A DNA stretch of 64,000 bases, taken from NCBI GenBank assembly GCA_028284905.1, contig JANQQU010000064.1, positions 124,001 through 188,000 on the forward strand, given 5' to 3'. Shown one piece after another: positions 1 to 64,000 of this stretch. Both the position numbers and the translations under genes were made by a program. Each line of letters begins with the position of its first letter. Within the stretch, counting starts at the first letter, position 1. Under the pieces are notes generated by a model. The model did not search any database. It was given only the letters and a program-made list of their open reading frames with translations, and was not told where the DNA came from. The DNA is from Calditrichia bacterium. GTDB taxonomy: Bacteria; Calditrichota; Calditrichia; RBG-13-44-9; J075.

Positions 1-1
1 C

Positions 2-280
2 CTGGCTCAGGATCAGGGGCAAAGCGGGCAACAACAGCAGGCAAGTAGCGGCGATGTTATTCAGATTGAAGCACAAATTCTGGACGCCCGCGTAGAGTTG
101 CCGCAGGTTCAGATATTAGACAAGCGTAAGAAAGTGCAGTTCGAAGAAGTAAAAGTAGAGAAAAGCTTCCGTTCGGAACTCTCCGCAAGAACCGAAGAGT
201 TAAAATTTACGCCAAATACCAGCGGGAAAATCAAGCGAATTAAAGATATAGAAGCATTATTAAATAAAAATAGATTTTAA
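2..280 (+). CDS. Hypothetical protein, C-terminal part (cut by window start)
   Basis: The reading frame is open from the first bases of the window to the stop at 278-280, so only the last 92 residues are seen. The visible part starts with a Gln/Ser-rich stretch and continues as a charged, Lys/Glu-rich segment ending in NKNRF. I see no membrane segment or known domain. It lies 43 bp ahead of exbB on the same strand, so it probably belongs to the same operon and may serve the energy-transducing complex, but that is context only. The TTG at 98 is not a credible start because the frame runs well upstream of it. Confidence 0.6.
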   Translation: MAQDQGQSGQQQQASSGDVIQIEAQILDARVELPQVQILDKRKKVQFEEVKVEKSFRSELSARTEELKFTPNTSGKIKRIKDIEALLNKNRF

Positions 281-323
281 CTGAAAATGGAATCGTTTAT
301 AACATACTAAGGAGAAATTACTT

Positions 324-989
324 ATGGGCAGTCAGTTTTGGAGTGAATTCTTTAACTCTTTTAGTCCGAACTCCGAAGGATTTGCATTCATGTGGTTTAT
401 CTTGTTCTTTCTGGTGATTGCCATCGCTATTGCCGCGGAAAGAATCTATTACGTGATGGTACGGTCAAATGTGAATTCTGATAAGTTCATGATGGAAATC
501 CGCAAATACGTTACCAGTGGTAATATGAAACGCGCCATCGAATTGTGCGAAGCTGGCAAACAGCGCGCATTACCTTATGTTGTCCTCGCAGGACTGAAGA
601 AAGTAGCTGAAAGTGAAAGTCTTGATTTCCGTTCTATTCAGAACGCAGTGGATGAAGGCACGCTGGAAGTGATACCGAAACTGCAAAGACGCACAAATTA
701 TTTGTCTATGATCGCAAATATTGCAACTTTGACCGGTTTGATGGGTACGATTTACGGTCTTATTATCGCATTTGCTTCTGTGGGTAGTGCAGACATCCCC
801 GATGATCAAAAAACCAGGTTACTGGCCGCTGGTATTTCGACAGCGATGAATACTACGATCTTCGGATTGGCTGTTGCAATTCCCACTATTGTATTATACA
901 ATGTTATTCAGAATAAGACCGCCCAGATTATTGACGACATGGATGAACATCTGGTCAAATTAATCAATCTAATTACCGGAAGTCGTTAA
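324..989 (+). CDS. exbB: MotA/TolQ/ExbB proton channel family protein
   Basis: This 221-residue inner-membrane protein is the ExbB/TolQ-type subunit that forms a proton channel with ExbD/TolR and powers a TonB-like periplasmic partner. Three hydrophobic segments are visible, near residues 21-42, 127-152 and 167-196. The last two carry the small-residue-rich pattern of the family, including TGLMGTIYGLI and the ISTAMNTTIFGLAVAIP stretch. The start has a good AAGGAG ribosome site. Two exbD-like genes and an AgmX-type gene follow with short gaps, giving a complete ExbB-ExbD-ExbD-TonB-like module. Family assignment is firm. The cargo (nutrient uptake, envelope integrity or gliding) cannot be told from this protein alone. 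Confidence 0.9.
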   Translation: MGSQFWSEFFNSFSPNSEGFAFMWFILFFLVIAIAIAAERIYYVMVRSNVNSDKFMMEIRKYVTSGNMKRAIELCEAGKQRALPYVVLAGLKKVAESESLDFRSIQNAVDEGTLEVIPKLQRRTNYLSMIANIATLTGLMGTIYGLIIAFASVGSADIPDDQKTRLLAAGISTAMNTTIFGLAVAIPTIVLYNVIQNKTAQIIDDMDEHLVKLINLITGSR

Positions 990-1015
990 ACCGAAAAAGT
1001 GACTGAGGCGTATTT

Positions 1016-1567
1016 ATGGCTTTTAAACCCTCAATGCGTGCGCATAACAAAGTTACTGAAATTCCCCTGGATATCCGTCCGGTGATGAACCTGATGGTTG
1101 TGCTGATCCCGATTCTCCTCTATAGTGCGGAGTTCGTAAAGCTCTCGATCCGGGAATTGAATCTGCCTCCAGCGGCCAGAAAAGGCCCGGGAGACAGTGC
1201 CGGTGATAATATCGAAAAGGAAAAACGCTTCCAGTTGACCGTTATTTTGTCGAAAAACGGATTCTATATTGGTAACAAAGCCGGCTATTTGACCGGTGAA
1301 GCCAATACCGAATCCGAACCGACGATCCCGATCCTGGAAGATGGCACCTACGATTATGTCGCATTGCAAGAACAACTGATCGAAATTAAAGATAAAATTA
1401 AAGATCAGGGATTTATTGACGAAAAAAGTATTATTATATCCGCTGAGGCAGATATAGAATATAAACACATTATTAAAACCGTGGATAATATCACCGTCTT
1501 TGAAGCTGTCGACGGCAACCTGGAAGAGTTATTCCCACAGATTAATATCGGTCAGGTAATTATCTAG
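1016..1567 (+). CDS. exbD: ExbD/TolR-type biopolymer transport protein, first copy
   Basis: This 183-residue protein has one N-terminal membrane segment (about residues 22-42) followed by a periplasmic domain, the ExbD/TolR layout. It lies 26 bp after exbB and 16 bp before a second exbD-like gene. In the family an Asp at the start of the membrane helix is needed for proton use. In this copy the matching position appears to be Asn25 (RPVMNLMVVL), whereas the next gene keeps Asp26 (TSMMDAMTII). If the alignment is right, this subunit would be structural or regulatory and the pair would work as a heteromer. The periplasmic part carries a long charged insert between residues 55 and 125. Confidence 0.85.
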   Translation: MAFKPSMRAHNKVTEIPLDIRPVMNLMVVLIPILLYSAEFVKLSIRELNLPPAARKGPGDSAGDNIEKEKRFQLTVILSKNGFYIGNKAGYLTGEANTESEPTIPILEDGTYDYVALQEQLIEIKDKIKDQGFIDEKSIIISAEADIEYKHIIKTVDNITVFEAVDGNLEELFPQINIGQVII

Positions 1568-1583
1568 CGAAGGATAAAACGCA

Positions 1584-2069
1584 ATGGCTTTTATACCATC
1601 GAGAGCAAAAAAACATCGGATGGAAACGGATGAAGAACTCAATCTAACATCCATGATGGATGCAATGACGATTATTCTTCTGTTTTTGTTGAAAACCTAT
1701 TCGACGACCGGGGCAATTATTTCGCCTTCAAGCGACCTTAAGTTACCCTACTCGTTAAGTACTCAGGCACCGCATAAAGAGTTAACCGTGTCGATTACCC
1801 GGGATAATATTCTGGTTTCCGACGAGCGGGTGATGAGTATTGAGCAAATCGATTCGCAATCGCCAATTATTGCGCCGCTTTATAGTGAACTGAGCCGGCG
1901 AGCGCAGGAAGCGAAACAAAATGAGATAACTTATAGTATCCCATTTACACATGAAGTGATAGTGGTTGCGGACGAAAGTGTACCATTTCAAATGCTTTTT
2001 AAAGTGATCTATACCTGCGGGTCGTCGGAGTACAATAAGCTCAGGCTGCTCACAATTAGAGAACGATAA
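1584..2069 (+). CDS. exbD: ExbD/TolR-type biopolymer transport protein, second copy
   Basis: This 161-residue protein has an N-terminal cytoplasmic tail, one membrane helix (about residues 22-40) and a periplasmic domain typical of ExbD/TolR. The helix starts with MMDAMTII, keeping Asp26, the protonatable residue that couples proton flow to motion in this family. It follows the first exbD by 16 bp with a weak ribosome site (GAAGGAT) and precedes the AgmX-like gene by 32 bp. Paired, non-identical ExbD subunits are common in AgmX/Agl-type systems such as the AglQ-AglR-AglS motor of Myxococcus. A link to motility here is only a possibility. Confidence 0.88.
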   Translation: MAFIPSRAKKHRMETDEELNLTSMMDAMTIILLFLLKTYSTTGAIISPSSDLKLPYSLSTQAPHKELTVSITRDNILVSDERVMSIEQIDSQSPIIAPLYSELSRRAQEAKQNEITYSIPFTHEVIVVADESVPFQMLFKVIYTCGSSEYNKLRLLTIRER

Positions 2070-2101
2070 GCAGTTTAACGTAAGTTTTAGAGGAAATTAT
2101 A

Positions 2102-3160
2102 ATGGATTCAAGAATGTCAGGGCCCCCAGGAGGTCCGGCCGGTTTTCGGCTCGCCGGATTTCCCAAAGAATTTGAAAGAAATTTTTGGGAAACGCTGGAT
2201 GTTCGCTACTACAGTATTTTTCTGATTACTTTCATCTTGCTCTATGGATTCGCGTTCTACGTGAGCATGCAGGACTGGAGTCTAAGCGAAGATCAAATTC
2301 AGGCGATGAAAAACCGTGCAATCCAGAAAATTTACCAAACTGAACTGATTGAACCGGAAGAAGATGCCGAAACCGATGATGATCTTGGTGGCGGCACCGA
2401 AGAAGTCGCTGAAGACGAGCCGGAAGAAGTCAGTGAAAAAGGTAAAGAACGTGTGGAAGAATCCCAGTCGCAGCGTGCAGAACGCCGTCAGCGTACTCAG
2501 GAAGATCTGGCCGCCCGCTCTCGCCAAATGCAACAGGAAGTAGGCTCCCAGGGAATTCTGGCGATTGCCACTTCTGCTGGTGGTGCCGGTGCGGGTAACG
2601 TGGCTTATAGCGACGTATTATCTGATCTGGCTGGTGGTGCTGGTGGTGTCGGCGATATCGGTGAGATTGTAGAAGGAACTACTGGTATTCGTGCAGCTGG
2701 CTCGCCGGGAGAACGCACTCGTGCAGCAAAAGGCTCAGGTTTCCGTCAGGATGGCGACGGCACCGGCATCGACGATATGATTGCCGGATCCGGCGTGAGT
2801 GGCGGAACATCCAGTTTCAAACGTCGCGGTAAAATTCAGCTGGCCAGTGAAAATGTCAAGCTGACCGGCGGCGCTGGTAAAAGAGATTCGGAAAGCATTA
2901 CTGCTTCTATTAACTCGCAAAAAGCTTCGGTTGAATACTGTTATCAGAAACGTGCGAAGATTAATCCGAACCTGAAAGGCCGGATCGATCTGGAAGTTGA
3001 AATTGCACCGGATGGTAAGGTGCGCCGGGCAAGAGTGCTTAGCTCTAAACTTGGCGATAAAAAGCTGGACAACTGTATTGTTCGTGCAGTTAAACGCTGG
3101 CGCTTTGGAGCGGTGGAAAATGCAGGAATGGTAAAGGTTCGACTGCCTTTTATTTTCTAG
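2102..3160 (+). CDS. AgmX/PglI C-terminal domain (TonB-like) protein
   Basis: This 352-residue TonB-like protein is the probable periplasm-spanning partner of the ExbB/ExbD motor. It has a short cytoplasmic tail, one membrane helix (about residues 36-56), an acidic then basic charged linker (70-140), and a Gly/Ala-rich low-complexity stretch (about 155-240). The C-terminal domain of about 90 residues has the AgmX/PglI pattern: paired cysteines (EYCYQKR and DNCIVRAVKRWRF), a GRIDLEVEIAPDGKV strand and a final LPFIF. It closes the operon and is followed directly by a terminator. A second protein with the same C-terminal pattern is encoded at 49091-50113 without its own motor genes. The exact process driven is unknown. 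Confidence 0.85.
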   Translation: MDSRMSGPPGGPAGFRLAGFPKEFERNFWETLDVRYYSIFLITFILLYGFAFYVSMQDWSLSEDQIQAMKNRAIQKIYQTELIEPEEDAETDDDLGGGTEEVAEDEPEEVSEKGKERVEESQSQRAERRQRTQEDLAARSRQMQQEVGSQGILAIATSAGGAGAGNVAYSDVLSDLAGGAGGVGDIGEIVEGTTGIRAAGSPGERTRAAKGSGFRQDGDGTGIDDMIAGSGVSGGTSSFKRRGKIQLASENVKLTGGAGKRDSESITASINSQKASVEYCYQKRAKINPNLKGRIDLEVEIAPDGKVRRARVLSSKLGDKKLDNCIVRAVKRWRFGAVENAGMVKVRLPFIF

Positions 3161-3187
3161 ATACCCATTTTCATAGTTTTATACGAA

Positions 3188-3216
3188 AGCCCGCTTCCAG
3201 CGGGCTTTTTCTTTTT
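3188..3216 (+). terminator. Intrinsic terminator after the exbB operon
   Basis: A perfect 7-bp stem (AGCCCGC/GCGGGCT) with a 5-nt loop is followed by a T-rich run. It lies 27 bp after the AgmX-like stop codon. Confidence 0.85.
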
Positions 3217-3269
3217 ATGGGGTGCTACTCCCACTTTATTAATAATCGGGCAAATGATAATTATTTATC

Positions 3270-3298
3270 TTGCTTACCGATAGGGATCAGTATATATT
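3270..3298 (+). promoter_or_regulatory. Putative sigma70-type promoter of aspS
   Basis: TTGCTT (3270-3275) and TATATT (3293-3298) are separated by 17 bp, and the -10 box ends 36 bp before the chosen aspS start. Read by eye only. Confidence 0.5.
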
Positions 3299-3334
3299 TT
3301 TCACCCTTTATTAAGATCAATGACAGGAGCGGAA

Positions 3335-5098
3335 ATGCGCTTAAAAAGAACACATAAGTGTGGCAAAATTACCCTGGAGCAATCGGGCCAAAATGTCGTT
3401 GTCGCCGGATGGGTAGACAATTGGCGCGACCATGGGAGTTTATTCTTTATCGATTTAAGAGACCGTTATGGTAAAGTCCAGGTTGCTTTTTCCCTGGAAA
3501 ATGATGAGAGCTTTCAACTGGCAAAAAAATTACGTTCAGAGTTCGTCGTTGCTGTAGCTGGTGAGGTTTCTCCCCGAACAAAAGAAAATATCAATCCGAA
3601 TATGGAAACCGGCGAAATTGAAATTCTCGCCAGCGATCTGGAAATATTAAATGCCAGTGAGACAACACCTTTCGGTATCAAAGATTATCTGGATGTCTCT
3701 GAGGATGTCCGGTTACGTTATCGTTATCTTGACTTACGACGTCCGAAATTACAACAGACGATCATCTTCCGCCATGAGGTTGCGCAGGCAACCCGGGAGT
3801 TTTTCAATGAAGAAGGATTTATCGAAATCGAGACGCCGATTTTAACAAAAAGTACCCCGGAAGGTGCGCGGGACTTTTTGGTACCTTCCCGTTTGCAAAA
3901 AGGGATGTTTTATGCCCTGCCGCAATCCCCGCAAACCTACAAGCAGATTCTGATGGTTGCCGGCTTCGATAAATATTACCAGATCGTGAAATGCTTCCGG
4001 GATGAAGACCTTCGTAAAGACCGCCAGCCGGAGTTTACCCAGATTGACGTCGAAATGTCCTTTGTTGATGAAGATGATGTGATGGGCATGGTTGAAGAGT
4101 TTATGCAATATCTCTTCCGGAAGTTGATGAATATTGAGCTGGAGATGCCTTTAGCGCGCATTACTTACCAGGAATCAATGGATCGCTTTGGCAGTGACAA
4201 ACCCGACACCCGTTTTGGATTGGAATTAAATGATATCACGGCTGTTTTTGATGCAACCGAGTTCAAAGTGTTCAAGTCCGTGGTTGACGGAGATGGATAC
4301 CTTGGCGCCTTGGCAGTTTCTGAAGCTGCCGGTTACAGTCGCAAGCAAATTGATGACCTGATCGCCTGGGCGAAGTCTGTTGGTGCCAGCGGCCTGGCCT
4401 ACATGAAATATGTCGGTGGAAACTTTGAAGGTGGCATTAGCAAATTCCTTTCGGATACTGAGAAGGCACGTTTGAAGGAACAGCTGGGCGGTGACGGAGA
4501 CTGCTTGATGCTGGTTGTCGCCGATACCAAAAAGGAATTCGCGCAGACGATTCTTGGTTTTCTCCGCAACAAGCTGGCTGCAGAACTGGATCTTATCGAC
4601 GAGAGTAAGCATCACCTGCACTGGACAATCGATTTTCCCATGCTGGAATACAGCGAGGAAGATCGGCGGTACGTTGCCCGGCATCATCCGTTTACATCTC
4701 CGAAGCTGGAAGACATGCACCTGCTGGATGAATCCCCGGAGAAGGTACGGGCACGTGCTTATGACCTGATCTATAATGGCAATGAAATTTCCGGCGGTAG
4801 TATTCGTATCCATGACCGTGAATTGCAGGAAAAAGTATTTCGCGCACTTAATATTGGACAGGAAGAAGCCGAAGCTAAGTTCGGATTTTTACTGGATGCA
4901 CTCAGTTATGGTGCTCCGCCGCATGGAGGTATCGCATTTGGCTTTGACCGCCTGGTAATGCTGCTGGCAAATCAGGCCTCTATCCGGGATGTCATTACAT
5001 TCCCAAAAACGGCCAGCGCGGTAGGAATTATGGAAAAAACACCGTCAAATGTATCCGAAAAACAGCTGCGTGAACTTTTTATAAATATCAGAAAATAA
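3335..5098 (+). CDS. aspS: Aspartyl-tRNA synthetase
   Basis: This class II synthetase charges tRNA-Asp (possibly also tRNA-Asn) with aspartate in the cytoplasm. The N-terminal OB-fold anticodon-binding domain spans about residues 1-105. The catalytic core carries motif 2 (FRDEDLRKDRQPEFTQID), a GAD insertion domain in the middle and motif 3 (GIAFGFDRLVMLL) near the end. I chose ATG 3335 over the in-frame ATG at 3320 because AGGAG lies 5 nt upstream of 3335; this gives 587 residues, the normal bacterial length. It stands alone between a terminator and the next promoter. Whether it is discriminating or non-discriminating cannot be judged by eye. Confidence 0.96.
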   Translation: MRLKRTHKCGKITLEQSGQNVVVAGWVDNWRDHGSLFFIDLRDRYGKVQVAFSLENDESFQLAKKLRSEFVVAVAGEVSPRTKENINPNMETGEIEILASDLEILNASETTPFGIKDYLDVSEDVRLRYRYLDLRRPKLQQTIIFRHEVAQATREFFNEEGFIEIETPILTKSTPEGARDFLVPSRLQKGMFYALPQSPQTYKQILMVAGFDKYYQIVKCFRDEDLRKDRQPEFTQIDVEMSFVDEDDVMGMVEEFMQYLFRKLMNIELEMPLARITYQESMDRFGSDKPDTRFGLELNDITAVFDATEFKVFKSVVDGDGYLGALAVSEAAGYSRKQIDDLIAWAKSVGASGLAYMKYVGGNFEGGISKFLSDTEKARLKEQLGGDGDCLMLVVADTKKEFAQTILGFLRNKLAAELDLIDESKHHLHWTIDFPMLEYSEEDRRYVARHHPFTSPKLEDMHLLDESPEKVRARAYDLIYNGNEISGGSIRIHDRELQEKVFRALNIGQEEAEAKFGFLLDALSYGAPPHGGIAFGFDRLVMLLANQASIRDVITFPKTASAVGIMEKTPSNVSEKQLRELFINIRK

Positions 5099-5127
5099 AT
5101 TATTTATCTTTTTTTGCGGATAAAGCC

Positions 5128-5156
5128 TTGACAAAAATTTTAATTTTTAGTATTTT
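5128..5156 (+). promoter_or_regulatory. Strong sigma70-type promoter of the lipoprotein-LysM operon
   Basis: A consensus TTGACA (5128-5133) and TATTTT (5151-5156) with an exact 17-bp spacer lie just downstream of aspS and 34 bp before the next start codon. The AT-rich spacer also suits a strong promoter. Confidence 0.7.
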
Positions 5157-5190
5157 CCTACGCACATAGTCAAAATAGAGGAGGCATTTT

Positions 5191-5469
5191 ATGCTTTTCA
5201 AGAGATTCAGAAATTTATTTATCGCGCTTGCTGCTTGCTGCTTTCTTGTGGTATCCTTTTCATGTACTCCCCACCCCAATGAGCAACAAATTAATGCAAT
5301 GGAAGAAACCATTGACGCTACATTGGAAGCTGAAAGAAAGTTGGAAGAGCTGAAGCAGCAAAGAGGTCAACTTGAGGGTGAACTTTCCCAAAAGAATAGC
5401 AAAGTAGATGGTGTAAAGAAAGACAAAGCTGATACTGAGAAGCGTTTAGAAGGCTGGGAAGAAAATTGA
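5191..5469 (+). CDS. Small coiled-coil lipoprotein
   Basis: This 92-residue protein has a positively charged start, a hydrophobic signal segment and a lipobox-like VSFSC ending at Cys25, so it should be lipid-anchored in the envelope. Residues 35-90 are Glu/Lys/Gln-rich with heptad spacing and form a predicted coiled coil, recalling small Lpp-like or Alr-type outer-membrane lipoproteins. A good GAGGAGG ribosome site precedes the ATG. It is followed after 41 bp by a LysM protein in the same transcript, so the two probably act together at the cell wall. The consensus promoter suggests high expression. No specific family is recognised. Confidence 0.8.
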   Translation: MLFKRFRNLFIALAACCFLVVSFSCTPHPNEQQINAMEETIDATLEAERKLEELKQQRGQLEGELSQKNSKVDGVKKDKADTEKRLEGWEEN

Positions 5470-5510
5470 TCCCGTTCAGGCGTCCAAATTTTAATTATCG
5501 AGGAGGCAAA

Positions 5511-6353
5511 ATGCAAAGAAAATCGATTATTGCCATAACATCTTTATTATTGTTTATGTTTACCGCCGGTGCTTTTGCGCAGCAGTATCGCTATGACTAC
5601 AAAAGCATGAAAATGGATGAGTATAACGCAGAATTCCAGAAGTGGACCAAGAGACTGGCTGATGCCAATGCGGCCATCGCTGAAGAAGAAGCAAAAATTG
5701 CTGGCTTAAACAGTGATATTTCCGCAGCTGACGCTGAGTATGCCAACTGCTGGAATAAAATTTATGAAATGCTTGGCACAGACGAAGCCGGCTATAATGA
5801 CTTTACCAATCAGGCGAAAGATCTGGAGAATTCAGTAAACGCCTTTGGTGCCTTGTCCGCAGAGGAAATGGCTAACAGAATTTCCGAGCTGGACGAATAT
5901 GAAGCCAGATTGGCTGAATTAAGAAAAAGCAAGATCAGCATGGGCCCCGATGGATATGCTATCCTGAGCCGGGTTGAAGCTGCTATCAAGCGCGCTCGTG
6001 AAAAAGCAAACTCTGTCTCTATTAAATATACCGTTCTCCGCGGCGACTATCTCTGGAAAATTTCCAGTATGTCCAATCATTACGGTGATCCTTATGCATG
6101 GTGGAGAATTTATACCTCTAATAAGAGCCAGATTGACAATCCTGACTTAATCTATCCGAATCAGGTATTTGATATTCCGAAATTTGCCAAAGCAGGCACT
6201 TACTGGGTGAAAAGCGGCGACGATTTAACTGCTATCGCCAAGAGCGAAGGTAATGCTTTTACTTGGCAAAGATTATACGAGGCAAATAAGGACGTTATCG
6301 GTGAAGATCCGAATATGATCTACCCGCACATGGTTCTTAAGCTTGGAAACTAA
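5511..6353 (+). CDS. Secreted protein with coiled coil and two LysM domains
   Basis: This 280-residue exported protein has a signal peptide ending at AFAQQ (cleavage near residue 24), a long helical region (about 30-165) and two LysM-like domains at the C-terminus (about 178-230 and 236-280). Each LysM copy has the YxVxxGDxLxxIA-type opening (YTVLRGDYLWKI; YWVKSGDDLTAIA) and ends in an IYPNQV/IYPHMV strand. LysM domains bind peptidoglycan, so it probably bridges wall and periplasm or outer membrane. ATG 5511 is chosen because GAGGAGG lies 5-6 nt upstream and the signal peptide starts there; the frame extends to 5466 but that part has no ribosome site. It pairs with the small lipoprotein upstream. 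Confidence 0.88.
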   Translation: MQRKSIIAITSLLLFMFTAGAFAQQYRYDYKSMKMDEYNAEFQKWTKRLADANAAIAEEEAKIAGLNSDISAADAEYANCWNKIYEMLGTDEAGYNDFTNQAKDLENSVNAFGALSAEEMANRISELDEYEARLAELRKSKISMGPDGYAILSRVEAAIKRAREKANSVSIKYTVLRGDYLWKISSMSNHYGDPYAWWRIYTSNKSQIDNPDLIYPNQVFDIPKFAKAGTYWVKSGDDLTAIAKSEGNAFTWQRLYEANKDVIGEDPNMIYPHMVLKLGN

Positions 6354-6380
6354 GTTTTTTTGACAAAAATGTTTCTTAAA

Positions 6381-6416
6381 AGGCTCTTGGCTTCAGCCGA
6401 GAGCCTTTTTATTTTT
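6381..6416 (+). terminator. Intrinsic terminator after the LysM gene
   Basis: A long stem (AGGCTCTTGGCT with GCCGAGAGCCT, one wobble) with a 3-nt loop is followed by TTTTTATTTTT, 27 bp after the stop. Confidence 0.85.
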
Positions 6417-6482
6417 CAGCCGTAGTTATAAAAGAAATGGGTGAGAAAATCACCTGCATTATGTGTGTATGGAAAGGCATTT

Positions 6483-7511
6483 ATGAAAAGAAGTGAAAAT
6501 GGCGACGAGTTGCTGTTAAAATTGGATAAAATAGATCCAATGACGCTTTATGGAGTAGGGGACGAATACTTAAGAATAATAGAAAAGCATTATCCTGTTC
6601 AACTAATTGCTCGTGGAGATCAATTAAAAATTCGGGGAAATAGCAGCGATATTGAGCAAGTTGAAAATATTGTCAGTGAATTGATCTTTATCGCGAATCG
6701 TAACGGTCATATTCGCCGGGAAGACGTGGAAACTATTCTTCATGTGATTAAAGCGGATTACTCTTCCCGGAATGGCGATGAAGATCATCCGCCGGTATCC
6801 ATGCGTGGAAAAGAGTTGGACGAGGTGGTGCTTTTCACCAAGAAAGGGTATATCAAGCCCCGGACAACCGGTCAGCAAAAAGTAACGGATGCTATTAAGC
6901 AGCACGATCTGGTTGTTGTCATCGGTCCTGCTGGTACTGGTAAAACCTATATGGCTGTAGCATTTGCAGTAGCTGCCTTAAAAGAAAAAAGAGTGAAGAA
7001 AATCGTGCTGGCCCGGCCGGCAGTAGAGGCAGGGGAGAGTCTCGGATATCTGCCTGGCGACTATAAGGAAAAAATCGATCCGTATTTACGCCCCCTGTAT
7101 GATTCTCTGGAAGAGATGTTACCAAAAGAACAGTTACTAAAATATACCGAACAGGGGATCATCGAAGTGATTCCCCTGGCATTTATGCGTGGGCGAACAC
7201 TCAATAATGCGTTCGTTATTCTCGATGAAGCACAGAATGCGACATCAATGCAAATGAAAATGTTTCTAACTCGTCTGGGGGTAAATTCAAAGGCGGTTAT
7301 TAACGGGGACGTTACTCAAATTGACTTACCGGACAAATCAGTTTCCGGACTGTTTGAGATTCAGAGTATCCTGAAAGGCATTGACGGCATCGAATTTATA
7401 TATTTCGAGAAAGGCGATGTTGTCCGGCACCGTTTAGTGAGGGATATTATTCACGCCTACGACAAGCATAGCAAGAAAAATAATAATGATAAAGGAGATG
7501 ATAATGAGTAA
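6483..7511 (+). CDS. PhoH family ATPase
   Basis: This cytoplasmic PhoH-like P-loop ATPase (342 residues from ATG 6483) belongs to a family linked to RNA metabolism and late rRNA maturation. The N-terminal 100 residues resemble a KH-like/PhoH-N region. The ATPase core has Walker A GPAGTGKT (about residue 155), an ARPAVEAGESLGYLPGD motif and Walker B FVILDEAQNAT, all PhoH hallmarks. Start 6483 has AAAGG 5 nt upstream; an in-frame GTG at 6441 is possible but lacks a site. Its end overlaps the thiolase start by 8 bp, so translation is probably coupled. The ybeY gene often found next to phoH is not here. Confidence 0.9.
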   Translation: MKRSENGDELLLKLDKIDPMTLYGVGDEYLRIIEKHYPVQLIARGDQLKIRGNSSDIEQVENIVSELIFIANRNGHIRREDVETILHVIKADYSSRNGDEDHPPVSMRGKELDEVVLFTKKGYIKPRTTGQQKVTDAIKQHDLVVVIGPAGTGKTYMAVAFAVAALKEKRVKKIVLARPAVEAGESLGYLPGDYKEKIDPYLRPLYDSLEEMLPKEQLLKYTEQGIIEVIPLAFMRGRTLNNAFVILDEAQNATSMQMKMFLTRLGVNSKAVINGDVTQIDLPDKSVSGLFEIQSILKGIDGIEFIYFEKGDVVRHRLVRDIIHAYDKHSKKNNNDKGDDNE

Positions 7512-8691
7512 TTTTCGTGAAGTTGTTATTGTCGCTGCAGCTAGAACGCCGATTGGCAGCTACGGTGGCACATTATCTTCTTTCCGTGCACCGGAATTGG
7601 GAAGTATCGTGATTGCTGACGTCTTAAAGCGGGCAAACATTCCTGCTGATTCCGTGGACAAGGTGATCATGGGGAATGTCCTTTCTGCAGGATTAGGACA
7701 AGCGCCGGCACGTCAGGCAGCAATAAAAGCGGGACTGCCCAACTCAGTCAGCTGTTTGACGATTAATAAGATGTGTGGATCCGGTTTAAAAGCAGTAATG
7801 CTGGCCAGTCAGGCCGTAATGCTTGGCGATGCAGATATCGTCGTTGCTGGTGGCATGGAAAGTATGAGTAATGCACCTTACCTGCTGGAAAAAGCACGGT
7901 TTGGACTTCGCATGGGGCATGGCGAGGTTGTAGATAGCATGATTCGTGATGGCCTCTGGGATGTTTACAATGATTTTCATATGGGGAATGCGGCAGAGAT
8001 GTGCGCGGAAAAATGTAATATTAGCCGGGAAGATCAGGATGAATTTGCAATCACCAGTTATAAGCGTGCTTTGAATGCCATTGAGAATAAGTGGTTTGAC
8101 GAAGAGATTGTTCCGGTCACTGTGAAAAGCCGTAAAGGCGAAACAGTTATAGATACCGACGAAGAACCTGGTCGCGTGAAATTTGAAAAAATTCCCTCAT
8201 TGCGCCCGGCATTCCAGAAAGATGGCACTATTACCGCGGCAAACGCATCGACAATCAACGATGGTGCTTCCGCTTTGGTTATAATGGCAGCTGAAACTGC
8301 AGAGAAAATGGACATTAAACCACTCTGTAAAATCGTATCTTATTCCACTGCCTCAAAAGCGCCGGAGTGGTTTACAACGGCACCGATCGATGCAATGCAC
8401 CGGGTGTTAAAACGCTCGGATTTGTCGATCGAGGACATTGATTTGTTTGAGATTAATGAAGCGTTTTCCGTTGTTACAATGGCAGCAAGCCAGGAATTCA
8501 ACATTGATGCTGAGAAGGTGAATGTTGCCGGCGGTGCCGTTGCTATTGGCCATCCGATTGGCGCCAGCGGTGCGAGAATCCTGACGACGCTCCTTCATAA
8601 TCTGAAGCGAACGAACGGAAAAAGAGGGCTCGCAACACTGTGTATCGGTGGCGGAGAAGCCGTTGCAGTTGTTGTTGAAATGAAAAATTAA
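7504..8691 (+). CDS. Acetyl-CoA C-acetyltransferase (thiolase)
   Basis: This 395-residue thiolase condenses two acetyl-CoA or cleaves 3-ketoacyl-CoA. The nucleophilic Cys91 lies in NKMCGSGLKAV, the His in AIGHPIGASG, and the second catalytic Cys in LCIGGGEAV near the end, so the active site is complete. Length and motifs fit the biosynthetic acetoacetyl-CoA thiolase group, but degradative KAT types cannot be excluded. ATG 7504 is chosen because AAAGGAG lies 6 nt upstream; the frame opens at 7486 inside phoH. A terminator-like hairpin follows. No other fatty-acid or butyrate genes are adjacent. Confidence 0.92.
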   Translation: MSNFREVVIVAAARTPIGSYGGTLSSFRAPELGSIVIADVLKRANIPADSVDKVIMGNVLSAGLGQAPARQAAIKAGLPNSVSCLTINKMCGSGLKAVMLASQAVMLGDADIVVAGGMESMSNAPYLLEKARFGLRMGHGEVVDSMIRDGLWDVYNDFHMGNAAEMCAEKCNISREDQDEFAITSYKRALNAIENKWFDEEIVPVTVKSRKGETVIDTDEEPGRVKFEKIPSLRPAFQKDGTITAANASTINDGASALVIMAAETAEKMDIKPLCKIVSYSTASKAPEWFTTAPIDAMHRVLKRSDLSIEDIDLFEINEAFSVVTMAASQEFNIDAEKVNVAGGAVAIGHPIGASGARILTTLLHNLKRTNGKRGLATLCIGGGEAVAVVVEMKN

Positions 8692-9035
8692 TTTGTATTT
8701 GGCCAGGGATTAATCGCAGTTGATTTTACCTGGCCAATTTTTTGTAGATAGTTAGCAATGCCGTTTGAATTTTGTTTTCCTGTTTTGTAAGTGTCTGTTT
8801 TGTAATACTTTGCGTGTTTGTTTTCAGGTCTGTTCTGCAATGTTTTATTGTTAATTAATTTTTGCTTATTTGATCTGTATCATCATCTTTTAAATCAGTG
8901 GTTAAGAGCTGCTAAAAGAAGAGATTCTTCACGAATCTTATTTTGGCGACATTGATTAAGCGCACTACCGAAGGTGGAAAAGTTACGTATTGTTAGGCTA
9001 TTAATTGAATTTTTAATCTAGCAGGATCTAGGAAT
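8692..9035. other. Intergenic region between thiolase and nusB
   Basis: This 344-bp gap holds the thiolase terminator (8700-8744), a T-rich stretch with an 11-bp direct repeat CTGTTTTGTAA (8780-8790 and 8795-8805), and a small hairpin AGATTC/GAATCT (8922-8938). I see no convincing ORF or RNA gene. The nusB promoter probably lies in the second half but no clear boxes were found. Confidence 0.5.
8700..8744 (+). terminator. Probable terminator after thiolase
   Basis: An 8-bp stem (TGGCCAGG/CCTGGCCA) with a 21-nt loop is followed by ATTTTTT, just after the thiolase stop. The long loop lowers confidence. Confidence 0.55.
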
Positions 9036-9497
9036 ATGCTGTCTCGTCGACTGGCCCGGAGAATTGCCTTACAAGTTTTATTTACGAACGAATTCCTGAG
9101 AGAAGAAGTCGATTCGGTTGCGCACAGAGTTGCCGAAAGCCTGGAAGAAAAGATGTCACCTTTCTCCAGAGAACTGATTGATAAAACTAGCGAAAATGAA
9201 GAGCCGCTGAATGATTTAATTCGTAAACATTTACGTAATTGGGATTATCAACGAGTAGCAGTTTTAGACCGCGTCTTGATTCGAATGGCGCTTTGCGAGA
9301 TTGTCCACTTTCCCGATATCCCAGTGGAAGTTACGATTAATGAGGCGCTGGAAATCAGTAAAGACTTTAGTAACCTGAAAAGTCGTCGATTTGTAAATGG
9401 TATCCTGGATTCAATTTACAAAGAATTGAAATCTCAGAACCGCCTGAATAAAAATGCGATGAGCATGGCGATCAATAAAAAGAAGAAGAGTCAGTAG
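9036..9497 (+). CDS. nusB: Transcription antitermination factor NusB
   Basis: NusB binds NusE and boxA RNA to promote antitermination of rRNA operons. The 153-residue protein starts with the family signature SRRLARRIALQVLF and has the all-helical pattern through DRVLIRMALCEI, PVEVTINEALEISKDF and the final FVNGILDSI motif, all typical of bacterial NusB. Its Lys-rich tail (KKKKSQ) extends slightly past the usual end. It is 14 bp upstream of a phosphoesterase gene in the same direction, so they may be co-transcribed. The usual neighbour ribH is absent. Confidence 0.94.
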   Translation: MLSRRLARRIALQVLFTNEFLREEVDSVAHRVAESLEEKMSPFSRELIDKTSENEEPLNDLIRKHLRNWDYQRVAVLDRVLIRMALCEIVHFPDIPVEVTINEALEISKDFSNLKSRRFVNGILDSIYKELKSQNRLNKNAMSMAINKKKKSQ

Positions 9498-9511
9498 AAG
9501 GATAACGCAGA

Positions 9512-10231
9512 TTGAAAATTGCGGTGATCTCTGATATCCATGGAAATCTGGAAGCACTGAAAACTACTCTGACTTATATCCAAGAAGAAAATATCTCCAC
9601 TATTATTTGCCTCGGAGATGTGGTTGGTTATGGGCCACATCCCAATTCCTGCACCGAACTTATCCGTGAAAAATGTCGTTTTTGTCTAATGGGAAATCAT
9701 GACCACGCTGCGCTTGGTTTAACCAATGTCGCGTACTTCAATGCGCTTGCCCGGGAAGCAGTGATTTGGACCCAGGAACGTTTGGAAGAATCCAACAAGA
9801 CCTTTCTGCGAAGCTTACCCTATACTATGGAATTTGAAAATGCACTTTTTGTCCATAGCTCCCCATTTGAACCGGAAGAATGGCATTACGTTTTAAGTGA
9901 ATACGATGCCCGGGAAAACTTTGAAGCCGTAACGGCGCCACTGACGTTTATCGGGCACTCACACGTCCCGAAAATTTTTTCCGAATCCCGGGGAGAACGG
10001 TATGTGCAAAAGCTGACCCTCGATCTGGAGAACGATCGATATATTATCAATGTCGGTAGCGTGGGGCAACCACGGGATGGCAACCCGAAAGCTTGCTTTG
10101 TCGTGTATGATACTGAGGAGACTACTTTAGAATATGTTCGCCTGGATTATCCGATTTATTTAACGTATCAAGATATTGTAAAAAATGACCTTCCGCCTTA
10201 TCTGGCCAGTCGCCTGCTGTCCGGACAGTGA
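9512..10231 (+). CDS. Calcineurin-like metallophosphoesterase
   Basis: This 239-residue cytoplasmic phosphoesterase has the full set of di-metal motifs: SDIHGN (residues 7-12), GDVVGYG, GNHDHA, a GHSHVP near residue 150, and a final NVGSVGQPRDGNP. This layout is that of the YfcE/MJ0936-like and diadenosine-type phosphoesterases. The start is TTG at 9512 with AAGGAT about 8 nt upstream; no better ATG exists because MKIAVISDIHGN begins the conserved fold. It follows nusB closely. The natural substrate is not predictable from sequence. Confidence 0.88.
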   Translation: MKIAVISDIHGNLEALKTTLTYIQEENISTIICLGDVVGYGPHPNSCTELIREKCRFCLMGNHDHAALGLTNVAYFNALAREAVIWTQERLEESNKTFLRSLPYTMEFENALFVHSSPFEPEEWHYVLSEYDARENFEAVTAPLTFIGHSHVPKIFSESRGERYVQKLTLDLENDRYIINVGSVGQPRDGNPKACFVVYDTEETTLEYVRLDYPIYLTYQDIVKNDLPPYLASRLLSGQ

Positions 10232-10364
10232 ACCCCGCTTTCAAATAGAAAATTATTGCGTTACTAATGTTCAGGTAATAACTTAAAAGACTGAACAAAA
10301 TGCAGACTTATTCCGTTAACTATGCGGCGGAACAGATGCTTGATAATTGAAAGGTATATGAAAA

Positions 10365-13319
10365 ATGAAATTCCTGAAGAAACTATTTGGCGACCAAAAT
10401 GACCGTGAATTAAAGAAATTATGGCCGGTCGTCGATGAGATAAATGAATATTTTGAAACATATGAATCACTGAGTGAAGAAGAGTTAAAAGCAAAAACTG
10501 AAGAGTTCAAAGAACGACTGCAAAATGATGAAACCACCGACGATATTTTACCGGAAGCTTTTGCAGTTGTAAAAGAAGCCTGCCGTCGCCTAAAGGGTAA
10601 GAAAATATTACTACTCGGCAAGGAGATGGTTTGGGACATGGTCCCCTATGATGTGCAGTTGATCGGGGGAACAGCGCTTCATGAAGGTAAAATTGCCGAG
10701 ATGGCGACAGGAGAGGGTAAAACCCTGGTTGCAACCCTGCCACTGTATCTGAATGCCCTGGAGCAAAAAGGCGCGCACCTGGTAACGGTGAACGATTACC
10801 TGGCCCAGCGTGACTCGGAATGGATGGGCGAAATTTTCCGTTATTTGGGATTAACCGTTGGGGTTATTCTGAATAATATGGACGCGCAATCCCGCCGGGA
10901 TGCCTACAATTGTGACATCACTTATGGGACAAATAACGAATTTGGATTCGACTATCTGCGTGACAATATGACCGTTAGCCCTGATGACGTTGTTCAGGTG
11001 CGCGGGCATCATTACGCCATTGTGGACGAAGTCGATAGTGTTTTAATTGACGAAGCCCGAACACCGTTGATTATTTCCGGACCTGTTGCGAAATCGGTGA
11101 ATGCATACGGCGATGTAAAACCATTGGTCGAACGCCTGGTGAAATTACAAAATCGCTATGTAAACACCCTGATCGCGGAAGCGGAAGATGATATGGAGAA
11201 AGGGAACGAAGAAGATGCCGGATTAAAGCTGTTAATCGCACAGCGAGGCGGGCCGAAGAACAAGCGCCTGCAGAAGCTTTATCAGGTTTCCGGTGTCAAA
11301 AAATTGGTCTTTGATATCGAGAGCGCATTCATTCGCGATAAGAAAATGCATGAAGTTGATGAAGAGCTCTTCTTTGCAATTGAAGAAAAACGCAATTCGA
11401 TCAACCTGACTGATAAAGGCCGTGGAGAATTAGCAACCACAGATGTCAATGAATTTATCCTTCCGGATCTTGCCGAAGAATTTAGTAAAATTGAAGGCGA
11501 TGCCAATTTATCCGCAGCTGATAAATCCCAACAAAAAAACGAATTCCAAATGGAATATGCCGCGAAGAGTGAGAAGCTGCATAGTATCCACCAGTTATTA
11601 AAAGCATATTCATTATTTGAGAAAGACAAGGAATATGTTGTTGAAAACGGTAAGGTCCTCATCGTAGACGAGTTTACCGGACGTACCATGTATGGCCGTC
11701 GATTTAGCGATGGTTTGCACCAGGCACTGGAAGCGAAGGAAAATGTCAAAATAGAAGGGGAAACCCAGACATTAGCGACCATTACCTTACAAAATTATTT
11801 CCGACTCTATGATAAACTGGCCGGGATGACCGGAACCGCGGAAACGGAAGCGAAAGAATTCTGGGACATTTACAAGCTGGATGTGGTGGTTATTCCAACC
11901 AATAAACCGATCGCCCGTTTCGACGAAGAAGATGTCATTTACCGGACGATTCGTGAAAAATACAATGCGGTCATTGATGAAGTTGAACGCATGCACCATG
12001 CCGGCCGCCCGGTGTTGGTAGGTACCATCAGTGTGGAAGTGTCCGAAACGCTCTCCCGGATGTTGAAGCGACGCCGTATTCCGCATAACGTTCTGAATGC
12101 CAAACAGCATAAGCAGGAATCGGAAATTGTTGCCAGTGCCGGCGAGCCCGGGGCAGTAACGATTGCAACGAATATGGCTGGCCGTGGAACAGATATTAAA
12201 CTGGGCAAGGGCGTTCGTGGTGATGGTGAAGTCGTGGATGCAGACGGCGTTCCCTACGGTTTGCAAATTGTTGGTACCAGCCGCCATGAAGCACGAAGAA
12301 TTGACCGGCAGTTGCGTGGTCGTGCCGGACGTCAGGGTGACCCTGGCTCCAGCCGTTTTTTCCTTTCCTTGGAAGATGACCTGATGCGCTTGTTTGGCTC
12401 CGATCGTCTGATAAAGGTGATGGATCGCCTTGGTGCGGAAGAGGGAGAAGTGATTACCCACTCGATGGTTACAAAAGCAATCGAAAAAGCGCAGAAGCGC
12501 GTGGAAGAGCAAAACTTCAGTATTCGTAAGCACCTGTTGGAATATGACGATGTAATGAACAAACAGCGCGAAGTCGTTTACGGCCGTCGCCGGAAAGCGC
12601 TGTTGGGTGAAACCAGCCGGAAAGACTTGCAGGAAATGCTCGATGAGTTCATTGAAGCACAGTTTGAAATTTCTATCGGCGAAGAAAAAGATACCGATAA
12701 GTGGGACATCGAAGGATTGAGAGATGTTGTTCTCAGAACCCTGATGGTCGATATCAATGTTATTATTGACGACCTGGGTAGCGTCGATGTGGAGCTAATG
12801 CAGGATCGTATTCGTGAACAAGCCATGGAAATGTATGATTTCAAAACCCAGCGCGTTGGGGAAACGCTGCAGAAAAGCATCGAACGCTGGTGGTCCTTAC
12901 GAATTATTGATGAGAACTGGAAAGATCACCTCCATATGATGGACATGCTCAAAGAAGGGATCAACCTGCGGGCGTATGGTCAAAAGGATCCGTTGATTGA
13001 ATACAAGCGGGAATCCTATGAAATGTTTGTGGATCTGATGGATCGGATCAATCAGGACACCCTCGAGAAGCTCTGGACCACGGAACTAGTGGAAATGCCC
13101 TCAACGCAAAAGGGCGGACCTTCCCGCATGGTGCTGGTACATAAAGATGCAACAAATATGGGACTGGCCAGCGGCGAAAAATCTTCAATGCAGCAAGCTG
13201 CTGAAAGTAGCCGGGAAAAGAAAAAGACGGTTCGGGTGGAACAGAAAGTCGGCCGAAACGATCCCTGTCCCTGCGGCAGTGGCAAGAAATACAAAAAGTG
13301 CTGCGGCGCTGGTGGATAA
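10365..13319 (+). CDS. secA: Preprotein translocase ATPase SecA
   Basis: SecA is the motor that pushes unfolded preproteins through SecYEG. The 984-residue protein has Walker A within MATGEGKTLVA, a DEVDSVLIDEARTP DEAD-type motif, the TNMAGRGTDIKLG and GRAGRQGDPG helicase motifs, and a C-terminal zinc-binding tail CPCGSGKKYKKCC for SecB or ribosome contact. The preprotein-crosslinking region is enlarged (about residues 240-400, with a charged stretch around 265-310), a lineage feature seen in Bacteroidetes-type SecA. It is a single gene ended by a terminator. Confidence is very high. Confidence 0.98.
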   Translation: MKFLKKLFGDQNDRELKKLWPVVDEINEYFETYESLSEEELKAKTEEFKERLQNDETTDDILPEAFAVVKEACRRLKGKKILLLGKEMVWDMVPYDVQLIGGTALHEGKIAEMATGEGKTLVATLPLYLNALEQKGAHLVTVNDYLAQRDSEWMGEIFRYLGLTVGVILNNMDAQSRRDAYNCDITYGTNNEFGFDYLRDNMTVSPDDVVQVRGHHYAIVDEVDSVLIDEARTPLIISGPVAKSVNAYGDVKPLVERLVKLQNRYVNTLIAEAEDDMEKGNEEDAGLKLLIAQRGGPKNKRLQKLYQVSGVKKLVFDIESAFIRDKKMHEVDEELFFAIEEKRNSINLTDKGRGELATTDVNEFILPDLAEEFSKIEGDANLSAADKSQQKNEFQMEYAAKSEKLHSIHQLLKAYSLFEKDKEYVVENGKVLIVDEFTGRTMYGRRFSDGLHQALEAKENVKIEGETQTLATITLQNYFRLYDKLAGMTGTAETEAKEFWDIYKLDVVVIPTNKPIARFDEEDVIYRTIREKYNAVIDEVERMHHAGRPVLVGTISVEVSETLSRMLKRRRIPHNVLNAKQHKQESEIVASAGEPGAVTIATNMAGRGTDIKLGKGVRGDGEVVDADGVPYGLQIVGTSRHEARRIDRQLRGRAGRQGDPGSSRFFLSLEDDLMRLFGSDRLIKVMDRLGAEEGEVITHSMVTKAIEKAQKRVEEQNFSIRKHLLEYDDVMNKQREVVYGRRRKALLGETSRKDLQEMLDEFIEAQFEISIGEEKDTDKWDIEGLRDVVLRTLMVDINVIIDDLGSVDVELMQDRIREQAMEMYDFKTQRVGETLQKSIERWWSLRIIDENWKDHLHMMDMLKEGINLRAYGQKDPLIEYKRESYEMFVDLMDRINQDTLEKLWTTELVEMPSTQKGGPSRMVLVHKDATNMGLASGEKSSMQQAAESSREKKKTVRVEQKVGRNDPCPCGSGKKYKKCCGAGG

Positions 13320-13344
13320 AAACAGAAATAAATTGTAAATAAAG

Positions 13345-13374
13345 AAGCCTCATTTTCGAGGCTTTTTTATTTTG
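13345..13374. terminator. Terminator between secA and the adenosine deaminase gene
   Basis: A 7-bp stem (AAGCCTC/GAGGCTT) with a 6-nt loop is followed by TTTTTTATTTT on the plus strand. It sits between convergent genes and may act in both directions, though the minus-strand T-run is weaker. Confidence 0.75.
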
Positions 13375-13381
13375 GGGGAAA

Positions 13382-14410
13382 TTAGTGTTTTTTCATTTCG
13401 TCATTCACCATACTGAGCATAATCGATTTGGCCCGCGTCGGTAAAAACGCACTCTTGAACCCATCAACAAGAATCGATTTGATATCATCCAGTGAAAGGT
13501 CAAGATGTTTGGCTGCAAGGAATAATTCATTGGACATCGTTGTTTCGGAAATGAGCCGATTATCCGTATTCAGCGTTACCCGCAGACCGAGATCATAATA
13601 GAAACGCAGTGGATGCCGCTCCAGGCTGTTGGCGGCGCCGGTTTGCACGTTGCTGAGCAGGCATACTTCCAGGGGAATGCGATGGTCATTGACGTAGTTT
13701 AGCAGATCCCCATTTTCATACAGGCGAGTACCATGGCCAATGCGATGCGCGCCGCAATAGTGGATCGCCTGATGGATACTTTCCGCACCATAGGCTTCTC
13801 CGGCATGAATGGTCGTGTTAATATTATTATTACGGATCAGGTAAAAAGCTTCTTTGTGTTTCTTCGCCGGATTATTCTCTTCCTGACCTGCCAGATCAAA
13901 AGCAACGACTCCGCGATTTTTGTAAGCAACGGCTAATTCAGCAAGAATTAGCGAAGTCTGCGGATTAATATTCCGCATACCGCAAATAATAACACCGGTT
14001 TTAATATTAAACTTTTTTTCTGCCGCTTGCAGACCTTCAATAACTGCGTCAACAATTGTGGTGAGTTTCAGGCCTTTTTGGGTATGTAAAATCGGGGAAT
14101 AACGCACTTCCATATACCAGACATTTTCCTTCGCTGCATCTTCAGCCAATTCGTAAGCAATCCGGTAAAGTGCTTCCGGCTCCTGCATTACCGAAAGTGT
14201 TATATCAAAACCGCGAAGATATTCACCAAGGTTTTTACAATTCTTACCGCTCATAACAATCTTGGCGAGGGCCTCGGGATCAGTTGTCGGTAAAGTTACC
14301 TTTTGTTTCTTGGCAAGATCAATTAATGTTTCCACACGGAGGCAGCCATCCAGATGCACATGCAAGTCAGTTTTTGGGAGTTTTTCCAGCAATTCATAAG
14401 GTATTTCCAT
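13382..14410 (-). CDS. add: Adenosine deaminase
   Basis: This cytoplasmic purine-salvage enzyme converts adenosine to inosine. The 342-residue TIM-barrel protein shows the zinc and catalytic motifs in order: DLHVHLDG near residue 16, HAGEAYG with the catalytic Glu side, HRIGHGTRL, and TLNTDNRLIS with the zinc-binding Asp. An ATG six bases upstream (14416) exists, but AAAGGAG is 7 nt from ATG 14410 and only 1 nt from the other, so 14410 is preferred. Members of this group can also use adenine or aminofutalosine, and the latter matters for the alternative menaquinone route; the classical menACE genes nearby argue for ordinary adenosine use. Confidence 0.88.
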   Translation of the reverse strand: MEIPYELLEKLPKTDLHVHLDGCLRVETLIDLAKKQKVTLPTTDPEALAKIVMSGKNCKNLGEYLRGFDITLSVMQEPEALYRIAYELAEDAAKENVWYMEVRYSPILHTQKGLKLTTIVDAVIEGLQAAEKKFNIKTGVIICGMRNINPQTSLILAELAVAYKNRGVVAFDLAGQEENNPAKKHKEAFYLIRNNNINTTIHAGEAYGAESIHQAIHYCGAHRIGHGTRLYENGDLLNYVNDHRIPLEVCLLSNVQTGAANSLERHPLRFYYDLGLRVTLNTDNRLISETTMSNELFLAAKHLDLSLDDIKSILVDGFKSAFLPTRAKSIMLSMVNDEMKKH

Positions 14411-14585
14411 AGTCATTCTCCTTTCAGATATTAGTGACCCTTGCCGGTGTTAGCCGGTTCAGGAATTTGCTACCATTTAATGCTTAGTATAAAGGTTGCC
14501 TAGGATAATTATAACGAAAAGATTTCCGGAGAAATAGTAGAGAATTATTTTTTTGGAAAATGACTAAAACCAGAGCAGAAAAAGA

Positions 14586-14627
14586 TTTACACCGGCTGGT
14601 CTGGTTTAAAGAACAAGCCGGTGTAAA
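14586..14627 (-). terminator. Terminator after the TPR lipoprotein gene
   Basis: A 12-bp perfect stem (TTTACACCGGCT/AGCCGGTGTAAA) with an 18-nt loop lies just downstream of the minus-strand lipoprotein gene; on that strand the stem is followed by TCTTTTT. Confidence 0.7.
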
Positions 14628-14635
14628 AATAATCT

Positions 14636-15442
14636 TTAATAGCGAGGAGGTTCGCTGGCAGTTGTATCCGGTTGTACCAGGTTGCTATCCAGTGGGGGAA
14701 TGTCAGTCGATGCCTGATCGGTTTCAGCCGGTGTGTCGCTTTCCAGGGAAGGGCTCGTATTGAGCGTATCCGCCGGCGGCGTATCCGGAAGCATGCCGCT
14801 ATCTTGATATTCTGCCCGGCGCTGCAGTTTTACCTGCAGGTCGGCAATATTTTGCTCGGCACGCAGCGACCATTCTGATCCCTGGTAAACAGTTTGGGCA
14901 AGCTGATAGGCTTCCATCGCTTTATCATTCTGTTCCAGCTTTTCATGCAAGGTGCCGATCATATATTGAGCATAACTTTTTGCCTCAATATCTTCGCTGT
15001 TCGGATAACTAATGGCTTTTTTATAATAACTGATCGCCGTTTCGTAATCACCGGTACCTTCACCGGTTAATTGTTCAGAAATACCGGCACTTCTTTCGTA
15101 GAAAGTTGCAACGGAATTATATACCAGCGGAACTTTGGTCGGAATGAGATTCTGCTTGAGAAGTTCATAAAGAATATCGAATTCTTTCTCATAATTTTCC
15201 ATTGCCCCATAGCATTTACTCAGGCCAATAGCGGCATCGATATACTCACGGCTGGAAGGAAAATCGTAGTAAACAACACCATACGCCCGGAAAGCATTTT
15301 CATAATCGCCATTACTGAAAAATTGATCTCCGGCCACCAATAGCTCGGCAGGTTGTTCTTCCATGGGCACGGAATTGCGGACTTCTTTCTTTCCGCACGA
15401 TGTCAGGGCAAAAATTAATGTTAATACGATTAAGAGTCGCAT
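14636..15442 (-). CDS. TPR lipoprotein
   Basis: This 268-residue envelope lipoprotein has a signal with lipobox LTSC ending at Cys16, and helical repeats of tetratricopeptide type between about residues 25 and 200 (for example AELLVAGDQFFSNGDYENAFRAY and the MIGTLHEKLEQNDKAMEAY repeat). The last 65 residues are Pro/Ser/Thr/Asp-rich and probably unstructured. ATG 15442 is chosen because AGGAG lies 6-7 nt upstream and the signal peptide starts there; the frame runs 17 codons further up without support. The pattern recalls YbgF/BamD-like periplasmic TPR proteins, but no specific function can be named. Confidence 0.82.
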   Translation of the reverse strand: MRLLIVLTLIFALTSCGKKEVRNSVPMEEQPAELLVAGDQFFSNGDYENAFRAYGVVYYDFPSSREYIDAAIGLSKCYGAMENYEKEFDILYELLKQNLIPTKVPLVYNSVATFYERSAGISEQLTGEGTGDYETAISYYKKAISYPNSEDIEAKSYAQYMIGTLHEKLEQNDKAMEAYQLAQTVYQGSEWSLRAEQNIADLQVKLQRRAEYQDSGMLPDTPPADTLNTSPSLESDTPAETDQASTDIPPLDSNLVQPDTTASEPPRY

Positions 15443-15543
15443 TTTTTTCTCCTGCTGTAGATTCACATAAAATTGCTGCGCTATATCTTTCAATATTTAT
15501 TCATTTCTAACTTTTAAATATTACTACCCTAAATAAACAAAGA

Positions 15544-16854
15544 TCAGTTCATTCGCTTCAGTAATGCGTCACATTCTCGCCGGGCATTATTAATTATCGG
15601 CGAAACCTCCGGATACGCCAGCGGAATTTGATCTTTTACAACCCATTCGCCATTTACCATCACATGGCAAACATCGCGGGATTGTCCGGAATAGACAATC
15701 TGGGAAACGACATCTTTTGAGGGGATTGCATGAATTTTATTCAGGTCCAGAATAGTGAGGTCCGCATACTTGCCGGGAGTAAGGCTACCGATCTTATCTG
15801 CCATGCCCAGGGCTTTTGCGCCATTAATTGTGGCCATATCGAATATTTGCTGCGCGCGGATGGATGTAACACCAAAATTGGGTTTATGCATCAGGGCGGC
15901 GAGGCGCATTTCGATGAAAATGTCCAGATTGTTATTACAGGGGGCACCATCGGAACCAATGGAGACATTGATACCGGCATCGAGCATTTTCGGGATATGT
16001 GCATAGCCGGAACCCAGTTTCAGGTTTGCCCCGGGGCAGTGTAAAACTTTTATGTCAAATGTTTTCAAGTATTCCATTTCTTCGTCGGTTAACCAGACAC
16101 AATGCGCCAGGCAGAGTTTTTCCGAAGCCAGATTATTTCTCACAAAGAATGTGACGTTGGTATATCCGGTTTGTTCTTTTACAATCTTTAATTCGGTTTT
16201 GTTCTCGGAAGAATGCGTATGAATTAGAAGATCGTGTTGATCGGACAGATCTTTGACCGCTTCCCAAAGCGGCATGCTGCACGTCAATACAAACCGGGGT
16301 GCCAATGCATAATTGAGGCGACCATCACCGGCGCCATGCCATTCCCGGATTTGTGCTTCTGTGGAAGCAATTGCATCCGCGGTTGTCTCCTGATATGGTT
16401 GATCCCCGCTATCCATCATCACCTTTCCGCAGAATGCCCGGATACCGCTGTTAACCAGTTCCTCGAAAACCACCGGCATATGATTGGCACATCCCATATC
16501 AAGAATAGTGGTGACCCCGCTACTGAGCATCTCGTAAATCCCCAACTGCGCGGATACACGTAAAGATGCCGCAGAATGATGCATTTCCATCGGCCAAATA
16601 TGCTGCGTCAGCCAATCGAGCAGTTCCAGGTCATCTGCCATATTCCGGAATAATACCTGGCAAAGATGTACGTGGCTTTGAACCATCCCCGGAATGATTG
16701 TATAGCCACTGAGATCCATTTCTTCGATACCGGGGTTATCGATTCGCGGCGCTATTTCTTTAATGCGGTTTTCCGCAACCCAAATATCGCCTATAAATGC
16801 TTCCCGGTTTTCGTTTTGAGTCACAATGAAAGCATTCTTCAATAAAATATTCAT
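15544..16854 (-). CDS. Amidohydrolase, MtaD/SAH deaminase type
   Basis: This 436-residue metal-dependent amidohydrolase belongs to the TrzA/AtzB-MtaD group, which deaminates 5'-methylthioadenosine, S-adenosylhomocysteine or related purines. The metal ligands are all visible: HVH at residues 61-63, HTH at 212-214, His251 in LAHCVWL and Asp302 in IGSDGAPCNN. A small N-terminal beta domain and a C-terminal TPGKYADLTILDL strand complete the fold. It lies near the adenosine deaminase gene, suggesting shared adenine-nucleoside salvage. Guanine deaminase or another aryl-amine substrate is possible; the sequence alone does not decide. Confidence 0.82.
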   Translation of the reverse strand: MNILLKNAFIVTQNENREAFIGDIWVAENRIKEIAPRIDNPGIEEMDLSGYTIIPGMVQSHVHLCQVLFRNMADDLELLDWLTQHIWPMEMHHSAASLRVSAQLGIYEMLSSGVTTILDMGCANHMPVVFEELVNSGIRAFCGKVMMDSGDQPYQETTADAIASTEAQIREWHGAGDGRLNYALAPRFVLTCSMPLWEAVKDLSDQHDLLIHTHSSENKTELKIVKEQTGYTNVTFFVRNNLASEKLCLAHCVWLTDEEMEYLKTFDIKVLHCPGANLKLGSGYAHIPKMLDAGINVSIGSDGAPCNNNLDIFIEMRLAALMHKPNFGVTSIRAQQIFDMATINGAKALGMADKIGSLTPGKYADLTILDLNKIHAIPSKDVVSQIVYSGQSRDVCHVMVNGEWVVKDQIPLAYPEVSPIINNARRECDALLKRMN

Positions 16855-17012
16855 AGATCTCGCCGTTTGATTCGCGGAGTTTGGTGTATAAATGATTGAA
16901 CAAATTTACTTTCCGATTTCAGTATAAGCAAGCGGTAATACGGCAGGGGAAGAGAGGAAAAGAACACTTGCCAAAACAGGCCATGCATCTTATATTTGAG
17001 CCTTCATAAAGC

Positions 17013-17053
17013 ATGCAGATTGATAAAAAATATGAAAAATCAATTTGCTGCAT
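17013..17053. promoter_or_regulatory. Inverted repeat upstream of gap
   Basis: ATGCAGATTGAT and ATCAATTTGCTGCAT form an imperfect 12-bp hairpin with a 3-nt bulge and AT-rich loop, about 85 bp before the gap start. It could be an operator or a leader structure; function unknown. Confidence 0.3.
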
Positions 17054-17136
17054 TCATGAACGGGAATTTGCTTTAAATGCTTTACAGGATGAGAATCAAA
17101 TTTTATAAAAACAGATAAAATGAGGAGGAGCCGCAG

Positions 17137-18138
17137 ATGGCTATCAAAGTGGGAATTAACGGTTTCGGACGTATCGGCCGGTTGGTTTTTAAAGCGATGC
17201 AGGATGATGCGAATATTGATGTTGTAGCAATTAACGACCTGACAGATGCCCAGACCCTGGCGCATTTATTGAAGTATGACTCCGTTCACGGCAGATATCC
17301 GGTCCCGGTAAGTGCCGATGGCGAATATTTGGTCGCTGGCAATCGCAAAGTAAAAATTCTTTCCGAGCGTGATCCTTCCAAACTACCCTGGAAAGAGTTG
17401 GGTGTGGATTATGTTGTAGAAGCTACCGGTATTTTCCGTAGCAAAGAACAAATGAGCATGCACCTGACCGCCGGCGCTAAAAAAGTTGTATTAACTGCCC
17501 CGGCTAAAGACAAACTGGATAACACCGTTGTTATGGGTGTAAATGACGACACACTGACCGCCGATCACAACTTGATCTCCAACGCTTCCTGTACTACGAA
17601 CTGCCTTGCGCCGGTTGCAAAAGTATTGCATGATACTTATGGCATTCGCCGCGGTTGGATGACCACCATCCATGGCTACACCAACGATCAAAGAATTCTC
17701 GATCTGCCACATAGCGACCTGCGTCGTGCCCGTGCTGCTGCTGTCAATATTATCCCGACAACAACTGGCGCCGCCAAAGCTGTTGGCCTGGTAATCCCTA
17801 GCCTGCAGGGCAAACTGGATGGAATGGCGATGCGAGTACCGGTACCGGATGGCTCTTTGGTCGACCTTGTTGTCGAATTAGATAAAGATGCTACGGCCGA
17901 CGAAATTAACGCAGTCTTGAAAGATGCTGCCAATGGCGCACTGAAAGGTTACCTGGAATATTGCGACGAGCCGATCGTTTCCCAGGATATCATCGGCAAT
18001 CCTTCGTCCAGTATTTTGGATTCTCTCTCCACCAAAGTAATGGGTGGCAATTTGGTGAAAGTGATTTCCTGGTATGATAACGAGTTCGGTTATTCCAACC
18101 GTACCGTAGATATTTTGAGAAAAATTCACTCGCTGTAA
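17137..18138 (+). CDS. gap: Glyceraldehyde-3-phosphate dehydrogenase, type I
   Basis: This glycolytic enzyme oxidises glyceraldehyde 3-phosphate to 1,3-bisphosphoglycerate with NAD+. The 333-residue protein has the Rossmann motif [10 protein letters not shown] (residues 7-16), catalytic Cys152 in NASCTTNC, the activating His in [10 protein letters not shown], and a normal C-terminus. The AINDLTD segment after the second strand fits NAD+ preference. A GAGGAGG-like ribosome site precedes the ATG. It heads a same-strand gap-pgk-tpiA block, though a terminator after gap suggests separate or partly separate transcription. Confidence 0.97.
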
Positions 18139-18150
18139 AAATAATAAATG

Positions 18151-18188
18151 TTACCGCCGTTTCCATTTTTGGAGCGGCGGTAATTTTT
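18151..18188 (+). terminator. Intrinsic terminator after gap
   Basis: A 9-bp perfect stem (TTACCGCCG/CGGCGGTAA) is followed by TTTTT, 12 bp after the gap stop. Confidence 0.8.
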
Positions 18189-18344
18189 GCTCTCCTTACA
18201 TGCTTACGTTAACATGATCCATGAATGCACGTATTGATAATGCTTAAGACTTATTTCTTACCATATCCGGGTGAGCAGTAAGTTTTTTTGATTTATAGCA
18301 CGAAGCGGAGTAAAAAATTCCCTATCTAGGAGATGGAGAAAGTC

Positions 18345-19541
18345 ATGGCAAAATTAACAGTTGATTCTTTAGACGTACGTGGAAAAAATATCCTCATGCG
18401 GGTGGATTTTAATGTACCCCTGGATGATGACCTTAATATTACTGACGACCTGCGCATCCGCGCTGCCCTACCTTCTATCCGGAAAGTGATCGAAAACGGC
18501 GGACGCGCTGTATTATGCTCTCACCTCGGCCGCCCGAAAGGCGAACGTAAGGCAGCTTTTTCTCTGGCACCGGTTGCAAAGCATCTCTCAACCCTGTTAG
18601 GACAACCAGTCAAATTTGCTGATGATTGCATCGGCGATGCGGTTGCAGCTCTGAAAGGAAATTTGCAGGATGGAGAAGTGCTCCTGCTGGAAAACTTACG
18701 CTTCCACGCCGGTGAAACGAAAAACGATGCGGATTTCGCTGCTGCACTGGCGGCCGGTTGTGGTCTGTATGTAAACGATGCTTTTGGCACAGCCCATCGT
18801 GCGCACGCTTCTACCGAGGGAGTGACAAAGCACTTCCAGCAGTGTGCCGCTGGTTTCCTGATGATGAAGGAATTACAATATCTGGGGGATGCCCTGGATA
18901 ATCCGAAGCGCCCTTTTGTCGCTATCCTTGGCGGTGCCAAGATTTCCGGGAAAATCGATGTTATCGAGCATCTGCTAGGTAAAACCGACGCCCTGATCGT
19001 TGGTGGCGGTATGATCTTTACTTTTTTTAAAGCCCATGGTTGGAATATTGGCAAATCGATTTTGGAAAGCGATCGCATCGATATGGCGAAAGACATTCTC
19101 GGTAAAGCACAGAATAGCAGCACCGATCTGGAACTACCGATGGATGTTTTAGTTGCCGACAAATTCGAAGCAGGCGCTAATACCGAGAATGTATCCGCCG
19201 CAGATATTCCCGGGGAATGGCTCGGTGTGGATATTGGTGAAAAGTCCATCCAACGCTTCAAAGACATTCTGAAAGATGCAAAAACCGTTGTCTGGAATGG
19301 CCCGATGGGCGTCTTTGAAATTCCCGATTTCGCGAAAGGTACGGAGGCAATCGCCCGCTACCTGGCGGAAATTACTGCCAATGGCGCTACGACAATTGTC
19401 GGTGGAGGTGATTCTGCCGCCGCGGTTAAGCAGTTTAAACTGGAAGGTCAATTATCGCATGTATCCACTGGCGGTGGGGCCTCTCTGGAATTTTTGGAAG
19501 GCAAAGTACTGCCGGGCGTTGCAGCGCTGAGCGATGTTTGA
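18345..19541 (+). CDS. pgk: Phosphoglycerate kinase
   Basis: Pgk makes ATP from 1,3-bisphosphoglycerate in glycolysis. The 398-residue protein shows the N-terminal RVDFNVPLD motif, [11 protein letters not shown], and the C-terminal nucleotide region with NGPMGVFE and GGGDSAAAV, as expected for a complete bacterial Pgk. I chose ATG 18345 (MAKLTVDS) because GGAG lies 6 nt upstream; ATG 18333 touches the upstream AGGAG and is less suitable. It is followed after 64 bp by tpiA. Confidence 0.97.
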
Positions 19542-19605
19542 GTTAACCTGAAAATAATATAAAGTAGTTTGACAATTCGTCTCAACCCAAGAAAGGACGG
19601 ATGAC

Positions 19606-20379
19606 ATGAGAAAGAAAGTAATTGCCGGAAACTGGAAGATGCACAAAACGATTCCGGAAGGTGTGCGGCTGGCAAAGTCGATCGTGAGCAAAATGGAGAA
19701 AAAACCACCGGCGAAAACCGAGGTGCAGATTTTTCCTCCGTACATTTCCATCTCTGCCATTAGCCAGGTAGTAAAAGGCAGCAAAGTTGGTCTCGGTGCG
19801 CAGAATATGGCCTGGGAAGAGCAAGGTGCCTTAACCGGGGAAATTTCTCCGACAATGATCAAAAGCGCCGGTGGTAAATATGTGCTCATCGGACACTCCG
19901 AGCGCCGTGCCTATTTTAAAGAAGATGCCTCAATGATCAACAAGAAGATCAAACTGGCCCTGAAAAACAAGCTGAAGGTGATTCACTGTGTCGGCGAAAC
20001 CCTCGAAGAGCGGGAGCAAAACCTGACCCGGGATATCGTCTTGAATCAGATTGAATGGGATTTGAAAGATTTAAAAGCAGAACACATGAGAAATCTGGTC
20101 ATCGCTTATGAGCCGGTCTGGGCAATTGGCACTGGCAAAACAGCGACCCCGGCGCAGGCGCAGGAAATCCACGCATTTCTCCGTGATGCAGTTGATGCAG
20201 TGATAGCCGAAGGTGTTGGGAAAAAGACCCGCATTCTTTATGGCGGCAGTGTAAAGCCGGAGAATGCTGAAGGACTCCTTTCCCAGCCGGATATCGATGG
20301 TGCACTGGTTGGCGGTGCCTGTCTGGAAGCCGGTAGTTTCTGGAAAATTGTTCAGGCAGCGGAAAAAGTTAGCAAATAA
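19606..20379 (+). CDS. tpiA: Triosephosphate isomerase
   Basis: TpiA interconverts dihydroxyacetone phosphate and glyceraldehyde 3-phosphate. The 257-residue TIM barrel carries Lys11 in AGNWKMHK, His97 in IGHSERR, catalytic Glu169 in AYEPVWAIGTG and the phosphate-binding YGGSVKPEN loop, so the active site is intact. It is the third gene of the gap-pgk-tpiA glycolytic block. An intergenic inverted repeat downstream may serve as its transcript end. Confidence 0.97.
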   Translation: MRKKVIAGNWKMHKTIPEGVRLAKSIVSKMEKKPPAKTEVQIFPPYISISAISQVVKGSKVGLGAQNMAWEEQGALTGEISPTMIKSAGGKYVLIGHSERRAYFKEDASMINKKIKLALKNKLKVIHCVGETLEEREQNLTRDIVLNQIEWDLKDLKAEHMRNLVIAYEPVWAIGTGKTATPAQAQEIHAFLRDAVDAVIAEGVGKKTRILYGGSVKPENAEGLLSQPDIDGALVGGACLEAGSFWKIVQAAEKVSK

Positions 20380-20405
20380 TTAGTTCTCCGCTTCAGTTTT
20401 ACATG

Positions 20406-20503
20406 AATGTCCAATATTCAATGTAAAATGTCGAATTCTCAAGTGGAGAGCATAGATTATTCTTACTTGATCATTGAGAATTGGAAATTGAATATTGGGC
20501 ATT
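20406..20503. repeat. Intergenic imperfect inverted repeat
   Basis: Arms of 17 bp (20406-20422 and 20487-20503, one mismatch) built on a CCAATATTCAAT motif enclose a second shorter pair (GAATTCTCAA/TTGAGAATTG). The 98-bp structure sits between tpiA and the rhodanese gene. It has no T-run like a normal terminator and looks like a dispersed intergenic repeat. Confidence 0.55.
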
Positions 20504-20591
20504 TCTTATTATTAAAATTTAAAATATTGTGCCGGAAGGCGTAAAATTTTTTCTGGCATAATACTAACCATAGATACCAGGGAGATGGATG

Positions 20592-20951
20592 ATGCCCAAT
20601 CCTTATGGCGTACCGGAAGTAACCGCACAGGCAGTGGCGGAAATGTTAAAGAATAACGAAAACGTGTTCGTTGTTGATGTTCGGGAAATGAATGAAGTAA
20701 ACGTTGCCAGTATATCCCATAGCAGTGTTCTGGTAGTACCGATGAGTGCTTTGGTGCAAAAACAGCAGGATGCTTTTCCCGCAGAAGTACAGGGGAAAGA
20801 TACCGCAATTATTACGATGTGCCATCATGGCATTCGTAGTGCACAAGCCGCAGCCTGGATGATGTCCGAGGGATGGACAAACGTTAAAAGCATGACCGGC
20901 GGCATCGATGCTTATGCCCGGGAAGTAGATAGCAGCGTAAATACCTACTAA
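20592..20951 (+). CDS. Rhodanese-like domain protein
   Basis: This 119-residue single-domain rhodanese has the opening VFVVDVREMNEV, the active-site loop MCHHGIRSAQAAAW with the sulfur-carrying Cys, and a typical C-terminal GGIDAYARE. Such proteins transfer or bind sulfane sulfur in the cytoplasm. ATG 20592 has AGGGAG 7 nt upstream; ATG 20589 is equally in frame. It ends 3 bp before menA, so the two are co-translated; a role in menaquinone synthesis is not known and the link may only be operonic. Confidence 0.85.
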   Translation: MPNPYGVPEVTAQAVAEMLKNNENVFVVDVREMNEVNVASISHSSVLVVPMSALVQKQQDAFPAEVQGKDTAIITMCHHGIRSAQAAAWMMSEGWTNVKSMTGGIDAYAREVDSSVNTY

Positions 20952-20954
20952 ACG

Positions 20955-21881
20955 ATGATGAGTACTGATTCCGGAACAACTTCAACTATGAGTAAAGCGC
21001 CTGCAAGCAAATTTCACATCTGGTGGCTGGCTATTCGTCCGAAGACACTTTGGGCCGCTGCCGCCCCGGTGCTGATGGGCACAGCGATGGCCTGGGATGA
21101 TGGCAATTTTCATCTTTGGGCTGCCCTGGCTGCTTTATTCGGTGCATTGCTTATCCAGATCGGTACCAATTTCGCCAACGATTATTTTGATTATGTGCAG
21201 GGGGCGGATACCGGCGAGCGCCTCGGCCCAACCCGGGCAACACAGGCCGGACTGGTAAACCCCGAAACGATGAAGAAGGCATTTATTCTTGTTTTTGCAA
21301 TCGCCTTTATTTCCGGTCTCTATCTCATCTGGCGCGGTGGCTGGCCGATTCTTGCGATTGGCCTCCTTTCAATCCTGTTTGGCATTCTCTATACCGGTGG
21401 ACCTTACCCCCTTGGCTATAATGGCCTGGGAGATATATTTGTGTTGATCTTCTTTGGTCCGGTGGCTGTCGGTGGCACCTATTACGTACAGGCGCTGGAC
21501 ATAACCACGCCGGTTATTGTTGCCGGGTTGGCGCCTGGCCTGATATCCTCCGCACTCTTAACGGTAAATAATTTACGGGATGTGCATACCGATCGCGATG
21601 CGGGGAAGCGCACACTGGTTGTTCGTTTTGGCATTCCGTTCGGGCGGATAGAATACCTGATTTCAATCATCGCTGCCTGCCTGTTACCAATTCTATTGGT
21701 ATGGATGACCAATGATAATTACTACTCCTTGCTAACGATTCTGGTGCTGCTGATTGCCATCCCGAGCATTAAAACCGTTTTTCAGATTAGCGGCGATGCC
21801 CGCTTGAACAAAGTACTTGCTGATACCGGAAAATTGCTATTTATCTATAGCGCTGTTTTTTCGATCGGCTGGGTGCTTTAA
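20955..21881 (+). CDS. menA: 1,4-dihydroxy-2-naphthoate polyprenyltransferase
   Basis: MenA attaches the polyprenyl chain to 1,4-dihydroxy-2-naphthoate in the inner membrane, giving demethylmenaquinone. The 308-residue protein has about eight hydrophobic segments and the UbiA-family Mg-prenyl-diphosphate motif NDYFDYVQGAD near residue 75, followed by ERLGPTRATQAGLV as in MenA rather than UbiA. The second Asp motif (NNLRDVHTDRDAGKRTL) is typical of MenA. It lies with menC and menE in the same direction, which supports the assignment. Confidence 0.92.
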   Translation: MMSTDSGTTSTMSKAPASKFHIWWLAIRPKTLWAAAAPVLMGTAMAWDDGNFHLWAALAALFGALLIQIGTNFANDYFDYVQGADTGERLGPTRATQAGLVNPETMKKAFILVFAIAFISGLYLIWRGGWPILAIGLLSILFGILYTGGPYPLGYNGLGDIFVLIFFGPVAVGGTYYVQALDITTPVIVAGLAPGLISSALLTVNNLRDVHTDRDAGKRTLVVRFGIPFGRIEYLISIIAACLLPILLVWMTNDNYYSLLTILVLLIAIPSIKTVFQISGDARLNKVLADTGKLLFIYSAVFSIGWVL

Positions 21882-21944
21882 GTGCCTGTCCGGATGGACA
21901 ATAATTCTCGCTGAGCAACAAGTTAATCTTATGATTCCTTTCCT

Positions 21945-23036
21945 ATGTCAATAATTCAATCCATAGCGCTTTTACCCTATCGCCTGCCTTTGATTCGGCC
22001 ATTACAATTGATGGGCGTTACGATTAATGAGCGAACGGGCATCTTGCTGCGAGTAAGCGATTCCCATGATAATAACGGTATTGGTGAAGTTGCCCCCTTC
22101 CCCGGTCTGCATCGGGAAACTTATGCAGATGCTCACGAGCAGTTAAACGCCTTCAAACAGCTCTGGACAAGAAAAGAAATGCCACAGCATTTGCTTCCGC
22201 TAAAAGACGGGTTTGAGAAATGGCTGGGAGAAAAACAGTTCTCACCCAGCGTTCGCTATGGTATTGAATTGGCGATGTTAAACCTGTTTGCAAATCAACA
22301 AGGTAAATCCCTAGCAGATTTACTGGGAGAAAATCCTCGTGAAACTGTTTCTCTGAATGGTTTACTTGCCGGCTCGCTGAATGAAATGGACGCTCAGCTC
22401 GCTCAATTAATTGATGAAGGATTTCGCAGAATCAAGATTAAAGTCGCCAGAAAATCGATTGCAGAGGAAATTGGATTTGTGCAGGCGGTTAACCGGCAGC
22501 TGCCGGCAGATGTTATGATTCGCCTCGATGCCAATCGTCGCTGGTCCTTGCAGGATGCCATCGCTTTCGGTAAAGGTGTCGCAGATTGCCGGATTGAGTA
22601 TATCGAAGAACCGGTATCTGCCCCAGAGGCTATTCCCGATTTTTATGAGGCCTGCAAACTGCCGGTCGCGCTGGACGAAAGCCTGGACGATTGTCCGATT
22701 GAGCAAATCCCCTGGTCGCCAGCCATCCGGGCCTTGGTTATAAAACCGAGTGTCATTGGCAGTATCGAAAAGACGGTTCAACTGGGGAATTTGGCAAGGG
22801 AGCGGAATGCACTCTCGGTAATCAGTTGTGCGTTTTATTCCAGTGTCGGTTTGGCCGCAGCGGCAAGCATTGCCAGCGTTCTGAATGATCAGGATGTGCC
22901 CTGTGGGCTGGGCACTTACAAATGGCTACAGGAAGATATTTCTCAGCCATCGTTTCGGGCTGTTAAGGGGAAAATCGATGTGAAGGATGTCTGGAAGCAT
23001 TGCCAGAATATTCGCCCCCAATTTAGTTGGGATTAG
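21945..23036 (+). CDS. menC: o-Succinylbenzoate synthase
   Basis: MenC dehydrates SHCHC to o-succinylbenzoate in menaquinone synthesis. This 363-residue enolase-superfamily protein has the KIK base motif (Lys164/Lys166), metal ligands Asp195 (RLDANR), Glu221 (YIEEP) and Asp244 (ALDES), and the opposite Lys267 (VIKPS), all in the expected order. No clear ribosome site is seen; a GTG or other start nearby cannot be excluded. It follows menA by 63 bp. A 156-bp palindromic element separates it from menE. Confidence 0.9.
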   Translation: MSIIQSIALLPYRLPLIRPLQLMGVTINERTGILLRVSDSHDNNGIGEVAPFPGLHRETYADAHEQLNAFKQLWTRKEMPQHLLPLKDGFEKWLGEKQFSPSVRYGIELAMLNLFANQQGKSLADLLGENPRETVSLNGLLAGSLNEMDAQLAQLIDEGFRRIKIKVARKSIAEEIGFVQAVNRQLPADVMIRLDANRRWSLQDAIAFGKGVADCRIEYIEEPVSAPEAIPDFYEACKLPVALDESLDDCPIEQIPWSPAIRALVIKPSVIGSIEKTVQLGNLARERNALSVISCAFYSSVGLAAAASIASVLNDQDVPCGLGTYKWLQEDISQPSFRAVKGKIDVKDVWKHCQNIRPQFSWD

Positions 23037-23421
23037 TAGCATAGGTAGTGTTAAAGAAGTAATGCTACTTCTTTTAGCTGTCATCGCGAGGCGCGTTTTG
23101 CCGAAGCGATCTCATTGTTGCATGCACTTTAGAGATTGCTTCGGCAAAAAGCGCCTCGCAATGACAGAAAGCTAATAGCATTACATATTTAACACTACCA
23201 TAACTTGAATATTAATGTTCTGTTGCCCGCCCTGAAGGGATTCCCTGGGAGCGAAACGCACGGAACATGCGAAAGTATTGCTAGTTTCTTTAATTAGGAT
23301 TTCCTGATCGCTTCAAGCATCTTAAATTTCTTTCGTTTGATGTGTGTTTTTTACAGGCACTTGAAATATTAACTATCGATTTAAATTGATTATATTTTGC
23401 ATTCCCATTGAAAGGCATTGA
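23037..23421. other. Intergenic region between menC and menE
   Basis: This 385-bp gap holds the palindromic element at 23044-23199. The remaining 220 bp are AT-rich with a GC-rich patch (23225-23265, containing GCCCGCCCTGAAGGG) that may be a remnant of another repeat. No ORF of note; menE may have its own promoter here but no clear boxes were found. Confidence 0.5.
23044..23199. repeat. MITE-like palindromic element, copy 1
   Basis: This 156-bp element starts GGTAGTG and ends CACTACC and folds on itself: GTAATGCTA pairs with TAGCATTAC, TGTCATCGCGAGGCGC pairs with GCGCCTCGCAATGACA, and TTTTGCCGAAGC with GCTTCGGCAAAA. ATA flanks both ends. A related element lies at 36411-36569. It has no coding capacity. 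TGTCATTGCGAGG-type palindromes recur in many bacterial genomes as far as I recall; I cannot confirm this here. Confidence 0.8.
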
Positions 23422-24840
23422 ATGGTATTAAATAAATTTCAATTTCCCGACAGCGATGCGCCGGCAATAATCACCCCGGAAGGCTCCGTCAGCTATCGGG
23501 AATTAAACGAACGTTTTTCTTGGATCGCAGATAGCTTGGTAAAGCGAGGTGTGCAACCCGGTGATCGCGTCGCAATTCAAAGCCCCAATTCCCTTGAGGT
23601 TCTCTTGCTGCTACCGGCCCTCTGGTCTGTTGGTGCGGTTGCATTTCCCTTTAGCGAACGCTTCCCGATGAAAGAGATCCTGACACTCGCTGAAAAATAT
23701 CGTTGTAAATATTTCTTACCGGCTTCGCAGCTGACAGAGCGTTCGGCGAATACGAAACTATCAGTTATTCCCTTGTCAGAAGCGACAGCATTTCCTGCTG
23801 AAATTAAAAGTGGGATTTCCCCGGTATGGCAGCTGGACAATCTTGCCAGTATTATTCTCACCTCCGGTAGTTCCGGAAATCCGAAAGCTGTTGTGCATTC
23901 ACTCGCCAATCATTATTACAGCGCTATTGGCTCTCATGAAAATATTCCTTTTGGTCGCGGCGGACGTTGGTTGCTCTCCCTGCCGCTGTACCATGTGGGC
24001 GGCTTGGCAATCCTCTTCCGAGCCTGGACGGCCGAAGGTGCCATTGCACTACCCCACCCGGAAATGCCGCTACAGGATGCCATTGAACAGTTGCAGCCGA
24101 GCCATATTTCGTTAGTGGCTACCCAGTTATACCGTTTATTAAAAACCGCGGATGGCAGACGCGCCTTGCGTCGCATGAAAGCCGTTCTCCTCGGGGGTAG
24201 CGCAATTCCGGAGAATTTACTTCGCGAGGCCTGGACGCTGGAGATTCCTGTACATACCAGCTATGGATCTTCAGAAATGAGTTCACAAATAACCACAACA
24301 CCAGCCAATGCTTCGCTGAAAGAATTGCAGACTTCCGGTAGATTACTACCTCATCGCGAAATAATGACCGCTGGAGATGGTGAAATTTTAGTGTGTGGCA
24401 AAACGCTTTTTCAGGGATATCTCGAAGATGATAAAGTTGTACCGTCGGTTGACGAGGACGGTTGGTTTGGCAGTGGCGACATTGGGCAGATGGATGCCCA
24501 GGGGAATCTTACCGTTACCGGACGGAAGGACAATATGTTCATTTCCGGAGGTGAAAATATTCAGCCGGAGGAAATTGAAAAACACCTCTCCCATATCGAA
24601 GGCGTAATCCGCTGCATGGTTGTGCCGGTGATTCATCAGGAATTTGGGATGCGCCCAGTCGCTTTCATTGATATGCGCAACGGCGGAAAGTTGGATACCT
24701 CCGCACTACGCTTGCAATTGGAAAAAAATCTGCCCCGCTTCAAAGTCCCGGATAAGTTTCTCCCCTGGCCAAAAGATTCCCAATCGCCGGGAATTAAAGC
24801 TGACCGTCAGGCGCTGGCGAAAATTGCCGCTGCAGGTTAA
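23422..24840 (+). CDS. menE: o-Succinylbenzoate-CoA ligase
   Basis: MenE activates o-succinylbenzoate to its CoA thioester. The 472-residue adenylate-forming enzyme shows the P-loop ILTSGSSGNPKAV (about residue 150), SYGSSEMSSQ, the GWFGSGDIG motif with ribose-binding Asp, the hinge GRKDNMFISGG and a C-terminal domain ending with a Lys region (SPGIKADRQAL). The rather short length is typical of MenE. Its position after menA and menC supports the specific assignment; other men genes (F, D, H, B) are not in this window. Confidence 0.88.
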   Translation: MVLNKFQFPDSDAPAIITPEGSVSYRELNERFSWIADSLVKRGVQPGDRVAIQSPNSLEVLLLLPALWSVGAVAFPFSERFPMKEILTLAEKYRCKYFLPASQLTERSANTKLSVIPLSEATAFPAEIKSGISPVWQLDNLASIILTSGSSGNPKAVVHSLANHYYSAIGSHENIPFGRGGRWLLSLPLYHVGGLAILFRAWTAEGAIALPHPEMPLQDAIEQLQPSHISLVATQLYRLLKTADGRRALRRMKAVLLGGSAIPENLLREAWTLEIPVHTSYGSSEMSSQITTTPANASLKELQTSGRLLPHREIMTAGDGEILVCGKTLFQGYLEDDKVVPSVDEDGWFGSGDIGQMDAQGNLTVTGRKDNMFISGGENIQPEEIEKHLSHIEGVIRCMVVPVIHQEFGMRPVAFIDMRNGGKLDTSALRLQLEKNLPRFKVPDKFLPWPKDSQSPGIKADRQALAKIAAAG

Positions 24841-24951
24841 TTGTTTTCGGGATAATTTTATCAAGACAAATCTCTTTGGTTTCTCCGCTAAATACGATAC
24901 ATTTTTCTAGAATCTAAAACGTCTGCTACCATCCTAAATCTGTGGATATTA

Positions 24952-25824
24952 ATGAACAATTACACCGCTGTTTTTTATACCATTTTGGGAGTATTCCTGA
25001 TTACATCGTCTTTTTGGCAACTACAGGGGCAAAGCTCTGATCATGCAAATAGAGCAGAGATTCATTACATCAATCAAGTGCTTCCGGTGCCACAACTCGA
25101 AGAAGCACCAATAATTGATGGTAATCTGGATGAATGGAAATCCGTCGCCTTTTCTGATGGCCGCTGGGATATTGAACGTGTTCGTCACAGCGAATGGTAT
25201 CAGGCAAAGCGCAATCGTATCACCAAACATCGTGAAGATGATTTTATCGAAGATGATTTGTCCGCCCGCTATTACATGGCCTGGGATAGCAGCTATTTTT
25301 ATTTTGGCGCAGAAGTAACAGATAATTTTAATGACGTCACCGAAGCAAAGCATGCCCCGAAACGCTGGTATTACAAAGATGCCATCGCCTGGTTTTTGGA
25401 AGCGCCGAAAGATACTGTTGCGGAAAAATTTGTTGCCGGCAATCATGCGTTCTGTTTTGTCATCGACACTTTACGGCCGGACTACGGGGCCTGGTGGCGC
25501 CATGGTAGTGACAGTGTGAGTTACATCGAAGAGCCATTACCAAATGATGCTGTGGATTATGAGATCCGGATGAGCAATGAGGGTAGGGGGGATTTTGTAC
25601 TGGAAGCTCGAGTGGCCATTCAGGCAACCTTCGGTGCCAATAATCCTGACTGGCAGCTGCCGCAAGCTGGTGACACCTACGGGATAATGATTGTGCATTG
25701 TGATCCCGACGGAGGAGAATATGGTGGCCACTTACTCATCTACGGTAAAAATGATAATGATGCCAATTGGGGAACATTGCAACTTAGCAAACCGCAATCG
25801 GAAATACTTCGCAAGATCAAATAA
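24952..25824 (+). CDS. Secreted CBM9-like (carbohydrate-binding) protein
   Basis: This 290-residue exported protein has a signal segment (residues 5-25) and a CBM9-like fold beginning with PIIDGNLDEWKSVAF, the family's opening motif, followed by a beta-rich domain with YYMAWDSSYFYFGAEVTDN and a late HLLIYGKND strand. CBM9 domains bind sugar chain ends; stand-alone versions are common in polysaccharide loci. It lies 12 bp upstream of a GH28 gene, so it probably works with pectin breakdown. No catalytic motif is visible. Confidence 0.82.
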   Translation: MNNYTAVFYTILGVFLITSSFWQLQGQSSDHANRAEIHYINQVLPVPQLEEAPIIDGNLDEWKSVAFSDGRWDIERVRHSEWYQAKRNRITKHREDDFIEDDLSARYYMAWDSSYFYFGAEVTDNFNDVTEAKHAPKRWYYKDAIAWFLEAPKDTVAEKFVAGNHAFCFVIDTLRPDYGAWWRHGSDSVSYIEEPLPNDAVDYEIRMSNEGRGDFVLEARVAIQATFGANNPDWQLPQAGDTYGIMIVHCDPDGGEYGGHLLIYGKNDNDANWGTLQLSKPQSEILRKIK

Positions 25825-25836
25825 ATTGGAAAGTCA

Positions 25837-27405
25837 ATGATGCGAAAATTTGTTCTCAGCTATTTTTTAATTTGCTGTTTTAGTTTTCTTTATGCAAATC
25901 CGTTCTGGTATAACGTGAAAGACTTTGGCGCGGTTGGCGATAGTTTTCAACTTGACACTGAAGCGATCCAGAAAACGATTGATCATTGCAATGCCCAGGG
26001 TGGGGGACAGGTTTATTTCCCACCGGGGAAATACCGCAGTGGTACTATCATTTTAAAAGACAATGTTACGCTACATATTAGCATTGGTGCAACACTACTC
26101 GCCAGCCAGGATGTGGCAGATTATATGCATCCGATGCCACATACCAAAAAGTCGGCATTGATTTTTGCTGATGGTGCAGAAAACATTGGTATCGTGGGGC
26201 ACGGCGTTATTGATGGCCAGGCACGGAGGGAATACCGGGATTTGGAAAAGGTCGATAAGTTTATTGGCGACATCACCGAAAATGCCCGGCAATCCGGCGT
26301 GGAAATGAAAATGTACTATATCGTTCCGCCGAATAATTTTATGGTATTATTCGCTGATTGCAAAAACGTGCGTATTGAAGATGTTACCATGCGCGAATCC
26401 TCTTTTTGGACCTGTCATCTATTGCGTTGTGAAAATGTGCGGGTGCGTGGTGTATTCATTTATTCCGACCTGGAAACAGGTATTAACGCGGATGGATTGG
26501 ATATTAGCAGCTGCCGCGATGTGACGGTGTCCGACTGTGTCATCACCACCGGCGATGACGCTATCGTTCTAAAATCCCGGGATCGGGCGAGATATCCTTG
26601 TGAGAATATCACCGTCACAAATTGCATACTCACTTCGTCATCGACAGCATTGAAGATCGGTACGGAAACCTGGGGAGACTTTCGCCATATTACCTTTAAT
26701 AATTGCGTGATCCGTGATAGTAATCGGGGACTAAGTATTGTGGTTCGCGATGGCGGTACTATTGAAGACGTGCTATTTTCCAATATTACCATCGAAACCC
26801 GCCGTCGCCATTTTAACTGGTGGGGAAATGCCGATCCGATTTGGCTGGTTGTTACCCGGCGAAGAGCGAGTTCGCAGCTGGGGAAAATAAAAAATGTCCG
26901 TTTCGAAAATATTATCGCGCATGCCCAGGGGACCAGCCGCATCGAAGCAGATAGTGCTGGGTGCCTGGAAAATATCCAATTGAGCGACGTGCAAATTTTC
27001 ATGGAAGCAGAAGATTACCTGGATAAGCGGGCCGATCATGGATTTTATGCCCGCCATGTCGATGGGCTAAAATTGGATAATTTTTCGCTGCAATGGAATC
27101 GGGAAAAAATGGAAGATAAATGGGCCAGCGCATTATACCTAGATTCGCTGGAAAATCTCACTCTCCGCCATTTCCGGGGAAACGCTGCCTACAAGGATAA
27201 ACATCCGGCGATTGAGATACGCAATGGGCGTGACGTCCTCATAGATGATGCCGCACCGATTGGAGATGCCGATGTCTTCATCCGGGTAAGCGGTGAAAAA
27301 AGTGAGCGAATCATTCTCGATGATGTCGACCGCGGAAAGCTGGCCCGGAAAAAGATTGAGCGGATGCCTGTCGTTCCGAAAAGTGCGGTGAAAATCAATA
27401 AATAA
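25837..27405 (+). CDS. Glycoside hydrolase family 28 (polygalacturonase-like)
   Basis: This 522-residue secreted enzyme has a signal peptide (about residues 1-20) and a right-handed beta-helix of GH28 type that should cut galacturonan or a related pectic chain. The NADG motif (residues 217-220) and TGDDAIVLKS (Asp240, Asp241) supply the three catalytic acids. The usual GHG and RIK motifs are replaced by IGTETWGD (about 274-281) and a VVRDGG segment, as in the branch of bacterial GH28 proteins linked to rhamnogalacturonan. Hence the exact substrate is uncertain. It is flanked by the CBM9-like gene and a GH78 rhamnosidase, and all three are on one strand. Confidence 0.88.
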   Translation: MMRKFVLSYFLICCFSFLYANPFWYNVKDFGAVGDSFQLDTEAIQKTIDHCNAQGGGQVYFPPGKYRSGTIILKDNVTLHISIGATLLASQDVADYMHPMPHTKKSALIFADGAENIGIVGHGVIDGQARREYRDLEKVDKFIGDITENARQSGVEMKMYYIVPPNNFMVLFADCKNVRIEDVTMRESSFWTCHLLRCENVRVRGVFIYSDLETGINADGLDISSCRDVTVSDCVITTGDDAIVLKSRDRARYPCENITVTNCILTSSSTALKIGTETWGDFRHITFNNCVIRDSNRGLSIVVRDGGTIEDVLFSNITIETRRRHFNWWGNADPIWLVVTRRRASSQLGKIKNVRFENIIAHAQGTSRIEADSAGCLENIQLSDVQIFMEAEDYLDKRADHGFYARHVDGLKLDNFSLQWNREKMEDKWASALYLDSLENLTLRHFRGNAAYKDKHPAIEIRNGRDVLIDDAAPIGDADVFIRVSGEKSERIILDDVDRGKLARKKIERMPVVPKSAVKINK

Positions 27406-27422
27406 TTCTTTCAAGTTTTTTC

Positions 27423-27498
27423 AGCCACAGATTTCACTGATCTGCACAGATTGATTGCTTTGCTGGAAAATCCGTGCCTATCAGTGAAATCCGTGGCT
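27423..27498. repeat. Inverted repeat between GH28 and GH78 genes
   Basis: Two 30-bp arms (27423-27452 and 27469-27498) match with about four mismatches and share the AGCCAC-GATTTCACTGAT theme. It lies inside the probable pectin operon. Similar CACGGATTTCA-type intergenic repeats are, to my memory, widespread in bacteria. It may act as an mRNA hairpin between the two genes. Confidence 0.7.
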
Positions 27499-27517
27499 TA
27501 GCTTTCAGAGGCCAAAG

Positions 27518-30262
27518 ATGTTCAAAAAAATATTGCTGATATGCATCTGCCTAAGTGTTCTTCTCGGTTGCACCCGCCTTTCTAACAGTCTGGATGCACC
27601 GGGAGGACTGACTTGCGAGTATCGCACTAACCCAATGGGCATCGATACAGAAACGCCGCGCTTTCGCTGGGTTGTGCGTTCTGCCGAACAAAACCAAATT
27701 CAAACTGCTTACCAGATTCTGGTTGCCAGTAAAGCCGAACATTTAAAATCGAATAAAGGGGATTTTTGGGATTCCGGTAAAATCGTCTCCGAGGAAACGG
27801 CACAAATTGAGTATAGTGGTAAACCGCTGCTGTCCGCGCAGCCCTATTTCTGGAAAGTGCGCAGTTGGGATAAAAATGACCGTCCATCCCGCTGGAGCGA
27901 CGTTCAGCAATTCAGCACCGGATTTTTCGAAGATTCACTTTGGCAAGCGCAATGGATTGGCTATGATGCTTTTATTTCCGAACTCCCGGAAGATACACTG
28001 CAGCCGAAGCGGAAGCGCCGAAAGCTGCCTTATCAGGCAACCCCCACTCCTTACCTGCGCAAAGAATTCAATATCGAAAAAACCTTAAAACGCGCGGTTG
28101 TCTATGCCACGGCACTGGGTGTTTATGAATTACATTTAAACGGACAACGGGTGGGAGAAGACTATTTTATGCCCGGCTGGACGGACTATAACAAACGCCT
28201 CTATTATAACGCTTATGATGTCACCGATTTACTGCAAGACAGCCTGAATGCATTTGCTGCCATTCTTTCTGATGGTTGGTATGCCGGCAATGTTGCCAAT
28301 CGCGGACAGCAGATTTACGGTCAGCGATTGCGGCTGTTTGCCCAACTTCATTTGGAATATAGTGATGGCACTCAGGAAAAAGTGATGACGGATTCTACCT
28401 GGAAGGCCAGCTACGGACCGATTCGCGAAGGCGATATGCAGGCAGGGGAAACCTACAATGCCCATATGGAGATGCCCGGCTGGCATTCCACCGGTTTTGA
28501 TGAAAGCGATTGGGATAAGGTCGATACATCGCCCAAACCGGATATTATTCTGCAGGCGTATCCCGCCCAGGGCGTTCGAAAAATTGAAGAGATTCGCCCG
28601 GTGGATATTCACCATAGTAGCCCGGGAAGCTACATTGTTGATATGGGGCAAAATTTTGCCGGCTGGGTGAGACTGCGGATGAATGGTAATACAGGAGACA
28701 AAGTCGTTCTGCGCTTCGCTGAAAAATTGAAATCGCCCGATAGCTTATTTACTAAAAACCTGCGCTCGGCCAAGGCCACCGATACGTATATCTTGAAGGG
28801 GGGCCGGGAGGAAGTTTGGGAGCCGCGCTTCACCTATCATGGGTTTCAATTTGTTGAAGTCAGCGGTTATCCCGGGGAGCTTCGCCCGGATGACATCACC
28901 GGTGTCGTTGTTCACAGCGACCTGCCCCGCAGTGGTTTTTTTGAATGTTCCGATACCTTAATCAATCGCATCTACGAAAATGCGCTGTGGTCGCAAAAAT
29001 CTAATTTCTTCGATATTCCTACCGATTGCCCGCAGCGGGATGAGCGGATGGGCTGGTCTGGCGATGTGCAGGTGTTTTTGCCTACATCTATTTATAATAT
29101 GGATGTCGGTGCCTTCCTCAGCCGTTGGATGCAGGATTTGGTCGACGGGCAATTTTCTGATGGTCGCCTGCCGAGCACTGCGCCGCGAATTTACAATCGG
29201 GTCGCTGCTGGTTGGGGCGATGCTGGCGTGATCCTTCCCTGGCAACTCTATCGTGCTTATGGCGACACTCGCATTATTGAAACGCACTATGCATCCATGC
29301 AACGCTGGATGAATTTCTTAATCGATAAAAGCGATAGCCTGATCAGCGGGCAAGGGAGTTATGGCGATTGGCAAAATGCGGACGCAGAAACGCCGATACC
29401 GGTATTCTCCACGGCATATTTTGCGAATAGCGCCCGGCTAATGATGGAGATGGCCCGCGCGACTGGCAAGAACGAAGATATGATCGCCTATAAAGATCTT
29501 TTTCATCAAATCCGCGATGCCTTCACTAAAAAGTTTGTTTCCGATAGCGGAAAAATCGAAGGAGATACGCAGGGCGCATATTTGTTAGCTTTACAGTTTG
29601 ACCTGATTCCTGAAGGAAAACGTCCGCAAGTCTTCTGGCATTTGATGCGCAAGATCCGCGAAAATGACGGACACCCATCGACGGGGTTAATTTGCAGTAG
29701 CATGCTTTTGCCGGTGCTGAGTGAAGGTGGAGAAGCAGCGGTCGCTTATCAAATGCTGGCAAAGCAAACCTACCCTTCCTGGGGATTCCAAATTGCGAAC
29801 GGGGCAACAACGCCCTGGGAACGTTGGGATGGTTATTCCGCTGAAAAAGGGTTTCATGAGGATATCACAAACTCGTTCAATCACTATGCCTTTGGGGCCG
29901 TTGCAGAATGGTTTTATACAGATATTGCCGGCATTAATACCGATGCGCCGGGTTTCAAGCATGTTCTTATCTGCCCCCGGCCCGGTGGTGGTCTGACATA
30001 TGCAAAAGCTGCTTACGAATCAATTCGGGGGCGAATTTCAGTCGACTGGCGTTGGGAAGATGATACCTTTTCTTTAAAAGTGACTATACCAGCTAATGCG
30101 ACTGCATCTGTATATTTGCCGGTTTCTGATGAGAGTAAAATTCTTGCGGGTGGGAAAGAGATCGAGCAGCATAAGTTGATTCAGCTGGAAAAGCGGGAAA
30201 ATGGGGAAGCTTTGTTGAAGGTGCCTTCCGGGAATTATGAATTTGAAGTGGTTGGTAAATGA
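27518..30262 (+). CDS. Glycoside hydrolase family 78 alpha-L-rhamnosidase, lipoprotein
   Basis: This 914-residue enzyme releases alpha-L-rhamnose from rhamnogalacturonan or glycosides. A lipobox LLGC ends at Cys18, so it is lipid-anchored. The GH78 layout is complete: an N-terminal fibronectin-like domain (about 25-140), the beta-sandwich rhamnosidase N-domain (WIGYDAF through TDYNKRLYYNAYDVT), the (alpha/alpha)6 catalytic barrel with IPTDCPQRDERMGWSGD (the conserved acid region) and a C-terminal beta domain. It ends the CBM9-GH28-GH78 cluster. The family call is firm; the natural substrate is inferred from GH28 next door. Confidence 0.93.
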   Translation: MFKKILLICICLSVLLGCTRLSNSLDAPGGLTCEYRTNPMGIDTETPRFRWVVRSAEQNQIQTAYQILVASKAEHLKSNKGDFWDSGKIVSEETAQIEYSGKPLLSAQPYFWKVRSWDKNDRPSRWSDVQQFSTGFFEDSLWQAQWIGYDAFISELPEDTLQPKRKRRKLPYQATPTPYLRKEFNIEKTLKRAVVYATALGVYELHLNGQRVGEDYFMPGWTDYNKRLYYNAYDVTDLLQDSLNAFAAILSDGWYAGNVANRGQQIYGQRLRLFAQLHLEYSDGTQEKVMTDSTWKASYGPIREGDMQAGETYNAHMEMPGWHSTGFDESDWDKVDTSPKPDIILQAYPAQGVRKIEEIRPVDIHHSSPGSYIVDMGQNFAGWVRLRMNGNTGDKVVLRFAEKLKSPDSLFTKNLRSAKATDTYILKGGREEVWEPRFTYHGFQFVEVSGYPGELRPDDITGVVVHSDLPRSGFFECSDTLINRIYENALWSQKSNFFDIPTDCPQRDERMGWSGDVQVFLPTSIYNMDVGAFLSRWMQDLVDGQFSDGRLPSTAPRIYNRVAAGWGDAGVILPWQLYRAYGDTRIIETHYASMQRWMNFLIDKSDSLISGQGSYGDWQNADAETPIPVFSTAYFANSARLMMEMARATGKNEDMIAYKDLFHQIRDAFTKKFVSDSGKIEGDTQGAYLLALQFDLIPEGKRPQVFWHLMRKIRENDGHPSTGLICSSMLLPVLSEGGEAAVAYQMLAKQTYPSWGFQIANGATTPWERWDGYSAEKGFHEDITNSFNHYAFGAVAEWFYTDIAGINTDAPGFKHVLICPRPGGGLTYAKAAYESIRGRISVDWRWEDDTFSLKVTIPANATASVYLPVSDESKILAGGKEIEQHKLIQLEKRENGEALLKVPSGNYEFEVVGK

Positions 30263-30322
30263 GTAAATATGCAAATAGGCAAATGGGCAAAAATACTAAT
30301 TGACCGCTTGTTCTACGTTATG

Positions 30323-31336
30323 TCATTCCAATGTAGATAGCTTTTTGGCGATTCTTTTTGCGAAAGTGTCTGAGCCCTTCCGGGTTAGGTGGCAGATGTC
30401 ATCAAAGTATATTTTGCCTGGTGGCATTGTTGCTTGCAGATCAATAAGCGTTGTGCCGGGATTCTGCATGGTAAATTGACGAATGATTTCGTTGTGGCGG
30501 AAGAGAGCGAGACGAACATTCTCCGGCAATCCCCATAACTCAATCGCGGAACGGTGCCGCCCGTAATCCAATTGTCGCCGTTGAAATTTACGTCGCGTAT
30601 AATTGTCCGGCATATGATAGGCAAATGTGCCGATGAAAATCTTCTCTTGCTTCTTCTTGGCAATTTCCCTGATAGCTTGAATATTTTTCTGCAATGCCAG
30701 ATGAGACCTGACCTGACTACCATATTTAAGCCATCTGGGATTCAGCCTGCCCGGTTCGATTTTCTTAGTTCTGTTTTTTTCTTCCTGCCATAAAAGCCAC
30801 CCGAGGCGAATCGTATACGGAAAACTTAACCAGCGCATTTCCGGATGCTGATCGTAGAGGTTCAGCAAGCTATACCACTGGTAATAATGGCTGTAATCTT
30901 CGCGAAAAAGCTGCGGTGGGCAGTTATTCGTCCGTACCTCATTGATGCCGTGATAAAAGAAAACCGCATCGAAGGGAATATGCTGCAGATGCCGATATTT
31001 GAAGTAACTGTCCCGGGAAGTATGCCCCTGGGCGGCGGCATTGTGAATGCGGATTTTTTTTCCGGCCATTTCCGATAATTGTTTTTTTAGTGCTGTCGGA
31101 ACATTCCCCCATTCGGGACGCAATACCGAGCCGCCGAGTAATAAAACATCGAAATAATCATCAGCTGCCTCTATCCCGGCCGCTTCGATAGCGTGTAATT
31201 CCGGATAAAAAGTATAGATCGTTTTTTGGGGGGCGAAGAATGGCACATTCTGAGTAACACTCAAATATACCCGGGATGTTATCTCCAAAAGTAATAGAAG
31301 ATAGAATAAATATACGATGACTAATTTCCCGCGCAA
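30323..31336 (-). CDS. Membrane-anchored SGNH/GDSL-like hydrolase
   Basis: This protein of about 337 residues has one N-terminal membrane helix (LVIVYLFYLLLLLEI) and an SGNH-type domain: block I DVLLLGGSVL with the candidate Ser, a VFFYHGINEVR block III with Asn, and DDICHLTRKG as block V with Asp and His. Such proteins are esterases or act as acyl-modifying partners in envelope glycan synthesis. No ATG fits; TTG 31336 has GGAG 6 nt upstream and precedes the helix, while the frame opens at TTG 31357 without a ribosome site. It faces the rhamnosidase gene convergently. Substrate unknown. Confidence 0.75.
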   Translation of the reverse strand: MRGKLVIVYLFYLLLLLEITSRVYLSVTQNVPFFAPQKTIYTFYPELHAIEAAGIEAADDYFDVLLLGGSVLRPEWGNVPTALKKQLSEMAGKKIRIHNAAAQGHTSRDSYFKYRHLQHIPFDAVFFYHGINEVRTNNCPPQLFREDYSHYYQWYSLLNLYDQHPEMRWLSFPYTIRLGWLLWQEEKNRTKKIEPGRLNPRWLKYGSQVRSHLALQKNIQAIREIAKKKQEKIFIGTFAYHMPDNYTRRKFQRRQLDYGRHRSAIELWGLPENVRLALFRHNEIIRQFTMQNPGTTLIDLQATMPPGKIYFDDICHLTRKGSDTFAKRIAKKLSTLE

Positions 31337-31405
31337 CGCTATCTCCAGGCAGAACAATGGATTAAATCATGTGAAAAATTTAGTATACAAAAGTTCACTT
31401 TTTCC

Positions 31406-31434
31406 TTGACTTGCAAGATAAATGTCTGTAAACT
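31406..31434 (+). promoter_or_regulatory. Sigma70-type promoter for the secreted DUF1579-like gene
   Basis: TTGACT (31406-31411) and TAAACT (31429-31434) with a 17-bp spacer. The -10 box overlaps a potential upstream start at 31422, which supports the later start at 31503. Confidence 0.65.
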
Positions 31435-31502
31435 TTCCTCAGTTAATAAAGATTTTCAACATAATCATATTTTGCTATAAACCAAAATTCAAGGAGTGCA
31501 AG

Positions 31503-32000
31503 ATGAGATTATTAGCGATTAGTATGGCTGCATTAATTCTCTTTTGTGTAGTTATAGTCACTGCTCAGGATATGCCGGCACCACCACCGCCATTAGGGGA
31601 AGATGTTACCTGGATGGCTGGAGAATGGGAAGGTTGGTCGAAAGGATCCTGGGGGGAATCCAAGGACTGGATGAGCGCAGAAGTTGCTTTGAACGGCCAG
31701 TTTGTAGTATTCAACTATAAGAGTGCTACAGAAGGTCAGCCGGAATATAACGGCATGGGTTGCCTGACTATGAAAGGTGAGACGATGACCGGTTATTGGA
31801 TCGATGTATTTCGAACCATGTCTTATGGAGAAGGCAAGATGAAAGGGAATACAACCAAGATGGTTTGGGAAGACGAGAACGGGAAAATGACGCGTGTTAC
31901 CGAAAAAATCAGCAATGATAAATTTAAAGTGACGGTTAAAATGCCTGGCCCTGATGGTGCAATGATGGAATCTGTTTCAGAGATGACTCGGGTGAAATAA
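31503..32000 (+). CDS. Secreted DUF1579-like protein
   Basis: This 165-residue exported protein has a signal peptide ending at VTAQD (about residue 22), a proline stretch, and a beta-barrel-like domain of lipocalin/DUF1579 type: WMAGEWEGWSKGSWGESKDW at the start, then alternating short strands with MKGETMTGYW, NTTKMVWEDENGK and the final KVTVKMPGPDG. Start ATG 31503 has AAGGAG 7-8 nt upstream. It is a single gene with its own promoter and terminator. Ligand and role are unknown. Confidence 0.8.
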   Translation: MRLLAISMAALILFCVVIVTAQDMPAPPPPLGEDVTWMAGEWEGWSKGSWGESKDWMSAEVALNGQFVVFNYKSATEGQPEYNGMGCLTMKGETMTGYWIDVFRTMSYGEGKMKGNTTKMVWEDENGKMTRVTEKISNDKFKVTVKMPGPDGAMMESVSEMTRVK

Positions 32001-32028
32001 ATTACTACTGCCTTTTTTCTTCTTTTAT

Positions 32029-32068
32029 TGCCCCGATTGCGTCTTTGACACGATCGGGGCATTTTTTT
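32029..32068 (+). terminator. Intrinsic terminator after the DUF1579-like gene
   Basis: A 9-bp stem (TGCCCCGAT/ATCGGGGCA) is followed by TTTTTTT, 28 bp after the stop. Confidence 0.85.
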
Positions 32069-32072
32069 GAAA

Positions 32073-32152
32073 CGCCTTTGGCGTAATTCTCCCCCATTAC
32101 CGCGAAGCGGTTCCATATGGAACCCCAATGTCCCCGCGAGGGGAACATTGGG
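32073..32152. repeat. Chain of four small hairpins between convergent genes
   Basis: Four palindromes follow one another: CGCC-TTT-GGCG (32073-32083), CCGC-GAA-GCGG (32100-32110), the perfect 16-mer GGTTCCATATGGAACC (32109-32124) and CCCAATGT-CCCC with GGGG-A-ACATTGGG (32124-32152). It lies after the terminator and before the end of the ABC exporter gene. It looks like a dispersed noncoding repeat rather than a gene part. Confidence 0.6.
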
Positions 32153-32183
32153 TATTCATCTCCAAAAATCCATCTAATAAATA

Positions 32184-34046
32184 TTACCGATAACCTTCCG
32201 CCTGCAAATTAAACAATTCCGCATAGCGCCCATCAAGGTCGAGTAACTCCTCGTGCGTACCCAGCTCCAACACACCGCCATTCTCCAGCACCAAAATACG
32301 ATCGGCCATCCGCACTGTCGAAAAGCGATGGGAAATTAGCACTGCGCTTTTCCCACGGGTAAGCTCGGTAAAACGTTGAAAGACTTCATGCTCGGAGCGG
32401 GCATCGAGAGCTGCGGTCGGTTCGTCGAGAATTAGCAACTGGGCATCACGGATATATGCACGTGCCAGGGCAATCTTTTGCCATTGGCCTCCGGAAAGAT
32501 TGGTGCCATTATCAAAACGGCGACTAAGCATCTGTTCGTAGCCATCATCAAGTTTTTCGATAACTGTATGGGCGAGGCTCTTCCAGGCGGCATCTTCGAT
32601 CCGTGGTTGATCCTCCAGGGCAGTAATTCGTCCAACGGCAATGTTCTCCCGAGCGGTAAAATGATATTGCACGAAGTCCTGGAAAATAATCCCGATTTCT
32701 TTCCGGAGCTCCTTCGGATCATATTCTTTTAAGTCAACACCATCGAGTAAAATACGGCCTTCGCTGGGATCATACAATCTGGCAAGCAGTTTAACTAATG
32801 TTGTTTTACCGGCGCCATTTTCTCCGACCAGGGCCATCTTTTCCCCGGGCGGCAGTTCGAAAGAGACATGTCGCAGTACCCACTTATTCGTATTCGGGTA
32901 TTTGAATCCAACATTCTCGAAAACGATTCCCTGCTGAATTGGCCGGGGCACCGGTTTTGCATTCGCCTGGGCAACAATTCGTGGCTCGATTTCGAAAAAT
33001 TCGAATAAGTCTTTCAGATAAAGTGCACCATCAGCAATCGTAGTAAAGCGGAAAAGAATACTGGTGAGGCGGCTACGAACCCGCGAAAATGAACCGGTCA
33101 GAAATGTGAGGTCACCAATAGTGATGATACCGTTAACCGTTTGAATAGCGATCAAAGCATAAGCGATATAATACCCAGCACTGGAAATTGCTGCAAGAAA
33201 GGTACCCCATATAGCCCTCCGTGTCGACAACGAGCGATTTTCGTTGTAGTAATCCATCGACAACTTTTCATAGCGGTCACTGATATAATCCGAGAGGCCG
33301 AATATTTTCACTTCCTTGGCGTAGCGATCATTCACCCCGGTATAACGAAGATAATCGAGCATTCGCCGCTCCGGCGTCCAGCTCATCATTAATGAATAAG
33401 TGTGGCGATTGAAATGATTCTCGCCGATAAAACCGGGAATAATCGTAACGATCAAAACGAGTATCAGCCAGGGATTGAATACAATCAACCCGGTGGCCAG
33501 AAAAGCAATGGTGATACTATCCTGAATTTGCTGCATCATTTGATTCATCAGACGCACCCGTCCGTTGGTTTGCCGGCGGGCCCGTTCGATCTTGTCGTAA
33601 AAATCTGCATCTTCAAAAAACTCCAGATCCATCTCCGCCGACTTTTTAATGAGCCGAATTGATGTCACCTGGCTGAAAAGATCTCCCAACAAACTATTCA
33701 GAAGTGAGAGAATTCTTCCTAGTAAATCAGAAAACAGAACAACTAATAACTCAAGGACGATGAGTTGCCAGAGATAGTTCATATCTCCGCCGCCGGCATT
33801 GTAGAGCACGACAATCTTATCAATAATTAATTTACCGATATACAATTGGGTTAACGGCACTGCAGCTGTAATCAGCCGCAAAATCATACCGGTTATCGTC
33901 ATCCAGCGACTGGTTTCCCAGATGAGCTTGAGCAGCTTGGGTAAATTCCTTAAGGCGTCCAGCCGCTCCTGCATTGTCGGTAAATCTTCCTTGGGTTTGT
34001 TACTTTTAAGTCCCAGCAAACGGGAAATAAAAGTGGATTTCGTCAT
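32184..34046 (-). CDS. ABC exporter, fused permease and ATPase
   Basis: This 620-residue half-transporter of the exporter type has a membrane domain (about residues 45-340, with some six helices) and an ATPase domain with Walker A GENGAGKTTLV, Q-loop IIFQDFVQYH, signature LSGGQWQKIALAR, Walker B LLILDEPTAALD and the H-loop ISHRFSTVR. It probably works as a homodimer in the inner membrane exporting a lipid, peptide or drug. No accessory gene is adjacent and the substrate cannot be predicted. Confidence 0.92.
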   Translation of the reverse strand: MTKSTFISRLLGLKSNKPKEDLPTMQERLDALRNLPKLLKLIWETSRWMTITGMILRLITAAVPLTQLYIGKLIIDKIVVLYNAGGGDMNYLWQLIVLELLVVLFSDLLGRILSLLNSLLGDLFSQVTSIRLIKKSAEMDLEFFEDADFYDKIERARRQTNGRVRLMNQMMQQIQDSITIAFLATGLIVFNPWLILVLIVTIIPGFIGENHFNRHTYSLMMSWTPERRMLDYLRYTGVNDRYAKEVKIFGLSDYISDRYEKLSMDYYNENRSLSTRRAIWGTFLAAISSAGYYIAYALIAIQTVNGIITIGDLTFLTGSFSRVRSRLTSILFRFTTIADGALYLKDLFEFFEIEPRIVAQANAKPVPRPIQQGIVFENVGFKYPNTNKWVLRHVSFELPPGEKMALVGENGAGKTTLVKLLARLYDPSEGRILLDGVDLKEYDPKELRKEIGIIFQDFVQYHFTARENIAVGRITALEDQPRIEDAAWKSLAHTVIEKLDDGYEQMLSRRFDNGTNLSGGQWQKIALARAYIRDAQLLILDEPTAALDARSEHEVFQRFTELTRGKSAVLISHRFSTVRMADRILVLENGGVLELGTHEELLDLDGRYAELFNLQAEGYR

Positions 34047-34169
34047 ACGAACTCCTTTCGATAAGTGATTGTTATGTATCGTTTATATGATAAGTGGGCC
34101 AAATATATGTGCGCTATCTTTTCTAAGGAGAAAAGTAACATGGGAAATAAAACACAAAAGTATGCGATG

Positions 34170-34847
34170 CTATTTTTGAATAGACATCTCCATTGCCAGT
34201 GTTTCTAATACTTCCGAATTTAATTTGTGAGTGCCGCTAAAGCGAATATTGCGAAAACGGATGCCATGTGTATTCAGCAAGGTTTCCTGTTTCTCGATTA
34301 TTGCCGGACGGGCATACTCATCCTGATCACCCAATACCAGGGTTAGGTTTAAGCGATTAAATAATGGGTGGCATGCTGCTAAATCCAACTCGGGTGGCAA
34401 CATACCAGCCCATAGAATTAAACGATCTGCGTTAATGTCGCCGCGAGTAATCCAGCGGGAAACAGTGGCAGTGCCCTGGGAAAACCCCAATGCTGTTACT
34501 TTTACCTGCTCCCGGGGAATCCGGTTAAAAATTTCCCGGGAGATTTTATCTAAATATTTGATATAATCTTCAATTTCATTCAGGCGATCTTCTTTGGTCA
34601 TCCAGGTTGCGCCGACGCGGCGCCCACCCGGGCCATCGAGGTAAAAGCGTGATAATCCTTCCGGAACAACGACGAGACGTTCTTTTGAAGCGATATGAGA
34701 AAAATGACGCGCAAAATATTCTGCTAACTGGCCGTATCCATGGCAGGCAAACCAGACTTCACGGGTGGCGGGGCACGCTGTTCCTAAGGTATAATAGCGG
34801 GCGGTACGAGGAGTGACTATAGCATTTGGTGTTATTTGATTTGTCAT
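34170..34847 (-). CDS. Alpha/beta hydrolase, phospholipase/carboxylesterase type
   Basis: This 225-residue cytoplasmic serine esterase has the nucleophile elbow GFSQGTATVSRW, the acid in LGDQDEYARP and His in SGTHKLNSEVL, the catalytic triad in the order of the phospholipase/carboxylesterase family. The N-terminal part includes WFACHGYGQLAEYFARHF, the oxyanion region. A short gap separates it from an upstream SDR gene on the same strand; no strong ribosome site is seen at the ATG. Substrate unknown. Confidence 0.82.
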   Translation of the reverse strand: MTNQITPNAIVTPRTARYYTLGTACPATREVWFACHGYGQLAEYFARHFSHIASKERLVVVPEGLSRFYLDGPGGRRVGATWMTKEDRLNEIEDYIKYLDKISREIFNRIPREQVKVTALGFSQGTATVSRWITRGDINADRLILWAGMLPPELDLAACHPLFNRLNLTLVLGDQDEYARPAIIEKQETLLNTHGIRFRNIRFSGTHKLNSEVLETLAMEMSIQK

Positions 34848-34939
34848 AATTTTGTTGTCAATTTTCTTGCAGCTGAGTACTTAGCGCTTTTTTAACATTT
34901 TTTGTTTGCGAAAAATTTTTATCATCTGACTTCTATTCA

Positions 34940-35644
34940 TTACTGCGGATTTGTTGCAAAAACAGTCAGCTCGGTAATAAATCCACGATGATGCATTTCC
35001 AGGGTCGCACAGATCGCATGAGCGATGTCTTCCGAATGCAACTTGGTCGGATTATAAATCCGTGCTTCCCGTCCGGAATTAATGACAAAATCTGTTTGTA
35101 CTTCGCTAGGATTAACAAGTATGACCCGGACATTATGCTTGCGCAATTCTCCCTGCCAGCACTGCGTCATTGCTTTCAGAGCAAATTTGGTCGCGGAATA
35201 AGCAGTGCCGCCGGGAAAGCCCTTTAAGCCGGCGGTTGAAGAAATATTGATGATGTCACCGCTATTTTGTGCTTTAAACATCTTCGCCGCTTCCCGGGCC
35301 ATTAACATCGCACCGGTAACATTGGTAGCAAAAACCTGGTTGAATTTATCGACATCCATATTTTCCAGCATATCAAAATAGCCATAGCCGGCATTGTTAA
35401 TCAGCGAATCCAGGCGACCGTGCTTCTTCTGAATATACTCGAAAATCCGCAGCACATCTGCTTCCTTGGAGACATCTCCTGCGATGGTATCGACGCCTAA
35501 AGCTGCGCCGGCCTTTTCGAGTTTTTCCGGGTTGCGGGCGTTGATAATTACCGTTGCGCCTTTATCCTTTAATTGTTTGGCGGTTTCCAATCCAATACCT
35601 GCACTGGCGCCGGTGATCAAAATGACCTTGTCTTTTGAACTCAT
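34940..35644 (-). CDS. Short-chain dehydrogenase/reductase
   Basis: This 234-residue NAD(P)-dependent oxidoreductase has the cofactor motif TGASAGIGLETA, NNAGYGYF, and the catalytic Ser-Tyr-Lys set in ISSTAGLKGFPGG and AYSATKFAL. Length and motifs fit classical SDRs resembling 3-oxoacyl-ACP reductases. The ATG is preceded by AGAGGT. The substrate is not predictable. It is divergent from msrB, with 288 bp of AT-rich sequence between them. Confidence 0.88.
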   Translation of the reverse strand: MSSKDKVILITGASAGIGLETAKQLKDKGATVIINARNPEKLEKAGAALGVDTIAGDVSKEADVLRIFEYIQKKHGRLDSLINNAGYGYFDMLENMDVDKFNQVFATNVTGAMLMAREAAKMFKAQNSGDIINISSTAGLKGFPGGTAYSATKFALKAMTQCWQGELRKHNVRVILVNPSEVQTDFVINSGREARIYNPTKLHSEDIAHAICATLEMHHRGFITELTVFATNPQ

Positions 35645-35932
35645 GGCATTTAACCTCTGTCGTTAAGATAGAATTGATATGATGTTTTTCTCAGAATAAT
35701 CAGATTTGTGTTGAAAATTTCGGAAAGAAGTAATATGCGCTTAAATTCAATTGGCATACCCAAATTTAATTAAAAAAACTTGAAATCTAGCATCTTTTTA
35801 AAATTATTGTAACGAGCGGTCTAATGGAGGGATCAAAAGTATGTTAGACATGAAAAGTATGAGGGGAAAGGATCGCAGCTGTTAACAGCATAAATCAAAA
35901 CAAACTTTCCATTAATTGATAAGGAGTAAGAT

Positions 35933-36349
35933 ATGAGTGATAAAATCAAAAAAAGCGAAGCGGAATGGAAAGCGCAATTAACACCGGAACAATATCGTAT
36001 TACCCGCCAAAAAGGCACGGAACGCGCTTTTACCGGGGAGTACAATGAAAATAAAGGCACTGGTAAATATCATTGTGTTTGTTGCGGCGCTGAATTGTTT
36101 AACTCTAATGAGAAGTATGATTCGGGTAGTGGTTGGCCAAGTTTTTGGGATGTTGCTGATTCCGAAAATGTCGGAGAAAACCACGATGCCAGTCATGGCA
36201 TGATTCGCACTGAAGTTGTTTGCAGTAATTGCGATGCTCACCTGGGCCATGTTTTTCCCGATGGTCCAAAACCAACCGGGCTACGTTACTGCATAAATTC
36301 TGCTTCATTGAAATTTAAGAAAAACGAAGGCAATGCAGATAAAGAATAA
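35933..36349 (+). CDS. msrB: Peptide-methionine (R)-S-oxide reductase
   Basis: MsrB repairs methionine-R-sulfoxide in oxidised proteins. The 138-residue protein has zinc-binding CxxC pairs Cys48/Cys51 and Cys97/Cys100, the core [10 protein letters not shown] and catalytic Cys120 in [10 protein letters not shown]. The catalytic residue is a normal Cys, not selenocysteine. It is in the cytoplasm (no signal peptide). An AAGGAG site precedes the ATG. Its neighbour across a palindromic element is an AhpD-like redox protein, suggesting an oxidative-stress theme, though the two genes converge. Confidence 0.95.
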
Positions 36350-36370
36350 TTGAATTGTTTGAAAGAAGAT

Positions 36371-36409
36371 GCCGGATACTGATAGAAATGTGTCCGGTAT
36401 TTAATTTTT
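36371..36409 (+). terminator. Probable terminator after msrB
   Basis: CCGGATAC and GTGTCCGG form an 8-bp stem with one G-U pair and a 10-nt loop, followed by TATTTAATTTTT. The T-rich tail is also the left copy of the 8-bp repeat flanking the palindromic element. Confidence 0.6.
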
Positions 36410-36410
36410 G

Positions 36411-36569
36411 GGTAGTGCTACATCGTTAATGCTGAGTGTTCTTTTCGCTGTCATCGCGAGGAGTGCAGCGACGAAGCGATCTCCCTGTAAATACTCATAG
36501 CAGAGATTGCTTCGGCAAAAAGATACCTCGCAATGACATTTCTGCTAGCATTAACCTTTTATCTCCACC
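36411..36569. mobile_element. MITE-like palindromic element, copy 2, with 8-bp direct repeats
   Basis: This 159-bp element begins GGTAGTGCTA and ends CTCCACC. Its inner arms are TGTCATCGCGAGG and CCTCGCAATGACA with GAAGCGATCTC/GAGATTGCTTC further in, the same plan as the element at 23044-23199. The exact 8-mer AATTTTTG stands at both borders (36403-36410 and 36570-36577), the pattern left by transposase-driven insertion. It carries no ORF and ends 13 bp before the stop of the AhpD-like gene. Confidence 0.75.
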
Positions 36570-36582
36570 AATTTTTGTAAAC

Positions 36583-37128
36583 CTAATCCTCGAAACTTTC
36601 CTCTAACTCAACCCCTAATCCATCTGCCAGGCGATTAACAAATGCATAATACCCGGCGACCTGATTGATATCAAGAATATCAGCATCGGCAAAACCGGCC
36701 TGGCGTAAATCTTCCACATCCTCGCGAACCATCTCCCATGGTTCGATCGTTAATTTTGCGACATAATCAAGCATTGCCCGATCGTTTGCTGCCAGCGTGG
36801 CCTGTTGATAGTCCTTCTTTAGTTGCTGCACCAAATTATCATCTTTTGTAAGCCGACGGAGGCCCGCTCCGTGATGTGCCATTCAGTAATGACATTTGTT
36901 GATACTGGAAACGACCACTGCAATCATTTCCCGCTGCGTGCGGCTGAGGCCGGATTTTCCGCGCATCAAGGTTTTATAAAACTCGAAATGCCTGGTAAGG
37001 GAAGGAGGATTGAGGCTGTGAATCTTAAGGATGTTATCGACGATACCCTCACTATTGGTAAGCTTATCGTAAAGCGCTTTCAGTTTTCCGCTGGCATCCG
37101 TTTCATTGATCATTTTAATCCAGGCCAT
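36583..37128 (-). CDS. AhpD-like peroxidase-related protein, candidate selenoprotein (in-frame TGA)
   Basis: Two abutting minus-strand frames (36883-37128 and 36583-36882) are in the same phase and split by one TGA at 36883-36885. Together they give a 181-residue AhpD/carboxymuconolactone-decarboxylase-type protein of the usual length. The join reads NKCHY-TGA-MAHHGAG; in the family this is CHYC followed by HHG, so the TGA replaces the second Cys of the CxxC redox centre, at residue 82. Ten nt after the TGA a 6-bp stem ACGGAG/CTCCGT with loop CGGGC fits a bacterial SECIS. I therefore read it as a CxxU selenoprotein that reduces peroxides. The ATG has AAGGA 7 nt upstream. A nonsense mutation is the alternative. 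Confidence 0.78.
36856..36872 (-). promoter_or_regulatory. Putative bacterial SECIS hairpin
   Basis: ACGGAG and CTCCGT pair perfectly around the 5-nt loop CGGGC. The stem starts 10 nt and the loop 16 nt after the in-frame TGA, and the loop has G in its second position, matching the known shape of bacterial SECIS elements. Confidence 0.6.
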
Positions 37129-37236
37129 GATTGATCCTTCTTGTTAGGTGAGGTGAAGAAGTGAGTGAAAATGAGCAAATGGGCAAATGGGCAAATGAAC
37201 AACTCTGAACTTTGAACGCTAAACTCTGAACTCCAT

Positions 37237-38268
37237 TCACTCTTCTGTTGGATAGAGTACTTCCAGCAATACGTCGCCGATCATTTGGAGGCTTTGCGGG
37301 CTGCATTTATCCGGCGTGTCTGCAGTGGTATGCCAGTATTCATAATCAAAATCGATAATGTCTATTACCGGAATGCCTTTTTCCAGAAATGGGTAATGAT
37401 CGTCGATAATTGGGTCTGAGAGTGAATCTGAAAAAACGTCAAGATTTAATTTGCGAGCGGCCTTCCAAACCCGATCGACCACCTGCGGCGCGTAATAATT
37501 AGAGTAGGCTTCCTTTTTGATCTTCAGATCTTTATCCCCGATCATATCGAGCAAAATACCGTATCGGGGGCGATAGGAAGTTTGGGTATTGGCAAAATGA
37601 TTAGCGCCGATACAGAAGGGCATCAGGGAATCACTGTCTATGGCAGCGCCGTAATCTCCGGCATCTTCCAGATCAAAGAGGATAATATCGACCCCGAAAT
37701 CCAGAGGAAACTGCTCGAGGATACGCGCCATTTCCAATAATACCGCAACCCCGGAAGCGCCATCATTTGCGCCGGGAACCGGCTGGTCGTGCAATGTGCT
37801 GTCCGGATCTTTATCAGCGAATTGCCGGGTATCCCAATGGGCGCATAACATGACCCGATAATTGAGTTTCGGTGTAAGGTTAAAAGAGGCGACAATATTT
37901 CTACCATCATATACAATGCTGCTGTCTCTTTTATCGGTATAATTGAAACGGTTTTCAACCACGCGATCGCTAAATTTGCCGAGTTCGGAAACGAGAAAAT
38001 CTCCACAGGCTTTATGCCCCGGTGAACCGGGAAATCGCGGTCCAAAATCGCATTGTTGTTCAAGATATTGAAATGCACGGTTTCCGTCGAAAACAGGTGC
38101 TGCAAAAGGATTAAAAACATACAGCAAAACCGCGAGTAACAAGATAAGGGAAACTGCCAGAGATATGAGCATCCGCCGGGAGAGTAATGGTGCTTGCTTT
38201 TTCGGGCTCGCTTTTTTAGAAGGGCGGGGTGTTGGCTTACTTGCCTTGCGGGAGGGCTTTCGTTTCAT
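37237..38268 (-). CDS. Membrane-anchored M28 family peptidase / glutaminyl cyclase-like
   Basis: This 343-residue protein has a very basic N-terminus (residues 1-30), one membrane helix (about 33-50) and a zinc-hydrolase domain. Candidate metal ligands appear in order: His in LCAHWDTR, Asp in PGANDGASG, acids in FDLEDAGD, Asp in LLDMIGDKD and His in YWHTTADTPD. The final WHTTADT and the LLDMIG segments resemble bacterial glutaminyl-peptide cyclotransferases within M28; an aminopeptidase role is equally possible. It lies 20 bp after the HAD phosphatase gene and 108 bp before the AhpD-like gene. Confidence 0.82.
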   Translation of the reverse strand: MKRKPSRKASKPTPRPSKKASPKKQAPLLSRRMLISLAVSLILLLAVLLYVFNPFAAPVFDGNRAFQYLEQQCDFGPRFPGSPGHKACGDFLVSELGKFSDRVVENRFNYTDKRDSSIVYDGRNIVASFNLTPKLNYRVMLCAHWDTRQFADKDPDSTLHDQPVPGANDGASGVAVLLEMARILEQFPLDFGVDIILFDLEDAGDYGAAIDSDSLMPFCIGANHFANTQTSYRPRYGILLDMIGDKDLKIKKEAYSNYYAPQVVDRVWKAARKLNLDVFSDSLSDPIIDDHYPFLEKGIPVIDIIDFDYEYWHTTADTPDKCSPQSLQMIGDVLLEVLYPTEE

Positions 38269-38288
38269 AATATTCGATCCGGTTGCTG

Positions 38289-38960
38289 CTAAAGATTTTC
38301 AAATAATAAGTTGCGAACATCGTGTAGTGATTCGGCAATATAATAGGCTATTTCACGAATTTCCGGTGTGGGCATTACCTGATCCGGCACCATAATTGGA
38401 TACATCCCGGCGGCATGGGCACCGCGGATGCCCGGCATGGAATCTTCCAGAACGGCGCAATAAGCAGGGGGCATGTTTAATTTCCCGGCAGCGGTTAGAA
38501 AAATATCCGGTGCCGGTTTTCCATTTTCAATTTGATCGCCACAAACAACTGCATCGAATTGCGATAGCAGCTCGATTTTACGAAGTTTTTCCAGTGCTAC
38601 TTCTGCGCGCGTCGATGTCGCCACGGCGCGGGGAATACCTGCGTCCACCAATGCCGTGATCAATTCTCGTGCTCCGGATTTCACCGGAATGCCATTTTTC
38701 CGAAAATATTCTGCAGAGAGGTTTACGCGCCTACCGCGAATATCCTTGAATGGAAAATCTTCCCCAAATACTTCTTTTAAGACCCGCTCGGAATCTTCGA
38801 CTTTAATACCGACGATACGGGCATAATCTTTTTCCTGAAGGTCATAGCCCCATTCGCTGGTTGCCTGAAACCAGGCCTGACGAGCGACTCGTTCAGAATC
38901 GATGATCAGGCCATCCATATCAAAAATAACTGCCTTAATTATCGCTTGCGGAAGCGCCAT
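38289..38960 (-). CDS. HAD family phosphatase (beta-phosphoglucomutase-like)
   Basis: This 223-residue cytoplasmic HAD hydrolase has motif I FDMDGLIIDS (nucleophile Asp and +2 Asp), motif II ATSTR, Lys in NGKPAPDIF and motif IV LEDSMPGIRGA. The helical cap between motifs I and II marks subclass I, as in phosphoglycolate phosphatase and beta-phosphoglucomutase. The ATG has AAGGACGG upstream and lies inside the end of the small upstream gene (26-bp overlap). Substrate not predictable. Confidence 0.88.
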   Translation of the reverse strand: MALPQAIIKAVIFDMDGLIIDSERVARQAWFQATSEWGYDLQEKDYARIVGIKVEDSERVLKEVFGEDFPFKDIRGRRVNLSAEYFRKNGIPVKSGARELITALVDAGIPRAVATSTRAEVALEKLRKIELLSQFDAVVCGDQIENGKPAPDIFLTAAGKLNMPPAYCAVLEDSMPGIRGAHAAGMYPIMVPDQVMPTPEIREIAYYIAESLHDVRNLLFENL

Positions 38961-39138
38961 TATTGCCGTCCTTATAAAAATTTACCAGAAATTGACTTTC
39001 GCTTGGGGTAAGATCAAAACGAAATGTGACCTGATTTATCAACGCTGCAATGGGCGTGTCGGGGGTTTCCTTCAGTTTCTCCGAAATCCACTGAACCGCA
39101 TTTTTTATCGACTGATTTTTCGGCATTATATTGCTCAT
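38935..39138 (-). CDS. Small conserved-looking hypothetical protein
   Basis: This 67-residue protein has a strong ribosome site (GGAGG 7 nt before ATG) and overlaps the HAD gene start by 26 bp, so coupled translation is likely. It is mostly helical with a pattern PIAALINQVTFRFDLTPSESQFLVNFY that resembles a small helix-turn-helix or helical-bundle domain. No membrane segment or Cys. I do not recognise a family. The coding call rests on the ribosome site, codon use and placement. Confidence 0.65.
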   Translation of the reverse strand: MSNIMPKNQSIKNAVQWISEKLKETPDTPIAALINQVTFRFDLTPSESQFLVNFYKDGNNGASASDN

Positions 39139-39240
39139 GATTTATCCTCCATCGTAAATAGATAAATTTATGATCCGGGTGAACCCTTTTAAGTATTAAT
39201 TTTGCCGAGAGGTTCCACTCGGGTGAAAATTCCCGATCTA

Positions 39241-40416
39241 TCAGTAACTAAGTACCAGGGTTGTGTGCAGTGCCATCCCATCAATCATAGCATCTTCATC
39301 AATTTTGAAGCGGGGGTCATGACACATGTAAATGACATCCTTGGCCGGGTTATGGATGCCGAGAAAAACAAAACAGCCGGGAATCTTTTCAGTGTAAAAA
39401 GCAAAATCTTCGCCGCCAAGCACCGGTGTTTCCGGATAGATGACATTATCCTCACCGACGATCTCTGCGGTAGCGGCACGCGATCGTTGAACGGATTCCG
39501 GATGGTTAAAGGTAACCGGGTATCCATCCTCATAATCAAATGTGCTGGTAGCGCCATGGCTTTGGCAAATACCAGCCAGCAGATTTTCCAGTCGCTCGCG
39601 GATCATCTTTTGCACCGGTTTGCGGAAGGTGCGAACTGTACCGGTGATGCTGATGGTTTGCGGAATAACATTATGGGTGCTGCCGCCATGAAATTCAGTT
39701 ATTGATACAACTGCGGAGTCGAGAGGGTCAGTGTTTCTACTGATAATCGATTGGGCGGCATTAACATATTGCGCCCCGATAACGATTGGATCTATGGTAC
39801 TTTGAGGCACTGCTGCATGGCCGCCCTTACCAGTGATCGTGATTCGGAAAACATCCGGTTGACCGAGGGCAGGACCTTCGCAGATGCTGAATTTTCCCAC
39901 ATCACTCAGGGGCCAAACGTGCAGGCCGAAAATTTCATCGACGCCATCAAGGGCGCCATCGGCAATCATGGCCGGTGCCCCGCCGGGGAGATTCTCTTCA
40001 TTGGGTTGAAAAATGAACCGGACATTCACCGATAAATGGTCTTTTAAGCGGCTGATTACCCGGGCAGCGCCGATTAGCATTGCGGTATGCGAATCGTGCC
40101 CACACATATGCGCTTTCCCATCAAACAGGGATTTATACGGCAGGTCGCTCATTTCCTGCATGGGGAGCGCATCCATATCTGCGCGGAGGGCAATGCGCTT
40201 TGTTGCACCGGGGATATCAAGATCGCCGACAACACCGGTTTTTCCGATGCCGGTTTTAACAGTCAGGCCAAGCTTTTTCAGTTCGGTAGCAGCAATGTTG
40301 GCTGTGCGGGTCACCTCAAATCCGATTTCCGGATGTTGATGAATATCGCGGCGAATACGGACGATATCCGGAAAATTCTCTCTACAAAGTGCTTTAATTT
40401 CGGATTGAAGGGACAT
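39241..40416 (-). CDS. M20 family amidohydrolase (hippurate / N-acyl amino acid hydrolase type)
   Basis: This 391-residue cytoplasmic di-metal enzyme removes acyl groups from N-acyl amino acids or similar conjugates. Motifs: RRDIHQHPEIGFE near residue 23, RADMDALPMQE, MCGHDSHTAMLIGAA with Cys and His ligands, FQPNEENLPGGA with the catalytic Glu pair, a dimerisation domain around 175-290, and LGGEDFAFY near the end. The ATG has AAAGGAG 7 nt upstream. The exact substrate (hippurate, indole-acetyl amino acid, N-acetyl-diaminopimelate) cannot be fixed. Confidence 0.9.
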   Translation of the reverse strand: MSLQSEIKALCRENFPDIVRIRRDIHQHPEIGFEVTRTANIAATELKKLGLTVKTGIGKTGVVGDLDIPGATKRIALRADMDALPMQEMSDLPYKSLFDGKAHMCGHDSHTAMLIGAARVISRLKDHLSVNVRFIFQPNEENLPGGAPAMIADGALDGVDEIFGLHVWPLSDVGKFSICEGPALGQPDVFRITITGKGGHAAVPQSTIDPIVIGAQYVNAAQSIISRNTDPLDSAVVSITEFHGGSTHNVIPQTISITGTVRTFRKPVQKMIRERLENLLAGICQSHGATSTFDYEDGYPVTFNHPESVQRSRAATAEIVGEDNVIYPETPVLGGEDFAFYTEKIPGCFVFLGIHNPAKDVIYMCHDPRFKIDEDAMIDGMALHTTLVLSY

Positions 40417-40587
40417 TTTAGACTCCTTTATCTTAACATTTGGATCGCCTGCTGAACAGGCGCTGATATTTTCATAAATTATTGAAGCGCCCTGGTTTGT
40501 GCAAGGTCAGTTTGATACAATTAGAAAAAGGAATAAACGGGATTTCCGGATATTCCTTTCAGTGATTTCAAAGTTTGGGAAAATAGA

Positions 40588-41139
40588 TCAGCGGCGATTC
40601 TCCACATCGCCACGTGGTGGGTTTTCCAATTGTTCCTGCCGTTTACGCCGTTCCAGTTCAAGTTCGTCGGCAGACCAGATGTCATCTTTAACCTGGCAAT
40701 AGTTTGCTTGAAAACATCCCGGGCAGTCACCACTGCAACCGTCAATATAATACTGCCATCCCTGGGGGATCAGCGGAAACTCTTCAAAAAGTAATGTTTC
40801 GGCCAGGTAGCGATAGGCAATTCGCTCCGGCAGCGATTCCACTAATTGGTAAATAAAACCGTGGTTACGCAGCTCGGTTAGCAGTGAATGATATTTCTCT
40901 TTCAGCTGATTATCATTTAGCATTTGAGCGGGAGGATAGTCAACCGGATCGATATTAAGAATTTGATATATCGGCTTTTCCGGCGTTTTCTGAAGCGATA
41001 GTACGTTCTTCAGGAATTTGTTTTCTGTTAAGGGATCAATATCTTCAAAATGATCGCTGTAGCCATCCTTCAGCAAAATCTTTGCTTTAAGGAGCAAATT
41101 CTCCTGAATTAACGCTTCTGTCTTTTGCTTCTGTGACAT
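40588..41139 (-). CDS. Hypothetical protein with a four-cysteine cluster
   Basis: This 183-residue protein has a helical N-terminal half rich in Lys/Glu and a compact cysteine motif Cys135-X3-Cys139-X2-Cys142-X5-Cys148 within DGCSGDCPGCFQANYC, which could hold a metal or an iron-sulfur centre. The tail is strongly charged. No signal peptide. A strong AGGAGG site precedes the ATG, so it is a real gene. It lies between a transglutaminase-like gene and an M20 gene on the same strand. I do not recognise a family. Confidence 0.75.
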   Translation of the reverse strand: MSQKQKTEALIQENLLLKAKILLKDGYSDHFEDIDPLTENKFLKNVLSLQKTPEKPIYQILNIDPVDYPPAQMLNDNQLKEKYHSLLTELRNHGFIYQLVESLPERIAYRYLAETLLFEEFPLIPQGWQYYIDGCSGDCPGCFQANYCQVKDDIWSADELELERRKRQEQLENPPRGDVENRR

Positions 41140-41229
41140 GGTATCCTCCTGATTCGCAAAAATGATAGTTCCTGTTTAAGGATAATCATTTTTAGAATTT
41201 TATCAAATAGCTGGGTGGAGGATTTTTTT

Positions 41230-42498
41230 TTAATTTCCACGATATCCAAGTAATGCCTGATAATTGCTACCCGGTTTGTACTTGGCAAACACGGTTATTT
41301 CCCTGCCGCTGATGGGAACTTCTCCCAGGAAGATATTGTCTTCCAGCATTAACTCGTACCATTGTTCATCGATAACAACCGCAACTTCGAATGCCTTCGG
41401 CGCTTCAATTTTAAACGTCTGGGTAGATCCACGCGGCAAGTTTTTTTGAAGCGGACTGTGTAGATAAACATTTTTCTCAGAAAATACACCATAACTGGTG
41501 GGAAATTCGCGGAGGTTGGTTTGAGATGCGTTGGTATTTACCAGATATTCTAATGCCCAGGCATAGCTGCCGGGATCGCTGCTATGTTTGCTGAAAATTT
41601 GTAGTTTGTAATCACCAGCTGCCGGAAAAGTTGCGAAAATGGCATAATGATCACCTTCCCGCTGAATAAATGTATAATCTCCTTGAAGGCGGCGGCGATT
41701 TTGTTCCAGTGCAGCGGAGAGCAATACATCATCCGGTGCGCCGATTATAATTTTTACCAGTCCGTCGGACTGGATTGTGTTTTGACGATGGCTTATGACT
41801 GATAAATTATTGATGAAAAATGTCGGACGGAGATAAACCAGTGCTTCGTAATCGCGTAATGTAATTGGATTACTTAACAGCTGCCAGCGCGGGTTTTCCG
41901 GAAAATGATCGTAAATAAATTTTTCCGGTGGAGTGAGGTAATAATATTCCTGAAACCGCCGGACAAATTCGCCGCCCCCGGTGACATAGCCGGCACCCCA
42001 GGTGGGATCCAGCAAGTACCACTTTCCATTTAAGCGCGCTGCGTTCCAGGCATGGTTGCTTTGCCCCGGGCGAATACGATTACCAACGCTGTAGCCATAT
42101 CCTTTTGAGTATCCGGTTACTTTCACAACGGTCAGTCCCGCAGCATCCGCCAATCCTTTAAACAAACCGCTATACCCTTCACAGACAGCCTTTCCACTCT
42201 TTAACACCCCATCTGCACTGAGGTCGCCATAGCGCCCGGAAAAGTAACCTTCAGTATCATAAGAGATGTTGTGGGTAACCCAACGGAAAATTGCCCGCAG
42301 TTTTTCATCCTCGCTACTGGCGGGAGCAGTGAGATAATCTGCAAGGGTCTGGATAGAGCGAAGCGCATTTTCTGGAGCGTTGAGCGCATGTGCATCGATT
42401 GCGGAATAGTCTTTCTCAGAAAATTCGGTCGCGGCATTAATAGTCAGAAATAATGTCAGAATGGTGAAAATAATAATGGTTAGAAAAATACTTTTCAT
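41230..42498 (-). CDS. Secreted transglutaminase-like (KY-type) protein
   Basis: This 422-residue exported protein has a signal peptide (about residues 1-22) and a transglutaminase-like cysteine-protease fold with catalytic Cys106 (GKAVCEGYSGLF), His149 (SNHAWNAARLNG) and Asp164 (YLLDPTWGAG). The sequence pattern is closest to the kyphoscoliosis-peptidase group. The C-terminal half (about 210-422) is beta-rich with two KY-like modules. It may crosslink or cut envelope proteins. Found in many free-living bacteria without known role. Confidence 0.85.
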   Translation of the reverse strand: MKSIFLTIIIFTILTLFLTINAATEFSEKDYSAIDAHALNAPENALRSIQTLADYLTAPASSEDEKLRAIFRWVTHNISYDTEGYFSGRYGDLSADGVLKSGKAVCEGYSGLFKGLADAAGLTVVKVTGYSKGYGYSVGNRIRPGQSNHAWNAARLNGKWYLLDPTWGAGYVTGGGEFVRRFQEYYYLTPPEKFIYDHFPENPRWQLLSNPITLRDYEALVYLRPTFFINNLSVISHRQNTIQSDGLVKIIIGAPDDVLLSAALEQNRRRLQGDYTFIQREGDHYAIFATFPAAGDYKLQIFSKHSSDPGSYAWALEYLVNTNASQTNLREFPTSYGVFSEKNVYLHSPLQKNLPRGSTQTFKIEAPKAFEVAVVIDEQWYELMLEDNIFLGEVPISGREITVFAKYKPGSNYQALLGYRGN

Positions 42499-42655
42499 TG
42501 AAATATTCCATGATAAATGATTGCTTGATTCTTCCCTGATACCGCGCTGCGCTCAACAGCAACGTTCAGCGCAGCGTATTATTAAATTCTATGAAAAGCA
42601 TGAAAAATTGTTTCAATCCAACCTGAGACTTTTGGTGCATTGCCGGCAGCCCAGG

Positions 42656-43198
42656 CTAATTTTGAGATTTTAATGTATCTGTTACGGTACCGCAGTGGAG
42701 CATCTTATCACCAAAGTAAGGATTGTAAATTTTACTGGAATTACTCAACCAGTCGCCCCCGGAATTGTCGAAAGCCATTGGACAGTGTTGCACATAAACG
42801 GGGGAATCCATTGGGCCAAAAGCTTTCACTCGGTCAATAAAAGTCTCGGAAAGATCGAGAAACTCCTCGCGCTGTGCTTCAATATCTTCCGCTGCAATCA
42901 TGTTTGATACAGCTACTTCCGCGGCCTTCATGCGTTGTTGCCAGCTATTATCTGAAGATGGCGGTAGCGAATCGCGGGGAATTTCCTTCAGGCATTTGCT
43001 TAATTGCCGGCCCATCTCGATAACCCGTTGGGCATCCCCGGCAACCATGGCATCCTTCAGCTTAAAATATTCATCGACGGCTTTGCTGAACTGGGAATGA
43101 AAGCTGCCTGCTGCATTTTCCATTGCCGGTTGATTCTCTCCACAGCCTATCAGACCGATGAAGAGACAACCCCAGAGAAATTTCCAAAGAATTTTCAT
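42656..43198 (-). CDS. DUF3347-type lipoprotein, possible metal binding
   Basis: This 180-residue lipoprotein has lipobox LIGC ending at Cys19, a helical middle and a C-terminal motif region: VQHCPMAFDNSGGDWLS, NPYFGDKML and HCGTV. This is the pattern seen in DUF3347 and at the end of some copper/silver efflux fusion proteins, where Cys, Met and His may bind metal. Unlike CusB relatives it has no efflux partner here. It follows the aldehyde dehydrogenase gene by 20 bp. Confidence 0.78.
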   Translation of the reverse strand: MKILWKFLWGCLFIGLIGCGENQPAMENAAGSFHSQFSKAVDEYFKLKDAMVAGDAQRVIEMGRQLSKCLKEIPRDSLPPSSDNSWQQRMKAAEVAVSNMIAAEDIEAQREEFLDLSETFIDRVKAFGPMDSPVYVQHCPMAFDNSGGDWLSNSSKIYNPYFGDKMLHCGTVTDTLKSQN

Positions 43199-43218
43199 TG
43201 TTCCTTACCCTGATTTAG

Positions 43219-44811
43219 TTAAATGCTGTCTTTACTATACTCACCGTTAACAATGCGCCAAATGCCTAATGGATTCGCGCTCTTCAACGCATCCGGCAGC
43301 AGGCTGTCCGGTAAGCCCTGAAAAGTTACCGGGCGCATGAAACGACGAATGGCGGTCATTCCAACAGAGGTCGTGCCCGGCGCTGTTGTAGCTGGATACG
43401 GACCGCCATGATGCATGGCATAAGATACTTCCACACCGGTCGGAAAGCCGTTAAAGATCAGGCGACCAACTTTCTCGCGAAGATGATTGAATAGTTGCCC
43501 AGCATCTTCAAGCTCTTTCTCAGTCGCGTGAACAGTCGCGGTAAGATTACCTTCCAAATGGGAAATCGCCTCGTTAAGCGATTGCGTATCCTTACAGGTA
43601 ACAAATAAAGTAACCGGGCCAAAATGTTCGGTTTGTAATTGCGGATCAGCAATAAAATTGTCAACATCCGTCGCCATGACGGTGTTGCTGTAGCTGAAGA
43701 AATCCCGCCCTTCCAGCGCTTCTCCACCGGCAAGGGTATTGACACCGTCTCTGCCTCGGGTCGTTTCTACTGTTGATGCCAATGCTTTCTCTATACCGGC
43801 ATTGAGCAGCACGCATTCCGGTTTGCCCTTCATTTGTGACGCGGTGTTTTCGATAAGTGTTTCGCTCTCCGGCGTATCCATGACAAAGATCAGTCCGGGA
43901 TTCGTACAGAATTGTCCGGACCCGAGGGTGACGGAATTCGCCAGACCTTCAGCCAAAGCATCACCACGCTCCTTGATTGCCCCCGGTAAAATAACGACCG
44001 GATTGATGCTACCCATTTCCGCAAAAACCGGAATCGGGGTCGGGCGTTGGGCGGCAGTGTCTGCCAGGGCGCGGCCACCGCGCAGAGAGCCGGTAAATCC
44101 TACCGCTGCCAGTTGTGGATGTTTGACGAGGTTTTGCCCGGATTCGATCGTCCGTCCTTGTACGAGGGAAAAGAAACCAGCCGGGAATCCGCAGGCTTTG
44201 ATGGCATTGCCAATTGCCCGGGCAACCAGCTCCGACGTTGCCGGATGACTGGGATGCGCTTTAACAATGACCGGGCAACCGGCCGCGAAGGCCGAAGCGG
44301 TATCGCCGCCGGCAACACTGAATGCCAGGGGAAAATTGCTGGCACCAAAGACCGCGACCGGGCCGATAGGAATCTGCATACGGCGAATATCCGGGCGGGG
44401 GAGCGGTTTACGATCCGGCAACGCGGTGTCAATAATCGCATCGATGTAAGAGCCTTCCCGAATCAGTTTGGCAAATGCCCGTAACTGTCCGGTGGTTCTG
44501 CCCCGCTCACCGGTAAAGCGGGGAATGCCAAGGCCGGCTTCCATATCAGCCGTTTCCAGCAGCTCATCGCCGAGTGCTTCAATTTCATCCGCGGCTTTTT
44601 CGAGGAACCCAGCCAGTTTTTCTGCGGAAAAATTCCGGGTTATCTGGAAAGCGTCAGCAGCAGCAGAGACTGCCTGGTCAATTTCTTCGGCGGTTGCATT
44701 GTAAAACTTTACTTCACCTGCAGCTTTCGTACGCGGATTTATGCTGGTGAAATCCGCTTCGCCACTAGCCGTCCAGCGGCCAGCTATAAAATGTTTTCCG
44801 GTTAATGCCAT
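43219..44811 (-). CDS. Aldehyde dehydrogenase, alpha-ketoglutaric semialdehyde type
   Basis: This 530-residue NAD(P)-dependent enzyme has catalytic Cys302 (GSGQFCTNPG) and Glu265 (FAEMGSINPVV), with cofactor motifs FGASNFPLAF and VGFTGSLRGGRAL. The length, the C-terminal TSVGMTAIRRFMRPV and the motif set match alpha-ketoglutaric semialdehyde (2,5-dioxovalerate) dehydrogenases, which finish oxidative galacturonate, glucarate or pentose breakdown. The pectin-type enzymes in this window could supply such sugars, but no intermediate pathway gene is present. The ATG has AAGGAG 8 nt upstream. Confidence 0.87.
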   Translation of the reverse strand: MALTGKHFIAGRWTASGEADFTSINPRTKAAGEVKFYNATAEEIDQAVSAAADAFQITRNFSAEKLAGFLEKAADEIEALGDELLETADMEAGLGIPRFTGERGRTTGQLRAFAKLIREGSYIDAIIDTALPDRKPLPRPDIRRMQIPIGPVAVFGASNFPLAFSVAGGDTASAFAAGCPVIVKAHPSHPATSELVARAIGNAIKACGFPAGFFSLVQGRTIESGQNLVKHPQLAAVGFTGSLRGGRALADTAAQRPTPIPVFAEMGSINPVVILPGAIKERGDALAEGLANSVTLGSGQFCTNPGLIFVMDTPESETLIENTASQMKGKPECVLLNAGIEKALASTVETTRGRDGVNTLAGGEALEGRDFFSYSNTVMATDVDNFIADPQLQTEHFGPVTLFVTCKDTQSLNEAISHLEGNLTATVHATEKELEDAGQLFNHLREKVGRLIFNGFPTGVEVSYAMHHGGPYPATTAPGTTSVGMTAIRRFMRPVTFQGLPDSLLPDALKSANPLGIWRIVNGEYSKDSI

Positions 44812-45014
44812 CTGTCTCGCTCCTTTGCTGATCTCGAATGAAAAAGTGGTATGTGGATGAATATTAATTACATGCCTATTTATTTCAATAAAAATTGATT
44901 TTGTCGCTAGCCTTAATTTTAAGGTGCATGATCATTTATTGCAACTATCGAGTTACTTTGACAAGTTATTTTTGAACTATTGCTTATCGGGTAATGCTAA
45001 GATGCTTTTTGCAG

Positions 45015-45845
45015 TTATCGAAAATAGATGGCCAGAAGCCCTACAAGCATATCCGCTTTCAGGAGATTGCTCAAGCGATGCAAGTGAGTGGGAGAAGTAT
45101 TATTGCGGATACTGTAAATCGTATATAGTATTAATGGATAAATTCCAATGACGATAATGAGGAAGTACCACTCACCGTACCAGCCAGCCCAAAAAGGGAA
45201 TATGGTGAGTAAAATCAGGATGACAAAATTTAGTGAAACCAATTGAATCGAAGGGGGCATGCCATACTTAACCGGAAAAGTAATCGCATTGTTTTCCCGG
45301 TCTCCCGCGACATCTTCCATATCTTTGATAATTTCCCTCCCAAAATGAAAGAAGAATGCAAACAGCGCAGGAATTACTGCTTCCCGGGGGCGATGAACCG
45401 CAGAGCCGCCATAGATAAATGCTGCCGCGGTGCTTAGACTAACCGCGATATTTCCCCAGAGCACTGTCCGCTTTAAGCGTGCTGAGTAAAGGTAAGTGAG
45501 CAGCGAGAAAAATAAAGCGATGGCAAACATTAGGGGAGAAATAAATATGGCAAAAAGATTGCCGAAGAAATACTGAATCAATGATGCCCAAAAAGCCTGC
45601 CCGGGTGAAATTAATCCACGGGCCAATGGACGATCAGGTTTATTGATTTGATCGATTGCAATATCATAATAGTCGTTGATTGTGTTGGCGCCGGCGGTAA
45701 TTAATCCGGCAGAAAGGCAGGCCAGTATAACATTGGCGATAGGAGATAAGGTGCCGGTAATTAGCGCAGCAATAAATACCGAGCACATTGCTATAATCAC
45801 ATTCACCGGGCGGGTGAGTTGTAAAATCGCGGAGAATTTCTTCAT
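45015..45845 (-). CDS. UbiA prenyltransferase, digeranylgeranylglyceryl phosphate synthase-like
   Basis: This 276-residue protein has about eight membrane helices and the prenyl-diphosphate-binding motif NDYYDIAIDQINKPDRPL (Asn57, Asp58, Asp61, Asp65) with a second motif DMEDVAGDRENNAITFP near residue 173. The NKPDRPLARG wording is that of the archaeal-type DGGGP synthase branch of UbiA, which adds a second isoprenoid chain to a glycerol phosphate. Such genes have been reported in FCB-group bacteria. A chlorophyll or quinone prenyltransferase role is the alternative. It begins 9 nt after the thrC stop with no ribosome site, so it is translationally coupled. Confidence 0.8.
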   Translation of the reverse strand: MKKFSAILQLTRPVNVIIAMCSVFIAALITGTLSPIANVILACLSAGLITAGANTINDYYDIAIDQINKPDRPLARGLISPGQAFWASLIQYFFGNLFAIFISPLMFAIALFFSLLTYLYSARLKRTVLWGNIAVSLSTAAAFIYGGSAVHRPREAVIPALFAFFFHFGREIIKDMEDVAGDRENNAITFPVKYGMPPSIQLVSLNFVILILLTIFPFWAGWYGEWYFLIIVIGIYPLILYTIYSIRNNTSPTHLHRLSNLLKADMLVGLLAIYFR

Positions 45846-45854
45846 AGCGGCACA

Positions 45855-47036
45855 TCAGCTGGTCGCTTCAGTTCCCCACAAATGCGAATATTTATGACCG
45901 CTGCCGGTATTGAAGAGGATAACGGTTTCATCTTCTTCGATCCAGTTTTTCATGCGCAATTTCTGAAAAGCGGCCAAAGTTGCTCCCCCTTCCGGGCTGA
46001 CAAACAATCCTTCGGTTTGCCCGATCAGGTTGGCCGCATGGATCATTTCATTGTCAGAAACGGCAACAGCAGTGCCATTACTTTCCCGCAGGGTGCGTAA
46101 TATTAGGAAATCACCAACAGCGGCCGGGACGCGCAGACCATCAGCAACCGTTTTTGCATTTTGCCAGGGCTCCGCAAATTCATCGCCCTTTTTAAAAGCG
46201 CGAACCATCGGTGCGCATCCATCGGATTGAACCGTCACCATGCGCGGGCGCTTGCTGTCGATCCAGCCGAGTTTCTCCATTTCATCAAAAGCTTTCCACA
46301 TGCCGATCAAGCCGGTGCCACCACCGGTGGGATAAATAATCACATCCGGCAAGCGCCAGCCAAGTTGTTCCGCGACCTCATATCCCATGGTTTTCTTGCC
46401 TTCCAGGCGATAGGGTTCTTTTAAGGTGGAAACATCAAAACGATTATGCGTAACCAATTCATTGGCAGCAATGCGGCCACAATCGGTGATTAAACCATCG
46501 ATCAAACGAACTGTCGCGCCCAGCGCTTTACATTCGGCAATAAACGGCTGCGGTACATCTTTCGGCATAAATACGAAGGCGGGGATGCCGGCCAGTGCGG
46601 CATAGGCGCTCATTGCACCGGCAGCGTTGCCGGCGGAGGGGATGGAAAGCGCTCGCACACCTAACTCTTTTGCCCGGGAAACCGCCATCACCAGGCCACG
46701 CGCTTTAAATGACGTTGTTGGATTCATCCCCTCTTCCTTGATAAACAACCCGGAAAATTTGATACGATCTCCGAGATTACGGGCATAAATGAGCGGCGTG
46801 CAACCTTCACCCAGTGTATATTTATAGATATCTTTCCGGACCGGGAGTACTTCTTCGTAGCGCCATAAATTTTGTTCGCGGTGGGCAATATCGTCTCTGG
46901 TCACAGTTTTGCGGATTTCATCCAGATCGTAGCGAACCAGCAACGGTTTTTTACAGCTGGGGCATAAATTCCATAAGCGTTCGGATTCCAATTCCAGTTT
47001 ACAATTTGAGCATTCCAGATGTGTTACGAAATTCAT
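45855..47036 (-). CDS. thrC: Threonine synthase
   Basis: This PLP enzyme converts O-phosphohomoserine to threonine. The 393-residue protein has an N-terminal zinc-ribbon-like Cys set (Cys9, Cys12, Cys25, Cys28), PLP Lys111 in TTSFKARG, SIPSAGNAAGAMSAYAA, and the phosphate loop YPTGGGTGLIG. This is the class of threonine synthases with zinc ribbon; related PLP lyases such as threonine dehydratase lack that element. It is followed closely by the ubiA-like gene. Confidence 0.9.
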   Translation of the reverse strand: MNFVTHLECSNCKLELESERLWNLCPSCKKPLLVRYDLDEIRKTVTRDDIAHREQNLWRYEEVLPVRKDIYKYTLGEGCTPLIYARNLGDRIKFSGLFIKEEGMNPTTSFKARGLVMAVSRAKELGVRALSIPSAGNAAGAMSAYAALAGIPAFVFMPKDVPQPFIAECKALGATVRLIDGLITDCGRIAANELVTHNRFDVSTLKEPYRLEGKKTMGYEVAEQLGWRLPDVIIYPTGGGTGLIGMWKAFDEMEKLGWIDSKRPRMVTVQSDGCAPMVRAFKKGDEFAEPWQNAKTVADGLRVPAAVGDFLILRTLRESNGTAVAVSDNEMIHAANLIGQTEGLFVSPEGGATLAAFQKLRMKNWIEEDETVILFNTGSGHKYSHLWGTEATS

Positions 47037-47154
47037 GGTTGACTCCCAATGCAGGATTTTCTGCGAATTTTCAGTGTTCAGATAAGAACTATTTGAATAA
47101 ATAATTTACAGATTTAAATCTAAACAGAAAAACACTTTATTGCGTGAATCTATC

Positions 47155-47183
47155 TTGCTTATTTTCGATTCTATGTGTATAAT
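47155..47183 (+). promoter_or_regulatory. Strong sigma70-type promoter for the symporter gene
   Basis: TTGCTT (47155-47160) and a perfect TATAAT (47178-47183) with a 17-bp spacer, 38 bp before the start codon of the dicarboxylate symporter. Confidence 0.75.
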
Positions 47184-47221
47184 CTTGCCTGCCACTTCCA
47201 CAAATTGAGCGGGGAGAATTC

Positions 47222-48673
47222 ATGCTGAAAACTAAAGACATGTCTGCAAGAAATATCGTCCTTTTTCTAATATCCATTGTTGCTGCGATCTGGATGTATA
47301 GCCGCTCCCCGGAAAGTATCGGATTGGCTTCACCAGCCGTGATCAGTTTTATCCGTGCCGCTTTTCTGATGTTTGCTGCCTATTTGCTCTTTGAGAAATT
47401 ATTCGATATGCAATTGCATACAAAAATCGTCCTTGGCATGGTTCTCGGCGGTATCGCCGGGATTGTCTGGGGAGCGGAGATTGCTGAGATCAAACCGATA
47501 GGGACAGCATTCATTCGTGGAATCATGATGATTGTTGTGCCGCTGGTACTTGCATCACTGATTGTCGGGACTGCCAGCCTCGGGGACATTGCCAAAATGA
47601 AGCGTATTGGGAGCAAAACGCTTATCTATTATCTTGCCTCGACAGCTGTTGCAATTACTATCGGTTTGGTGTTGGCCAACCTGCTTCAGCCGGGCAGCGG
47701 TATGGATGAAGCATTGAAAGCGAAACTGTTGGATAGCTACAGCGGCGCGGCATCCAGCAAGTTAGATGCTGCCCAGAATAGTGCCTCCACTGTGGAAACA
47801 TTTTTAAATATGATTCCCACCAACCCCTTCCATTCACTGAGTGCTGTAAATCAGCGACCAATTACTGCACTGACCAGTGCCAATATGCTGCAAATTATTT
47901 TCTTTGCAATCATTATGGGGATAGCCCTGACGATGATCCCGAAAGAAAAAGCGCGGCCGGTGATCGACTTTTTTGATGGCCTGAATGATGTGATGATTAA
48001 AATAGTACTGCTAGTTATTGAACTGGCACCCTATGGCGTGCTTGCCCTGATTGCTGATGCCGTCGGCAGCTTTGGCGCGGAGATTTTAGTCTCCCTCTTA
48101 AAATATACATTGGTAACCGCGTTCGGCCTGATAATTATGATTTTTCTCTATCCCTTCGTGGTTAGCTTTTTCACCGGCATCAAGCCATTTAAGTTTTTGG
48201 AAGGTATTCGCCTGGCACAGCTGACGGCATTTAGCACCAGTTCCAGCGGCGCCACTTTGCCGGTTACCATGGAAGTGACGGAAAAGGAATTAGGGGTATC
48301 GAATGAAATTGCCAGTTTTGTTCTGCCATTGGGAGCGACTGTCAACATGGATGGTACCGCCCTTTACCAGGGAGTGGCTGCTGTATTTATCGCCCAGGTG
48401 TATGGAATCGACCTGGATCTGGTCGCGCAATTGACGATTATTCTTACCGCAACCCTCGCCTCAATCGGCACTGCCGCTGCTCCGGGTGTTGGCATTTTGA
48501 TGCTGGTTATCGTTTTACAACAGGTGGGCATTCCGCTGGAAGGGATTGCGCTTATTTTAGCCGTCGATCGCATTCTCGATATGATTCGTACCACCGTAAA
48601 TGTTACCAGCGATGCAACTGCTTCCGTGATTATCGCCAATAGCGAAGGGCAACTTTCTGATATTGCGAAGTAA
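47222..48673 (+). CDS. Dicarboxylate/amino acid:cation symporter (DAACS family)
   Basis: This 483-residue inner-membrane transporter imports glutamate, aspartate or C4-dicarboxylates with Na+ or H+. It has many membrane segments, the serine-rich hairpin AFSTSSSGATLPVT and the cation/substrate motif GATVNMDGTALYQGV, then TATLASIGTAAAPG and a C-terminal DRILDMIRTTVNVTSDA substrate motif. An additional 60-residue N-terminal part with a membrane helix precedes the core. GGGGAG precedes the ATG. The gene is single and has its own promoter. Confidence 0.93.
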   Translation: MLKTKDMSARNIVLFLISIVAAIWMYSRSPESIGLASPAVISFIRAAFLMFAAYLLFEKLFDMQLHTKIVLGMVLGGIAGIVWGAEIAEIKPIGTAFIRGIMMIVVPLVLASLIVGTASLGDIAKMKRIGSKTLIYYLASTAVAITIGLVLANLLQPGSGMDEALKAKLLDSYSGAASSKLDAAQNSASTVETFLNMIPTNPFHSLSAVNQRPITALTSANMLQIIFFAIIMGIALTMIPKEKARPVIDFFDGLNDVMIKIVLLVIELAPYGVLALIADAVGSFGAEILVSLLKYTLVTAFGLIIMIFLYPFVVSFFTGIKPFKFLEGIRLAQLTAFSTSSSGATLPVTMEVTEKELGVSNEIASFVLPLGATVNMDGTALYQGVAAVFIAQVYGIDLDLVAQLTIILTATLASIGTAAAPGVGILMLVIVLQQVGIPLEGIALILAVDRILDMIRTTVNVTSDATASVIIANSEGQLSDIAK

Positions 48674-49090
48674 GTAAAAATGGTTTTTTGAGACTGTAAA
48701 CGCTGACTTTTTCAAAAATTATTAGAAAAAATTCGAATTTACTGCTGAAATCACGGATGTTTTTAGAATAGATAACTACTTTAGGGAAAAGGAATTAGTT
48801 TTCGCAAAGGGAATTGTTTCTTCATATTATTTTGCGCGATTTATCCCCCATCACAATCCCCTTTTACAGATTGGTTATACTATATAATCATATTTATTTG
48901 ATCTCAAAAACGGCACCCATTTTTTCCGAGTTGACAAACTCCACTAATTTATCTAAGAACCTTCATACGGGTCAGTAAAAAAAGTATATGACCCATTGCT
49001 GAAGTATATCCTGTTTAAAAGGGCGGGATTACCTTGGCGGTTGTAAAAATAGGCTGTTGTTTTTACTCAAATAGGGAGAGTTATATCAGG
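48674..49090. other. Intergenic region before the orphan AgmX-like gene
   Basis: About 417 bp of AT-rich sequence with no gene seen. A TTGACA occurs near 48933 but no fitting -10 box follows at 17 bp. A short inverted motif GGGTCA/TGACCC (48970-48993) and several A/T runs are present. The beginning of the following reading frame (49034-49090) is included because its TTG start is not credible. Confidence 0.4.
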
Positions 49091-50113
49091 ATGATAGGCA
49101 AGAACAACACTTTTAATTACGAAAAAATATTTTTTCGGCGCCCTTATTTTTCGGAACTAAATGTTCTGTTTTTCAAATCGTTAGCATTAACAGTTATTTC
49201 ATTTGGGCTTTTTGTAACCATCTTTACGCTGGGATTTTATAATAAATTCCCGGAGCATCGTATTCGCCACGAAATTAAGCAGAACTACATTTCCCAGATT
49301 GTCGCTTACTACGAAAACACTGCACCAATCGCCGAAGAAGCTGTGACAGAAAATGCTTATGATTTAGGCTATACAATTTATTCCCCGGATGACCCGGAGC
49401 TCGTTATCATTACCGAAGAGAATGTTCCGGAGGGAACCAGCGAAGTTTTTGATGCGCCGGATGCAACAGCGATTCATTCCTATGACGCAGAAGCAGACGT
49501 AAAGCGTGAGCAAAAACTGGATAAAGTTTCCGATGATGTCGGTACGAATATTGGCCGCGGGAAAAAGGAAGAAGAATACGATGCCTCCATGATGGCACTA
49601 TTACCTTCCGCCACGGAAACCGGGTTAAACGTAATGGATGCGATCGATAAAATTCCGGCACGGATAGATCCTACCAAGCCAAAGCGGAATACACCGATGT
49701 CGCCATACAACGCCCGGAAGAAAGCGTATGATTCCAGCGTCCGGCAGTACAGCCAAACCATTGGTGGTGATGTAACCATTGCTGAAACAAAGTTTACCGA
49801 CTTCAACGTGATTCAGGGAAAACGGGATTACGAAGAAACGATTGCGGTGGCAAACGAAAACACCAATACCATTAAACCTTGCCTGGAAAGAATTTACCGG
49901 AAATATCCGACCTTAAAAGGCCAGTTTGTGGTTAAGTTTGACGTACATCCGAAAGGCTATGTAATGCCGCAGAGTGTGAAAATCGTCGAATCCGATATTC
50001 AAGATATTCGCATTCTCAATTGCATTAAGAGAAGCATTCGCCGCTGGAAAAACTTTCCGGAAATCGACATCGATAATGGCGTTTATGCCATGACTCAAAA
50101 GTTCGTCTTCTAA
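49091..50113 (+). CDS. Second AgmX/PglI-type TonB-like protein, without its own motor genes
   Basis: This 340-residue protein has an N-terminal cytoplasmic stretch, one membrane helix (about residues 29-51 from ATG 49091), a linker and a C-terminal domain with the AgmX-like pattern: paired cysteines in NTIKPCLERIYRKYPTLKGQF and ILNCIKRSIRRW, separated by a DVHPKGYVMPQSVKIV strand. It resembles the protein at 2102-3160 in layout though not in its linker. No exbB/exbD genes are near, so it may use the other motor. The frame opens at TTG 49034, but ATG 49091 directly precedes the conserved part. Confidence 0.75.
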   Translation: MIGKNNTFNYEKIFFRRPYFSELNVLFFKSLALTVISFGLFVTIFTLGFYNKFPEHRIRHEIKQNYISQIVAYYENTAPIAEEAVTENAYDLGYTIYSPDDPELVIITEENVPEGTSEVFDAPDATAIHSYDAEADVKREQKLDKVSDDVGTNIGRGKKEEEYDASMMALLPSATETGLNVMDAIDKIPARIDPTKPKRNTPMSPYNARKKAYDSSVRQYSQTIGGDVTIAETKFTDFNVIQGKRDYEETIAVANENTNTIKPCLERIYRKYPTLKGQFVVKFDVHPKGYVMPQSVKIVESDIQDIRILNCIKRSIRRWKNFPEIDIDNGVYAMTQKFVF

Positions 50114-50413
50114 TTTAGACGTTTAATCTCCAATTCGATATGCCGGACTCGCTGACGAATGTTAGCCAGTTCGGTTTCATAAATATTCAGTGTCGCCGCC
50201 TTCAGGCGAATTTCTCCGTATTATAATTCTGAACATTTCTTCCCGAAATAGTACATCAATCAACTTCTTATTTTTCGCTGTAACACTACCAAATCCACCG
50301 GATAAATGGAGCATATTCATCCATGCAGGGGAGCATTCTTTCCAATATCTATTGCAGATCAATGGGATTTCACTCTTTAATGCCCAGGTAGCACATATTG
50401 AAGGATTTATCAT
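50110..50413 (-). pseudogene. Possible frameshifted gene remnant
   Basis: A 78-codon minus-strand frame (50177-50413) loses phase near 50217. The other frame then reads YGEIRLKAATLNIYETEL and continues with IRQRVRHIELEIKRLN to a stop at 50110-50112, a coherent coiled-coil-like end. No ribosome site is seen at the ATG. This could be a decayed gene or chance; I recognise no family. The end overlaps the stop of the AgmX-like gene on the other strand. Confidence 0.3.
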
Positions 50414-50715
50414 TTATATGATTAAGTCGATTGTAAACTAGGCTTTAAGGTTTTAAAGATTAGTAGCAGTAGGCAGGAAAGTTCTTATATGATTTTACTT
50501 GATGGGTATGCTAAATCTCTGTTTGGACCTCACCCCCGACCCCTCTCCTGAAAGGAGAAGGGGGCTTGCTCCCCTCGCCTCTTAGGAGAGGGGCCGGGGG
50601 TGAGGTCAGCAACGAACTGTTACCAGGTAGAATCATATAGTGCCGCAGGAAAAACAAAAGCTGCCAATTGCTACTGCATCGAATAGAAAATTCAAGATAC
50701 TTAGCTGACAATCTA
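50114..50715. other. Intergenic region with remnant and palindromic element
   Basis: This 600-bp gap between convergent genes contains the doubtful gene remnant and the palindromic element listed separately. The rest (50414-50485 and 50640-50715) shows nothing I can name. Confidence 0.5.
50486..50639. repeat. Palindromic element with TATATGATT termini
   Basis: This 154-bp element has 15-bp terminal arms (50486-50500 and 50625-50639, 13 matches) and a core in which GACCTCACCCCCG pairs with CGGGGGTGAGGTC, enclosing CCCCTCTCCT/AGGAGAGGGG. It has no coding capacity and no flanking direct repeat. GC-rich cores of the CCTCACCCCC type recur in many bacterial genomes as far as I recall. Confidence 0.75.
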
Positions 50716-51507
50716 TTAAGCGAAGAAATCAGCAATAAATTCGCGGGATTGCAGGGGATTGATTTTATCTTCAAACTCAAGCACTGCGCCGGTTAGTTTC
50801 GGGCGGGTCTTTTTGATAAAGCCGAAGATTTTATCATAAGGGATAACGCCTTGCCCAATAGTGGTAAAATCCCGGCGGGGTTGATCGGTGGACGTCGTAT
50901 CGATCAAATGGAGAAGCATGGGGATATGCCGATTGCCGAAAAAATTAAGAATCTGATAACACCATTCCAGGCTTTCCTCCTGAGTAAATCCCAGATTCGA
51001 GTGGAACAAGCGGGGAATATCGAGCACCGGATATATCGCATTTCCAAAATTGCTGGACAGCGTGAAAAGGGCGAGAAATTTTTTCAGATTACGTTCAGCG
51101 TCTTCTTTACCGGTTAGCTGAAAATAGTTTTCGATACAAATTTTTACCGGCTCTTTGCTTAAAGTATCGACGACGCGAATCAGTTTATCAACATTAGCAC
51201 GTTCGTCGAAATGGATGATGTATTTCGGGTCATCGCTTCGAAGAAGAAAGTTATATAGCTGTTTCCGGTAAACAGATTCGACAAATTCTTCATTCAGCTG
51301 GCCTTCAGCATGATAAAAAATGTCTGAGAAATGGTCGGATTCTGCGAGGATTTTTTCAAGCACTTTGCCATCATTAAGGAGGGATTGATTCAAATATATT
51401 TGTAAAAGCTTAAAATTGCTCTGCTTGGCAAATTGAATGGTATCCAGCGGATCGAATTGAAAATTCGCTGAAATTGAGTTGGCTACTCCGACCGTAATCT
51501 CTGGCAT
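50716..51507 (-). CDS. Xylose-isomerase-like TIM-barrel protein
   Basis: This 263-residue cytoplasmic protein has the sugar phosphate isomerase/epimerase (AP-endonuclease 2-like) pattern: an N-terminal PLDTIQFAKQSNFKLLQIYL, IFYHAEG, YIIHFDE, KICIENYFQ with a candidate metal Glu, YPVLDIPRLFHS and LLHLIDTT. The metal-binding residues seem partly kept (Glu, Asp, His). It lies 93 bp downstream of the sugar ABC ATPase on the same strand, so it may act on the imported sugar. Function not certain. Confidence 0.78.
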   Translation of the reverse strand: MPEITVGVANSISANFQFDPLDTIQFAKQSNFKLLQIYLNQSLLNDGKVLEKILAESDHFSDIFYHAEGQLNEEFVESVYRKQLYNFLLRSDDPKYIIHFDERANVDKLIRVVDTLSKEPVKICIENYFQLTGKEDAERNLKKFLALFTLSSNFGNAIYPVLDIPRLFHSNLGFTQEESLEWCYQILNFFGNRHIPMLLHLIDTTSTDQPRRDFTTIGQGVIPYDKIFGFIKKTRPKLTGAVLEFEDKINPLQSREFIADFFA

Positions 51508-51600
51508 GCTAATCCCGTCTATTTTCCGATGAACGACAATGGCTAATTATGGCAAGTCTATATAAAATAACAACATCGGATTGCAAAAAAAAGCGAATTT

Positions 51601-52695
51601 TTACACCAGCCTGGCTTCACTCTCCGGATGGAAAAAATACAGTTTTTCCGAATCAAAATTAATCGGAATTTTATCATTCGGGCGATAGATTTGGTCCGGA
51701 GAAGTGCGCATACAAATATTTTTTCCACCGGTATTGAAATAGAGGAAAACTTCATTACCCACCGGCTCTACTACATCTACAGTTATTTCATGATTAGACG
51801 GTGAGGGGTTGGTATTGCCATCCAGGATGTTTTCCGGGCGGATGCCGATAGTTACTTGCTGCAGGTTTTGTGATTCCAGAGAACGGGAAATTTCCTTCGA
51901 TAGGGGCAGCTGAAAATTTTCAGCAATGAAATGGGTTTGATCATTGCTAGCGTTTAATTCACCGGAAATAAAATTCATGGCCGGACTACCAATAAACCCG
52001 GCAACAAAGCGATTGGCGGGGTTTTGATAAAGATTTAATGGTGAATCGACTTGTTGGATAACGCCATCTTTTAGTACGACGATTTTATCGCCCATCGTCA
52101 TCGCTTCAATTTGATCGTGCGTCACATAAATCATTGTGGATTGCAGGCGGGTATGCAGGCGATTAATTTCGATGCGCATCTGCCCGCGCAATTTTGCATC
52201 AAGGTTGGAAAGCGGTTCATCGAAGAGGAAGACTTTCGGCTTACGAACGATAGCACGTCCCAATGCAACTCGCTGACGCTGACCACCGGAAAGCGCTTTC
52301 GGTTTACGATCCAGGTAGCTGTCGATATCCAAAATTTCCGCTGCATCCTGTACTCTTTTTCGGATATCCTCTTTCGGAAATTTCCGGAGCTTCAGACCAA
52401 AGGCCATATTGTCAAACACCGACATATGCGGGTAGAGAGCATAATTCTGAAATACCATGGCAATATCCCGATCTTTCGGAGCGACATCATTTACCCGATT
52501 GCCATCAATATATAGGTCACCGCCGGAAATTTCTTCCAGACCGGCGATCATCCGTAACAATGTGGATTTCCCGCAACCGGATGGGCCGACCAGAACAACA
52601 AATTCTTTATCTTCAATTGTTAAGCTGGCACCCTTAATTGCTTTCACATTTTTGTCGTATACCTTGGTTACATTTTTTAATTCGACTTTTGCCAT
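51601..52695 (-). CDS. Sugar ABC transporter ATPase, UgpC/MalK/MsmX type
   Basis: This 364-residue ATPase energises carbohydrate importers of the CUT1 type. It has Walker A GPSGCGKSTLL (about residue 37), Q-loop VFQNYALYPHM, signature LSGGQRQRVALGRA, Walker B VFLFDEPLSNLDAKLR and H-loop YVTHDQIEAM, then a TOBE/OB region (about 240-364) with IGIRPENI. No permease or binding-protein gene is nearby, so it may be a shared ATPase like MsmX. A perfect palindromic operator overlaps its promoter region, which suggests sugar-dependent control. Confidence 0.92.
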   Translation of the reverse strand: MAKVELKNVTKVYDKNVKAIKGASLTIEDKEFVVLVGPSGCGKSTLLRMIAGLEEISGGDLYIDGNRVNDVAPKDRDIAMVFQNYALYPHMSVFDNMAFGLKLRKFPKEDIRKRVQDAAEILDIDSYLDRKPKALSGGQRQRVALGRAIVRKPKVFLFDEPLSNLDAKLRGQMRIEINRLHTRLQSTMIYVTHDQIEAMTMGDKIVVLKDGVIQQVDSPLNLYQNPANRFVAGFIGSPAMNFISGELNASNDQTHFIAENFQLPLSKEISRSLESQNLQQVTIGIRPENILDGNTNPSPSNHEITVDVVEPVGNEVFLYFNTGGKNICMRTSPDQIYRPNDKIPINFDSEKLYFFHPESEARLV

Positions 52696-52714
52696 GGTAC
52701 TTCGCTCCTCAAAA

Positions 52715-52734
52715 TATCTTAACCGGTTAAGATA
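52715..52734. promoter_or_regulatory. Perfect 20-bp palindromic operator (LacI-type)
   Basis: TATCTTAACCGGTTAAGATA reads the same on both strands. The central AACCGGTT is typical of LacI/GalR-type operators. It lies 20 bp upstream of the ATPase start and begins 3 bp after the -10 box, covering the expected transcription start, so a bound repressor would block initiation. Confidence 0.75.
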
Positions 52735-52737
52735 GAA

Positions 52738-52766
52738 ATGATATCAGGAAAAAGAGTAAAATGCAA
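52738..52766 (-). promoter_or_regulatory. Sigma70-type promoter of the sugar ATPase gene
   Basis: On the minus strand TTGCAT (52761-52766) and TATCAT (52738-52743) are 17 bp apart, directly ahead of the operator. Confidence 0.7.
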
Positions 52767-52847
52767 AATTTTTTTTTGGAGATTAAAATTAGTGAAGTAG
52801 TTAAAACCCCGGATTGCCGGGAGGCTGGTTATAGCAAATACTTTCGC

Positions 52848-53336
52848 TTAATTCAAACGGGCAAGAAGCTCCTGCAGAGCAGTGCTGGCCGGTGAATATT
52901 CCGGATTGATTTTCAGCGCATTTTCATACTCTTTAATGGCCAGCGGCCAGAGTCGCTTTAATTCAAATACGCGTCCCAGATTGCAGTATGCATATTCCGG
53001 CGTTTCGTAACGGGTGGCTTTTTTGGCCTTTTCTAACCAGGGGATAGCTTCGTCGTAGCGTTTTAGTTGTAAAAGGTAAGAGCCAATGTCATTGTAAGGA
53101 TTGCCAAATTCCGGGTCAATATTAATCGCTCGTTCGCATTCCTTGATGGCATCTTCAAACTTCCCCATAAAGCTGTAGGTCCAACCGAGAAACGTATGCC
53201 CTTCGGCAGTATCCTCTATCAACAGGGACTTTTTGTAATAATAGACGGCAATCTCGAATTTCCCGTCCATCTGGGATTGATATCCCATTTGGAAGAACTT
53301 CATTGCTTCCGGACCAATTTTGTAGTTGGAAAACAT
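52848..53336 (-). CDS. TPR-repeat protein
   Basis: This 162-residue protein is made of about four tetratricopeptide repeats, for example AVYYYKKSLLIEDTAEGHTFL, ECERAINIDPEFGNPYNDIG, YDEAIPWLEKA and AIKEYENALKINPEY. No signal peptide is seen, so it is probably cytoplasmic. ATG 53336 has AGGGAG 9 nt upstream; the 83 codons before it in the same frame are AT-rich, lack a ribosome site and do not look coding. TPR proteins bind partners; the partner here is unknown. Confidence 0.8.
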   Translation of the reverse strand: MFSNYKIGPEAMKFFQMGYQSQMDGKFEIAVYYYKKSLLIEDTAEGHTFLGWTYSFMGKFEDAIKECERAINIDPEFGNPYNDIGSYLLQLKRYDEAIPWLEKAKKATRYETPEYAYCNLGRVFELKRLWPLAIKEYENALKINPEYSPASTALQELLARLN

Positions 53337-53618
53337 GGACAGTTTCTCCCTGCGATAAAAATAACTGCTGCTATTCTTTAATATAGCAATTATATGATTA
53401 TATGAAAGTGTTGGCGAATAGTTTGAAAAAATTATTATTAAATCTGTCAGATTCCTAATACCTTTATCAGAAAGGATTTTATTATATTGAGAAATTATTT
53501 TGAAATTTTTTTGATGAAAATCCGAAATTCCTTGATTGAAAAAATCAAGAACTCTCCAAAGACTGTAAGCGTAACATCTACTCACATTGAATAATAAAAA
53601 GACATTAAGGAAAGTGAA

Positions 53619-54107
53619 TTGGAAAAAGGCAAACTGGTAGCAATTTGGCGCAAGCGGGCAAAAAAGGGACCAATGGACCCACTGGAAACAGTTAGACTAC
53701 GGGCTGGTGAAGGTATGGCTGAAAATGCTGATCAGGGAAGAAAACGTCAGGTAACAATTCTTTCCAGTGAAAGATGGGAAGCTGTTATGGCGGAATTAGG
53801 GGCAGACATATCTCCGTCGGCCCGCCGGGCGAATCTGCTGGTTAGCGGTATCGAACTGGCTGATAGTCGCAAGAAAGTTTTACGAATCGGAGATTGCCGC
53901 ATATTAATCTGGGGAGAAACCCGTCCTTGCGAACGGATGGATCAGGCATTGCCGGGATTGCGGGTAGCCCTGAAAAAAGATTGGGGCGGCGGCGCTTTCG
54001 GCATCGTACTGGATGATGGTGAGATTAAATTGGACGATACCGTTGAGTGGGTAGAAGACGGTCTTACAAAAGAAGAACAACGAAAATATTTGCGGCGTTT
54101 TTTCTAA
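53619..54107 (+). CDS. MOSC domain protein
   Basis: This 162-residue cytoplasmic protein has the MOSC fold seen at the end of molybdenum-cofactor sulfurases and in YiiM-like proteins: RQVTILSSERWEAV, ARRANLLVSGIELA, VLRIGDCRILIWGETRPCERMD with the conserved Cys, and GGGAFGIVLDDGEI. It may take part in molybdenum-cofactor or N-hydroxylated-base chemistry. The start is TTG 53619 with AAGGA 7 nt upstream; no ATG fits the conserved part. No molybdenum gene is near. Confidence 0.82.
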   Translation: MEKGKLVAIWRKRAKKGPMDPLETVRLRAGEGMAENADQGRKRQVTILSSERWEAVMAELGADISPSARRANLLVSGIELADSRKKVLRIGDCRILIWGETRPCERMDQALPGLRVALKKDWGGGAFGIVLDDGEIKLDDTVEWVEDGLTKEEQRKYLRRFF

Positions 54108-54246
54108 ATTCCCGGTAATTTTTCAAAATAAACCGGCTGACATATTGGAAAACAATAAGTTAGATTCATTTTTTCCTCGAAATCTGTTGGATAATTTTCT
54201 ATATTATCAAATCAATGACGATGAAAATTAATATTCAGGAATTTCT

Positions 54247-55269
54247 ATGAAGAAGATATTGGCAATCTTTATCGCGATAGCGATGCTGTTTTTGTCTTGT
54301 GAATTTCTCCCGGCGCCGGGAAATGGCGACAATGGCCGGGGAGATGGTGGCACCGGTGATACCGGTAGCAGCGGAGGTGATGTCTACGTTATTGCCGCAA
54401 AAACAGATACCAAAGGCGAAGCGATACGAAAAGCTGATCAATTTATTGATGCCGGTTATAGCAGTGAAGTTTATGCAGTACCGTCCGGTTTTTATGTGAT
54501 TACTTTAGGAAAATTTTCCGAGCAAAAAGCGGAAGAAGTGAAGGAAGAAGCGATTCGAAAAGGGATTGCAGAGCGTAACGAAATCTATACGACGCGGGGA
54601 GACTCATTTGGGCAGCGCTTCTACCCTTCTCCGCAGGCGGAAAATTTCACCTCGGATAAAAAATTTCATATCATTGCGGATTCATCCCGTTCCAAAACCG
54701 AAGCGATCACCAAAGCAAACAAATATATTCGCGAAGGTTATTATACCGAAGTTTTCCTGAAAGCCAATCGTTACTACCTGGTGACGCTGGGACACTTTCC
54801 CCGGGAGCGTGCCCAGGATGTAATGCGCGATGCGATGGATTATAACATTGTTCAAAGCGATGCCTATCTTACCAAGGGCGACGGCTTTTTGGAGCGGGTA
54901 TATACATTCCGGAATGCCGATCATACCGTGGTTTACAAACCGGATGGCAACTATCTGAATAATAACAGCAGCAACAACCAATCGCCTCCGCCCCCGGAAA
55001 ACACCTTTGATTTGCCGCCGGAAGAGCCGCCGGTAATTGTTCTGGAAGCGGAAAAGCCGGAAAAGCTAAATCGGGCATTGCATGATCAGCAGGAATTTGC
55101 TGAAAATTCCCCGAGCAACCGGGATGATATTCGCAATGATTATAAACCGGATCCGAATGATCGCTTTAACCGGGAAGATCATGATAATTTTCGTCCCAAG
55201 CCCGGTGATCGTTTTGTACGGGAAAAAGAAGATGAAGTAAAAGTCGAGGACCCCGACGAGAATAAGTAA
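54247..55269 (+). CDS. Lipoprotein with two SPOR-like repeats
   Basis: This 340-residue lipoprotein has a lipobox FLSC ending at Cys18, a Gly/Asp-rich spacer (22-45), then two related repeats of about 85 residues (about 46-130 and 138-222). Each has VYVIAAKTD/FHIIADSSR opening, a helix with KAD/KANK, and an ITLGKF/VTLGHF strand, then a GDSFGQRFY/GDGFLERVY end. The pattern recalls SPOR domains, which bind denuded peptidoglycan. The last 120 residues are Pro-, Asp- and Arg-rich and disordered. It is probably an outer-membrane or septal protein. Confidence 0.78.
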   Translation: MKKILAIFIAIAMLFLSCEFLPAPGNGDNGRGDGGTGDTGSSGGDVYVIAAKTDTKGEAIRKADQFIDAGYSSEVYAVPSGFYVITLGKFSEQKAEEVKEEAIRKGIAERNEIYTTRGDSFGQRFYPSPQAENFTSDKKFHIIADSSRSKTEAITKANKYIREGYYTEVFLKANRYYLVTLGHFPRERAQDVMRDAMDYNIVQSDAYLTKGDGFLERVYTFRNADHTVVYKPDGNYLNNNSSNNQSPPPPENTFDLPPEEPPVIVLEAEKPEKLNRALHDQQEFAENSPSNRDDIRNDYKPDPNDRFNREDHDNFRPKPGDRFVREKEDEVKVEDPDENK

Positions 55270-55284
55270 TCAGACTTTCTTCGA

Positions 55285-56625
55285 TTACTGAGGAATATTA
55301 AACCGTTCCATCATCGAATATAAACGGCGACGGGTGATTCCCAACAGCGTCGCTGCTTTTGTTTTATTGCCTTCCGCTTTCTGTATCGCCTGTATTATTA
55401 ATTCCTTTTCAAAATCATCGAGAACAATGCCTTCCTCCGGTATTTGAAAAGTACCGTCGCCGGCAGGTGCGGCAACGGGTTCCTGACGAATATTGCCCGG
55501 CAGATCCTCGAGTGTAATAATTTCATTGCAGATAATTGCCGCGCGTTCAATCGCGTTTTGTAGTTCGCGCACATTCCCAGGCCAGTCGTAATCCATCAAA
55601 TAAGCGAGGGCTATTCTATCCAGTCCACAATTCGCTGTCTCCACAAAATGATGGGCAAGGGCAGGAATGTCCTCTTTTCGTTCTCGCAAGGGTGGTAAAG
55701 TAATGGGAAAAACATTCAGGCGATAGTAAAGGTCGTTGCGAAAAGAGCCATCGGCAACCATTGCTTCCAGATTCTTATGGGTAGCGGCAATAATGCGAAC
55801 GTCGACAATAATCTTGTCATTGCCGCCAAGGCGATAAATTTCCTTGTTTTGCAGCACCCGAAGTAGCTTGGCCTGTGTTGCCAAACTCATATCACCGATT
55901 TCATCAAGGAAGATGCTGCCGCCATCCGCCTGCTCAAATTTCCCGATACGGCGTTGGGTTGCACCGGTAAAAGCGCCTTTCTCGTAGCCAAAGAGCTCAC
56001 TCTCCAGCAAATTTTCCGGCAGGGCAGCACAGTTAACGGTGATAAAAGTTTCGTTAATGCGCTCACTTTCCGTATGGATGGCATTGGCGACCAGTTCCTT
56101 CCCCGTACCGCTTTCTCCCAGCACCAGCACAGTTGCATCATTTTCACTGCCTTTTTTGATCAGGCGGTAAACTTCCTGCATCTTTTTACTGCGTCCGATA
56201 ATTTTCTGGAAAAAAACCGGTTCTTCACGCTTTTGACGTAATTTTTTATTCTCTGCGACAATGCGGCGTTGTTCCTCGATGCGCTTGAGGCGGAGGATCA
56301 ATTCATCCATCTCAAACGGTTTAATGAGGTAGTCATTGGCGCCTTTCTTTAAGGCGTCGACGGCAGTTTTCTGCGTCGCGTAGGCGGTCATTATAATCAC
56401 TTCGATATCATGATATTTTTCCTTAACCGCGGATAGCAGCTCGATACCGGTAATGCCATCCATCCGTAAATCCGATACGATGATATCTACCGAAGTGTCG
56501 GCAAGGTATGCCAGTGCATCTTCCCCGGATGTGCGATATTCAGCAGACATGGATTCCAGCTCCAGTGAAGCTTTCAATACTTTACAGAATTTCTCTTCAT
56601 TGTCGACAATCAGAATTTTTGGCAT
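55285..56625 (-). CDS. NtrC-family sigma54-dependent response regulator
   Basis: This 446-residue cytoplasmic regulator has a receiver domain (phospho-acceptor Asp52 in VSDLRMDGITG), an AAA+ ATPase domain with Walker A LGESGTGKELVA, the sigma54-contact loop EKGAFTGATQR and the second motif GSIFLDEIGDMS, then a Fis-type DNA-binding end with TKAATLLGITRRRLYSMME. It should activate sigma54 promoters when phosphorylated. No histidine kinase is next to it, so it is an orphan here. The targets are unknown. Confidence 0.95.
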   Translation of the reverse strand: MPKILIVDNEEKFCKVLKASLELESMSAEYRTSGEDALAYLADTSVDIIVSDLRMDGITGIELLSAVKEKYHDIEVIIMTAYATQKTAVDALKKGANDYLIKPFEMDELILRLKRIEEQRRIVAENKKLRQKREEPVFFQKIIGRSKKMQEVYRLIKKGSENDATVLVLGESGTGKELVANAIHTESERINETFITVNCAALPENLLESELFGYEKGAFTGATQRRIGKFEQADGGSIFLDEIGDMSLATQAKLLRVLQNKEIYRLGGNDKIIVDVRIIAATHKNLEAMVADGSFRNDLYYRLNVFPITLPPLRERKEDIPALAHHFVETANCGLDRIALAYLMDYDWPGNVRELQNAIERAAIICNEIITLEDLPGNIRQEPVAAPAGDGTFQIPEEGIVLDDFEKELIIQAIQKAEGNKTKAATLLGITRRRLYSMMERFNIPQ

Positions 56626-56746
56626 ACGCAGCCCGTCGGATAGATGATTATTAGATTGAAAAAAAAGATAAGCAATCGGCAGGGCAGAGGCAAATCAAAA
56701 TAGATCGCTGCCCGTTTCTTACCGGGAAGGAAAACTGATAAGGTGT

Positions 56747-57913
56747 TTATTTTAAAATTGCCCGGAGCAGGATTAAAAATCCTTTCTCGTGGCTGGTAAT
56801 CATATCAAGGTTATGCTTGGCATCTTCGAAGTCCGGCGCCAGGGAGAGCGCTTTCTCGAACTCCTCCATCGCTTTTAAATAAAGGCCACGGCTCTTGATC
56901 AGGTTAAAAGTGCCCAAATCATTCCAATAATCCGGATAGTGATTATGTTCGGAACCGGTATTGGCAAAATACTTCTCGTATTTCTTAATGGTATCCAGCG
57001 AAAATTCCTTCCCACCGAAAAGGAAACGGAGATAAAATTCGTAGACTTTTTCCTGATGAGACATCAGATCCACCAGGCGTAGCTGGAAATTTTCCAGCTG
57101 GGGAATAATCGCTTCGTGATTGTTATCTTTCAGAAGATCGAGCAATTGATTAAACGCATTCCGCCAGTGAAAGGCTTGGTACTTCTTTAAATCGCGCACT
57201 TGTTTCAAATAAATAGAGACCCGGGCCGGCACTGCCACTGCTTCCGGATCTTTCGCGCCTTCCAGTGCCGATTTGTATAAAGCAACCCCGAGGTTGAACT
57301 GCGCTTCGACATAATTGGGATTCAGTCTTATCGCTTCCTTAAACAAGGAGATAGAATTATCATAATCTTCGAGGAAGAGATATGCCAGACCATAGTAATT
57401 GAGATAATCCGGAAATTTCTCGCTCATGGTTAAGGCTTTTTGGAATGTTTCCAATGCCGTAAGGAATTGCCGGGATTTCAGGTAGCTAATGCCGAGACCA
57501 GTGTAGGCGCGGAGAAAATTGGCGTCCTGTTCGATGGAAATATTAAACTGATGAATGGCTTCTTCGAAAAGATTGCGCCGAAGGAAAAGAATACCCAGGT
57601 GATAATGGGAGCGGGCGTGACGGTAACGCGCCAGTTTGTCCCGAATTTGATAGAGTGCTTCCAGCTCTTCAATGACACTTTGGTGAACATCTTCGGTTGC
57701 GCTGTTCAGGAAATTATAATCGATTTGCTGATTTTCATTTCGCAGGGAGATGCGATAATCGCGGGATATAAGAAACATCCCTTTTTCGAAAACTTCGGAA
57801 ATAATTTTGTGGTTTTCGATCAGTGCACCGGTATGCACATGAAATTCGCGATTATAAATTTCAATTTTGTCATGGAGACCAAAATTATCCAACATTACCT
57901 CAGCTTTTTCCAT
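56747..57913 (-). CDS. Large TPR-repeat protein
   Basis: This 388-residue protein has an N-terminal alpha/beta stretch (about 1-90) and at least four tetratricopeptide repeats, for example YHLGILFLRRNLFEEAIHQF, AYTGLGISYLKSRQFLTALE, NYYGLAYLFLEDYDNSISLF and AQFNLGVALYKSAL, with one more near the end (AMEEFEKALSLAPDFEDAKHN). No signal peptide. It is 121 bp upstream of the response-regulator gene on the same strand, so a shared pathway is possible. Function unknown. Confidence 0.82.
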   Translation of the reverse strand: MEKAEVMLDNFGLHDKIEIYNREFHVHTGALIENHKIISEVFEKGMFLISRDYRISLRNENQQIDYNFLNSATEDVHQSVIEELEALYQIRDKLARYRHARSHYHLGILFLRRNLFEEAIHQFNISIEQDANFLRAYTGLGISYLKSRQFLTALETFQKALTMSEKFPDYLNYYGLAYLFLEDYDNSISLFKEAIRLNPNYVEAQFNLGVALYKSALEGAKDPEAVAVPARVSIYLKQVRDLKKYQAFHWRNAFNQLLDLLKDNNHEAIIPQLENFQLRLVDLMSHQEKVYEFYLRFLFGGKEFSLDTIKKYEKYFANTGSEHNHYPDYWNDLGTFNLIKSRGLYLKAMEEFEKALSLAPDFEDAKHNLDMITSHEKGFLILLRAILK

Positions 57914-58172
57914 TCTATCTCACGCATCAGCCTGTTTAGGGTTACTAATAAATCAATTTACGCTATTATCCTTTTCCAAGAAAGGTCTTTCCTGACATTC
58001 CGGTTGTTTTATGAAAAATACCGGCTAGCGGTGAGCGATCTCCATTTCGCGGCATAAAATACTAAGAATATTCCCGCAGAAAAATGCCTTAGGTCATATT
58101 CACATCTCTTTAAAATAATATTTGGGGAGATTATCGAAAGAAAATTCAGGTATTTAGCGCAAAAAGGTGAAA

Positions 58173-58195
58173 CGGGCGTTTTATTGTAACGCCCG
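58173..58195 (-). terminator. Terminator hairpin at the end of the membrane-protein gene
   Basis: CGGGCGTT/AACGCCCG form an 8-bp stem overlapping the stop codon of the minus-strand gene at 58181, followed on that strand by TTTCACCTTTTT. The T-run is interrupted. Confidence 0.5.
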
Positions 58196-58696
58196 GGATT
58201 TGGAAGAAAAAAGGCCTTGAACGAGATAAGCGACCCCAATGATAATCAACACAACCGGCCAGAAATCCAGAATGATAGACTCGAATGTGTAGTAGGGAAT
58301 ATAGCGAAGATGGAACAGTAGAAACACCACACCAACAGCAATGATGAGATTACCATATAATAAATGCCGCCAGTTTCGCTGGCCAAAAAGGAATAATGGG
58401 TAAAAGGCAAGTCCGGCGATGATGGTAAATGCTGAAGTATTCAGCCCGCGTTCAGCATAATAGAAGCCGGCATCTGCCAAAATATAATAGAGGCCAATAA
58501 AGAGGAATATGGATGAAATGTAGAGGCCGCTTCGTGGCGTGGAAGAGAAAGAACGTAAAAAACCAAGCACGCCGATGATAAAAAAGCCAAAGCTGCGAAA
58601 GAAATAGCGGTCGAAATAATAATAATCCCGCAGTATCAAAGCGAGGCCAACCAGGATAAGAAATATACCGATAAAACTGCCGGATTGCCGTCTCAT
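58181..58696 (-). CDS. Multi-pass membrane protein, LiaI/LiaF-like region
   Basis: This 171-residue protein is almost wholly hydrophobic with about five or six membrane helices and repeated GIFLILVGLALILRDYYYF-like units, the pattern of DUF5668 or LiaF-type membrane domains. Its start overlaps the end of the PspC gene by 4 bp (ATGA), so the two are translated together and may act in envelope-stress sensing, as LiaF/PspC partners do elsewhere. No further motif. Confidence 0.8.
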   Translation of the reverse strand: MRRQSGSFIGIFLILVGLALILRDYYYFDRYFFRSFGFFIIGVLGFLRSFSSTPRSGLYISSIFLFIGLYYILADAGFYYAERGLNTSAFTIIAGLAFYPLFLFGQRNWRHLLYGNLIIAVGVVFLLFHLRYIPYYTFESIILDFWPVVLIIIGVAYLVQGLFSSKSRALQ

Positions 58697-59394
58697 GATA
58701 CCTCCGGATTTAACGACTGATCATTGCCATTTTCCGGCGGGGCTTCCGGTAAAATGAAAACCAGTGCCGCATAGACCAGGACGCCAAGGCCCTGCGAGGC
58801 AAAAATTAACAAAATCGCACAGAGGCGGACGATAGATGCATCCACTTTGTAGTGTTCGGCAATGCCGCCGCAAATGCCCGCCAGTTTACGATCGGCGCGG
58901 GAGCGAAAAATATTGAATGGAATATCCGTAGTGGATGTAGATGATGCGTCATCCGATTCCCCGGGTTCCGCTGCAGTTCCTACTTGCGCATCCCGGTTTC
59001 CGTATTGCAGGTATAGCAGCACAGAACCAATAACGATCAGAAATATTCCCCAGATCGTCCGCCAGGAAAGATCGTAGTAAATATAATCGAGCAAGTCCAT
59101 CTCCCGGATAAAGAGGAGCGCACCAAGGCTGATAAATACAATTCCCCAAAAAACCGGATTATTTACCTCAAGGGTATTATTGCTTTCCACCGGATCTTCA
59201 TCGGGATTTTCCGGAACCAGTATTAATGCAGCCAGATAAAGAATGATACCGGTGCCCCAGAACAATGTACCAACGACAACCAGCAAACGCGTCAGATTGC
59301 TGTCTAATCCAAAATAATGTGCAATGCCACCGCAAACGCCGCCAAGGAAGCGATCGTTGCGGGAGCGGTAAAGTTTCTTCGTTGTGGTGTCCAT
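58693..59394 (-). CDS. Tandem PspC-domain membrane protein
   Basis: This 233-residue inner-membrane protein has two PspC domains, one at each end: KLYRSRNDRFLGGVCGGIAH with a membrane helix (about residues 1-60) and FRSRADRKLAGICGGIAEHY with a second helix (about 165-220). Between them are two more hydrophobic segments of LiaF-like type and an acidic linker. PspC proteins sense or answer membrane stress. ATG 59394 is preceded by AGAGG; the frame opens at 59448 without support. It is coupled to the next membrane-protein gene. Confidence 0.87.
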   Translation of the reverse strand: MDTTTKKLYRSRNDRFLGGVCGGIAHYFGLDSNLTRLLVVVGTLFWGTGIILYLAALILVPENPDEDPVESNNTLEVNNPVFWGIVFISLGALLFIREMDLLDYIYYDLSWRTIWGIFLIVIGSVLLYLQYGNRDAQVGTAAEPGESDDASSTSTTDIPFNIFRSRADRKLAGICGGIAEHYKVDASIVRLCAILLIFASQGLGVLVYAALVFILPEAPPENGNDQSLNPEVS

Positions 59395-59439
59395 ATTTAC
59401 CTCTGTCTCGTTTAAAAGGGAGAAACACCCTAAAACAGC

Positions 59440-59467
59440 GTAGACCACCTTTTCCGGGATGGTCTAC
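59440..59467. repeat. Short inverted repeat between PspC and greA genes
   Basis: GTAGACCA/TGGTCTAC form an 8-bp stem with a 12-nt loop, between the greA stop and the PspC gene start. It may end the greA transcript but lacks a T-run. Confidence 0.35.
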
Positions 59468-59520
59468 TGATTTTGTCAGCTGTTTATTAAGACGGGGGAC
59501 GGAATTTGAAGTTTCAATCC

Positions 59521-60003
59521 TTATAAATTCGCTGGTTCAATTTTAAGCACTTCATACTTCATCATGCCGGCCGGTACTTTGATATCGACAACATCACCGA
59601 CTTTTTTACCCAGGAGGGCTTTGGCCACGGGCGAATCTACAGAGATTTTAAATTGACGGAAATCGGATTCATCCTGGGAAACCAGAGAATAGCGCACTTC
59701 CATATTTCGGGTCATATCCTTGAGGGATACGGCGGTATATATAGCAACCTGCTCGGTTGAGATCGTCTTGGGATCGATAACCCGGGCCCGGCGTACCCGT
59801 TCTTCCAATTGAGTGATTTTATCTTCCAAAAGGGCCATTTTTTCTTTTGCTGCATGATATTCTGCGTTCTCTTTAAGATCGCCAAAATCCCGAGCGTCCG
59901 AGATTAACTGGGCAATTGCCGGGCGATCTACACTCTTTAATTCATGTAGCTCACTTTGTATTTTCTTGAAGCCCTCTTTTGATATATAAAAATAATCAGG
60001 CAT
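59521..60003 (-). CDS. greA: Transcription elongation factor GreA
   Basis: GreA rescues stalled RNA polymerase by stimulating transcript cleavage. The 160-residue protein has the N-terminal coiled coil with DARDFGDLKENAEYHAAKE, the catalytic acidic tip, and the C-terminal FKBP-like domain with SPVAKALLGKKVGDVVDIKVP. It follows the rel gene by 11 bp on the same strand, so the two are co-transcribed, linking stringent response and elongation control. Confidence 0.96.
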   Translation of the reverse strand: MPDYFYISKEGFKKIQSELHELKSVDRPAIAQLISDARDFGDLKENAEYHAAKEKMALLEDKITQLEERVRRARVIDPKTISTEQVAIYTAVSLKDMTRNMEVRYSLVSQDESDFRQFKISVDSPVAKALLGKKVGDVVDIKVPAGMMKYEVLKIEPANL

Positions 60004-60014
60004 ACATCCTCCAC

Positions 60015-62252
60015 TTATGCTTGTTGGGGTCTTCTGCTAGAAGCCGGTTCAACACGTTCCACACTAATAATTCCTTTAACTTTATTCAATGAGTTTATCA
60101 CCCGGGTCAATTGGGGGAGATTTTTAACTTCGATAATCAGCTTCCCAATGCCCAGCTTGTCTTTCGATTTAATTTCCAAATTTAATATGTTAATATCGTG
60201 TTTTGCAAGTGCTTGCGCAATGTCCCGGATCAGATTTTTGCGATCTTCTCCCAGGAGAGAAAGCTGCACTTTAAATTCTTCTTCCACTTCCACCGTCCAG
60301 TGAACCTGAATGGTGCGATCTTTTTTGTCTACCAGGCTCTGCATATTCGGACAGGCTCTTCGGTGGATCGTCACACCGCGTCCACGGGTGATATAGCCGA
60401 GAATATCATCTCCTGGTACTGGTTGGCAGCAGCGACCAATGTGAACCATAATGTTGTCCATCCCCTGCACACGAACAGCGGAATGGTTTTTATTGCGCGT
60501 CAGGATCCGCTGCAGCAAGGAAGCAGCCTTTGGTTCCTGCGGTTTGGCCTCCGAGACGGCGGAAAAAATCTTTTCAATGGATACTTCCCCACGGCCAACA
60601 GCGGCTTTCAGGACCTTAATGTTGTCAAAGTTAAGCTTGGCAGCTGCTTCCTGAAGTTTATCTTCCGCATTTTTGATTTTAAATTTGCGGAAATATTTGG
60701 TAATGATTTCCTCGCCGAGTTTAATACTGTGCTCAAACTGAATTTCCCGCAAATAGCGCCGGATGTGATGCCTTGCCTTGCTGGTTTTCACAAAGGTCAG
60801 CCAGTCCTGGCTGGGATGTTGATTGGGACTGGTAATAATTTCCACCATATCGCCGCTTTTCAAGTGATGTTTCAGGGGAACGATCTTACCGTTCACCTTG
60901 GCCCCAATGCAGTGCATTCCAATATTTGAGTGTACCTGAAATGCAAAATCCACCGGTGTGGAATCCAGCGGGAGACGAACGACATCGCCTTCCGGGGTAA
61001 AAAGAAAAGTTTCGTCCTGATAGAGGTCAATCTTTAGGGATTCCAGAAAATCCTGGGCATCGACAACATCTTTGCCTTTGTATTGATCGAGCAATTGCCG
61101 CACCCAGCTCAACTGTTGTTCAATGTCATCTTTCTTCTTATCCGGCACGCCTTCTTTATAGCGCCAATGGGCGGCAATTCCCATCTCGGCCACCCGATGC
61201 ATATGGGCGGTACGAATCTGGGCTTCCACCATGTGCCCCTCTTTGTTCATTACCGTGGTATGTAAAGACTGATAGCCGTTAATTTTAGCCATGGCAATAT
61301 AGTCTTTAAAACGTTCATAAACAGGGGTATACAGGTTGTGTATCAAGCCGAGAACATAATAACATTCTTCTACTTTCTCGACGATGATGCGAATCGCAAG
61401 AAGGTCGTAAATTTCTTCAAAGGGCTTATTGCGAATGTGAATTTTTTTATAGATCGAATACAGATGTTTCGGGCGGCCGAAAACCGATGCGGAAATATCA
61501 TGGGAAGCTAACTCTTCCTCAATCGGCTGAATAATTTTTTTGATATAAGATTCGCGTTCTTCTTTTTTCTGATTTACCCGCCGCTTGAGTTCCACAAAAG
61601 ATTTATTGTCAAAGTATTTAAAAGCAAGATCTTCCAGTTCACTTTTGATCCGCGCCATTCCAAAACGATTCGCCAGCGGCGCATAGACATCACGGGTTTC
61701 TATCGCGATGCGAATACGGCTTTTCGAAGGCACATGCTGCAGCGTGCGCATATTATGGAGGCGGTCTGCAAATTTGATGATAATTACCCGAACATCCTTT
61801 GCCATGGAAAGCAGCATTTTGCGAAATGTTTCCGCCTGGCGCGATTCCCGGCTCAACCGTTTTCGCCCGCTTATTTCAGTTATTTTCGTAACACCATCAA
61901 CCAGCAGGGCGATCTGCGCACCGAATTCCTCTTCAATTTCTTCATGGGTATAACCGGTATCCTCCACAACATCATGGAGCAGGCCGGCGGCAATCGTTGT
62001 GCTGTCCATACGCATTTCGGTGAGGATCAGCGCAACATTAATGCAATGCTCAAAATATGGTTCGCCAGACTGCCGGTTCTGATTCCGATGGGCCCAAAGG
62101 CCGAATTGGTAGGCGCGGGTCAGTAAATCCTCATTGAAGCCGGGATTGTAAGTGCGAATGTTAGCCAGAAGCTGATCAAAAGTCGGGTCGAACTTTTCCC
62201 GGAGTTTTTGATAAAGCTTTTCACTGGTATCAATTGTGTCCATTGTCTGCAT
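60015..62252 (-). CDS. rel: Bifunctional (p)ppGpp synthetase/hydrolase
   Basis: Rel/SpoT-type enzyme that makes and destroys (p)ppGpp in the stringent response. The 745-residue protein has an intact HD hydrolase domain with LLHDVVEDT (His93, Asp94, Glu97, Asp98), a synthetase domain with FGRPKHLYSIYKKI, EIYDLLAIRIIV and KINGYQSLHTTV, then TGS (about 395-455) and C-terminal ACT domains. The RFKD motif before YIAMAK is the RXKD form typical of bifunctional enzymes. ATG at 62252 or 62243. It precedes greA. Confidence 0.96.
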   Translation of the reverse strand: MQTMDTIDTSEKLYQKLREKFDPTFDQLLANIRTYNPGFNEDLLTRAYQFGLWAHRNQNRQSGEPYFEHCINVALILTEMRMDSTTIAAGLLHDVVEDTGYTHEEIEEEFGAQIALLVDGVTKITEISGRKRLSRESRQAETFRKMLLSMAKDVRVIIIKFADRLHNMRTLQHVPSKSRIRIAIETRDVYAPLANRFGMARIKSELEDLAFKYFDNKSFVELKRRVNQKKEERESYIKKIIQPIEEELASHDISASVFGRPKHLYSIYKKIHIRNKPFEEIYDLLAIRIIVEKVEECYYVLGLIHNLYTPVYERFKDYIAMAKINGYQSLHTTVMNKEGHMVEAQIRTAHMHRVAEMGIAAHWRYKEGVPDKKKDDIEQQLSWVRQLLDQYKGKDVVDAQDFLESLKIDLYQDETFLFTPEGDVVRLPLDSTPVDFAFQVHSNIGMHCIGAKVNGKIVPLKHHLKSGDMVEIITSPNQHPSQDWLTFVKTSKARHHIRRYLREIQFEHSIKLGEEIITKYFRKFKIKNAEDKLQEAAAKLNFDNIKVLKAAVGRGEVSIEKIFSAVSEAKPQEPKAASLLQRILTRNKNHSAVRVQGMDNIMVHIGRCCQPVPGDDILGYITRGRGVTIHRRACPNMQSLVDKKDRTIQVHWTVEVEEEFKVQLSLLGEDRKNLIRDIAQALAKHDINILNLEIKSKDKLGIGKLIIEVKNLPQLTRVINSLNKVKGIISVERVEPASSRRPQQA

Positions 62253-62292
62253 AATGCAGCACCATTTTTTTGGGTAATGCCTCTAATAGAAA

Positions 62293-62315
62293 ATCACCTT
62301 AAATTATAAGGTGAT
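62293..62315. promoter_or_regulatory. Palindrome upstream of rel
   Basis: ATCACCTTA/TAAGGTGAT form perfect 9-bp arms around a 5-nt centre, 40 bp before the rel start. On the minus strand the centre contains TATAAT, so it may be an operator laid over a -10 box, though no good -35 box fits. Confidence 0.35.
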
Positions 62316-62506
62316 CGTTGAAGGCGGTCGATACAACCAACGGGGGTGGTTGAGATTCTATGGTCGTATTCAGTTACATCAAATTTGTTCCAAAATCAAT
62401 TATTCATTCACAATGTTTGAAAACTAAGTGTATTAGAGAAAATTACCTATTACTCAGGGTACAATTTCAAATTTTCTACTTTTAATTATCACGGAGGCTA
62501 TATAAT

Positions 62507-62581
62507 ATGGAATCGCTTCTGATCGTGTTTGTTGGCTTCCGGATGATAAATACACTGTTGAACTTCTGTAAGCCAAACTAA
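62507..62581 (+). CDS. Possible 24-residue hydrophobic small protein
   Basis: An ATG 9 nt after ACGGAGG opens a 24-codon frame ending TAA. The product is hydrophobic in the middle (LLIVFVGFRMINTLLNF) and could be a small membrane peptide or a leader peptide for the aminopeptidase gene 98 bp downstream. Evidence is the ribosome site only. Confidence 0.3.
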   Translation: MESLLIVFVGFRMINTLLNFCKPN

Positions 62582-62679
62582 GCTTTCCGGCAGGGAAATA
62601 CAAGCTTTATTTTCCTTCAAGAACTGTTAGATGAATCTTACGTTTATTAAAAATAAATACTTAGCTAATGAGGTGAGAG

Positions 62680-63636
62680 ATGACTCCTTTAAAAGAAGCA
62701 GCACTGGTGGCAGCGAGAGATTGCCTGGGCGTTCAGAAAAATGAAAAAGTGTTAATTGTAACGGATACCAAGCGTTTGGCGATTGGCCGGGCACTATATG
62801 AAATTTGTCAGGACCTTGGAGAGGAAGTCTTGTTTATGGAGATGGCGCCACGAACTGTTAATGGCGCGGAACCACCGCCAGCTGTCGCAGAAGCGATGAA
62901 ACATGTCGATGTGGTTATTTGCCCGACCACGATGTCTGTGACTCACACTGCCGCACGGCGCGGTGCCTGCGAGGCTGGTGCCCGGGTCGGCACTATGCCA
63001 GGAATTACTGAAGATGTTATGGTTCGCTGCATGCGTGCCGATTACCATGAAATTGCCCGCCTTACGGAAAAAATCGCCGAGATTCTTACCAATGGGAATA
63101 CGGCCTATGTAACGACGCCGGCTGGCACCGATATCCGAATGCCGATTGATGGCATCAAAGCGAAGCCTTCGACCGGGTTGGTTTTAACACCAGGTACTTA
63201 CGGGAATCTGCCATCCGGCGAAGCCTTTTTGATGCCGAAAGAAGGAGCATCCGAAGGCATCTATGTTGTTGATGGTTCTCTGGCAGGGATCGGGCTGATT
63301 ACCGATGAGCCGGTTAAAATTACTATCGAGAAGGGGATGGCTGTCAGTATTGATGGTGGTGATCAGGCGAGGATTTTTGAAAAGACCGTTAATTCCATTG
63401 GAGAAAAGGCGCGGAACTTAGCCGAATTGGGTGTTGGCACGAATAGTATGGCAGAAATAAACGGCACTATTTTGGAAGACGAGAAAGTGCTCGGCACTGT
63501 TCATATTGCCCTGGGGAATAACATGTCCATGGGAGGCACCTGCGATGTTGGTTTTCACGTAGATGGAATACTCCTGAATCCTACCCTGAAAATCGACGAT
63601 CAATTGATATTGGAAGATGGAAAGATGTTGGTGTAA
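62680..63636 (+). CDS. Aminopeptidase, M29/AmpS-like
   Basis: This 318-residue cytoplasmic protein resembles the short leucyl aminopeptidase group related to M29 (AmpS): an N-terminal domain with VLIVTDTKRLAIGRALYEIC, a Lys/Glu middle, TPGTYGNLPSGEAFLMP with a candidate metal Glu, AELGVGTNSMAE and TVHIALGNN with His, then FHVDGILLNPTL with the last His and Asp. These match the Glu/Glu/His/His/Asp metal pattern. GAGGTGAG precedes the ATG. Substrate range unknown. Confidence 0.85.
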   Translation: MTPLKEAALVAARDCLGVQKNEKVLIVTDTKRLAIGRALYEICQDLGEEVLFMEMAPRTVNGAEPPPAVAEAMKHVDVVICPTTMSVTHTAARRGACEAGARVGTMPGITEDVMVRCMRADYHEIARLTEKIAEILTNGNTAYVTTPAGTDIRMPIDGIKAKPSTGLVLTPGTYGNLPSGEAFLMPKEGASEGIYVVDGSLAGIGLITDEPVKITIEKGMAVSIDGGDQARIFEKTVNSIGEKARNLAELGVGTNSMAEINGTILEDEKVLGTVHIALGNNMSMGGTCDVGFHVDGILLNPTLKIDDQLILEDGKMLV

Positions 63637-63640
63637 ATAA

Positions 63641-63673
63641 AAAAAGCCTGTGGTGAATCACCACAGGCTTTTC
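63641..63673. terminator. Bidirectional terminator
   Basis: A perfect 11-bp stem (AGCCTGTGGTG/CACCACAGGCT) with a 3-nt loop is flanked by A-run and T-run on either side. It ends the aminopeptidase gene and also the minus-strand TPR gene. Confidence 0.85.
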
Positions 63674-63695
63674 TATATAAAAATCGATTAAGCGC

Positions 63696-64000
63696 TTAAT
63701 TATCCAACTTAGACTGCAAAATAGCCGCTTGATTACGAACACTCGGGTTTTTACTGTCATCAACAACTTTTTCAATGAGGCTACGAGCCTTGCTTACATT
63801 ACCTGCCTGATAATATGCCTGTGCAGCACTATAGAGATATGCATCTGATTGGGGGAAATCCGGATCGGTGTTGGCTGCTTTTTCATAATAATTGGCTGCA
63901 GATTCAAAGTCTTTCTCAAATGCGAGGCAGTTTGCATAGCCGGCTAATGCGGCTTGAGTGAGGATGTTGTCACCACCATGGTTATCGACATACTCTTTAT
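63696..64000 (-). CDS. TPR protein, C-terminal part (cut by window end)
   Basis: A minus-strand frame is open from the right edge to a stop at 63696-63698 and gives about 101 residues with no internal stop. The sequence has TPR-like repeats, with ALAGYANCLAFEKDFESAAN then YYEKAANTDPDFPQ, and AYLYSAAQAYYQAGN then VSKARSLIEKVV, so it is the end of a tetratricopeptide protein. It converges on the aminopeptidase gene across a shared terminator. The start lies outside the window. Such proteins in this genome type are often periplasmic, but no signal is visible here. Confidence 0.8.
   Translation of the reverse strand, partial: KEYVDNHGGDNILTQAALAGYANCLAFEKDFESAANYYEKAANTDPDFPQSDAYLYSAAQAYYQAGNVSKARSLIEKVVDDSKNPSVRNQAAILQSKLDN

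Follow-up and report, generated by a model that had tools for sequence, protein, structure and literature searches.

A predicted selenocysteine-containing AhpD-like protein of the TIGR01926 family encoded across an in-frame TGA in a Calditrichia bacterium

The window analysed here is a stretch of 64,000 nucleotides from the genome of a Calditrichia bacterium, which comprises 8.55 Mb in 93 contigs and in which genome-wide work took the form of targeted searches. On the minus strand of the window, a reading frame of 181 codons is open from an ATG at 37128 to a TAG at 36585–36583, with a single TGA at codon 82. Without read-through, the ORF list of the window contains two ORFs of 81 and 99 codons instead. 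The AhpD signature is E-x11-C-x2-C-x3-H, and the translation across the TGA reads E67-x11-C79-HY-U82-x3-H86, so that E67, C79, U82 and H86 all match when either Cys or selenocysteine (Sec) is allowed at the second redox-motif position, which is where the TGA falls. An earlier note on this DNA had described one TGA at 36883–36885 in the context CHY-TGA-MAHHG and a normal joined length, and the sequence and frame bear this out.

Table 1. Positions of the AhpD-like gene, its associated elements and related loci in the same genome (window coordinates unless a contig or locus is named).
Feature	Position	Strand	Remarks
AhpD-like gene, predicted selenoprotein (TIGR01926 peroxidase-related family)	36583..37128	-	181 aa with TGA read as Sec82
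In-frame TGA, predicted Sec codon U82 of C79-H-Y-U82	36883..36885	-	column compared across orthologues
Shine-Dalgarno-like GAAGGA	37135..37140	-	6 nt before ATG; read directly from sequence
Candidate bSECIS-type hairpin ACGGAG-CGGGC-CTCCGT	36856..36872	-	6-bp stem; begins 10 nt after TGA, loop 16 nt away
msrB (TIGR00357, Cys form)	35933..36349	+	convergent neighbour; context only
selA pieces	C46:4356-5474 and C28:25337-25666 (L019, L020)		cut by contig ends
SelD	L021 1501-2424		own TGA in CAG-U-ASKIGPGDL
Second TIGR01926 paralogue	L002 1501-2064 (C61:266091-266648)	-	in-frame TGA in CHY-U-RRAH; 134.8 bits

The read-through protein belongs to TIGR01926, ‘peroxidase-related enzyme’, which it matches with 159.4 bits (cut-off 81.8) over nearly its full length, residues 2–174 aligning to profile positions 1–174 of 178, and it also matches the Pfam CMD profile with 46.2 bits. 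Two relatives of solved structure, 3c1l (Mlr4105) and 2pfx, align with it near full length and through the TGA, including the active site, with 123 and 120 bits respectively; both carry Cys at the second motif position, aligned to position 82, whereas the gene here has a predicted Sec. NF041238, AhpD_rel_CFYUT (AhpD-related selenoprotein, hypothetical protein 1 of Sargasso Sea), shares the C-terminal AhpD domain and the CxxU motif, but its model spans 357 positions compared with the 181 residues of the protein described here, which falls outside that family with 60 bits against a curated cut-off of 175 bits.

Selenoproteins of this type are already catalogued. ‘AhpD-like protein, TIGR01926, CxxU’ is a listed selenoprotein family in a 2026 review (PMC13188914), another review enters AhpD-like protein as COG2128 CxxU (PMC9312934), and an ocean survey counted 299 AhpD-like 1 (COG2128, CxxU) sequences (PMC2398784). 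The family model, the CxxU position and the bSECIS-type hairpin just downstream all match these known cases, for which Cys homologues are also known, and no mechanistic difference from them was found. What differs from the listed cases is the setting, namely a large genome (8.55 Mb) that holds two paralogues and comes from a phylum that has been sparsely sampled. That the gene is a further member of the catalogued TIGR01926 CxxU family is well supported.

All four components that the earlier note had proposed looking for, selA, selB, selD and tRNA-Sec, are found in the same genome. SelB scores 349.5 bits over the joined frame on contig C46. SelA scores 531.6 bits, above its cut-off, and is truncated by the end of the same contig; its missing N-terminal part lies at the end of contig C28. 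The two pieces most likely belong to one gene that a gap in the assembly interrupts, and because it is cut by contig ends an automatic check for full-length SelA would miss it. The tRNA-Sec on contig C9 scores 73 bits, and ARAGORN assigns it the anticodon tca (UCA). SelD (388.6 bits) likewise contains an in-frame TGA and is thus itself a predicted selenoprotein, a known state of SelD.

In other genomes or MAGs, eight genes that are 44–72% identical to the gene here (L025, L026, L028, L029, L030, L033, L035 and L036) have TGA in precisely this column, and the column holds Cys (TGC or TGT) in the more distant homologues L031, L032, L034, L037 and L038. The question of whether Cys or Sec occupies the aligned position, raised in the earlier note, is thus answered: nine related genes have TGA there, and others have Cys. 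The host phylum is represented by 40 genomes in the searched set, the nearest named records in the homologue search are labelled as Acidobacteria and Pyrinomonadaceae MAGs, and a search of the genome contigs gave three related loci only. Between the Sec orthologues, dN is 0.19–0.37 both before and after the TGA, and dS, being saturated, has no estimate; low dN on both sides under saturated dS indicates that both halves of the gene are constrained, in agreement with the selection on both halves that had been suspected earlier. SelA and SelB exceed their curated cut-offs in six of the seven TGA-form genomes tested, the host genome included (G000, G001, G003, G004, G016 and G018); the seventh, G025, has SelB and only a weak SelA match. 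Among the Cys-form genomes, G013, G021 and G031 have neither protein above its cut-off, and G011 and G040 have both.

These comparisons bear directly on other explanations of the interrupted frame. A pseudogene, or a TGA introduced by sequencing or assembly error, might be suggested by a frame that is split by a stop in the raw sequence of an assembly in 93 contigs. However, the eight other genomes or MAGs, each assembled independently, have TGA at the identical codon, substitutions on both sides of it show the low dN and saturated dS described above, and the host genome contains a second paralogue whose corresponding motif also has a TGA; the sharing of the TGA column with orthologues excludes both degeneration and sequencing error for practical purposes, and this explanation is very improbable. 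None of the outcomes that the earlier note had named as counting against a selenoprotein (absence of Sec machinery, stops scattered at random in relatives, an isolated sequencing error) occurred.

It is just as improbable that the locus encodes two short proteins, the first stopping at the TGA and the second starting anew from the adjacent ATG. The window does contain TGAATG, and this ATG opens the 99-codon ORF, but of the nine orthologues three have ATG immediately downstream of the TGA, one has GTG and five have ATC, ATT or ATA; re-initiation fails as an explanation since five of the nine have no usual start codon there, and the split would moreover break up, at its CxxC motif, a domain that the Cys homologues have in one piece. 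Less probable still is that TGA serves this organism as a normal sense codon, for Trp or another amino acid. Nothing specific speaks for such decoding. Of the 44 gene-like ORFs in the window, 10 have TGA as their stop, which argues against a general reassignment, the homologous residue is Cys and not Trp, and the genome has a complete Sec system including a UCA tRNA-Sec.

Published rules for bSECIS elements cover the spacing, the loop G and the stem length, with a loop pattern N1-G-G/U-N-N2 (PMC13188914). The hairpin downstream of the TGA satisfies them with G as the second base of the loop CGGGC, a stem of 6 bp and a distance of 16 nt, although it is borderline for spacing and energy; the local 23-nt fold has −7.5 kcal/mol. 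The perfect stem, loop sequence and distances given in the earlier note were all confirmed. Its reading of the hairpin as a SECIS holds in that the published rules are satisfied and orthologues keep the structure, but the single-sequence evidence is weaker than was implied: 23% of synonymous recodings give an equal or better SECIS-type hairpin, which is not significant, and the hairpin gains significance only through its conservation in orthologues. Of seven hairpin positions, 5–7 are paired in all nine Sec genes, compared with 0–5 in five Cys genes, most of which lack the hairpin, and 88.9% of cells pair across the nine Sec genes, compared with 30–48% when the partner is slid. A two-sided change occurs at just one pair among the nine sequences. 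The Leu at codon +8, in the 3′ arm, is CTC in all nine, whereas upstream conserved Leu positions use 3–5 codons each, and the Gly in the 5′ arm is encoded by GGA or GGG only; this freezing of synonymous sites is stronger evidence for the hairpin than the pairing data. The published loop pattern recurs in most relatives, where GGN is flanked by a closing A-U or C-G pair. Rfam gave no match above the gathering score near the gene.

Taken from the sequence comparisons, the locus is very probably (about 97%) a functional AhpD-like (CMD/AhpD, TIGR01926) selenoprotein gene in which Sec would be inserted at position 82 under the guidance of SelB and the hairpin, and we strongly infer that the TGA is decoded as Sec. 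SelB carrying Sec-tRNA-Sec, directed by the hairpin right after the UGA, would place Sec at position 82, and the resulting active site would be C79-x-x-U82, next to which the glutamate (E67) and histidine (H86) typical of AhpD are retained. Most likely the protein acts as a thiol- or selenol-dependent peroxidase or disulfide reductase in peroxide defence, its activity and substrate being judged from the family only. The gene leaves selenium biology as known unchanged and its main practical value is for annotation, as gene callers are likely to give two fragments or a pseudogene in place of one intact selenoenzyme. The nine Sec orthologues and several Cys homologues also form a set for studying Sec/Cys exchange and SECIS gain or loss.

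The second TIGR01926 paralogue of the genome, L002, has a counterpart, L045, in genome G003. In L002 a candidate hairpin, TGACCTC-CGTGAA-GAGGTTA, places its loop 24 nt away from the TGA; L045 keeps a hairpin of this type (CGACCTC-CGTGCA-GAGGTCG) with one two-sided pair change. The more distant AhpD/CMD homologues L041, L048 and L051 carry TGA in the column of the Sec codon, with motifs such as CVF-U-MRAH and CPY-U-TDCH, and are probably other AhpD-like selenoproteins. A tentative and rather doubtful reading is that of a TIGR01926 selenoprotein clade in which a single genome has two Sec paralogues whose hairpins differ in position, within a small phylum with a possibly undescribed selenoproteome; if true, it would extend, to a modest degree, what is known of Sec use among AhpD-like proteins. 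A literature search for selenocysteine in Caldithrix found nothing relevant.

The convergent msrB close to the gene fits an oxidative-stress context. The orthologous loci examined do not preserve this neighbourhood and share only single neighbours with it, at L029 (SDR) and L033 (M28 peptidase). A mechanical scan of the window for similarly interrupted long frames gave about a dozen, among which the AhpD-like gene was the only candidate gene-like by its flanking peptides, apart from a frame at 45857, and the sole one compared with homologues on both sides. The frame at 45857 consists of two adjacent gene-like ORFs, one threonine synthase-like and ending at the TGA and the next UbiA-like; the other TGA-interrupted candidates were set aside on inspection, their peptides resembling antisense or out-of-frame sequence. 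A dispersed palindromic repeat, TCATTGCGAGG...GAAGCAATCTC, lies at 36440–36540, in the gap after the AhpD-like gene, and again at 23100–23165, and its pattern has 17 exact matches genome-wide compared with 0 for the reversed control.
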